NCBI GenBank assembly: GCA_003696775.1
Contig: RFFS01000095.1
Location: 1 to 36,113, forward strand
Length of the DNA stretch: 36,113 nucleotides
Direction of reading: 5' to 3'
Source: Calditrichota bacterium
Lineage (GTDB): Bacteria > Calditrichota > Calditrichia > Calditrichales > J004
The stretch's first letter is position 1, and every line of letters starts with the position of its first letter. The notes beneath the pieces were generated by a model that saw nothing but the letters and a program-made list of their open reading frames with translations, ran no database searches and was not told where the DNA came from. This document shows, one piece after another, positions 1 to 36,113 of the stretch. The position numbers were made by a program, and so were the translations under genes.

Positions 1-1598
1 AACAGATTTTTAATTTTATCACGGAATTTTTGCGACTGGGCAAAATGGTAGCGCGCCAAAAACCAGCCGTAGGCGATGCCTCGGCGCGGTTTCATATCGA
101 GACCGGCAAAATCGGTTTTTTCGACGGCCAGTTTGGGGTCCAGTTGCCACACCACCGCGCGTTGAATGCGGGACAGGTTATACTTCCAGCGGGCCGGCAG
201 AGCAAGAGCGATATCCAGATTACGCCGGAACAACAATGGCGATATCAGATCGCTTTCCATATTGCAGATGTTATTGGCCACATAGCCGAAATTGGCGTAA
301 TGGAACAGATCGAACACATCCACCTGTATGGCCACCGGACTTGCTTCATAACCGCGGATGGCGTCCGCAATCATCCTATCGATATAGGCGGGGCTTTCTT
401 TTTTAAGAGATCGGTAGGCCGGTGTAAAGATATCCTCCCGGTAGTTTTTATTCAGCGCGCGGTATTTTATAAAGATGTCCTTACGGAAGGTTTTCGGTTC
501 CCGGTAGGCGTTCATCACATACATTTCATTCCAGGTACCGTCTTTGTAAAAACGGCCGTGCACGCCGTTAACGGCCAAACGGGCAAAGGGTTGATACTGA
601 CGGCGCATATAACGGATGCGTCCCATCAGATACGCCGGCTCCTCAGCGCTGCCCAGCACAATGGAGGCCGCCACGGCTTCCCAGGGGTTATTCATAAAAT
701 CCGGCCCCAGGGTAACATGGTGCAGGGTAAACCCGTGGCGACGGCTCATTTCTTTAACATGCACCACCTCCGGAAAATCATCCTTGCCAAAGATGGCGTT
801 TTCGAACGGCAAGCCTTCCCGGGTAAAAGCCGCCAGCACCATGCGGGAATCCTGCCCCATGGTGAATTCAATCAACGGCTTGGTGTCCATGGCGCTGATC
901 AGGCGGGCCGATTGCCGCATGGTGGCCGACAGTTGCTCTGCGCTTTCTTCCAATGAGGCGGATGTATAAGTTTTAGGGGGGTGCCAGTAACGCTCTTTTT
1001 CCAGTTTTTCTTCTCCGAGACGAAAAATGGCGGCGGGAGGCATGCGTTCCACATCTTTCAGCATGGAACGGTAGGACATGATATAATACCGCCATAAAAA
1101 TTCATTCAGCGCGTAAGGGTCCACTTCCGGCGGACGTAAAACGGCGCTTAAATGGGCAAAGGGCGTAAAGAGATAACAGGCGTCGGTTTCCGTATAAAAC
1201 TGGGTTTTATTCTTCATAAAATCGTTGATCACGAGGGTGATATTCCGGCGGGCGTCGTGCAGGGCCAGCACAAAATGGCCGTCCAGTTCCTTAAGCGCCT
1301 CAATGCCGCGACCCAGATAATGCGCCCACAGTTCCCGGGCATTATAGAGGCGCGGGTCGTTTACATCCGTCACCACACCGGAAAGCGCCAGCCAGTTCCC
1401 GTCCTGGTCTTCATACCAATTGTCCCGATCGTTTTTTACAAAACGCGCCAAAAAAACATCCTGCGAGGGCCGGTGCGTCTCAATGTGTTTGAAATACGGT
1501 GCCAATTGTGTATCGATGGCGGTTTGCAAACGCCGTGCGATTCCGTCCACGCAGGCGGCATGTCCGGCTTTGGCTTTTAGCAACAAAAATCCGGCCAT
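1..1598 (-). CDS. Asparagine-synthase-like amidotransferase, Cys-less, partial (3' end outside window)
   Basis: The reading frame starts at an ATG whose first base is 1598, one base after the stop of the upstream epimerase gene, and runs off the left edge (about 532 codons visible). The N-terminal part resembles the glutaminase (GATase_7) half of AsnB, with LDGHFVLALHD near residues 104-114. The second half contains FTMGQDSRMVLAAF, matching the ATP-pyrophosphatase loop (SGGxDS in typical members). The protein begins MAG where active AsnB enzymes begin MCG, so the glutaminase nucleophile is replaced by Ala. The RDxxGxxPLY segment is also degenerate (NDFMKNKTQFY), and the first Gly of the PP-loop is Met. 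By family the enzyme would amidate a carboxylate using ATP, with free ammonia or a partner's ammonia (inference). Cys-less relatives such as beta-lactam synthetase do different chemistry. Its polysaccharide neighbours favour sugar amidation over asparagine synthesis. Confidence 0.8.
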   Translation of the reverse strand, partial: MAGFLLLKAKAGHAACVDGIARRLQTAIDTQLAPYFKHIETHRPSQDVFLARFVKNDRDNWYEDQDGNWLALSGVVTDVNDPRLYNARELWAHYLGRGIEALKELDGHFVLALHDARRNITLVINDFMKNKTQFYTETDACYLFTPFAHLSAVLRPPEVDPYALNEFLWRYYIMSYRSMLKDVERMPPAAIFRLGEEKLEKERYWHPPKTYTSASLEESAEQLSATMRQSARLISAMDTKPLIEFTMGQDSRMVLAAFTREGLPFENAIFGKDDFPEVVHVKEMSRRHGFTLHHVTLGPDFMNNPWEAVAASIVLGSAEEPAYLMGRIRYMRRQYQPFARLAVNGVHGRFYKDGTWNEMYVMNAYREPKTFRKDIFIKYRALNKNYREDIFTPAYRSLKKESPAYIDRMIADAIRGYEASPVAIQVDVFDLFHYANFGYVANNICNMESDLISPLLFRRNLDIALALPARWKYNLSRIQRAVVWQLDPKLAVEKTDFAGLDMKPRRGIAYGWFLARYHFAQSQKFRDKIKNL

Positions 1599-1599
1599 T

Positions 1600-2598
1600 T
1601 TACAAACGTCCTATTTTTTTTAAGGCTTTGAATTTGATCCTGTACATGCGCAGGGCATTGAGCAATGTATCCTGTTCACGGAAAATATCCGCGTAGCGTT
1701 TAAATATCGCGCGTCCGGTTAAGCGATGCAGCATGGTCAGTTGATTGACATGCAGACGCTGATAAGCGATCGTTGCCGGATCGATTTCCGGATGCCACGG
1801 GGCGCGGCATAAATTGTAACGGGACCAAAAGCCGAGGTCGTATTCCGGCAGAACCTTTTCCAGCGTTTCCAGCCCATCATCAAACAGGCGTCCGGCCAAT
1901 GCGTGCTCCGGAAACACCCGGGTGAATTCATGCAGACCGCAAAGGGCGAAAATTTTACCGTTCAGCACCATGGTGGGCACGGTGGCGGTATATTCCTCGT
2001 AAAAAGGGCCCCATTCCGTGTAACTGGTTACACCGCCTTCGGATACAGGCAGGGTAAAAGGTTTCAGGGCCTGTTCGGCCAGGTCGGCATAACGCTCGTC
2101 ACCCGTTAGCTGATAACCGCGCAGCAGGATGGACAGGCCGCGGCTTTGCGAAAACGCCGACTGCCAGGGCCCGGGGTTTTGATACTGGGGCAGGCGGACA
2201 TCGGTCATCCAGCGCGCGCCTTTTTCCTTGCTGATTTCAGCGTTATCGTAAAACCAATCCACAAATTTCAGAAAACGCAGGCGGTCTTCTTCCGCGCCGC
2301 TTTCCAGCCAGGTATGAAAAACAGCCAATCCCATTTGACCGATGGAAATGGGGAAATAGACATAATCCTTATCGGTTACATCGATGTAGGTTTTATTGAT
2401 GGGAATGCCGTTGGCGTCAAACTTTTTTATCAATGCCTGATCCTTGCCGGCGTTCAGCCTTTCTTCCCGGAAAATAAAATAATAATGCCCCAATGTCGCA
2501 CTATGCATGTCGTCAGGCAGAGCGTACCGTTCTTTCAGACTGCGTAAATCATCACGGAATTTTCCGGCCATGAATATCATTTTTTTCAGCTTCATCAT
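1600..2598 (-). CDS. D-glucuronyl C5-epimerase C-terminal domain protein
   Basis: This 332-residue protein has no signal peptide. It shows the pattern of the glucuronyl C5-epimerase C-terminal domain: QSAFSQSRGLSILLRGYQLT near 145-164, then FYEEYTATVPTMVLNGKIFA near 205-224, FWSRYNL, and RLHVNQLTMLHRLTG near 283-297. Family members convert D-glucuronate to L-iduronate in a polymer. They may also act as related alpha/alpha-barrel enzymes on uronic-acid glycans. The ATG at 2598 overlaps the stop of the glycosyltransferase gene (ATGA), and its own stop lies one base from the downstream start, so the genes are translationally coupled. The lack of an export signal suggests action in the cytoplasm or on a lipid-linked intermediate (inference). 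Epimerase activity itself is not proven; the assignment is to the domain family. Confidence 0.78.
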   Translation of the reverse strand: MMKLKKMIFMAGKFRDDLRSLKERYALPDDMHSATLGHYYFIFREERLNAGKDQALIKKFDANGIPINKTYIDVTDKDYVYFPISIGQMGLAVFHTWLESGAEEDRLRFLKFVDWFYDNAEISKEKGARWMTDVRLPQYQNPGPWQSAFSQSRGLSILLRGYQLTGDERYADLAEQALKPFTLPVSEGGVTSYTEWGPFYEEYTATVPTMVLNGKIFALCGLHEFTRVFPEHALAGRLFDDGLETLEKVLPEYDLGFWSRYNLCRAPWHPEIDPATIAYQRLHVNQLTMLHRLTGRAIFKRYADIFREQDTLLNALRMYRIKFKALKKIGRL

Positions 2599-3890
2599 AT
2601 CTTCCGTATTAACGTATCAAACAGGTTCGACAATCTTTCCGTCAGTTTACGACGCTCGTAAGGCCGTATGGCCTCTTCATTTACGGTAAATGGCACCGCT
2701 TCTTTCCATTTATCATATAATAAAAGGATATCTCGCCGCCAGTTGTCCACCGTCGGGTTGATACGCCCCACTCCGGCCTTTTCCAGCAGCGCATTGGCTT
2801 CCGCGTCAGCGGCACCGCAGCCCACAACCGGTCGGCGGGCGGCCATGTATTCAAACACTTTACCGGGAATATGCCCGCGGTAATGGGCGACTTTTTCCAG
2901 AAAAAGCAACAACACATCCGCCTGCTGCATCCGTGCTGTCACCGCGCGATGCGGCATATAATTTTCCAGATTCAGAGTCTCCGGAAACGGCGCGAACAGC
3001 TCTTGCAGTTGCCGTGATAACGTTTCATGAATTTGACCTATGATGTGAATGCGCGTGGACGCCGCGGGGAGCGCGCCTTCTTCCAGCAGTTGGCGCAGCA
3101 TCGTCCAGAATGCAGGGTACCAGCGGTTCGGGTTCAGCCCTCCGGCATACAGCAGGGTAAAGCGCGGTCCGCGTTTATATCCGGAGGTGAAATCTTCGGG
3201 ATCATATCCGTTGGGAATGATATCGGTTTTTTCCGGATACGAGGCGGCCAGCAGTTCGCCAAAAGCCTTGCTTACGGTAACAATATGATCGGCTTTGTTC
3301 AGAATACGCCGTTCCAGACGTTGATCCAGCCGACGCGCCGTTTCCCCGCGTTGTCCGGTATAATAGTGGATATTGCTCCACGGGTCGCGGAAATCGGCTA
3401 CCCAGCGTACGGGAAAACGTTGTTTCAAATCATAGGCGATCATATGAGTGGTGGGCGGCGGTGAGGTGCTGAACAGAATATCGGGTTGATACAGCCGCAT
3501 CAGCCGTTGGGCCTGCCGCCGCGCCGCAAATCGCCACAGCAGTTTGGCGTCCGGAATAAACAGGTTCAGGCGAATCCAATGTATAATTTTACCGGACAGA
3601 TTTTGAGGGGCGCGGGCCAGTTGCCCCACGGGGGCGCCTTGCGAGGTTGTTCCGCGCAGACGACGCAGCGCCTGTTCCGGCTCCGGCGCCACGCTGTAAA
3701 ACACTTTAACACCGGCCGGTACTTCCGCGGCCAGACTTTCATCACGCGCCGGCCAAATGCCATCCCGCACGGTTAACACAACCACCCGCCAGCCCAGCTC
3801 GTGCAGATAGCGGGCAAATTTAAGCGGGCGTTGCACGCCGGGTCCACCGGCGGGCGGCCAGTAATAGCTGATGATCAGAACGGTTTTCAT
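2595..3890 (-). CDS. Glycosyltransferase family 4 (GT-B) protein
   Basis: The protein has 431 residues. The N-terminal Rossmann-like half opens with a beta strand and a glycine-rich loop (YYWPPAGGPGVQR, residues 9-21), typical of GT4 sugar transferases. WVADFRDPWSN lies near residue 165, and the C-terminal nucleotide-sugar site is GKVFEYMAARRPVVG near 340-355. It would transfer a sugar from an activated nucleotide sugar to a growing surface glycan. Donor and acceptor cannot be read from sequence. Its ATG overlaps the YfhO-like stop (ATGA) and its stop overlaps the epimerase start, so it sits in the middle of a coupled operon. The MIAYDL segment near residue 145 and other hydrophobic stretches suggest peripheral membrane contact, but no clear transmembrane helix is seen. 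Confidence 0.88.
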   Translation of the reverse strand: MKTVLIISYYWPPAGGPGVQRPLKFARYLHELGWRVVVLTVRDGIWPARDESLAAEVPAGVKVFYSVAPEPEQALRRLRGTTSQGAPVGQLARAPQNLSGKIIHWIRLNLFIPDAKLLWRFAARRQAQRLMRLYQPDILFSTSPPPTTHMIAYDLKQRFPVRWVADFRDPWSNIHYYTGQRGETARRLDQRLERRILNKADHIVTVSKAFGELLAASYPEKTDIIPNGYDPEDFTSGYKRGPRFTLLYAGGLNPNRWYPAFWTMLRQLLEEGALPAASTRIHIIGQIHETLSRQLQELFAPFPETLNLENYMPHRAVTARMQQADVLLLFLEKVAHYRGHIPGKVFEYMAARRPVVGCGAADAEANALLEKAGVGRINPTVDNWRRDILLLYDKWKEAVPFTVNEEAIRPYERRKLTERLSNLFDTLIRKI

Positions 3891-6382
3891 TCCGGTTGCG
3901 GGGCGCCTCCGCTTTTTCGGTTTTTAAGCCACGGCGCCAACCCGCTTAACGCGGCCAAGACCAACAGGGTTACGGAAATAGCGGCCATGCGGACATTTCG
4001 GGCATAGGAATCGGGTTCAAACACCAGCCGCACGGTATGACGCCCCGCGGGTATGCGCATCGCCTGCAGGGTGTGATCCGCCCTCCAGACCTTCTCAACC
4101 GGCGCATCATCGAGATAGTGTTTCCAGCCCGGCGGATAGTAATTTTCCGAAATCACCAAAAGGCCTTCGGTCGAAGTATATACCTGTAATTTCAATTCCT
4201 TCGGTGAAAATCCGGTTACCCGCACACTTTGGCTGTCTGCTTCCTGAGGTTGCCAGCCGGGATCGCTTTCCAGCAACGCCACGCTATCGGGTTTAAATGC
4301 CGGATTATTGAGATAAGCCACCCGCTCATATTCATCGGGGATGAGCTTATAAGCCGGGACAAACCAGGCACGCGGCAAAGCATTCTTTAAACGGTAGGTT
4401 GTCAATTTTGCAGCGGCATCCCGGTGAACCGCCGTAAAATCGTTGTCAGGCAGGGTACGGCCGGAAACGACGTATTTCACGTTAAGCATGCGCAACACCG
4501 CCGGATTCACGCGGTTGCCGTTGGCCAGGTTGTTTTCAACAATCTCTTCCATGCTGTACATCTTGATAGGGGTGTAACCGCCCACGTTTTGATGAAAATA
4601 GGAATAACGGTTATCGCGAAAGGAGCGCCCCACCGGCATAACCCGGAACAGGGACGTATCTTTTAAAATAAAACGATCGCTGTCCGTGGCGCGGAAATAA
4701 CGTTGTTCCAGGCGCTTCAGGTTAACAAATTCCTTGGTAACCCGTTCCCGGATGGCGGTCATATCGATCAGCGTCAGCAACACCAAAAACAGACCGAACG
4801 CCGCGGCGTTGAGTTTGTTTTTAAGATAAGCCCCGAGAGCGACCACAACAGCAAGCGCGAATCCGATAAAACGCAGCATATCACTGTTAAACATCTCCTT
4901 GCGGATGGCAATAATCATGTGCATCACCTGCGGATCGTACTGCTCGCCGCTTTTGGTGAAGGAAAACCCCTGCCCCACCAACCAGAAAAGGAGACCCACG
5001 CCTACAAAAACACCGCTGATCGTCAACAGTTTACGCGCCGTTTCTTTTTCACGGGCTTGCGGTTGCAACACGCTTTTTAAGCCGAACGCGGCCAGTAAGG
5101 CCATGATGAAAAAGGTGACGGTTACGCTCATCATCGGCGCGCGAAATTTGTTGAAATAGGGGACATAATCGAAAAAGAGCCGGTAAAACGCCTCAAAATG
5201 CCGACCGAAGGAGAGCAGCGTCAAAAATACGGCAAACACCGTCAGGGCAATCACCAGCGGATGACGCCGATTCATAAAAATACCGATCAAAGCCAGCAGC
5301 AGGGTCAGAATGCCCATGTATTCGTAACTCTGTGTAAACGGCATCTCGCCCCAATAGCCGGGGATGGTACGGCCACGCAATTGGGGCACGGCATCGCCGG
5401 TATAGGTTTCGCCGGACATACCGCCAAAAGCACGTGGTGCAATCCAGGTAAACAGCTCATCCGGCGCGGTGGACCACTGGGTGGCGTACTCCATGGATAC
5501 GCCTGTTCCCGAACCCGCTTGTTGGACGTTTTGCGGTTGATTCAAGTGGATGGTGGTTTTACCGCGCTTGGACCAGGGGATATATTCCCCGGCCAGGAAC
5601 AAGGGTTGGGCGGCGGTCATAATGCCCAGTGTCACCGCGGCAACAATCAACAATGCCGCGCGGCCAAAAGCGGCATAGCGTTTGTTCAAAGCTTCTTTGA
5701 TCACCGGACCGATCCCGATGCTGAAGATCAGCAAAGCCGTATAAAAGATGATTTGATAATGCTGGGTGCGAATCTGCACGCCAAAAGCCAGGCCAAACAA
5801 GGCCGCCGCCCAAAGGGTGCGTTTATCAAGAAACACCCTAAACATCCAAATAACCCACGGCAGCAGCATCAGTGCCCGGTATTTGGCGTTGTGCCCTTCC
5901 AGAAAAAGGGATTTATAATGCGGCATCAAAACAAACATCGCCGCCCCCGCGAAACCGATGAGCGGGCTGAAACGCATATAACGCAGCATAAAATAAAAAC
6001 CGTACGCCGCAAACAGAGTGTAGATAAATATGTTGTTGAACAAACGCCCCAACAGGTTTAGCAGGGTATCAAACGATGGCGTCACCGGCGGAATGCGCTG
6101 GTAACGCGGCATGCCGGCAAACACGTACGGGTTCCACAACGCCTTTTCCCCGCTTTTTTCCTGCCATAATTTCACCTGATGGTTGGTGCCGATGGAGCCG
6201 AGCACATCCACGCCCTGCGGTGTCAGGTGATCGATGGCCATGGGCTTAAACAGAATCAACAAACCGATGGTCAGCGCCAGCAATGCGAGGATATCCTGCG
6301 CACGGGTACTCAGTCGGGGCAGCGCGTTTGCGTCCGGCCGAGGGTCGTACTTCGGGGCGGTGTTTTTTTTCTTTTTTGCCAT
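3887..6382 (-). CDS. YfhO-family multi-spanning membrane protein
   Basis: The protein has 831 residues, with a short basic N-terminus (MAKKKKN), about a dozen hydrophobic helices up to roughly residue 555, a soluble domain, and a last helix near 800-822 (ISVTLLVLAALSGLAPWL). The end of the soluble part reads SENYYPPGWKHYLDDAPVEK, followed by a PAGRHTVRLVFEPDS stretch, which is the characteristic closing block of YfhO-like proteins. Family members are implicated in glycosylating lipoteichoic acid or other envelope polymers from lipid-linked sugars, with a GT-C-like fold. An external sugar-transfer role beside the GT4 gene is therefore inferred. The ATG at 6382 is preceded by AAGGAC. It is the first gene of the minus-strand operon 6382-1. 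Confidence 0.87.
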   Translation of the reverse strand: MAKKKKNTAPKYDPRPDANALPRLSTRAQDILALLALTIGLLILFKPMAIDHLTPQGVDVLGSIGTNHQVKLWQEKSGEKALWNPYVFAGMPRYQRIPPVTPSFDTLLNLLGRLFNNIFIYTLFAAYGFYFMLRYMRFSPLIGFAGAAMFVLMPHYKSLFLEGHNAKYRALMLLPWVIWMFRVFLDKRTLWAAALFGLAFGVQIRTQHYQIIFYTALLIFSIGIGPVIKEALNKRYAAFGRAALLIVAAVTLGIMTAAQPLFLAGEYIPWSKRGKTTIHLNQPQNVQQAGSGTGVSMEYATQWSTAPDELFTWIAPRAFGGMSGETYTGDAVPQLRGRTIPGYWGEMPFTQSYEYMGILTLLLALIGIFMNRRHPLVIALTVFAVFLTLLSFGRHFEAFYRLFFDYVPYFNKFRAPMMSVTVTFFIMALLAAFGLKSVLQPQAREKETARKLLTISGVFVGVGLLFWLVGQGFSFTKSGEQYDPQVMHMIIAIRKEMFNSDMLRFIGFALAVVVALGAYLKNKLNAAAFGLFLVLLTLIDMTAIRERVTKEFVNLKRLEQRYFRATDSDRFILKDTSLFRVMPVGRSFRDNRYSYFHQNVGGYTPIKMYSMEEIVENNLANGNRVNPAVLRMLNVKYVVSGRTLPDNDFTAVHRDAAAKLTTYRLKNALPRAWFVPAYKLIPDEYERVAYLNNPAFKPDSVALLESDPGWQPQEADSQSVRVTGFSPKELKLQVYTSTEGLLVISENYYPPGWKHYLDDAPVEKVWRADHTLQAMRIPAGRHTVRLVFEPDSYARNVRMAAISVTLLVLAALSGLAPWLKNRKSGGAPQPE

Positions 6383-6439
6383 GTCGGGTCCTTGCTATAA
6401 AGTGGAAAGTCTCAATCAGGGAGCTGGCCGTTGCCTAAG

Positions 6440-6456
6440 CCCGTTCGGTGGACGGG
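6440..6456 (-). repeat. Inverted repeat in leader of the polysaccharide operon
   Basis: CCCGT, 7 bases, ACGGG. It lies between the candidate promoter and the YfhO-like start, so it would form a hairpin in the mRNA leader. No run of T follows on the minus strand, so it is not an obvious terminator. Confidence 0.3.
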
Positions 6457-6473
6457 AACCCTGAATATAGCAT

Positions 6474-6505
6474 GAAATTTAAACCAATTTTACCATAAAT
6501 CGAAA
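6474..6505 (-). promoter_or_regulatory. Candidate promoter of the polysaccharide operon
   Basis: On the minus strand TTTC, 20 bases, TAAATTTC lies about 92 bases before the YfhO-like start. It resembles the Bacteroidota -33/-7 pattern (TTTG, TAnnTTTG) with one mismatch in each box. The region is AT-rich, so a chance match is possible. Confidence 0.3.
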
Positions 6506-6590
6506 ATAAATTGGAAGGTGTGAAACATCGGGCGCATTATTAAAGGTTTTCGGAGTTGTTGCGAAAGTAATTTTGATGTTGGCGCAATGG

Positions 6591-6666
6591 CCTGACATTT
6601 TGTAAATTTCACGCAATTATTGCCCAAAGCGAGTAATACTATCGATAATAGCCCTGACATTTTTGT
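6591..6666. repeat. Direct repeat pair, possible operator
   Basis: CCTGACATTTTGT at 6591-6603 recurs as CCTGACATTTTTGTG at 6653-6666, 62 bases apart (about six helical turns). Both copies follow similar flanks (CAATGG and TAATAGC). They lie 50-125 bases upstream of the hydrolase start, where a regulator could bind. No regulator is identified. Confidence 0.35.
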
Positions 6667-6716
6667 GTGTCTAAACGATTTCAACTCAACCCCATATCAT
6701 TTTTCCGAGGAGAATT

Positions 6717-7568
6717 ATGCTGCGCAAAACGCAACGTATCGTTAATCAAGCCGGTGAAGATATAATGGCCGACATCCGCCACAGGGAGGACGCCCGCGAA
6801 GTGCCGGTGGTTATTTTGGTGCATGGTTTTAAGGGTTTTAAAGACTGGGGCTTTTTCCCGGACCTGGCCGAGCGCCTGGCCATGGACGGATATGTTACCA
6901 TCACGTTTAACTTTTCCCGTAACGGCATCGGTTATGATCCGCGTACGTTTGAACGGCTTGACCTGTTCAGTGAAAACACCCATTCCCACGAACTGGACGA
7001 CCTGCAAAGCGTAATCGACGAAGTGCGCGCGGAAAAAATCGCCCGTCGTTATGCCGACCCGGAGCGCATTGCCCTGTTGGGACACAGCCGCGGCGGCGGC
7101 ACCGCCCTGTTAAAAGCGGCCGAACTGGGCGATGTGATCAGTTGTGTTATCACATGGGCATCGGTAGCTTCTTTCTTCCGTTACAGCGAGGCGCAAATCG
7201 CCCAATGGGAAAAAGAAGGCGTGATTGAAATCGAAAACAGCCGTACCGGACAAATGATGCCCATTAAAAAAAGTCTGTGGGATGATCTTAACAGCAATAA
7301 AGACAAACTGGATATACTCAAAGCATGCGCAAATCTTGAAAATCCTGCCCTGTTCATTCACGGCAGTGAAGACGCAACCGTGGCGCCTTCGTGCAGTGAA
7401 CAGTTGCACGAGGCCTGCTCTTCCTATGTTAAACGCCTGGAAGTGATTGAAGGCGCCGGCCATACCTTCAATGTGAAACATCCCATGGAACGGGATAAAC
7501 CGCCGCGGGAATACATCACCGCGTGTGATATAACGGAAAATTGGTTCGACAATTATCTTAACATTTAA
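6717..7568 (+). CDS. Alpha/beta hydrolase
   Basis: The protein has 283 residues and a complete alpha/beta-hydrolase pattern. The oxyanion-hole loop is HGFKGFKDWG (36-45), and the nucleophile elbow GHSRGG has Ser at about 124. The acid is Asp in HGSEDATV at about 220 and the base is His in GAGHTF at about 250. The start is fixed by GAGGAGAA just upstream of the ATG. There is no signal peptide, so it should be cytoplasmic. It resembles the dienelactone-hydrolase / serine-aminopeptidase-like group of small esterases, but the substrate cannot be inferred. The metallo-hydrolase gene starts 10 bases after its stop, and the two are probably cotranscribed. Confidence 0.9.
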   Translation: MLRKTQRIVNQAGEDIMADIRHREDAREVPVVILVHGFKGFKDWGFFPDLAERLAMDGYVTITFNFSRNGIGYDPRTFERLDLFSENTHSHELDDLQSVIDEVRAEKIARRYADPERIALLGHSRGGGTALLKAAELGDVISCVITWASVASFFRYSEAQIAQWEKEGVIEIENSRTGQMMPIKKSLWDDLNSNKDKLDILKACANLENPALFIHGSEDATVAPSCSEQLHEACSSYVKRLEVIEGAGHTFNVKHPMERDKPPREYITACDITENWFDNYLNI

Positions 7569-7577
7569 AGGACGCGC

Positions 7578-8426
7578 ATGTTGCAAATCGGAGATTACCG
7601 GATAACGTTTATGGAAAGCGGCCATGTCAGCCTGGATGGCGGCGCCATGTTCGGCGTGGTGCCGAAAACCCTGTGGAGCCGCACCAATCCCGCGGATGAA
7701 CTCAACCGCATATTGCTGGCCATGCGCCTGTTGCTTATCCGTTATAAAGACCGCCTTATGGTGGTGGATACGGGCGTGGGCACGAAAATGAGCGATAAGC
7801 TGAAAAAAATCTACAATGTGGATCACAGCCGTTACAGTCTGGAAAGCGGCCTGCGCACGGCGGGGATTCGTGCCGGGGACGTGACCGATGTCATCGTTAC
7901 CCATCTGCATTTCGATCATATCGGCGGCGCCACCTATCGTGACGCGCGTGGTGAATTGCAGCTTACCTTTCCCAACGCCACCCATCATGTACAAAAAAAA
8001 CAGTGGCAATGGGCGCTGAATCCAACGGAAAAAGACGGCGCCAGCTTTATGCCGGAGAATTTCCTTCCCATCGAAGAACACGGGCGATTGAACCTGATCG
8101 ACGGCGAGGGCGCTCTGTTTCCCGGATTGGAATTGGTTGTCCTGAACGGCCATACACCCGGCATGCAGGCCCTAAAAATTTCCGATGGCCGGGAAACAAT
8201 GTTCTATTGTGCCGATCTGTTCCCGACGGCGGCACATATCCCGCTGCCTTACATCATGGGTTATGATGTCTATCCGCTGGAAACCCTGGCCGAAAAAAAA
8301 CGCCTGTTGCCCCGGGCCGTGGAAGAAAACTGGCTGCTGTTATTCGAACACGATCCGCGACACATTGCCGGACGCGCCGGGCAAAACGCCAAAGGTTTTT
8401 TTCTGGCGGAACAAACTGAACTATAA
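7578..8426 (+). CDS. Metallo-beta-lactamase-fold hydrolase
   Basis: The protein has 282 residues. The metal motif HLHFDH is at about 109-114 (HxHxDH). It is followed by NGHTPG near 193, an Asp in CADLFP near 214, and a final His in LFEHDPRH near 257. This set of ligands is typical of lactonase-like members (AHL-lactonase / YtnP type) that hydrolyse lactones, esters or related substrates at a dinuclear zinc centre. There is no signal peptide. The stop is one base from the methyltransferase ATG, so expression is coupled. The substrate is unknown; quorum quenching is possible but not supported by anything nearby. Confidence 0.88.
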   Translation: MLQIGDYRITFMESGHVSLDGGAMFGVVPKTLWSRTNPADELNRILLAMRLLLIRYKDRLMVVDTGVGTKMSDKLKKIYNVDHSRYSLESGLRTAGIRAGDVTDVIVTHLHFDHIGGATYRDARGELQLTFPNATHHVQKKQWQWALNPTEKDGASFMPENFLPIEEHGRLNLIDGEGALFPGLELVVLNGHTPGMQALKISDGRETMFYCADLFPTAAHIPLPYIMGYDVYPLETLAEKKRLLPRAVEENWLLLFEHDPRHIAGRAGQNAKGFFLAEQTEL

Positions 8427-8427
8427 C

Positions 8428-9804
8428 ATGAGCCGCAATCGACTGAACGACCTCGATTCAAAAACCTATATGAAGTTTTTGAAAAGCTGGTTTCCATTTG
8501 AAACCGGCGCGGAGGCTTCATTTATATCTTTTTTTACCAAAACCCTGGATGAAACCAACCATCCGACCCGCATCGGCTATTATCCCGATTCGCCCGTGCT
8601 GAAACGTGCAATCGAAACAACAGGTCGTCAACCGGTATCCCTGCCCGACCAATCGGATGAACAACTGCATTACGCCCTGATCGATCTGCGCGGTAAAGAA
8701 CCGTCCTTTTTCGGAGAAGGCGACCTGGATGCGATTTTCCATAATCTATTCAGCCGTTTAAAACACCGGGCGTACGTTACCCTGTGGATGAATTGTGGCA
8801 CGGATATGGCCGCGCATCGTTGCGCCTGGGATGTGGCCCGGCAAACCACCCGTTGGTTTGAAATGAAGGATGAGAAAATAGGCTGTGCCGGGATGACTGA
8901 CAATGACCAGCCCTATCTCGGCGCTCAAGGCGGTCAACTGGTTTACGCTTTTAATTTTCGTCATACCCTGTCCGCCCCAAAAGCACCGGCCTCTCTCACC
9001 CCGCCGCCACACTATCCCGAACATCAATGGGATACACGCCTGCGTATGCCCTTATGGTTTGTTCTTAAGCCGCCGCCCCGCAAGGAAAAAGTTAAGCTGC
9101 ATCCGGCCAAATACCCGGAAGTTCTGGTGGAACGTTTTATTAAAAATTTTTCCCGCCCGGATGATGTGGTCTTCGATCCCATGTCCGGAACCGGCAGCAC
9201 GCAAATAGCCGCCGTGGGTTGCCACCGCCGCGGCTATGGCCTGGAACTGAACGAGACCTTTGCCGATATCGCCCGCCTGCGCCTGGAACAACACAATGTG
9301 CAACATGTGGCCGCTGCTGTTTACACCGCCGACGCCGGTCATCTGGAACAAGTGAAAGGTTTGCCTTTACGCTTCGATTACGTGATTACCTCGCCACCCT
9401 ACTGGGACATGTTGAATATGAAAGGCGCCGAAACCCAAAAAAGCCGCAAGGAAAAGGGCCTGCCCGTCAATTACAGCGACTCGGAAACCGATTTGGGAAA
9501 TTGTCCCGATTACGCCACCTTTTTGCAGAGGCTGTTGCGCATTTATCATAAAGTGATTCAACGCCTGCGTCCGGGCGGCTATATGACCGTAATAGTCAAA
9601 AATATTAAAAAGAAAGGCGTGATTTACCCCTTTGCCTGGGATATTGTGGATGGTCTTTCCGATGTCTTGGAACCGGTCGGCATCAATTTCTGGCTGCAGG
9701 ATGATATCCGCCTGGCGCCCTACGGGTATGGAAATGCCTGGGTAAGCAACACCTTTCACCAATATATACTCACCTTTCACAAACCCGGCAAAAGAGAGGT
9801 TTAG
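8428..9804 (+). CDS. Orphan DNA methyltransferase (N4-cytosine / N6-adenine type)
   Basis: With the ATG at 8428, directly after the stop of the previous gene, the protein has 458 residues. An upstream in-frame extension to 8185 would lie inside the metallo-hydrolase gene and is rejected. The order of motifs is motif X (HPAKYPEVLVERFIKNF, about 225-241), motif I for S-adenosylmethionine (FDPMSGTGST, 249-258), motif IV (TSPPYW, 321-326), then RPGGYMTVIVKN. TSPPYW is usual in N4-cytosine enzymes. The first 220 residues look like a degenerate copy of the region after motif IV, with no catalytic motif. No restriction gene is nearby, so it is probably regulatory or protective. An RNA substrate cannot be excluded. 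Confidence 0.85.
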   Translation: MSRNRLNDLDSKTYMKFLKSWFPFETGAEASFISFFTKTLDETNHPTRIGYYPDSPVLKRAIETTGRQPVSLPDQSDEQLHYALIDLRGKEPSFFGEGDLDAIFHNLFSRLKHRAYVTLWMNCGTDMAAHRCAWDVARQTTRWFEMKDEKIGCAGMTDNDQPYLGAQGGQLVYAFNFRHTLSAPKAPASLTPPPHYPEHQWDTRLRMPLWFVLKPPPRKEKVKLHPAKYPEVLVERFIKNFSRPDDVVFDPMSGTGSTQIAAVGCHRRGYGLELNETFADIARLRLEQHNVQHVAAAVYTADAGHLEQVKGLPLRFDYVITSPPYWDMLNMKGAETQKSRKEKGLPVNYSDSETDLGNCPDYATFLQRLLRIYHKVIQRLRPGGYMTVIVKNIKKKGVIYPFAWDIVDGLSDVLEPVGINFWLQDDIRLAPYGYGNAWVSNTFHQYILTFHKPGKREV

Positions 9805-9820
9805 TCTATATATTTTTCCC

Positions 9821-9849
9821 TTTGACCGAAAAGTATTAATTTAGAATTT
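9821..9849 (+). promoter_or_regulatory. Candidate promoter, Bacteroidota-like
   Basis: TTTG at 9821, 17 bases, TAGAATTT at 9842. It lies in the 66-base gap before the small membrane protein, leaving a leader of about 15-20 bases. It matches the -33/-7 pattern apart from the last base of the second box. Confidence 0.4.
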
Positions 9850-9870
9850 TAACCAAACCAAAAGGCTTTT

Positions 9871-10230
9871 ATGGACCCGCATTTTTATAAAGTCATCCAT
9901 CTCGCCGGTGTATTTTTATTGTTCATGTCTCTCGGAGGACTGATAATCCGCGAACAATTGGCACCGGGTAACAACAAACTGGAACGATTTATTCTGGTCC
10001 ATCATGGCGTGGCCCTTTTGTTGATTCTGGTTGCCGGTTTCGGTCAATTGGGCGGGGACATGGCCCGGCTGGCCAGTGTATGGCTTGTAGTTAAAATGGT
10101 GGTGTGGCTGCTGATGGCCACCATGATCTTATTCATCAAAAAGATTACGTCCGCGCGAATCGTTTTATGGTATCTCATTGTATTCCTGGGCGCCACGGCA
10201 GCTTATATGGCCATTTATAAACCGATTTAA
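9871..10230 (+). CDS. Small four-helix membrane protein, unknown function
   Basis: The protein has 119 residues and is almost entirely membrane-embedded. Helices lie at about 8-26, 40-62, 67-88 and 95-116. HLAG in helix 1 and VHHG in helix 2 are histidines inside or at the edge of helices, which recalls small heme- or copper-related membrane proteins (SirB/CopD-like). That link is only a resemblance. AAAGG precedes the ATG at good spacing. The next gene starts 14 bases downstream behind a strong ribosome site, so the two are likely cotranscribed. I do not recognise the family. Confidence 0.75.
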   Translation: MDPHFYKVIHLAGVFLLFMSLGGLIIREQLAPGNNKLERFILVHHGVALLLILVAGFGQLGGDMARLASVWLVVKMVVWLLMATMILFIKKITSARIVLWYLIVFLGATAAYMAIYKPI

Positions 10231-10244
10231 TCCGGAGGCTTATC

Positions 10245-11954
10245 GTGAAAAAATACGGGCTTTTAAGCTGGGCGGTTTCGTTCATTGTACTGGCGTGCCA
10301 CCCAAAACCACAGGCCGAACTGATAATTCACAACGCTCAGGTTATTACTTTGGATGAAGCCCTTCCCACCGCCCGGGCGGTGGCCATTAGCCGCGGACGG
10401 ATTCTTGCCGTGGGAGCGGACAGTGTGGTGATGAGGCAGCGGGGGGCGCGCACCCGTGTCATCGACGCAGGCGGCCGCATGGTGATGCCGGGCTTTATCG
10501 AGGGACACGCCCATTTTATGGGTCTGGGCCAATCCCTTGTTACGCTGGACCTACGCGACGCCACCGACTGGCGGGACATCGTGCAACGTGTAGCCAACGC
10601 AGCGGCGCGGGCCGATTCCGGCGCATGGATAATCGGACGCGGCTGGCATCAGGAAAAATGGCGCCGTCCGCTGACCCCCCATGTGCAGGGCTACCCCCTG
10701 CATAATGATCTCAGCGCGGTATCGCCCGACAATCCGGTACTGCTCAGCCACGCCAGCGGACACGGCCTGATGGCCAATGCCCGGGCCATGGCCGCCGCCG
10801 GCATCACCGCGGACACGCCTACCCCACAGGGAGGTGTCATCCTGCGCGATGCGCATGGCGCGGCAACGGGTGTTTTTCTCGAAAACGCCGAAACCCTGAT
10901 CTACGACGCCTACCATCGATATCAACAGCAACAAAATCCGGGACAACGACACAAAAACCTGATGAAACAACTGACGGCGGCCACGCGGCATTGTCTGGAA
11001 AACGGCGTCACCACATTCCATGACGCCGGCGCCTCATACAACACCATCGATTTTTATAAAAAAGCGCTTGCCGCCGACTCACTGCATACCCGTCTTTATG
11101 TTATGGTGGCGCCTGATGAAAAACTGGATGTTGCGCATTTTAAAAAATACAAACTGATCGACGGTTACGATGGCATGCTCACGGTGCGGGCCGTTAAACA
11201 ATACGCGGACGGTGCCCTGGGTTCGCGCGGGGCCTGGATGTTGGCGCCCTACAGTGATCAACCCGGCAGCGTCGGACAAAATGTAACGCCCATGGATTCC
11301 ATCGCCCGGGTGGCCCGGGCTGCTTTGGAGGCCGGTTTTCAACTGTGCACCCACGCCATTGGCGATCGGGCCAACCGTGAGGTTTTGAATGTGTATGAAC
11401 AAGCATTGCACGGCGCCACCGACCGTCGCTGGCGGGTGGAACATGCCCAGCACATCGACCCGGCGGATCAGCCGCGTTTTGCCCGCCTGGGCGTTATCGC
11501 TTCCATGCAAACCGTGCATTGTACCTCGGACGGCGCCTGGGTACCGCAACGCATCGGCATGGATCGCGCGCGGAAGGGCGCATATGTTTGGCGGAACCTG
11601 TTAAACAGCGGCACCCGTTTGGCCAACGGCACCGACGCGCCCGTGGAACGCCTTGCACCCATAGAAAATTTTTATGCCGCCGTCACGCGCCGTTTACATA
11701 ACGGGCAGGTCTTTTTCGGCGAACAAAAACTCACCCGGATGGAAGCGCTCCAATCACTGACTATCTGGAATGCCTATGCCGGATTTCAGGAAAAGGAACT
11801 GGGCAGCCTCACGCCCGGCAAACGCGCCGATATGATTGTTCTGTCTCAAAACCTGTTAACCGTGCCGGAAAATCTTATACAAAAAACCAAAGTGTTGCTT
11901 ACGGTTTTAGACGGTAAGGTTATGTACGATCATCTGAAAAAGGGCGATGAATAA
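10245..11954 (+). CDS. Lipoprotein amidohydrolase, YtcJ-like
   Basis: The protein has 569 residues with a GTG start behind CCGGAGG. The N-terminus is a lipoprotein signal with lipobox VLAC and Cys at 18, so it should be anchored in the envelope. The body is an amidohydrolase of the YtcJ / Amidohydro_3 type. It has a first metal pair GHAH (His 88 and 90), a family segment near HAIGDRANREVLNVYEQAL, then WRVEHAQHIDP, and the late Asp in LANGTDAPVE. The C-terminus (GSLTPGKRADMIVLS) is the usual return strand to the small beta-sandwich domain. Members hydrolyse amide or related bonds; the natural substrate is unknown. An exported lipoprotein form suggests scavenging in the periplasm. Confidence 0.88.
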   Translation: MKKYGLLSWAVSFIVLACHPKPQAELIIHNAQVITLDEALPTARAVAISRGRILAVGADSVVMRQRGARTRVIDAGGRMVMPGFIEGHAHFMGLGQSLVTLDLRDATDWRDIVQRVANAAARADSGAWIIGRGWHQEKWRRPLTPHVQGYPLHNDLSAVSPDNPVLLSHASGHGLMANARAMAAAGITADTPTPQGGVILRDAHGAATGVFLENAETLIYDAYHRYQQQQNPGQRHKNLMKQLTAATRHCLENGVTTFHDAGASYNTIDFYKKALAADSLHTRLYVMVAPDEKLDVAHFKKYKLIDGYDGMLTVRAVKQYADGALGSRGAWMLAPYSDQPGSVGQNVTPMDSIARVARAALEAGFQLCTHAIGDRANREVLNVYEQALHGATDRRWRVEHAQHIDPADQPRFARLGVIASMQTVHCTSDGAWVPQRIGMDRARKGAYVWRNLLNSGTRLANGTDAPVERLAPIENFYAAVTRRLHNGQVFFGEQKLTRMEALQSLTIWNAYAGFQEKELGSLTPGKRADMIVLSQNLLTVPENLIQKTKVLLTVLDGKVMYDHLKKGDE

Positions 11955-11976
11955 AAGCCTGCCGCTTTATATTTTT
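11954..11976 (+). terminator. Weak terminator after amidohydrolase
   Basis: AAAGC, 5 bases, GCTTT, then ATATTTTT. The stem is only five pairs. It falls in the 20-base gap between two convergent genes, and the T run overlaps the opposing stop codon. Confidence 0.35.
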
Positions 11977-12538
11977 ACTTATTGATGGGCGTTTCGCGCG
12001 CCCATAGAGCATAGGCCGCGCGGGTTAAGTGGATGTCGTCTTCCCTAAACAACTCCGCTCCGCTGTTCAACGCGTCCCGAAAGGGGGTGTATAAATCCTG
12101 CCAGATAAAACCGTATTCGCCCACAAGATGTTGTAAAAGCCGGTTGGTATCACGGATCGCCGTGTCATACGTTTGATGCCAGGAACGGCCCACGGGCAGG
12201 AGACTGTACACAATCAGCGGCTTTTCCTTCAATGCGTTAAACAATGCCCGATAATTTTTTTCCATATATGCCGGCGAACGATCATCAAACAAGTCGTTGA
12301 TGCCGATCATCAGCCGAATGGCTTGCGGGTGAAGCGCATTACACAAGGCGAGCCGCTCCAAAACGCCGTCGATATGATCGCCATTGATACCCTGATTGAC
12401 AATGGGCGCCCCGGGATAAAACGCAGACATTGGAAATTGTTCGGTGAGCGAATCACCCAAAAAGACAACCGGGTTGTCCGGGATATTTTCAGCGTTTTTG
12501 AATACTTGGCAACGTTCCCGCCAATGGGCGCTGCGCAT
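11975..12538 (-). CDS. SGNH/GDSL-family hydrolase
   Basis: The protein has 187 residues. Block I is VVFLGDSLTEQF with the catalytic Ser at about 30. Block III is MIGINDLF (GxND), and block V is DDIHLTRAAY, which supplies Asp and His. This is a compact, complete SGNH esterase or acetylhydrolase without a signal peptide. Such enzymes remove acyl or acetyl groups from lipids, sugars or small esters; the substrate is not readable. The ATG shares one base with the stop of the TPR gene (TAATG), so it is translated by coupling with that gene. Confidence 0.9.
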   Translation of the reverse strand: MRSAHWRERCQVFKNAENIPDNPVVFLGDSLTEQFPMSAFYPGAPIVNQGINGDHIDGVLERLALCNALHPQAIRLMIGINDLFDDRSPAYMEKNYRALFNALKEKPLIVYSLLPVGRSWHQTYDTAIRDTNRLLQHLVGEYGFIWQDLYTPFRDALNSGAELFREDDIHLTRAAYALWARETPINK

Positions 12539-12864
12539 TATTCCAGTCCGGAGTTTTCCATGGCAAGCCGATTGGACAGGGCCATTTCATCTTCCGCTTC
12601 CTGAATCATGCCCTTTTGGACATACAACCGGGAAAGCGCCGTATGCGCCAGCGGATCACGCGGATTAATTTCTATCCATTTGCGTACCACATCCACCGCT
12701 TTGGCTATTTCTCCCTGTCGGTTCAAACATTCGGCCAACGCGCTGTAAGCCGCTTCAAAGCGGTCGTCTTCGGCAATGGCCTGTTCAAACAATTTTTGAG
12801 CCTCGCTGTATTCACGGCGGGCAAAATGCTGAAAGCCCTGATTGAGCATTTCCTGTTTATTCAT
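12538..12864 (-). CDS. Small TPR-repeat protein
   Basis: The protein has 108 residues and consists of about two and a half tetratricopeptide repeats. Typical spacing of A, Y and P residues is seen in FARREYSEAQKLFEQAIAED, a second repeat beginning FEAAYSALAECLNRQGEIAK, and a third with DPLAHTALSRLYVQKGMIQE. TPR proteins mediate protein contacts; there is no catalytic domain. GGGAGG stands four bases before the ATG, an unusually strong site. It is coupled to the SGNH hydrolase downstream and preceded by a small lipoprotein gene, all minus strand. The partner is unknown. Confidence 0.85.
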   Translation of the reverse strand: MNKQEMLNQGFQHFARREYSEAQKLFEQAIAEDDRFEAAYSALAECLNRQGEIAKAVDVVRKWIEINPRDPLAHTALSRLYVQKGMIQEAEDEMALSNRLAMENSGLE

Positions 12865-12876
12865 GGTTCCTCCCTT

Positions 12877-13332
12877 TTAATGTTTTAAATCGTTATGCGT
12901 CACGGCATACAACACACATAAAGAATCTCCCCGGGTAAGCCGTAAAACTTCGGTCAAAAGACCCGCTACCCGTCCCTGTAAGCGCCGACCGTCCCCGTCT
13001 TTATCCAGGGCCAACAGAGCCCGTCGGGCTTCAATTTGTGTTGCTTTAAGCACCATGGCGCGATTGGCGCCGCTTTGTCTGCCGAAGCCCCACACATAGC
13101 GCTTGCCGTTAATATAAGCCGCCTGCTTCCATTGGCGCGCCGTCAAAGTATCGCCGGGATGACGTTGCACACGGAGCTGTAAATTTAACAATTCCGCCGC
13201 CCGGGCATCGGTAATCGTTCCGTCGGCGCTGCTGCCCGCCCGACCGGGGGGAAGCGTGTCGTTTTGCCTGTCACAGGCGTATAAACCGAATAAAATCAAA
13301 AGGATGGTCAGCATCCATTCGGATCGACGCAT
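12877..13332 (-). CDS. Small lipoprotein, possibly LPP20-like
   Basis: The protein has 151 residues. The N-terminal helix ends in lipobox LYAC with Cys at 20, so it should be an envelope lipoprotein. The stretch YVWGFGRQSG followed by an Ala- and Arg-rich helix (KATQIEARRALLALD) resembles LPP20-type lipoproteins, where a short strand-turn precedes a helix of alternating Ala and Arg. That resemblance is weak and no function follows from it. GAGG lies before the ATG. It heads a three-gene minus-strand group with the TPR and SGNH genes, 12 bases apart. Confidence 0.7.
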   Translation of the reverse strand: MRRSEWMLTILLILFGLYACDRQNDTLPPGRAGSSADGTITDARAAELLNLQLRVQRHPGDTLTARQWKQAAYINGKRYVWGFGRQSGANRAMVLKATQIEARRALLALDKDGDGRRLQGRVAGLLTEVLRLTRGDSLCVLYAVTHNDLKH

Positions 13333-13749
13333 GGTTTGCCTCTTAAATAAAAGATTGATAAGTTAAAGGCTTTAGACGGGAAATTATTCCCGATTTCCTT
13401 TAAAAAAAAGCCGATTTGTTACGAAAACGGCATATCAAAATAAAATTATTCCAAAAAACAGTAGGTTACATTAAAACAGGAGAAACATTCGGTTCCGGAA
13501 AACACATGGAAACAGTGGACAGAGATTAATTTGAATAAATGAACGTTTGTTATCGCAGGTATCATCCGAAGGCGCATGATATGCTCCGATAATTAAACGC
13601 AACCTGCCGGTTGAAAAACAATTTTATTTAATGACGCCCCAGGCGTATCCATTCCCCCGAACAGGGACTTTCCTGCCCCACCTGATTTCATTCCTTTTCC
13701 GGAGAGTACATATACTTTAACATTCCCAATCGGGAAAAGGAAGCCATTG
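13333..13749. other. Divergent intergenic region before RNase G, 417 bp
   Basis: This region separates the minus-strand lipoprotein gene from RNase G. It holds a perfect hairpin CGGGAA, 4 bases, TTCCCG at 13377-13392 in the leader of the lipoprotein gene. A second hairpin, ACGCC, 3 bases, GGCGT, lies near 13634-13646 upstream of RNase G. A TATACT hexamer near 13710 could be a -10 box, but no convincing partner box was found. No gene is supported. The length is compatible with a long regulatory leader for RNase G (inference). Confidence 0.45.
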
Positions 13750-15285
13750 ATGAATAAAGAGATTATTATTAACTCTACCAACGAAGAAACACGCATCGTT
13801 TTGCGTGAAGACGGTAAAGTGGTGGAGTTGTTTGTGGAAGCCCCCGAACACGAACGCATGGTGGGCGATATATACAAAGCCCGTGTAAGCCGTGTTCTAC
13901 CGGGCATGCAGGCCGCCTTTATAGATATCGGTCTGGAACAGAACGCCTTTTTGCACTTTTCGGACGTCAGTCCGTTTTACAAGGAATTTTTTAACGAAGG
14001 ATCGGAAGCGGCGCCACGCAGGCGGCGCGGTTACCGCGATTTTGACCCGGCCCGGGAGTTGAAAAAAGGCCAGGACATCATGGTGCAAATCGTAAAAGAA
14101 CCGATCAGCACCAAGGGATGCCGCGTTACCTCGGAAATCACCCTGCCCGGCCGTTTTGTGGTGTTGATTCCCTATCAGAAAAACATCGGTATTTCGCGCA
14201 AAATCGAAGACCCTGCCGAGCGTAAGCGCCTTAAACAACTGGCCCGGCAAATCATCCCGGCCAATTTCGGCCTGATCATCCGTACCGTGGCCGGCGGCAA
14301 AAGCGAACGCGAGCTGAAACGCGACATAAACGACCTGATGAACACCTGGAAAAAAATGGAAAAACAGATCAAAACCGGTGAAGCGCCTTTGCTGGTTTAT
14401 AAGGATTTAAGCATGGCCTCCAGCATCATCCGCGATTTGTTCACAGCCGACGTTAACCAGGTGCATGTGGATTCCCGTAAAATGATGCGCGATGTTTCGC
14501 AATATGTACGCGATGTGGCGCCCCACCTCGAACATAAAATCAACTATTACAAGGGCAAGGCCCCGATCTTCGATCACTTCAATGTGGAAGAGGAGATCGA
14601 AAAAATCACTCAGTCGCAGGTGTGGATGAAGAATGGCGGTTATCTTGTCATCCACCCCACGGAGGCGTTGGTTTCCATTGATGTGAACAGCGGTAAGTAC
14701 ATCGGCAAAAAGGATCATGAAACCAATTCCCTCAAAATCAATCTCGAGGCGGCCCGGGAAATTGCCCGTCAGGCCCGTCTGCGCGATTTGGGCGGTTTGA
14801 TTGTTATCGACTTTATCGATGTGCTGGAATCGGAAAACAAACGTAAAATATTCCTTGAACTGCGCAAGGAGTTTGCCAAAGACCGCGCCATCACCAAAAT
14901 CGAACCGATGAGCCGTTTCGGTTTGATAGAAATGACCCGTCAGCGCGTGCGTCCGCAGGTGATCCATTCCATATACGAAGCGTGCCCCAAATGCAACGGC
15001 ACCGGACTGGTGCCCACCATAGCCACTACCGTTTCACGCATAGAACGCTGGCTGCAACGCTACCGCGCCTCGCAGGGTGACCGCCGTGTCATTTTGCAGG
15101 TAACCCCGGATGTATATAGTTACCTGATAGCCGGTCGCTATAACAAGCGTTTGCGTCTTATGTGGAAATACTGGATGAAAATAACCGTCAGCAAGGACGA
15201 AAGTCTAGACGTAGGACAATTCCGTTTTCTCAATGCCCGCAACAAAAAGGAAATCATTTTACAGGAGAAAAAATCCAAAAAATGA
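13750..15285 (+). CDS. rng: Ribonuclease G (RNase E/G family)
   Basis: The ATG at 13750, behind GGGAAAAGGAAG, is chosen over a TTG one codon upstream, giving 511 residues. The order is an S1-like RNA-binding domain (about 37-130, with GDIYKARVSRVLPGMQAAF), an RNase-H-like and DNase-I-like catalytic core, and the zinc-link CPKC near 413-416. Catalytic acidic residues are visible in SIDVNSGKY (near 311) and VIDFIDV (near 354). The enzyme cuts single-stranded A/U-rich RNA and matures rRNA ends. The length fits RNase G and lacks the long RNase E scaffold tail. The stop overlaps lysA by ATGA. Confidence 0.95.
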   Translation: MNKEIIINSTNEETRIVLREDGKVVELFVEAPEHERMVGDIYKARVSRVLPGMQAAFIDIGLEQNAFLHFSDVSPFYKEFFNEGSEAAPRRRRGYRDFDPARELKKGQDIMVQIVKEPISTKGCRVTSEITLPGRFVVLIPYQKNIGISRKIEDPAERKRLKQLARQIIPANFGLIIRTVAGGKSERELKRDINDLMNTWKKMEKQIKTGEAPLLVYKDLSMASSIIRDLFTADVNQVHVDSRKMMRDVSQYVRDVAPHLEHKINYYKGKAPIFDHFNVEEEIEKITQSQVWMKNGGYLVIHPTEALVSIDVNSGKYIGKKDHETNSLKINLEAAREIARQARLRDLGGLIVIDFIDVLESENKRKIFLELRKEFAKDRAITKIEPMSRFGLIEMTRQRVRPQVIHSIYEACPKCNGTGLVPTIATTVSRIERWLQRYRASQGDRRVILQVTPDVYSYLIAGRYNKRLRLMWKYWMKITVSKDESLDVGQFRFLNARNKKEIILQEKKSKK

Positions 15286-16547
15286 ATTATCCTTATCATT
15301 ACAAAAACGGTCGGTTGTTTTGCGAGGAGGTGGATATTGCCGAAGCGGCCGAAAATATGGAAACACCTTTTTATCTGTACAGCTCACGCGAAATCCGCCA
15401 CAGTTGCCAAATCATCCGTGAAGCAGGCAGCCCGTATCATTTCAAACCCTTTTACGCGCTGAAAGCGAATTACAATCCGGCATTACTGAAACTGATCCGG
15501 GAAGAAGGCTTTGGCGCCGATATCGTTTCCGGCGGCGAACTCTATTTTGCCCGACGCGCCGGTTTTGTTCCCGAAGAGATCGTCTTTGCCGGCGTGGGTA
15601 AAACCGAACAGGAATTACGCGCGGCCCTTAAGGAAGAAATCGCTTCCATCAATATCGAATCGGAAGCCGAATTGCTCCTGTTAAGCCGTATCGCCGCCAA
15701 TTTAAAACAAAAAACGGCCATCGCCATTCGCATCAATCCGGATATCGACGCCCAAACCCATGAATATATTTCCACCGGCCTGCACAGCAACAAATTCGGC
15801 GTGGACGCGGAAAGCGCCATGCAACTGTACCGCATGGCGGCGGCAGACCCCTGGCTGGAACCGGAGGGCATCCACATGCACATCGGATCGCAAATAGAAA
15901 ACGGTCAGCCCTATGTGGACGCGGCGCGTTTTCTGCTCAACTTTATTGAACGCCTGGCCGCCGAAGGCATCCGCATCTCCACCGTGGACCTTGGCGGGGG
16001 CATCGGCATCAATTATGAAGACCCCTTTGAAAAGCCGGAAAAAGCGCGCACGTTCACCCAACACATTTTGAATGATTATCTCGCTGTGTTTAAAAATCGC
16101 TCGCTCAAACTTTTTCTTGAAGTGGGGCGTTCCGTCGTGGGCAGCGCCGGTGTGTTAATCAGCCGGGTGATTTATACCAAAACCACGCCCGCCAAACATT
16201 TTACCATCGTGGACGCGGCCATGAACAACCTGATTCGCCCCAGCCTGTACCGCGCGCATCATCCCATCGCGGCGGTGCGTAAAGAAACGACGGCGCCGGT
16301 TGTTACCACTGATGTGGTGGGTCCGGTGTGTGAAACGGGTGATTTTCTGGCCCGCGAACGGGCGTTGCCCGCCCTGAAGGAAGGCGATTTAATCGCCGTG
16401 GGCGGCGCCGGCGCTTACGGTCAATCGCTGGCTTCGCTTTACAACTTACGCCCCATGGTGGCGGAATATCTGGTGGACGGCTCTTCCATTCGTAAAATCA
16501 GTCCGGCGCTTACCCCGGAAGAACTGGCCGATCGCTTTGAATGGTAA
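15282..16547 (+). CDS. lysA: Diaminopimelate decarboxylase
   Basis: With ATG at 15282 overlapping the rng stop, the protein has 421 residues. AGGAG lies about 14 bases upstream, inside rng. It is a fold-type III PLP enzyme. The PLP lysine is in YALKAN at 61, and family blocks include HMHIGSQI near 200, DLGGGIGINY near 238, and VGPVCETGDFLA near 346, with the Cys that completes the active site of the dimer partner. It turns meso-diaminopimelate into L-lysine, the last step of lysine synthesis, in the cytoplasm. It overlaps alr, pairing lysine and cell-wall precursor functions. Confidence 0.95.
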   Translation: MNYPYHYKNGRLFCEEVDIAEAAENMETPFYLYSSREIRHSCQIIREAGSPYHFKPFYALKANYNPALLKLIREEGFGADIVSGGELYFARRAGFVPEEIVFAGVGKTEQELRAALKEEIASINIESEAELLLLSRIAANLKQKTAIAIRINPDIDAQTHEYISTGLHSNKFGVDAESAMQLYRMAAADPWLEPEGIHMHIGSQIENGQPYVDAARFLLNFIERLAAEGIRISTVDLGGGIGINYEDPFEKPEKARTFTQHILNDYLAVFKNRSLKLFLEVGRSVVGSAGVLISRVIYTKTTPAKHFTIVDAAMNNLIRPSLYRAHHPIAAVRKETTAPVVTTDVVGPVCETGDFLARERALPALKEGDLIAVGGAGAYGQSLASLYNLRPMVAEYLVDGSSIRKISPALTPEELADRFEW

Positions 16548-17656
16548 ACGCCATGAAACACGCCACCATCGCCGAAATTGATCATAACGCCTTACGTCAT
16601 AATTTCAATCTAATCACAGAACGTACCGGCAGGCCGGTTATCGCCGTGGTCAAGGCCGACGCCTACGGTCATGGCGCCGTGCCCGTGGCGCGCACCCTGT
16701 GCGATGCCGGTGCCCGTTGGCTGGCTGTGGCTACGCCCAACGAAGCGCTGGAACTACGGGACGCCGGCATCGACCACCCTGTCTTGCTGTTTGGCGCGCA
16801 CCATCCTTCGTATTTTCCGGACCTTATTAATCGGGATATCCTTTTAACGGTACACGACTCAAACAGTCTGCGGGCTATCTCGCGGGCGGCGCGGCAAATC
16901 GAAACCCGCGCCCATGTGCATCTTTGCATAGACAGCGGCATGCATCGCGCCGGTGTGTTATCGGCGGCCGCCCTGTCGTTGCTGGATGAAGCCGCGCGCA
17001 CCGAAGCCGTTTCCGTAAGCGGCCTTTACACCCATTTTTCATCAGCGGATGAAGAGGACCCCGCCTACACACACAAACAGTTGGCGCTTTTCCGACCGGT
17101 GGAAAAAGCAGCGCGACAGCGTTTTCCGGATTTACACGTTCACATGGCCAACTCCGCCGCTGTTATGCGTTTTCCGCAAAGCCATGCCGATGCCGTTCGT
17201 CCGGGGATCATGTTGTACGGCAACCTGCCCGCGCCCGATTTTGCTACGGACTGGCCCCTGCGCGAAGCGATGACGCTGAAATCCAATGTGGGCCTGATTA
17301 AAAAGGTCCCCGCCGATAGTGCCGTGAGTTACAATCGTCGTTATACCACCACCCGCCCCACCCGGCTTGCCGTTGTTCCGGCCGGTTACGCGGACGGTAT
17401 GCCACGCGCCATGACAGGCCAGGCACAGGTGTTGATTAACGGCTGTCGCTTTCCTGTTGCCGGTACGATTACCATGGATCAAATCATCGTGGATGTGGGT
17501 AATGCGCCCGTTCGGGAAGGTGACGAAGTGGTTTTCTTCGGCGCACAGGGTAAGGCCTTTCTTTCCATTAACGAATGGGCCAAATGGGCCGGAACCATCA
17601 GTTACGAAATCACCTGTGGCATCAGCCGGCGCGTGAAACGCCGCCACCATTTATAG
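16541..17656 (+). CDS. alr: Alanine racemase
   Basis: The protein has 371 residues from the ATG at 16541. A second ATG at 16553 (MKHATIAEID) would give the more usual family N-terminus, and neither has a clear ribosome site. The PLP lysine is in VVKADAYGHG at 38, and the opposite catalytic Tyr is in VSYNRRY at 264. GYADGMPRA and TITMDQIIVDV form the rest of the active-site entrance. It interconverts L- and D-alanine for peptidoglycan. It overlaps lysA by seven bases, so rng, lysA and alr form one coupled transcript. Confidence 0.95.
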   Translation: MVNAMKHATIAEIDHNALRHNFNLITERTGRPVIAVVKADAYGHGAVPVARTLCDAGARWLAVATPNEALELRDAGIDHPVLLFGAHHPSYFPDLINRDILLTVHDSNSLRAISRAARQIETRAHVHLCIDSGMHRAGVLSAAALSLLDEAARTEAVSVSGLYTHFSSADEEDPAYTHKQLALFRPVEKAARQRFPDLHVHMANSAAVMRFPQSHADAVRPGIMLYGNLPAPDFATDWPLREAMTLKSNVGLIKKVPADSAVSYNRRYTTTRPTRLAVVPAGYADGMPRAMTGQAQVLINGCRFPVAGTITMDQIIVDVGNAPVREGDEVVFFGAQGKAFLSINEWAKWAGTISYEITCGISRRVKRRHHL

Positions 17657-17727
17657 GCATGGCATTTTAAGAGGACTTTGCCTATTTTATATTATTCTTA
17701 TGTGAAACTCTCTATCGGAAACCCGTT

Positions 17728-18570
17728 ATGAAAACATTTATTTTAGCTTTGTTCTGTTCCCTGTTATCCCTTGCCGGGCTGGATGCCCAGGTGTTGCAGG
17801 TGAATGTTAAGGTGGAATATGCCCATCTCAATGACGATCAACAGCGATCGCTGGAGGGCTTTGCCGATAAAATTTCCGACTACTTCAATAATTATGACTG
17901 GGCCGATGATGAGTTCGAATCGGATATCGAATGTAATGTACGCATAATTATAGAAACGGTGCGTGAAAAGACCTTTGAAAAAATTTACAAAGCACAATTT
18001 ATCATCAACAGCAGTTCCGGTGAAAATTTCTACGATAAAGTGTGGGAATTCCCCTATGAGGCCAGCTCGGGATTAAGCCACAGCAAAGGTCAGTTTGATC
18101 CGTTGACCCATTTTCTTGATTTTTACGCCTATATGATCCTGGGCGGCGAACTGGACACATACGACCTGTTGCTGGGCACCCCCTATTATGATAAGGCGCT
18201 GGATATCGCCAACCTGGCTTTGTTAAGCCAGTATCCCCGCGGCTGGTCGGCCCGCGCCGAGGATGTTCAAAAGATTACATCCATCCGTACACGCCCGTTG
18301 CGTGAAGTGAAGCCGGATTTTTTTGAAGCTCTTTACGAACATGAAGAAGGCAATGATGATGCCGCCTATAAACTGGCCCGCAAAGTTCTTGAAGGCATCC
18401 GTAAAGTGTTTAAGATGCAGCCCAACAACAAATATCTGCGCTTTTTCTTCGAGGCGCATCATAAAGAACTGGCGGCACTGTTTGCCGGTCACCCGGATGA
18501 ATTGAAAATACTGGTGGATATCGACAGTAAGCACCGCGCAAGCTATCGTGAATACCTGCCCAATGAATGA
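17728..18570 (+). CDS. DUF4835 family exported protein (type IX secretion-associated)
   Basis: The protein has 280 residues with a signal peptide (MKTFILALFCSLLSLAGLDA, cut before Gln 21). The pattern fits DUF4835. It has an early strand with VNVKVEYAHLNDDQQ, a conserved block at ECNVRIIIETV, and FYAYMILGGELDTYDLLLG near 130-148. These are followed by helices with GWSARAED and RPLREVKPDFFEALYEHEEG. I recall this family being labelled PorD, a type IX secretion component, but did not verify it. It stands alone, 71 bases after alr. A T9SS cargo tail at the other end of the window agrees with this. Confidence 0.75.
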   Translation: MKTFILALFCSLLSLAGLDAQVLQVNVKVEYAHLNDDQQRSLEGFADKISDYFNNYDWADDEFESDIECNVRIIIETVREKTFEKIYKAQFIINSSSGENFYDKVWEFPYEASSGLSHSKGQFDPLTHFLDFYAYMILGGELDTYDLLLGTPYYDKALDIANLALLSQYPRGWSARAEDVQKITSIRTRPLREVKPDFFEALYEHEEGNDDAAYKLARKVLEGIRKVFKMQPNNKYLRFFFEAHHKELAALFAGHPDELKILVDIDSKHRASYREYLPNE

Positions 18571-18917
18571 TTGCAACACTAATATTTTTTAAGGTTTTTA
18601 CATTAAGGCAGAACCACGCATAGCACAAAGCCCGCAAAGAATTATTTTATCTCATTATATCATTCATGACTTTTGGGCGCTTTGTGGTAAAAAAAACGAA
18701 GGGTATGTTTCGGTTCTTGTTAAGTGGGTAGTATTTTCATCTTCACCCAAAAGATCATTAAAAATCAAATATGAAAACCACTGCCAACAGCGCAAATAAA
18801 GAATTAAGCGTATAATTTTTAACAGGCTTCCATACGTACATTTCCACCGAACACTATTCATTCCCTTTTTGCTCTATTTTTTCATAAATTCCCCTTACAA
18901 AACAAAAAGTATACAAC
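18571..18917. other. Intergenic region, 347 bp
   Basis: The left part holds the imperfect palindrome at 18612-18688. The right part is AT-rich and includes TATAAT at 18811-18816, a good -10 box without a recognisable -35 box, about 100 bases before the dus gene. A 65-codon minus-strand open frame at 18664-18861 has no ribosome site or family resemblance and is not called. Confidence 0.5.
18612..18688. repeat. Imperfect palindromic repeat (ACCAC...GTGGT)
   Basis: The left arm starts ACCACGCATAGCACAAAGC and the right arm ends GGGCGCTTTGTGGT. Arms share ACCAC, AAAGC and a final AAAG, with an 8-base insertion in the left arm. The centre is about 30 AT-rich bases. It resembles dispersed intergenic palindromes of the ACCACAAAG type seen in several phyla. 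It could also stabilise the 3' end of the DUF4835 transcript. Confidence 0.4.
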
Positions 18918-19970
18918 ATGACCATTACCTACGGAAATTACAGCATAGACAAGGGGCTTTATCTGGCGCCCATGGAAGATGTCAGCGATTACCCGTTTCG
19001 CATGATCTGTAAAAAACTGGGCGTTGATGTGGTGTATTCGGAATTCATCAGTTCCGAGGCCCTGATTCGTGACGCGGAAAAAGCCTTTAAAAAGATGACC
19101 ATAAAACCGGAAGAACACCCCATCGGTATCCAAATTTACGGTAACCGCATCGAAGCAATGGTGGAGGCGGCCCAAATAGCCGAGGAAAAAGGGCCGGATT
19201 TCATCGATATCAACTTCGGGTGCCCGGTTAAAAAAGTGGCCCTCAAAGGCGCCGGTTCCGGTTTGTTGCGCGATGTTCCCAAAATGATCGCCATGTGCGA
19301 GGCGGTGGTGCGCTCGGTTGATCTGCCCGTTACGGCCAAAACCCGCCTGGGCTGGGATGACACGTCCATTGAAATCGTGGATATTGCACGCCAAATGGAA
19401 GCCGTGGGCATCGAAGCGCTGGCCCTGCACGGACGCACACGGACCCAGGGCTATAAAGGTTTCGCCAACTGGGAATGGATTGCCCGGGTTAAGGAAGCGG
19501 TCTCGATTCCGGTCATCGGTAACGGCGACATTGTTGATCCCGTTTCGGCCGAAAACGCTTTTGATCGCTATGGCGTTGACGCGGTGATGATCGGTCGCGG
19601 CGCCATACACAACCCGTGGATTTTCCGTGATATTAAACACTACCGCACCACGGGCGAACTGCCGGCCCCGCCATCGGTGGAAGAAAGGGTGGATTTGTTG
19701 ATCGAACATCTGCAAATGAGCGTGGAATATAAAGGCGAACGGCGCGGCGTGATTGAAATGCGCAAACATACTTCCGGTTACTTAAAAGGATTGCCGCATA
19801 TAGCCCGTTTTCGTTCCCGGCTGGTGCAAACCGATTCCCTCGATGAAACAATCCACATGCTCAACGAACTAAAGGAAAATCCGCTTATACGTGATGCGGT
19901 ATTAAAAATCGAACAAAGCCGTGATGAGGCGTTAAAAATGACCTGTGCCGGCGATGACGGCAATTGCTGA
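18918..19970 (+). CDS. dusB: tRNA-dihydrouridine synthase, DusB-like
   Basis: The protein has 350 residues, a TIM-barrel flavoenzyme. The start of the barrel is LAPMEDVSDYPFR (16-28). NFGCPVKKV holds the catalytic Cys at 102, and GAGSGLLRD follows at 111-119. FMN-binding segments are seen in ALHGRTRTQGY near 173 and IGNGDIVDP near 198, then DAVMIGRGAIHNPW near 220. It reduces uridine to dihydrouridine in the tRNA D-loop. The dusB assignment rests on the GCPVKKV pattern and length; another Dus subtype is possible. The C-terminal helical domain carries the tRNA contact. The peptidase T gene starts 11 bases downstream. Confidence 0.9.
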   Translation: MTITYGNYSIDKGLYLAPMEDVSDYPFRMICKKLGVDVVYSEFISSEALIRDAEKAFKKMTIKPEEHPIGIQIYGNRIEAMVEAAQIAEEKGPDFIDINFGCPVKKVALKGAGSGLLRDVPKMIAMCEAVVRSVDLPVTAKTRLGWDDTSIEIVDIARQMEAVGIEALALHGRTRTQGYKGFANWEWIARVKEAVSIPVIGNGDIVDPVSAENAFDRYGVDAVMIGRGAIHNPWIFRDIKHYRTTGELPAPPSVEERVDLLIEHLQMSVEYKGERRGVIEMRKHTSGYLKGLPHIARFRSRLVQTDSLDETIHMLNELKENPLIRDAVLKIEQSRDEALKMTCAGDDGNC

Positions 19971-19981
19971 AAGGAAACATC

Positions 19982-21229
19982 ATGTACACCATTGAACCCC
20001 GTTATTTTCTCGACCGCTTTTTAAATTATGTGCGTATCGATACCCAATCCGATCCCGAATCGGAGAGCTATCCCAGTACGGAAAAACAACTTAATCTGTC
20101 CCGCAAACTGACGGAAGAATTGACCCAACTGGGTCTTCAGGATGTGGAACTGACTCCGGATGGCTATGTCATGGCCACCCTGCCCTCTAATATTGAAAAA
20201 GATGTGCCGGTCATCGGCCTGATTGCCCACGTGGATACCGCGCCGGATGTAAGCGGCGCGAACGTGACACCGGTTATCCATTCCAATTACGACGGCGGCC
20301 CCATCGTTTTACCCGCCGATCCCACCGTGGTCATCGACCCCGATAAAAATCCCGATTTGAAATCCATGATCGGTTACGATATCATCACCACCGACGGTAC
20401 CACATTGTTAGGTGCCGACAACAAAGCGGGCGTTGCCGAAATCATGGGCGCCCTGCATTTTTTAACGGAACACCCCGAAATCCCTCACGGCACCCTGCGC
20501 ATCGCCTTTACCGTGGATGAAGAAGTGGGACGCGGCGTCGATTATTTTGATGTGGCCCATTTTGGCGCGCGCTACGCCTACACCATAGATGGCGGCGCCG
20601 CCGGTGAGGTGGAAGATGAGACCTTTTGCGCCGACTCGGCCCGGGTGACGGTTAAGGGTGTGAATGTCCATCCCGGTTACGCTTACGGCAAAATGGTTAA
20701 TGCCCTTAAGGCCGCCGCCGCCTACATCGACGCGTTGCCCAAAGACGGTCTGGCACCGGAAACCACGCGCGACCGTGAAGGCTATGTGCATCCCAATACC
20801 ATCCGCGGCAATGTGGAAGAAGTGGTCATCGATTTTATCGTACGGGATTTTACCGTGGAAGGTTTGAAGGAAAAGGAAGCCTTTCTGGAACAACTGGCCG
20901 ACGAGACACAACAACGATTTCCCGGTACCGATATCTCGGTGAATTTCAAGGCCTCCTATCGAAACATGAAGTATGAAATTGACAAGCACCCCGAAGTCAC
21001 CGCTTATGCCATGGAAGCGGTGCAACGCGCGGGACTTAAGGCTCGCAAAGGGTTGATTCGGGGCGGCACGGACGGTGCGCGGCTTTCGTATATGGGCCTG
21101 CCCACGCCCAACATCTTTACGGGTGGTCATAATTTCCATTCCAAAAAAGAATGGATAGCCGTACAGGATATGCAAAAAGCCTGTGCAACCATCGTGCATC
21201 TTGTGGAAATCTGGGCGGAAAAATCTTAA
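19982..21229 (+). CDS. pepT: Peptidase T (tripeptide aminopeptidase)
   Basis: The ATG at 19982 behind AAAGGAAA is preferred to an upstream TTG at 19964 that overlaps dus, giving 415 residues. M20 metallopeptidase ligands are visible: AHVDTAPD (His 83, Asp 85), GADNKAG (Asp 146), and VDEEVGRG (catalytic Glu 180 and ligand Glu 181). The last metal His is in GGHNFHSKKEW near 390, after GGTDGARLSYMGLPTP. It removes the N-terminal residue from tripeptides in the cytoplasm. Length and motif order match PepT rather than other M20 enzymes. It follows dus by 11 bases, and DUF971 follows by 14. Confidence 0.95.
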   Translation: MYTIEPRYFLDRFLNYVRIDTQSDPESESYPSTEKQLNLSRKLTEELTQLGLQDVELTPDGYVMATLPSNIEKDVPVIGLIAHVDTAPDVSGANVTPVIHSNYDGGPIVLPADPTVVIDPDKNPDLKSMIGYDIITTDGTTLLGADNKAGVAEIMGALHFLTEHPEIPHGTLRIAFTVDEEVGRGVDYFDVAHFGARYAYTIDGGAAGEVEDETFCADSARVTVKGVNVHPGYAYGKMVNALKAAAAYIDALPKDGLAPETTRDREGYVHPNTIRGNVEEVVIDFIVRDFTVEGLKEKEAFLEQLADETQQRFPGTDISVNFKASYRNMKYEIDKHPEVTAYAMEAVQRAGLKARKGLIRGGTDGARLSYMGLPTPNIFTGGHNFHSKKEWIAVQDMQKACATIVHLVEIWAEKS

Positions 21230-21243
21230 CATAAAGGCGAACT

Positions 21244-21555
21244 ATGTACCCCAAAACCATCGAACAGATCAGTGATCAGGTCATAACCATTACCTGGGAC
21301 GACGACAGCAAGCAAATCTTTTTTGCCGACACCACGCGCAAGGCGTGCCCATGCGCCACCTGTAAGGACGAAAAGGATGAAGCGGGCAACAATAAAAATC
21401 CATTTAAAGTGCTTAAAATGACTCCGCAAAATATTTATTTCACCAAATGGGAAATGGTCGGGCGTTACGCCATCCGCTTTGTTTTCAGCGACCGTCACGA
21501 TTCCGGCATATATACCTATGATTACCTGCGGGAGATCGGCGAAAAAGCGGAATAG
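21244..21555 (+). CDS. DUF971 domain protein
   Basis: The protein has 103 residues. It fits the DUF971 domain, also found at the N-terminus of gamma-butyrobetaine hydroxylase. The signs are ITWDDDSKQIFF near 15-26, RKACPCATCKDE near 32-43 (Cys 35, 37 and 40), and a closing YAIRFVFSDRHD followed by SGIYTYDYL. Family proteins are small and appear near iron-sulfur or metal-related genes; their function is unsettled. The CPCATC cluster could bind a metal (inference). It sits between pepT and an unknown 113-residue gene in the same direction. Confidence 0.85.
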   Translation: MYPKTIEQISDQVITITWDDDSKQIFFADTTRKACPCATCKDEKDEAGNNKNPFKVLKMTPQNIYFTKWEMVGRYAIRFVFSDRHDSGIYTYDYLREIGEKAE

Positions 21556-21583
21556 CTTATTTTTCCCACGTGGAGATGTTTTT

Positions 21584-21925
21584 ATGGAAACTTTCACTTT
21601 CCGCCTTTCGTCCGGCGAAGCGGCTATTTTGCTACGCTGGCATGAAAATCGAGTCCGGAGTGCCACGCGTTATGGCGGCAGCCAACAAATCATCTTTCCG
21701 CAGGAAGAATACCTGATTGCCCGGCTAAGAAGGGAGGAACCGTTGCCGGAGTTCGATGATATGGACCTGGAAATGATGCTGGACTGGATGGATAAGGCGC
21801 TGTTTCCAAGGCCTTCTTCCGAAGCTGTCTATTTTCCCGGTGAGGAAAGTCTGGTTAGTAAACTCAATCAATTGCGAGACATGCTTACGGATTTTAAAAA
21901 GGGTAAAAACAGAAGCCGGTCATAA
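21584..21925 (+). CDS. Conserved-looking small protein, unknown function
   Basis: The ATG at 21584 behind TGGAGAT gives 113 residues; a longer frame extending back into DUF971 is rejected. The protein is soluble and charged. It has an N-terminal strand pattern (METFTFRLSSGEAAILLRWH), an acidic middle (PLPEFDDMDLEMMLDWMDKA) and a basic C-terminal helix ending KKGKNRSRS. No catalytic motif, signal or membrane segment is seen. It starts 28 bases after DUF971, which suggests cotranscription. I do not recognise the family. Confidence 0.65.
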   Translation: METFTFRLSSGEAAILLRWHENRVRSATRYGGSQQIIFPQEEYLIARLRREEPLPEFDDMDLEMMLDWMDKALFPRPSSEAVYFPGEESLVSKLNQLRDMLTDFKKGKNRSRS

Positions 21926-21975
21926 ATCGAAGGCAATTAAAAAGGGAACGATTGGCGGGTAAGATAATAAAAAAG

Positions 21976-22048
<73 letters not shown>

Positions 22049-22061
22049 TTGATAAAGTTGA

Positions 22062-22093
22062 CAAATTTAAGCGTTTCTTATTTAGAACGCAAT
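22062..22093 (-). promoter_or_regulatory. Promoter of tRNA-Thr, Bacteroidota-like
   Basis: On the minus strand ATTG, 20 bases, TAAATTTG ends 13 bases before the tRNA. The second box is a perfect match to TAnnTTTG and the first has one mismatch. Alternatively TTGCGT, 16 bases, TTAAAT would be a poor sigma-70 pair in the same place. Confidence 0.5.
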
Positions 22094-22112
22094 CCATTGT
22101 GTTGCTTTGTAT

Positions 22113-22135
22113 GGAAAAAAGTGGGGACTTTTTCC
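22113..22135 (-). terminator. Terminator-like hairpin after nif3-like gene
   Basis: On the minus strand GGAAAAAGT, four C, ACTTTTTTCC forms a stem with one bulged base. The T-rich arm takes the place of a free T run. It lies about 50 bases after the Nif3 stop and before the tRNA promoter. Confidence 0.4.
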
Positions 22136-22184
22136 TGCATTTCAGTCAGGATGTAAGCCCGTCCAACAGACAAAGCGACGCTTT

Positions 22185-22934
22185 TTAGACGGGGTTGGGA
22201 ATATTGACAAAGGTGGTTTGAATGCCATATTCGCGGTTTACAAACTCTCCCAAAGCGCGTATGCCGAACACCTCCGTGGCATGGTGCCCCGCGGCGATGA
22301 AATGAATCCCTTCTTCCCGGGCGTAATGATAAATATGTTCACTTACTTCGCCGGTAATAAAAGCGTCCAGCCCCTGCAACACCGCCTGTTTCACTTCCTT
22401 TTGCGCGGCGCCGCTGATAATACCCACCCGACGAACGGTTGACGGTCCAAACGGAAATATCATGCTATCCGGATTAACGGATTGACGAATTTGTGCAAAC
22501 AATTTATCCGAAGGGCCGTCCCATTGGCCGCTGAAACCGATGGACATGCCGTTATAATTGCCAAAGGGGGTTACCTGTTTTAAATGTAACTCTTTAGCCA
22601 ACAAAGCGTTGTTGCCCAGCGAATCGTGCGCGTCCAACGGTAAGTGATAGGCCAGTAAATTGATATCGTTTTCCAGCAACAGCTTAACGCGTTTTTTATA
22701 TCCGCCGTCATAGACGGGCCGCTCAAAATTCCAGATAATACCGTGATGGGTCATCACCGTATCGGCGCCCAGTTCCAGGGCTTTTTCAAACAGTTCCACA
22801 CAGGCGCTCACACCGGTTACCACGTGGCTGACTTCCGTTCGTCCACGCACCTGCAAACCGTTGGGACACAAGTCTTTAAAAGCCTCTATGTTAAGCAACG
22901 CGTTCAGTCGCACATGCAAATCATCAATAGTCAT
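22185..22934 (-). CDS. Nif3-like dinuclear metal centre protein
   Basis: The protein has 249 residues and the Nif3 (YbgI / DUF34) pattern. It has CPNGLQVRG near 23-31, the metal pair MTHHGIIW at 61-68, then YHLPLDAHDSLGNNALLA near 95-112. The closing metal site AAGHHATEVFG is near 215-225. These proteins form toroidal hexamers with two metals per subunit. They are often named GTP cyclohydrolase I type 2, but the physiological role is unclear. There is no signal peptide. It is the last gene of the nfeD to nif3 run, 12 bases after the TRAP receptor gene. Confidence 0.92.
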   Translation of the reverse strand: MTIDDLHVRLNALLNIEAFKDLCPNGLQVRGRTEVSHVVTGVSACVELFEKALELGADTVMTHHGIIWNFERPVYDGGYKKRVKLLLENDINLLAYHLPLDAHDSLGNNALLAKELHLKQVTPFGNYNGMSIGFSGQWDGPSDKLFAQIRQSVNPDSMIFPFGPSTVRRVGIISGAAQKEVKQAVLQGLDAFITGEVSEHIYHYAREEGIHFIAAGHHATEVFGIRALGEFVNREYGIQTTFVNIPNPV

Positions 22935-22946
22935 GAAAAGCCCCGT

Positions 22947-23948
22947 TTATTTATGTTCGGCGCGATAGGCTTCCAGCGCCTGTTCGATATCATCCAACAG
23001 TTGTTGATCATACAAAACACCCACCAAATTACGGCGGGCTTTGGCGCCAATATCATAAAACGTTTGCCATAATGCCGGATCGGTGATTTCTGTTTTCTTC
23101 AATCCGTAATCGAACATATCCGTGCGCGCTTTTTCATTATCCCGGCGGCTTAACTGTGTCAGCTCGGTAAAATATTTCCGGCCTTCCGTTTTGAGCAGTT
23201 CTTGTTGTTCGGGAGAGAGCTTGTTAAACATGCGCTTCGAAATCAGCACCGCGCCGTTGGAATTGGCCAGCGGTACATCCAGCACATATTTAACTCTTGT
23301 GAACCACTGCAGAGCCACACAGGCCAGCGGAGAGGTATAAACACCATCGATTAATCCGGTTTGCAGCGAGGTGAGCACATCGGTAATGGATAAGGGTATG
23401 GGCGCCACGCCAAAAGCCTCGAATGTCGCTTTGGAAAGCGGATCGCCTTCCCACATCCACATCTTTACCCCTTTCATATCCTGTTCGTTTTGGACAGGCT
23501 GGTTGGTATATACATACACCCAACCCACTTCGGCCCAGCCCAAAAGCACAAATCCTTTTTTCTCGAATCCTTTCGCGAATCGGTCGAAAAATTTTTCCCC
23601 GATGAAATCCACCTCTTCCTTACTACGGAATAGAAAAGGGGTGTCCAGGACCCGCACCTCCGGCAGAATGGCGCCCATGCCCACGCCGGTAAATCCGCCG
23701 CTATGGATTTGATTGATGCGTATTTTACGCAACACATCTTTTTCGTCACCCTGCACCCCGCCGGCGTATATTTTAAATTTTATGGTGCCTTTGCTTTTTT
23801 CCTTCAGCGTTTTACTGAAGTCTTTCATCACGTTCATCCAGGTGGAACCATCCGGCGCCAGGGTGGCAAATTTAATGGTGACTTTCTTTTGGGCATAAAG
23901 CGTTCCGCTTATGATCAGTAAAAATAACAACAGGTACAGGCGTTTCAT
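22947..23948 (-). CDS. TRAP transporter solute-binding protein, DctP family
   Basis: The protein has 333 residues with a signal peptide (about 19 residues, ending TLYA before Gln). TRAP receptor features include KFATLAPDGSTWMNVMKDF near the mature N-terminus, FRSKEEVDFIGEKFFDRF near 108-125, and GVKMWMWEGDPLSKATFEAF near 160-180. The ligand-carboxylate Arg found in many DctP proteins is not at the expected place. This form (KMWMWEGDPLS) belongs to the branch paired with TatT proteins. It would bind a ligand in the periplasm for a TRAP permease. No DctQ or DctM gene is present in the window; the TatT gene is directly upstream. Confidence 0.9.
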   Translation of the reverse strand: MKRLYLLLFLLIISGTLYAQKKVTIKFATLAPDGSTWMNVMKDFSKTLKEKSKGTIKFKIYAGGVQGDEKDVLRKIRINQIHSGGFTGVGMGAILPEVRVLDTPFLFRSKEEVDFIGEKFFDRFAKGFEKKGFVLLGWAEVGWVYVYTNQPVQNEQDMKGVKMWMWEGDPLSKATFEAFGVAPIPLSITDVLTSLQTGLIDGVYTSPLACVALQWFTRVKYVLDVPLANSNGAVLISKRMFNKLSPEQQELLKTEGRKYFTELTQLSRRDNEKARTDMFDYGLKKTEITDPALWQTFYDIGAKARRNLVGVLYDQQLLDDIEQALEAYRAEHK

Positions 23949-23957
23949 ATCAGCTCC

Positions 23958-24806
23958 TTAAAACAGTTCATCCTTTTCGGCACGCAGACGGCGTGCCTTG
24001 TCTTGGGCAATGGCATTAAATAACCGTAATGCGGGGGTTTTGTTCAAATCATAACTTTCAACCGTGTCCAGATAGTCGTCAAAGGCCTCTTCGTCCAGAA
24101 CCTTTGCGGCATAAAAACGGGCCAGGTAGATATAGGTCAGCAAAAAGTCTCCGTGCGTCAGCGACAGATTTTTTTCAAACAGCTTTTTGGCCAGTTCGGG
24201 GTTCCCGCCCATGATGCGCGGTTTCACACCCAGCACGGAGCCCTGAAACAGATAAACCGCCCCGTTGAAATAGGCGGGGTTCCATTGGGCCACCCGATTC
24301 ATCAAAACTTCCACACGGGGCAATTCCAACAAAGCCAGAGGCGTATCAAGGCTGAGGTTGATATAACCGGCCCAGGTAAACGCGTACCAAAACAGCGCCG
24401 GCATTGTGTCATCATCCAATGCGGCGGCGGCTTTTTCCAGTTCGGCCACATCTTTGATACGGGTAAATGAAGCCGGCAGGGCGCTTTGGGCAAAACTCCG
24501 GCCACGCTGATAAAACTTTTTGGCCCGGCCCGGGTCTTCATCTTCCACAAAACCCAGTGCGTACCCGGCATATCCCTGGGCCAGCATCAACAACAATGCT
24601 GTGTTGTCCGGATCGTTTTTCAGCATGCCTTCCAACAATTTAAGATTGGCCGCCAGCGCCTGTTCCGCCAGGCGCAGGTCGTCTTCTTCATACAGGGCCA
24701 GCGCGCTTTTTTCAAAAACCGGGGTCATCTGGCTGACAACAAGTCGATTCAGGCTGCAGGACGATAGGATGAGCAGTAAGCCCGCTGATAAAACAAATGA
24801 ACGCAT
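23958..24806 (-). CDS. TRAP-associated TatT-like lipoprotein
   Basis: The ATG at 24806 sits behind AAGGAGT and gives 282 residues; an earlier in-frame ATG at 24872 lies inside the slipin gene. The lipobox is LSSC with Cys at 17, so it is a lipoprotein. The rest is helical, in TPR-like pairs (AEQALAANLKLLEGMLKNDP, LLMLAQGYAGYALGFVEDED). This fits the TRAP T-component family (TatT in Treponema), which forms trimers binding the TRAP receptor TatP. It stands directly before the receptor gene, 9 bases apart, and one base after the slipin stop, so it is coupled to both. Confidence 0.85.
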   Translation of the reverse strand: MRSFVLSAGLLLILSSCSLNRLVVSQMTPVFEKSALALYEEDDLRLAEQALAANLKLLEGMLKNDPDNTALLLMLAQGYAGYALGFVEDEDPGRAKKFYQRGRSFAQSALPASFTRIKDVAELEKAAAALDDDTMPALFWYAFTWAGYINLSLDTPLALLELPRVEVLMNRVAQWNPAYFNGAVYLFQGSVLGVKPRIMGGNPELAKKLFEKNLSLTHGDFLLTYIYLARFYAAKVLDEEAFDDYLDTVESYDLNKTPALRLFNAIAQDKARRLRAEKDELF

Positions 24807-24807
24807 G

Positions 24808-25578
24808 CTACTCCTTCTTACCTTGTTCAATTTCCTTATGCACTTTTTCAATAAACGGCGCAAACAGATCAATGGGTACCGGGAAAATGGTTGTGGAATT
24901 CTTTTCGGCGGCCACTTCCACCAGGGTTTGCAGAAAGCGCAACTGCAGAGCCGAGGGCGATTCGTCCAGCTTATGAGCCGCCTGTGTCAACTTATCCGAT
25001 GCTTTAAATTCACCGTCCGCGGCAATGATTTTGGCGCGGCGTTCCCGTTCGGCTTCGGCCTGTTTGGCCATGGCCCGTTTCATTTCTTCCGGCAAATCGA
25101 TATGTTTGATTTCCACAAGGGTTACTTTTATTCCCCAGGGATCGGAATGCTGATCGATGATTTGCTGTAACTCCTGATTGATCCGTTCACGGTCCATCAG
25201 CAGATCATCCAGCTCCACCTGTCCGGCAATGCTGCGCAGGGTGGTTTGCGCCAGTTGCGAGGTGGCAAACAGATAGTTTTCCACGTCCACCACCGCTTTG
25301 GTGGGATCAATAACACGAAAATACAACACGGCGTTCAGTTGCACCGACACATTGTCCCGGGTGATCACATCTTGCGGCGGAATATCCATCACCACGGTAC
25401 GTAGGCTTACTTTTACCATTTTATCTATCACCGGAATCACGATGATCAGTCCCGGTCCTTTGGCGCCGATGACCCGTCCCAAACGGAATATCACGCCGCG
25501 TTCATATTCTTTAAGCACGCGAATGGCGCTGAACAAAAAGAAGATGAATAAAATAAACAATGTAAATCCAAAACCCAT
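24808..25578 (-). CDS. Slipin / SPFH (band 7) membrane protein
   Basis: The protein has 256 residues: one N-terminal membrane helix ([16 protein letters not shown], 3-18), then a band 7 domain. Typical segments are [20 protein letters not shown] near 24-43, [20 protein letters not shown] near 67-86, and [17 protein letters not shown] near 115-131. A coiled helical stretch ([20 protein letters not shown]) follows near 170-189. Slipins scaffold membrane microdomains and are cut by the partner protease NfeD near the C-terminus. The nfeD gene lies directly upstream here, the standard arrangement. No separate promoter is evident. Confidence 0.92.
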
Positions 25579-25692
25579 GACGCCTCCCCGGAGCTATTCA
25601 AGTGCTCCTTTTTAATGTATGGATAATAGCAAAGGTAAACATTTTTTAGATATCGCGTAAGGCCTGTTGATCCGTGCGCAACGGCAGGCTTC

Positions 25693-27009
25693 TCAGGCCG
25701 GTTGGTCTTCCGCCCGGACTTTTAACAACAGATGCTCGTCATCCACCCCGACAATACGCACCGGCGTGCCCTTTTTAAGCGGCGCGTCTTCCGCCCGGGC
25801 ACGCCAGTATTCCCCGTGCACTAAAATCGTTCCCGTCGGTTTCAGGGGAAGGGTCACTTTGCCGGTTTTACCCACCATGGCCTCCATGCCGGTCAACGGG
25901 CGTTTTTTTTGTGCTTTAAGTGCCAGGCCGATCACAAACAGAAAAAAGGCGGCCATAATCACCACCATAAACAAAACAACCTGCAATGAGGCCCGTAATT
26001 CGGGTAAGGGCGATTTGAACAGCATGATGGAACCGATCAACAGGGCAACCACACCGCCGATGGATAATATTCCGTAACTGGTTATTTTAATCTCCAAAAT
26101 AAACAAAATGATGGCAAACAGAATCAGTAAATAACCGGCAAAATCCACCGGCAGGGTATTGAGGGCAAAAAAGCCGGTAATCAGCGCGATCCCCCCTGCC
26201 ACGCCGGGCACAATGGAACCGGGATTGTACAATTCGAACATAATACCCATGGTACCGATCATCATTAAAATATAGGCCACATTGGGGTTGGTGATGATGT
26301 CCAAAAGACGTTGCCGCCAGGTCATCTCGTAAGTAATTACCGTCGCGGCGGCGGTGCGCAGAGTATGGCGGCTGTTATCATCCAACGTGACCATGCGTCC
26401 ATCCAATTGCGTCATTAAATCTTCCGTTGTGGCGGCTATATAGTCGATCACATCCTTTTTCAATGCTTCTTCCGCCGTGATGTTGGCGCTTTCGCGGATG
26501 GCCTGTTCCGCCCATTCCGCGTTACGACCGCGGCTCTGCGCCACCGCCTTGATTTTTGCGATGGCATCATTGGTCACTTTTTCCATCATAATGGAACCGG
26601 ATAAGGTGTCGGTTTGGGCGCTGCCGGGCATGTTGCCGCCAAATACCGGATGCGCCGAACCGATGTTGGTAGCGGGCGCCATGGCAGCGATATGCGCCGA
26701 ATAGGTAATAAACACGCCGGCCGATGCCGCGCGTGCCCCTGAGGGCGCCACATAGACAATAACCGGGACCCGTGCGCCTTGTATGGATTTCATAATCTCA
26801 TGCATGGAGGCCATCAGACCGCCGGGGGTATCCAGTTGGATGAGCAGAGCCTCCGCCTGTTCCGATTCCGCCCGCTCCACAGCCTGGGCAATATATTCCG
26901 CGGCCACAGGATTGATGACACCGTTGACAACAATACGATGCACAAGAGACGCCGCGTGCGCTTGGGTGACCACATACATCAACAGGATGATTGCAACAGA
27001 TTTTCGCAT
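25693..27009 (-). CDS. NfeD family ClpP-class membrane serine protease
   Basis: The protein has 438 residues with an N-terminal signal (MRKSVAIILLMYVVTQAHAA). The protease domain has LIQLDTPGGLMASMHEI near 56-72, the nucleophile in GARAASAGVF (Ser 96), and a catalytic Lys candidate in SIMMEKVTNDA (Lys 144). A block of helices spans roughly 240-350, then a C-terminal OB-fold NfeD domain (about 375-435, MVGKTGKVTLPLKPTGTILV). The long form is membrane-bound with the protease outside the cytoplasm. It cuts slipin-type partners, and the slipin gene follows downstream. About 115 bases separate the two genes. Confidence 0.93.
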   Translation of the reverse strand: MRKSVAIILLMYVVTQAHAASLVHRIVVNGVINPVAAEYIAQAVERAESEQAEALLIQLDTPGGLMASMHEIMKSIQGARVPVIVYVAPSGARAASAGVFITYSAHIAAMAPATNIGSAHPVFGGNMPGSAQTDTLSGSIMMEKVTNDAIAKIKAVAQSRGRNAEWAEQAIRESANITAEEALKKDVIDYIAATTEDLMTQLDGRMVTLDDNSRHTLRTAAATVITYEMTWRQRLLDIITNPNVAYILMMIGTMGIMFELYNPGSIVPGVAGGIALITGFFALNTLPVDFAGYLLILFAIILFILEIKITSYGILSIGGVVALLIGSIMLFKSPLPELRASLQVVLFMVVIMAAFFLFVIGLALKAQKKRPLTGMEAMVGKTGKVTLPLKPTGTILVHGEYWRARAEDAPLKKGTPVRIVGVDDEHLLLKVRAEDQPA

Positions 27010-27099
27010 GGCATTAGCTCCCTATTGGTTTGAATGGGCCCAACCTGGGTATTTTTTATCATAATAACGGAGAGATAAAGCGTTATATATTTATATCGC

Positions 27100-27181
27100 G
27101 ATCAATTGATCTTCTGAACCATACCTTAATATATTTCAAATCGTATCGCAACTTTATCCGTTCAAATGGATTTTATCCATT
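27100..27181. repeat. Palindrome and short hairpin in AtuA-NfeD gap
   Basis: GATCAATTGATC at 27100-27111 is a perfect 12-base palindrome. AATGGAT, 3 bases, ATCCATT at 27165-27181 is a perfect hairpin with no T run. The first could be an operator for nfeD, the second a 3' structure for the AtuA cluster. The 226-base gap holds no gene. Confidence 0.3.
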
Positions 27182-27235
27182 ATAAGGGAAGATTATCAGG
27201 ATCATCTTCGATACATTTTCCGACAATAGTGTAAT

Positions 27236-27610
27236 TTACCAGTTGGCTTCCAGGCCTTTTTTCCAGTCGGCCATAAAATCTTCCAGGGATTCCACAAAAT
27301 CCGGGTCTTGTTCCTTACGGGCGATGGTACAATGGATAACCACTTTATCTTCGGCGGGCGGGTAACCGGTGGTCACCGTCCAGGCCAGCATATTGGGGCA
27401 TTCCGGCAGGGAAAAACGCGCGCCGCCTTTGATAAGCTGCCGCTCGATGCGGAAATCCCCCCAAACCATAAAACCCCGTCCGGCGTTATCACCGTCGGTT
27501 TCATACACTTCTTCCACGGAAGCACAATAATCGGCCAGCGCTCCCACAGTCAGCCGTTGATGGATCGTTGATTCGTCGGTTTTTATGTTGGCTGTCTCAA
27601 AAAATTCCAT
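27236..27610 (-). CDS. Unknown protein coupled to AtuA cluster
   Basis: The protein has 124 residues, with no signal or membrane helix. It is acidic, with a beta-rich middle (GRGFMVWGDFRIERQLIKGG and MLAWTVTTGYPPAEDKVVIH) and a C-terminal helix (FVESLEDFMADWKKGLEANW). The alternation of strands and the conserved-looking Trp and Gly positions suggest a small barrel or ferredoxin-like fold (inference). Its ATG shares one base with the stop of the AtuA-like gene (TGATG), which implies it is made together with it. I do not recognise the family. It may be a subunit of the same enzyme as DUF1446. Confidence 0.7.
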   Translation of the reverse strand: MEFFETANIKTDESTIHQRLTVGALADYCASVEEVYETDGDNAGRGFMVWGDFRIERQLIKGGARFSLPECPNMLAWTVTTGYPPAEDKVVIHCTIARKEQDPDFVESLEDFMADWKKGLEANW

Positions 27611-27945
27611 CAGGGCACCTCCAGTTCATCGGGAACATCGATATACATGCGCAGAATATTAGCGCTGACCACCTTGCCCTGCGCGTCATGTTTCAACGTC
27701 AATGTACCGCCCCCACCCAGGGCGTTGTGCAGCAAAAAATTCAAGGCGCCGATGTTGGGCATTTCAAAACGTTCCACGGGTCCCAGCACATTGCGGCCAA
27801 AGTGGGCTTTAACGCGTTCCGGTGTCAGCTCTTTCACCAAAACGGGGTAATATTCCGGTTTCAGGGCGATAACTCCCACATTGGCGGTATCGCCTTTATC
27901 ACCCGAACGGGCATGGGCCAGTTTTACCAATTGCACTTTTTTCAT
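27610..27945 (-). CDS. AtuA-like small subunit (C-terminal AtuA domain)
   Basis: The protein has 111 residues. It matches the separate small domain that in some organisms is fused to the end of AtuA (DUF1446). Signs are LVKLAHARSGDKGDTANVGV near 6-25, then VERFEMPNIGALNFLLHNAL near 57-76 and GGGGTLTLKHDAQGK. The first block is rich in Gly and Asp and may be a ligand site. AAGGAAAA stands before the ATG, 17 bases after the AtuA stop. Function is unknown apart from the link with terpene or branched acyl-CoA use. Confidence 0.88.
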   Translation of the reverse strand: MKKVQLVKLAHARSGDKGDTANVGVIALKPEYYPVLVKELTPERVKAHFGRNVLGPVERFEMPNIGALNFLLHNALGGGGTLTLKHDAQGKVVSANILRMYIDVPDELEVP

Positions 27946-27962
27946 AATCGTTTTCCTTCCCC

Positions 27963-29327
27963 CTAAATCACTTCAATGGTCAACACCTTGGGTTGCACGG
28001 TTTCTTTTTTTAATAACGCCGGCCAATAGGCGATCACTTCCCGCACCTTGGGACGCCCACCACCGAAGCCGGTTACCGTCGGCGGCCCGGTGAGTACCAG
28101 CGGAATCACTTCCTTGGAAAAGGTGGTCATATCCTTAAAATTATGGCCGCGCACACCAATGTGCAGAACTACTTCGTTGGGGTCTTCGATGGGCGGTGCC
28201 GTATCGCCGCCGCAGGCGTTGTATCCCAAAAATTCCGTACGAATTTCATCAAAACGGACACCGAGATAGTCCAGACGTTTACGAATGATTTCATCCGCTT
28301 TTTGGGCTTTTTGCAAAGCATCGGGCCAGGTGTAGGTCAATTGTCCGATGCTGGTATAACCGTCAAAGTATGAAATGGAAACCTTGTAGAACGGTGTATC
28401 GGGCTTGCCTTTAACGCCAAACACACGCACCCGGTTTTTGCCTTCCTGTTCCAGCTGGATAGAGGCAAAATCCGCCACACAATCCGGGGTTATGTATTCC
28501 GAAGGATTGCCCAGTTCATATACCAGTTGTTCCTTAACGGTGCGTACATCCACCAACCCGCCGAGTGATTCATGTTTGGTAATCACCAAATGTCCGTCGG
28601 CATACGCTTCCACAATGGGAAAGCCTATGCGTTCCATGTCGGGTACTTCTTTCCAACCGGCAAAAAAATTTCCGCCGGAAGCCTGTGCGCCGCACTCGTT
28701 GATATGACCGCCCACCACACCCGTGGCCAGCTTATCCCAGTCCTGCCAGTCCCAGCCGAATTCATGAATCATCGGCGCCAGACTGATGCCCGTATCGGTA
28801 ACACGGCCTGTAACAATTACCTGAGCGCCCTGTTGCAATGCTTCCACCACCGGCCGGGCTCCAAAATAGACGTTGGCGCTGCTGACCCGGTTGCGTACCG
28901 TGGAAAGTTCGGCGCCGGTTTCCATGTTTTTCAATGCATTGCCCGAAGCGATCAGGCTGTCCAGTTGTTCCAGAATATCATCGCCATATACGGCGGCGAT
29001 TTTTAAGCCGCTCATGCCCATCTTTTCGGCGATGCCGCGCACGGCCAGCATACAACCCACCGGATTAACACCACCGGCGTTGGTTATCAGGGTAACGTTT
29101 TTCTCCACCAAAAGCGGCAGCAGTTTTTCCATTAAGGGTACAAAATCCTTGGCATAACCCAGGTTGGGATCCCGCGATTTTTGTTTTTGCATGATGGACA
29201 TGGTCACTTCGGCCAGATAATCCATAACCAGATAATCGATGGCGCCTTCCCGTACCTGATCTATGGGCGCGTCAAAACGGTCGCCCCAGTAACCCTGCCC
29301 GCTGGCAATGCGAATCATTTGTTTCAT
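27963..29327 (-). CDS. AtuA family protein (DUF1446, acyclic terpene utilization)
   Basis: The protein has 454 residues and the DUF1446 pattern. Near the start it has IASGQGYWGDRFDAPIDQV, then DYLVMDYLAEVTMS, then NVTLITNAGGVNPVGC near 78-93. QVIVTGRVTDTGISLAPMIH lies near 174-193 and GHINECGAQASGGNFFAGW near 208-226. AtuA was named for acyclic terpene use in Pseudomonas, where it accompanies a geranyl-CoA carboxylase. No carboxylase, dehydrogenase or hydratase is present here, so the substrate is open. It is the first gene of a three-gene minus-strand cluster. The ribosome site is weak, and an in-frame ATG three codons later is possible. Confidence 0.9.
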   Translation of the reverse strand: MKQMIRIASGQGYWGDRFDAPIDQVREGAIDYLVMDYLAEVTMSIMQKQKSRDPNLGYAKDFVPLMEKLLPLLVEKNVTLITNAGGVNPVGCMLAVRGIAEKMGMSGLKIAAVYGDDILEQLDSLIASGNALKNMETGAELSTVRNRVSSANVYFGARPVVEALQQGAQVIVTGRVTDTGISLAPMIHEFGWDWQDWDKLATGVVGGHINECGAQASGGNFFAGWKEVPDMERIGFPIVEAYADGHLVITKHESLGGLVDVRTVKEQLVYELGNPSEYITPDCVADFASIQLEQEGKNRVRVFGVKGKPDTPFYKVSISYFDGYTSIGQLTYTWPDALQKAQKADEIIRKRLDYLGVRFDEIRTEFLGYNACGGDTAPPIEDPNEVVLHIGVRGHNFKDMTTFSKEVIPLVLTGPPTVTGFGGGRPKVREVIAYWPALLKKETVQPKVLTIEVI

Positions 29328-29433
29328 AGAGATAAATCCGTGTTTGGTTTGGAGAGTAGAAGCCTGTTATCGGCTAATTTAAGAAATTATTCGGTTTTAC
29401 GGGAAGGAATCGTACCCTTTTGGGACATGATAC

Positions 29434-29458
29434 AAAAAAAGCCGGTTCAACGTCGGCT
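29434..29458 (-). terminator. Terminator of the rhodanese operon
   Basis: On the minus strand AGCCG, 9 bases, CGGCT is followed by a run of seven T. The stop codon of the membrane protein gene lies in the loop, so translation termination and the terminator overlap. Confidence 0.65.
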
Positions 29459-29863
29459 GTACACGGCGGCCAGGCTGTAAAAAAACATCCAGAATCCGCT
29501 CAGACCGCGTAACTTTAAGGGGGTTATCCTGAAATCGAACAAACCGCTGCCGCCGTCCGGCCAGGGCAGACTCATATAAAAATTTATCAGCATGTAGAGC
29601 ATTAAAAAAGCCAGACCGTAACGAAATACGGGCGGCAATTGTTCCAGGCAAAAGCGCAGCGGATTGCCCTCTTCCGGAGCGGCTTTTATACAGGCACCGA
29701 TCCGGCGGGAAGCCATCATCCAGGCACCGAACATGCCCACAGTCAGCAGCATGGTTAAAACAGTACCCGGCAAGTAGATATTAAAAGCTATCAAAAGATG
29801 CAGGGCCCCGCTTAGCAGGCCCAGCATTGTAAAGAAAAGGGGGGTATAACGGGTAAGACTCAA
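29447..29863 (-). CDS. Small membrane protein, unknown function
   Basis: The protein has 138 residues. The TTG at 29863 overlaps the rhodanese stop (TTGA) with GGAG nine bases before, and is preferred to an internal ATG at 29827. Hydrophobic helices lie at about 8-28, 32-52, and 78-97, with a possible fourth near 122-134. No motif of a known family is seen. The loop between helices 2 and 3 contains Cys in IGACIKA and RFCLEQL. Coupling to the rhodanese gene suggests a joint sulfur-related role (inference). Confidence 0.65.
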   Translation of the reverse strand: MSLTRYTPLFFTMLGLLSGALHLLIAFNIYLPGTVLTMLLTVGMFGAWMMASRRIGACIKAAPEEGNPLRFCLEQLPPVFRYGLAFLMLYMLINFYMSLPWPDGGSGLFDFRITPLKLRGLSGFWMFFYSLAAVYSRR

Positions 29864-30189
29864 CCGGCTTTTTCTCCGGCGCCCATTTCCACGGGCAATT
29901 GGTGACGATACCAGTTAACGATGCCGCCGTACAGATTATACAGATTCTCATAGCCCATCTGATGCAACTGCATCACCAGACTGGCGCTGCGGTTACCGGT
30001 CTGACAGTAAATAACACAAGGTTTATCTTTGGGTATTTCCTGCCAGCGGGCGTTCATCTCACTCAAGGGTATTAACTGTGTGTTCGGAATGCGGGCCTGC
30101 ATGTGTTCGTAGCGCTCACGTACATCAATGAACACCACACCCGCATCGTATTTTTCCCGGGCTTCATCCGGCTGCAAATGATTGATCAT
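29860..30189 (-). CDS. Single-domain rhodanese-like protein
   Basis: The protein has 109 residues, one rhodanese domain without a signal peptide. VVFIDVRERYEHMQARIP near 18-35 is the first conserved block. The active loop VIYCQTGNRSA has the persulfide Cys at 62 (CxxGxR form). YENLYNLYGGIVNWYR near 82-97 closes the domain, with the usual GG and W. Such proteins carry sulfane sulfur in the cytoplasm. It is the first gene of a two-gene operon with a membrane protein, and it follows the POT gene terminator at a distance of 70 bases. Confidence 0.92.
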   Translation of the reverse strand: MINHLQPDEAREKYDAGVVFIDVRERYEHMQARIPNTQLIPLSEMNARWQEIPKDKPCVIYCQTGNRSASLVMQLHQMGYENLYNLYGGIVNWYRHQLPVEMGAGEKAG

Positions 30190-30258
30190 GGTTTCTCCAA
30201 TCGTTTATATTCATTTATTAATTATGGCTATGGATGAAGCGTATATGAATCGGTTACA

Positions 30259-30297
30259 AAAAAAGGCCGCATCCACATGGATACAGCCTTCTTTTTA
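30259..30297 (-). terminator. Terminator of the POT transporter
   Basis: On the minus strand AAGGC, then a nested ATCC / GGAT arm, then GCCTT followed by eight T. It begins 15 bases after the transporter stop. The opposite strand also has a T-rich end, so it could work both ways. Confidence 0.75.
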
Positions 30298-30311
30298 ATT
30301 TTATCCGTATT

Positions 30312-31763
30312 TTATTTGATATCGCCGGCCAGTTTTTTGGTAAACGGACTGAGCGCCAAAAAGAGCACGCCGAATACCGTAACAAACCCGGCCACCACGC
30401 TGAACAGCATATATTGCGGCATACTTTCCACGTAACCGGCCACCAGTCCGGCAATCAGGTTACCGAGCGCCGCGCCAAGGAACCAGGTACCCATCATCTG
30501 GCTGACCAGGCGTTGCGGCGCCAACTTTGTGATGCTGCTCAGGCCAACCGGACTGAGCGCCAGCTCGCCCACGGTATGGAAAAAGTACGTTACAATCAGC
30601 CACATGGGACTCACCTTGCCGCCATCTTCGGCAAAAGTGGAACCCCAGGCCAAAACAAAAAAGCCCGCGCCCAACAATACCAGACCAATACCGAATTTGG
30701 CCGGAATGGACGGGTTTTTATCTCCCAATTTGATCCACAAAGCGCCAATGGCCGGCGCCAGGGTAACAATAAAAATCGGGTTGATGTTTTGCAGCCAACC
30801 GGTCGGCACTTCCCACCCCAACACCATGCGGTCAGTGATGTCACGGGCAAACAGATTCATGGACGAACCGGCCTGTTCGAAACCGCCGAAGAAAACAATG
30901 GCGCCGAGAAACAACAGAGCAATCAAAGCCACCCGTTTGCGTTCTTCAGAGTTTTGGCAGGCAAAAATTATGATACCGGCAAAATAAAGCACGGCCACCA
31001 CCAGCAGGATGTAACCGGTGTTTTGCGCAAAGTTAACAATGCTGAAATCCGCGCTGCTTTGAATGTAAAAGATAACGGCAAAAACGATGAGCAGAGTGAC
31101 GCCGATTCCATACATAAACTGCTTACGGGCCTGAACCAACATCTCTTTATCGCCGGCATTGCCTTTTAGTTGTCCGGCGTCTCCGAGATGTTTACCCTGT
31201 GCAAGGTATTGGATAACACCCAGGGTCATCCCGATGGCCGCGGCCAGAAAACCCAGATGCCAGTCCACTTTTTCACCCAGCCAGGAACAAATGAACTGCC
31301 CTAAAACGGCACCCACATTGATTCCCATGTAAAAGATGGAAAATCCGGCGTCACGACGGGCGCCGCCTTCCGGATAGAGATCACCCACAATGGCGCTGAC
31401 ATTCGGTTTCAACAAACCCGTTCCCAAAATAACCAGTAAAAGTCCGAGATAAAACATCATCATACCCGGAACGGAAAGCGAGAAATTACCGAGCGCAATC
31501 AGAATGCCGCCAATCAGCACGGAACGGCGCTGCCCAAGCAGTTTATCAGCAATCCAGCCACCGGGCAGGGAAAGCGCGTACACGCCAAATGTATATAAAC
31601 CGTAAATGGCGCTGGCATTGGCGCTGTCAAATCCCAAACCGCCCTGGGTTACCGCCGCCGTCATAAACAAAACCAGAATGGCGCGCATGCCATAATAACT
31701 GAAGCGCTCCCACATCTCTGTTAAAAAGAGAACCTGAAGCCCCTTCGGATGGTCTTTAAACAT
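30312..31763 (-). CDS. POT family proton-dependent peptide transporter
   Basis: The ATG at 31763 has GGAGGT six bases before it, giving 483 residues; an in-frame ATG at 31853 upstream lacks a site and overlaps the promoter. The start matches POT transporters: MFKDHPKGLQVLFLTEMWER with the ExxER motif at about 16-20, then FSYYGMRAILV. About 12 to 14 helices follow, with GGWIADKLLGQRRSVLIGG near 67-85 as the loop between helices 2 and 3. It imports di- and tripeptides with protons across the inner membrane. With pepT in the window, the cell appears to use short peptides. Confidence 0.93.
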   Translation of the reverse strand: MFKDHPKGLQVLFLTEMWERFSYYGMRAILVLFMTAAVTQGGLGFDSANASAIYGLYTFGVYALSLPGGWIADKLLGQRRSVLIGGILIALGNFSLSVPGMMMFYLGLLLVILGTGLLKPNVSAIVGDLYPEGGARRDAGFSIFYMGINVGAVLGQFICSWLGEKVDWHLGFLAAAIGMTLGVIQYLAQGKHLGDAGQLKGNAGDKEMLVQARKQFMYGIGVTLLIVFAVIFYIQSSADFSIVNFAQNTGYILLVVAVLYFAGIIIFACQNSEERKRVALIALLFLGAIVFFGGFEQAGSSMNLFARDITDRMVLGWEVPTGWLQNINPIFIVTLAPAIGALWIKLGDKNPSIPAKFGIGLVLLGAGFFVLAWGSTFAEDGGKVSPMWLIVTYFFHTVGELALSPVGLSSITKLAPQRLVSQMMGTWFLGAALGNLIAGLVAGYVESMPQYMLFSVVAGFVTVFGVLFLALSPFTKKLAGDIK

Positions 31764-31824
31764 AAAATACCTCCATGATGGATAGATGGTGTAAAATAAT
31801 AAAAGCAGGTCGTAAGCGAATTTT

Positions 31825-31854
31825 CTAATATAGGGAATGGCGAAATAATTCAAA
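31825..31854 (-). promoter_or_regulatory. Candidate promoter of the POT transporter
   Basis: On the minus strand TTTG, 18 bases, TATATTAG, leaving a leader of about 55 bases before the ATG at 31763. The second box matches TAnnTTTG at 6 of 8 positions. Confidence 0.4.
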
Positions 31855-31862
31855 AGCCCTTT

Positions 31863-32492
31863 TTAACGGGTACTTTCAGCCAAAAGGACATCGCTTTGGA
31901 TCAGTTGACAACCGGCCTGCTTCATCTCTTCCAGCGCTTTATGTTCATCATCGGGCGAAAGATTGACCGCGCGGCAGGCATCGGTAATCACATAGGTGGC
32001 ATATCCGGCACGGCAGCCGTCCAATGCCGTGAATTTAACACAATAATCGGTAGCCAGCCCGCATACATAGATGGTATCCACGTTGTGTTCTTTTAACCAT
32101 GTATCCAGACCGGTGGCCTTACGATGACCGTTATCGTAAAATCCGCTGTAACTGTCAATCTCCGGGTCCGTTCCTTTATATATGATGGTATTCAGCTTAT
32201 CTGTATTGAGTGTCGGATGAAATTCGGAACCGGACGTCTCCTGTATGCAATGGTCCGGCCAGAGGATTTGCGGCAATCCGTTTAAGTCGATCACATCACC
32301 GGGATTCTTACCCGGATGTTGCGAGGCAAAACTGCCATGATGCGCAGGATGCCAGTCTTTGGTGGCGATGATGGTTGTAAACTTTTCCTGCAAGGCGTTA
32401 ACCAGGGGAACGATGCTATCTCCATCCGGAACCGGCAGGGCTCCATCGGGCATAAAATCGTTTTGCATATCGACCAGGATCAAAGCGCGCAT
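31863..32492 (-). CDS. pncA: Nicotinamidase
   Basis: The protein has 209 residues and a cysteine-hydrolase (isochorismatase-like) fold. Asp in LVDMQNDF (8), Lys in IIYKGTDP (106) and Cys in GLATDYCVKF (151) form the catalytic triad. The metal site is in KDWHPAHHGSF (Asp 47, His 49) and WPDHCIQ (His 81), as in PncA. It deaminates nicotinamide to nicotinate for NAD salvage, and also acts on pyrazinamide in other bacteria. It follows the YciO-type gene by 8 bases on the minus strand. Confidence 0.93.
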   Translation of the reverse strand: MRALILVDMQNDFMPDGALPVPDGDSIVPLVNALQEKFTTIIATKDWHPAHHGSFASQHPGKNPGDVIDLNGLPQILWPDHCIQETSGSEFHPTLNTDKLNTIIYKGTDPEIDSYSGFYDNGHRKATGLDTWLKEHNVDTIYVCGLATDYCVKFTALDGCRAGYATYVITDACRAVNLSPDDEHKALEEMKQAGCQLIQSDVLLAESTR

Positions 32493-32500
32493 GATATCTC

Positions 32501-33121
32501 CTAAAAATTGAGTTCTTCAATGGAACCGGCACCTTCACGGATGATTTCCGGATAGTCACCGGTGAAATCGACAATAGTAGAAGGATTGTTGTAGGTCATT
32601 CCGCCGTCCAGGATTAAATCGACCATATGGCCGTATTCGGCGGAAATGGCATCTGGATCGGAATGGTATTCCACATCGCTGCCCGGCACGCTGGAAGAGA
32701 GGATAGGGTGTCCCAATTCCTGAACAATGGCCAGAGCCAGGGGGGCCCGGGGAATGCGAATGCCGACCGTTTTTTGTTTATGCAACAGATAGCGCGGCGT
32801 ATTTTTGGTTGCTTTCAGTATAAAGGTGTATGGGCCCGGTGTAACACGGCGCATGATTTTATAGGCTGCATCCGGTACCAGAGCATAATGGGCAATTTCT
32901 TTCAGGTCATGCAATATAAAGCTCAACGGTTTGTGGTGGTTGGCTTTTTTGATGTGTAAAATTTTTTCCAGCGCTTTTTTGCTGTACAGGTCCGCTCCCA
33001 ATCCGTAAATGGTATCCGTGGGATATATGACCACACCGTCCCGTTTCAAAATTTCTACCGTTTCCTTCACGGTTTTATGGTGCGGGGTTTCCGGGTAAAC
33101 ACGAATGCTGCGTGCCGCCAT
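32501..33121 (-). CDS. yciO: YciO/TsaC-type (Sua5-YciO-YrdC) protein
   Basis: The ATG at 33121, about ten bases after GAAAGG, gives 206 residues. An upstream in-frame ATG at 33202 would lie in front of the promoter and is rejected; 33130 is possible but only two bases from the site. The order fits the YrdC-like domain: VVIYPTDTIYGLGADL near 30-45, then NHHKPLSFIL, TPGPYTFILKATKNTPRYLL and VGIRIPRAPLA. The wording of the TPGPYTFILK block and the length match YciO rather than TsaC. TsaC makes threonylcarbamoyl-AMP for tRNA t6A; the exact role of YciO is unclear. Confidence 0.88.
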   Translation of the reverse strand: MAARSIRVYPETPHHKTVKETVEILKRDGVVIYPTDTIYGLGADLYSKKALEKILHIKKANHHKPLSFILHDLKEIAHYALVPDAAYKIMRRVTPGPYTFILKATKNTPRYLLHKQKTVGIRIPRAPLALAIVQELGHPILSSSVPGSDVEYHSDPDAISAEYGHMVDLILDGGMTYNNPSTIVDFTGDYPEIIREGAGSIEELNF

Positions 33122-33180
33122 GATGTTCATATCCTTTCGTAAAAAGACAAATGTACACACAGCCGGTTGTACAATGCCAC

Positions 33181-33209
33181 CGAATTTAGGGCAAAAGACC
33201 ATTTACAAA
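33181..33209 (-). promoter_or_regulatory. Candidate promoter of the yciO-pncA operon
   Basis: On the minus strand TTTG, 17 bases, TAAATTCG, about 60 bases before the chosen ATG. It has one mismatch in the second box. It supports a start at 33121 rather than 33202. Confidence 0.45.
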
Positions 33210-33245
33210 GGATGATTTTCGCTTCTATGTGTATTGTAATATTAA

Positions 33246-33275
33246 AAAGCGCCTGCTGAAGACAACAGGCGCTTA
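33246..33275 (-). terminator. Terminator of the phosphate transporter operon
   Basis: On the minus strand AAGCGCCTG, 10 bases, CAGGCGCTT, then TTT and an AT-rich end. The perfect nine-pair stem lies 22 bases after the PiT stop. Confidence 0.8.
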
Positions 33276-33296
33276 AAGTGAAGATTTATCAGGCTT

Positions 33297-34730
33297 TTAA
33301 AAAATTGCTTTTAACAGATAGTATATGATGATGGCGCCAAACGCTCCGGCCGGCAGAGTCACCAACCATGATATGACGATATTGCTCACCACCTGCAGAT
33401 TCAGGGCCTTAATCCCCCTGGCAAATCCCACACCCAATACACCGCCCACGAGCGTATGCGTTGTACTGACAGGCAATCCTAATTTCGTGGCTACTACCAG
33501 AGTCATGGCCGTGGCAAATTCGGCGGAAAAACCACGCGTGGGCGTTAATTCGGTGATTTTTTTACCTATGGTCAACATCACACGCCAGCCCCAGGTGGCC
33601 AGACCAATGATGATGCCCACGCCACCCAGCCCCAACACCCAGGTTGGCACGGCGGACTTCATGACCACCGTATTGGATTTAAGAATGGTGATAACCGCCG
33701 CCAGCGGCCCCACGGCGTTGGCCACATCGTTGGCACCATGCGCAAAAGCCACAAAAGCGGCACTTAATATCTGTAAATAGACAAAAATGCGTTCAACCGC
33801 TTTATATTCCTTACTGTCTTTTTCGATCCCCACCTGCAGTTCCAGGTCTTTTTCAAACGACAGCAGTTCTTCCCGAATGGTATTCAGGCGGGTTTGTGCG
33901 GCGTCATCATCCACTTTATTAAGCGCCTTCTGCAAATGATTCAATGCCTTGTCCACCCGCTTGGCCACACTTGCTTTTTGGGGATTTTGCTTTTTTTGCG
34001 TCTCCACAATGTCTTCTTCGTTAATGCGTTTAAGCAACATTACGCTGATAAACGCGGCAACCAACCCCACGAGTAAGCCCACAACCAGCGCCTCGCCAAA
34101 TTCAAGGTTGAGATGCAGATTTTTCAGACCTTTAAATACCATAGCCAGGGTTAACACCAAAAAAACCATAAAAACGATAAATGGCGTAATTTTTTTAGCC
34201 GCCCGTATGGGTTGCGGGTTTTTGTAAATCAAATTGCGCAACATGGTGAAAATGGCAAATGCAATCGTACCGGAAAGCAAGGGCGAAACCACCCAACTGG
34301 CCACGATGGAACCAACCTTTCCCCAGTCGGCCGCCTGCATGCCGCCATACACTACGCCAAAACCCAAAACGGCGCCTACTATCGAATGGGTGGTGGAAAC
34401 CGGCCAGCCTTTATAAGAAGCGATTTGCAGCCAAACCGCCGCGGCCAGCAGGGCGCCAATCATGCCAAAAACCAGGTCCATTTCATGCCCCCCGGCAAAC
34501 AGTTGGGGGCTGATTATGCCTTTACGTATGGTTTGAGAAACATGCGAGCCAACAAAAAAAGCGCCGGCAAACTCCAGCACGGCAGCAAGAATAACCGCCC
34601 GCTTTACTGTTAACGCGCCGGAACCGACCGAAGTCCCCATGGCGTTGGCCACATCGTTGGCGCCTATGCTCCAGGCCATGTAAAACCCGGACACCAGGGC
34701 GATAATCATAAGAAGTGTCGTATATTCCAT
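33297..34730 (-). CDS. pit: PiT family inorganic phosphate transporter
   Basis: The protein has 477 residues with two inverted halves. Each carries the PiT signature: GANDVANA at 23-30 and again at 332-339, and VSTTHS at 111-116 with PVSTTHTLVGG in the second half. About ten membrane helices flank a hydrophilic cytoplasmic loop at 234-312 that is rich in charged and helical segments. It co-transports phosphate with a cation. The DUF47 gene stands just upstream, 10 bases apart, the usual pair in which the partner regulates transport. Confidence 0.94.
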   Translation of the reverse strand: MEYTTLLMIIALVSGFYMAWSIGANDVANAMGTSVGSGALTVKRAVILAAVLEFAGAFFVGSHVSQTIRKGIISPQLFAGGHEMDLVFGMIGALLAAAVWLQIASYKGWPVSTTHSIVGAVLGFGVVYGGMQAADWGKVGSIVASWVVSPLLSGTIAFAIFTMLRNLIYKNPQPIRAAKKITPFIVFMVFLVLTLAMVFKGLKNLHLNLEFGEALVVGLLVGLVAAFISVMLLKRINEEDIVETQKKQNPQKASVAKRVDKALNHLQKALNKVDDDAAQTRLNTIREELLSFEKDLELQVGIEKDSKEYKAVERIFVYLQILSAAFVAFAHGANDVANAVGPLAAVITILKSNTVVMKSAVPTWVLGLGGVGIIIGLATWGWRVMLTIGKKITELTPTRGFSAEFATAMTLVVATKLGLPVSTTHTLVGGVLGVGFARGIKALNLQVVSNIVISWLVTLPAGAFGAIIIYYLLKAIF

Positions 34731-34740
34731 TTCTTTACCC

Positions 34741-35415
34741 TTATGCGTTTTCGATTAACATGGCCACACGATGAGCCAGTCTTTCCGAGATATTACTCAT
34801 ATTTGCCAGATTACCCACCACATTCATCCATAAATGAAAACAGGTGTAATCCATTTCGTTTTCCATGTTATAAAGCTTTTTGAGTATGGCGTGCTGTAAC
34901 GTATCCGCTTCATGTTCCAAAACGGATATCTGGTAACTTTCATTCATCACCTTTTTCGCTTCGTTACCCGTAAAGGAATATTTTATCAATTCCTGTAAGC
35001 CGCCTATGAGCTGATGCGCGGCATGTACCGCTTCCAGATTCTTCTTTAAAAATTGATTCAATTCTTCCGAAAGCGCTTCCACGGGCCTGACCTTTTTCAA
35101 GGTCAGCAACACGGCAACATCTTCCGCTTTATCGGCAATTCCATCCTGCATCGAGAGTATTTGCAACAAATCCATGCGATTTATGGCCAGCAGCAAACCA
35201 CGCGGCAGGTTGTTACGGATATCATTTTTGGTCATATCCGCGGAATGTTCCAAACGGGATATCTCACTGGCGATTTCCTCCACCGCCTTAAAGTCCTCTT
35301 TGTTATGCGCCTCAAAGAGATCATTTAATTTATCCGCGCATTGTTTTACCTTTTCCATATGTGTTTGCAACAAACCAAAGGGGGATTTTGCAAACAGACT
35401 TTCAAGAATACTCAT
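34741..35415 (-). CDS. DUF47 / PhoU-like Pit accessory protein
   Basis: The protein has 224 residues, all helical, and matches the TIGR00153 / DUF47 type. Signs are SPFGLLQTHMEKVKQCADKL near 11-30, ASEISRLEHSADMTKNDIRN near 48-67, and ISVLEHEADTLQHAILKKLY near 163-182. The ExxxD/ExxxxD helices are like PhoU and could bind metal ions. The role is to control the phosphate transporter encoded next. AAGGAGAAG precedes the ATG, and a good promoter lies just upstream. Confidence 0.93.
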   Translation of the reverse strand: MSILESLFAKSPFGLLQTHMEKVKQCADKLNDLFEAHNKEDFKAVEEIASEISRLEHSADMTKNDIRNNLPRGLLLAINRMDLLQILSMQDGIADKAEDVAVLLTLKKVRPVEALSEELNQFLKKNLEAVHAAHQLIGGLQELIKYSFTGNEAKKVMNESYQISVLEHEADTLQHAILKKLYNMENEMDYTCFHLWMNVVGNLANMSNISERLAHRVAMLIENA

Positions 35416-35443
35416 AAGCTTCTCCTTATCCGTTTTAAATTAA

Positions 35444-35474
35444 AAAAGATAAGATGTAACATGCTTTATCCAAA
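35444..35474 (-). promoter_or_regulatory. Candidate promoter of the pit operon
   Basis: On the minus strand TTTG, 19 bases, TATCTTTT. The spacing is the classic one and only the last base of the second box differs. The leader is about 22 bases long. No Pho box like that of E. coli was seen. Confidence 0.5.
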
Positions 35475-35624
35475 ATAAATTTATTCTTGAATCTGTCTCT
35501 TTTCACTTCCCATAAAAATAAATTCATGTTTTTAACCATAATTAGTGAGCCGTCATTTTATTTTTTCTTTACAAGCAGATTGTTGATGGTATTAGAATGA
35601 TTGCATTATAAATGTCATATTAAA

Positions 35625-35660
35625 AACAACAAACCCCGCGTATTGGCGGGGTTTGTTGTT
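35625..35660 (-). terminator. Terminator of the T9SS cargo gene
   Basis: AACAACAAACCCCGC, 6 bases, GCGGGGTTTGTTGTT is a perfect 15-pair stem. On the minus strand TTT follows directly. It lies 18 bases after the cargo stop codon. Confidence 0.88.
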
Positions 35661-35677
35661 TAATCTTTTATGTTGAT

Positions 35678-36113
35678 TTATTTAATGAGCAACATGCGTT
35701 TACTTATTGTTTGATTACCGGCTTTGAGTACGTAAAAATAGTAACCACTGGCAAAACGATTGGCATCCCAGGTTATTTTATAAACCCCTGCGGTTTTAAC
35801 GCCATTCATTAACACGGCCACTTTTCTTCCTTGTATATCAAATATGGAAAGTTCAACATTTTCACGTTGAGTGAGTGAGAACTCAATGGTTGTAACCGGA
35901 TTAAACGGATTCGGGTAGTTTTGTTTGAGATTAAATCGTTTCGGAAGTGATTGGTTGTATTTAACCGAAATGATACCGGTCGGATAACCCGCCAGGTTTT
36001 GATAAGCCGGGCCATCGAAAGCCGGACGCGGATCCAAGCCGACATTTTGCGTACGGCTGATACCGGCAAGCTGCGGGTCTTCGAAGGTATTGCCGTGTGA
36101 CGCGTCCTGAAGA
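35678..36113 (-). CDS. Type IX secretion cargo protein, C-terminal part (partial)
   Basis: The frame is open to the right edge, so only the last 144 residues are seen. They include a DPRPAF segment followed by GPAYQNLAGYP. The last 90 residues are a Por secretion sorting domain of type A: QNYPNPFNPVTTIEFSL, then VELSIFDIQGRKVAVL, GVYKITWDA, GYYFYVLKAGNQ, and the ending KRMLLIK. The domain directs export through the outer membrane by the type IX system and is normally removed or anchored afterwards. An internal TTG near 36037 is not a start. The function of the cargo is outside the window. Confidence 0.88.
   Translation of the reverse strand, partial: LQDASHGNTFEDPQLAGISRTQNVGLDPRPAFDGPAYQNLAGYPTGIISVKYNQSLPKRFNLKQNYPNPFNPVTTIEFSLTQRENVELSIFDIQGRKVAVLMNGVKTAGVYKITWDANRFASGYYFYVLKAGNQTISKRMLLIK

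Follow-up and report, generated by a model that had tools for sequence, protein, structure and literature searches.

We identified a tightly coupled four-gene operon on the minus strand of a Calditrichia MAG (3.25 Mb), consisting of a YfhO-like gene, a GT4 gene, a C5-epimerase gene, and a gene for an AsnB-like protein (Table 1). Judged by its sequence and gene context, the operon would make a C5-epimerized uronate as an N-substituted amide in a surface glycan, with the amine most likely coming from a nearby decarboxylase; we rate this reading, taken whole, at a shade under an even chance. The operon lies at one end of the window, by which we mean the whole 36,113-nucleotide stretch of DNA analyzed, whose first base is also the first of contig C134 in the source assembly.

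Table 1. Operon genes and sequence features located in the window.
Feature	Position in window	Strand	Basis or remark
Multi-spanning membrane protein ("YfhO-like")	3887..6382	-	First gene of the operon; PF10131, 28.9 bits against a cut-off of 26.4 (Pfam); many genomes have relatives ahead of GT4-epimerase
GT4 glycosyltransferase	2595..3890	-	Pfam; relatives adjoin the epimerase in the two phyla
Single-domain D-glucuronyl C5-epimerase (PF06662)	1600..2598	-	Pfam, PDB Glce profile match, fold
Stretch holding all five Glce catalytic residues	1762..1995	-	Alignment to Glce
Glutaminase-dead AsnB-like protein	1..1598 (codons 1598-3)	-	ORF, orthologues, alignment, fold
Met-Ala replacing Met-Cys of class II glutaminases	1593..1598	-	Catalytic Cys absent
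Altered PP-loop TMGQDSR for SGGxDS	843..863	-	hhalign to SGGLDSS of canonical AsnB

The GT4 gene overlapped both of its neighbors by 4 bases (YfhO-like/GT4 and GT4/epimerase), and the epimerase stop codon was separated by one base from the start codon of the AsnB-like gene (TAA-A-ATG). The preliminary description had claimed this gene order, these domains, and a coupling of the last two genes by neighboring stop and start codons; we recovered all four genes on the minus strand with the coupling as described. Its YfhO-like label held in part: a membrane-protein gene does head the operon, lying almost wholly outside the interval 1-3890, but Pfam assigned it to the membrane-protein family PF10131 and not to YfhO. 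The AsnB-like gene ran off the window, where contig C134 ends and truncates it, so that 532 of about 620 residues (full length taken from relatives) fell inside. Contig C84 of the source genome started, on the coding strand, with AsnB-like C-terminal residues showing 64% identity to residues 585-612 of the G003 protein. The C134-C84 join is supported by sequence, with a gap of about 50 codons. Because C84 carries the AsnB-like 3' end and then a PLP decarboxylase gene on the same strand, the sequences support an operon that continues past the window onto this contig.

To place the operon in relatives, we used a phylum set of 40 Calditrichota genomes. Of these, 8 carried the AsnB-like orthologue and 17 the epimerase, a weak epimerase-like match in G013 being left out of the 17. 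All seven genomes in which both genes were seen (the source genome G000, G003, G004, G005, G011, G014, and G018) had them adjacent and in the same order; in G008, the contig ended inside the AsnB-like gene. A second phylum, that of G367, had a close epimerase in 20 out of 245 genomes. There, a dead AsnB stood directly downstream of the epimerase in three genomes (G596, G395, and G592), a canonical AsnB with MCG and SGGxDS adjoined it in five (G367, G584, G387, G388, and G390), and a canonical AsnB was one gene away from it in G530. Outside this phylum, G123 carried a canonical AsnB beside an epimerase. At one further locus (L112, G391:C6:50495-51145), the epimerase frame was broken by several stop codons and may be a pseudogene.

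Chance does not account for the gene arrangement, which is repeated across many genomes in the two phyla. The conservation of the four-gene order, proposed earlier as a check, was thus borne out in that the pair was kept together in both phyla, with a GT4 gene, and often a membrane protein too, in the epimerase block. The exchange of canonical and dead AsnB within one operon slot is our main argument that the AsnB step has one type of acceptor in the two versions. This slot probably corresponds to carboxylate amidation, with a different amine used by the dead variant.

The C5-epimerase domain named in the preliminary description is, by sequence, of the uronate type, with its Glce catalytic residues intact. 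The 332-aa protein matched PF06662 (C5-epim_C) in Pfam with an E value of 1.2e-42 (146 bits, cut-off 23.3), and a profile of 16 epimerase sequences matched human and zebrafish Glce in the PDB with E values of 1e-30 to 1e-32 (best 1.3e-32). The Glce active-site residues are E499, Y500, N510, Y560, and Y578 in human numbering (PMC13308652). Alignment indicated that the window epimerase has all five, as E202 (E499), Y203 (Y500), N213 (N510), Y261 (Y560), and Y279 (Y578), respectively. In 32 epimerase homologues, the equivalents of E499, Y500, and Y578 were invariant, the N510 position was N or D, and the Y560 position was Y or F. The structural model (pLDDT 93) consisted of a helical domain and about 100 N-terminal residues; its best solved fold matches were Glce 4pxq/6hzz, with the match covering about 220 Glce columns. 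Taking sequence and fold together, we consider the protein quite probably a uronate C5-epimerase.

The C5-epim_C fold and the five catalytic residues are common to this enzyme, Glce (4PXQ, 6HZZ), and the Bermanella homologue RED65_08024. Unlike Glce, the window epimerase is without the beta-hairpin domain and sits in an operon with bacterial glycan genes: the extra N-terminal beta domains (Glce dimerization) were absent from both its model and its fold match, and inspection revealed no obvious secretion signal. Since it has neither, its substrate is likely to be cytoplasmic and lipid-linked. Agl32, an archaeal GlcA C5-epimerase, is a single helical domain serving a short lipid-linked glycan, and a single bacterial glucuronyl C5-epimerase has been identified previously (PMC13308652). 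Agl32 lacks the Glce catalytic residues, whereas the window epimerase has all five.

The AsnB-like protein was more divergent from its family. It gave no match to PF00733 and a sub-threshold match to GATase_7 in Pfam, and its NCBIfam scores (43.5 bits to TIGR03108, cut-off 816.9, and 35.4 to TIGR01536) were both far under cut-off. We based its kinship with AsnB on these weak scores together with profile-profile comparison and fold. The hhalign comparison with canonical AsnB gave 98% probability, and Foldseek matched AsnB, human ASNS, and carbapenam and beta-lactam synthetases with E values of 1e-12 to 1e-15. The top PDB fold matches all belonged to the AsnB/beta-lactam synthetase superfamily, and the best PDB match by both sequence and fold was TsnB9 (7YLZ). 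The model (pLDDT 80) had the two-domain AsnB fold; the N-terminal glutaminase-type domain was kept and modeled with good confidence, its catalytic residues being gone, and residues 346-367 and 495-543 were of low confidence. Scanning the source genome with PF00733 picked up further PP-loop proteins as well as a second AsnB-like gene, on contig C77, and left the window's gene unmatched. A contig search with the AsnB-like protein alone as query found one close relative only.

Orthologues of the AsnB-like protein were 40-61% identical and shared a distinctive set of replacements. The N-terminus was MAG or MAA, not MCG, in all 10 members with an intact start, and neither the NGE motif nor any further glutaminase residue that we inspected remained. 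A wrong start codon hiding an MCG was ruled out: the frame is only four codons longer upstream (536 versus 532 aa), and relatives start at the same place. At the SGGxDS site, TxGQD[S/T]R was found in 11 out of 11 members, and at the SGEGxDE site, NG..G..YK was found in the eight Calditrichota members. These two motifs and E[K/R]TDFGG were invariant or nearly so, despite an overall identity of 40-60%. By comparison, most other AsnB-family proteins from the same searches retained MCG and SGGxDS. The strong conservation of the replacement motifs themselves argues for a signature that is constrained rather than decaying and for an activity that has changed rather than been lost, although adenylation could be weak or absent with such a changed PP-loop. 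The protein is very probably an ATP-dependent amide ligase without glutaminase activity.

Members of the AsnB family TIGR03108 (WbpS, PGN_1234, and WbqG) resemble the AsnB-like protein in fold, in their glycan locus, and in the expected uronate carboxylate acceptor (PMC7468200). The window protein differs from them in having no glutaminase Cys and an altered PP-loop. As the N-terminal Cys and the inspected glutaminase residues were lost in all members, it is, by sequence, not a WbpS-type glutamine-dependent uronamide amidotransferase. The beta-lactam and carbapenam synthetases (1MBZ, 1Q15), which share the AsnB fold and were among its top fold matches, make an amide with an amine other than glutamine-derived ammonia. 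In these enzymes, which have the usual PP-loop and a lactam-forming catalytic dyad, a lactam is closed within a small molecule, whereas the AsnB-like protein belongs to a glycan operon and has TxGQDSR.

Gene context in relatives favored a uronate as the substrate of the epimerase and the AsnB-like protein. In G014, a heparinase II/III-like gene lay close downstream of the pair, and NDP-sugar dehydrogenases were present in every genome checked. The G011 operon, whose gene set recalls diamino-uronate pathways, included an oxidoreductase, an acetyltransferase, a DegT aminotransferase, and genes of the WbuX/HisF2 type, with putative Wbp assignments. Among epimerase loci without AsnB, those of G026 (L059 4500-7746) and G032 (L066 3637-6435) contained sulfotransferases and are reminiscent of heparan-sulfate-style tailoring; in G026, a DUF7033/DUF2334 protein also adjoined the epimerase. 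We lean slightly toward the AsnB-like acceptor being the same uronate that the epimerase acts on. The two enzymes could also act on different sugars of one glycan.

The gene order, conservation, folds, and presence or loss of residues that we observed suggest the following scheme, in which we infer the substrate, the order of the steps, and the amine. The GT4 and the membrane protein would serve in glycan assembly or transfer. The cytoplasmic C5-epimerase, given its intact Glce site, would invert C5 of a uronate in a growing, probably lipid-linked chain. The AsnB-like protein would then adenylate the uronate carboxylate with ATP and join an amine to it. With its glutaminase lost, the usual ammonia from glutamine would not be supplied and another amine would be used, as in the beta-lactam and carbapenam synthetases; this amine would most likely be the product of the nearby PLP decarboxylase. 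The predicted product is an N-substituted amide of a C5-epimerized uronic acid. Vibrio cholerae VPS offers a precedent for this chemistry, with no homology claimed: it contains L-GulNAcA, which is a C5-inverted uronate, as the glycine amide (PMC3901696), and thus, as proposed here, a carboxyl group carrying a non-ammonia amine. The VPS enzymes for epimerization and glycine modification have been reported as not determined (PMC4432689). A literature search for a C5-epimerase with an asparagine synthase or synthetase in glycan contexts found no description of the pair.

The C84 segment L093 3266-4677 holds the AsnB-like 3' end and then, on the same strand, the decarboxylase gene, which encodes a divergent DAP-decarboxylase-like PLP enzyme. 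Only four of the 40 phylum genomes had an orthologue: in G000 and G003 it followed the AsnB-like gene immediately, and in G004 and G005 it came one gene further downstream. Including G592, a PLP decarboxylase was near the AsnB-like gene in five genomes. In G001 and G002, of the same genus, the decarboxylase, AsnB-like gene, and epimerase were all missing. The orthologue was absent from G008, G011, G014, and G018, and in the surroundings of the AsnB-like gene in G596 and G395 it was likewise not found. The linked enzyme scored 200 bits to LysA, short of the curated cut-off of 297.9, and its closest solved relatives were DAP decarboxylases and BtrK. A housekeeping LysA was ruled out by this low score and by a separate true LysA in the window at 15162-16547 (452.6 bits). 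The window segment 15162-17656 holds this true LysA followed by an alanine racemase gene that overlaps its end. The gene between the AsnB-like gene and the decarboxylase in G004/G005 (L055 12041-13483, L056 17158-18627) encodes a 480-aa protein without a Pfam or NCBIfam match that, by eye, could be a fold-type I PLP enzyme.

The nearby PLP decarboxylase points to an amine other than ammonia and so suggests an N-substituted amide rather than a CONH2 uronamide. That the amine for the AsnB-like step comes from this decarboxylase seems plausible to us, if short of an even chance. Where a ThrC/cysteate-synthase-like PALP gene is also present (the source genome, G003, and G592), the foremost candidate is taurine derived from cysteate, although we think it rather unlikely that the amine is in fact taurine. 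PAPS reductase yields sulfite, cysteate synthase yields cysteate, and decarboxylation of cysteate yields taurine. G592 has a run of epimerase, dead AsnB, PALP, PAPS reductase (176-190 bits, above cut-off), decarboxylase, and a 182-aa possible regulator; the sulfite-cysteate-taurine route is thus coherent at the sequence level, with all parts in G592 only. The cysteate-synthase assignment of the PALP was weak (90 bits, cut-off 325). A PALP orthologue, 51-52% identical, occurred in a second glycan locus, alongside the same regulator family, on contig C77 of the source genome as well as in G003 and G001; it was absent from G004/G005. G592 and G003 each had a separate ThrC above cut-off, which makes their PALP a paralogue. 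Neither G000 nor G001 yielded a ThrC above cut-off, so in these genomes the PALP could still be the housekeeping enzyme. PAPS reductase was not found in the source genome or G003.

The simplest competing product is a plain uronamide, the AsnB-like protein using free ammonia or that of another glutaminase to give CONH2, as WbpS would. WbpS is established to form uronamides in Porphyromonas (PMC7468200), and canonical AsnB fills the same slot in six second-phylum relatives. However, the glutaminase residues are gone in all AsnB-like members, an amino acid decarboxylase is close to the AsnB-like gene in five genomes, and the only separate glutaminase gene seen next to it was HisH in G011, a part of WbuX/HisF2-type acetamidino modification. 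We consider this outcome unlikely. Of the earlier proposal that the AsnB-like protein amidates a uronate, the AsnB superfamily holds and the canonical AsnB in the same slot favors carboxylate amidation as the step, whereas the glutamine-dependent uronamide route falls with the lost glutaminase residues.

The AsnB-like protein might instead modify another part of the glycan or the lipid carrier (for example, an amino-sugar acyl or hydroxamate-like group), with adjacency reflecting a shared pathway only. Its closest solved relative, TsnB9, is a hydroxyamidotransferase that takes hydroxylamine from glutamate hydroxamate and passes it to trichostatic acid (PMC5719088), and the G011 operon holds a sugar-modification set (oxidoreductase, acetyltransferase, aminotransferase, and WbuX). 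Unlike the TsnB9 case, no hydroxylamine-donor genes were seen in the window operon, and the tight coupling to the epimerase is kept in two phyla; another target is, in our estimation, improbable to about the same degree as a plain uronamide. A role beside the epimerase as a carboxylate-binding partner or scaffold without catalysis would fit the loss of SGGxDS and SGEGxDE and the low-confidence regions of the model, but TxGQD[S/T]R, NG..G..YK, and E[K/R]TDFGG are as conserved as would be expected of an active site, and we regard such a role as very unlikely.

An N-substituted amide of a C5-epimerized uronate accordingly stays our preferred product. Its most specific form, a taurine (or related decarboxylated amino acid) cap added by glutaminase-dead AsnB ligases of a new class, would be a glycan-tailoring system new to description; we hold this for a long shot, though a reasoned one. 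Under it, the cysteate-synthase-like and DAP-decarboxylase-like enzymes would produce the amine locally, starting from sulfite, and the cap would place sulfonate charges on a bacterial glycan, resembling sulfated iduronate polymers. The gene set and its natural control, a canonical AsnB replacing the dead variant in the same operon, make two questions directly testable, that of bacterial glucuronyl C5-epimerases and that of the enzymes joining amines other than ammonia to uronate carboxyls, and could supply new enzymes for iduronate-like glycans.

We also noted several loci beside the operon. The second glycan locus of the source genome, on contig C77 (L113 1-9786), contains the PALP gene and a 180-aa possible regulator and, by eye, a possible glycosyltransferase, flippase-like, AsnB-like (with SGGYDSR), and sulfotransferase-like genes; it was closely matched in G003 and G001. 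The regulator belongs to a family of 180-190 aa proteins, without a family name and with sub-threshold HTH matches, that recurs in glycan loci of two phyla (L058-L061, L094, L100, L106, and L113-L115), often near an epimerase or AsnB-like gene, and is possibly a dedicated regulator of such loci. Elsewhere in the window, a stand-alone N4/N6 DNA methyltransferase-like gene (PF01555; 8446-9804) lies between a metallo-beta-lactamase-fold gene and a small, unassigned ORF.
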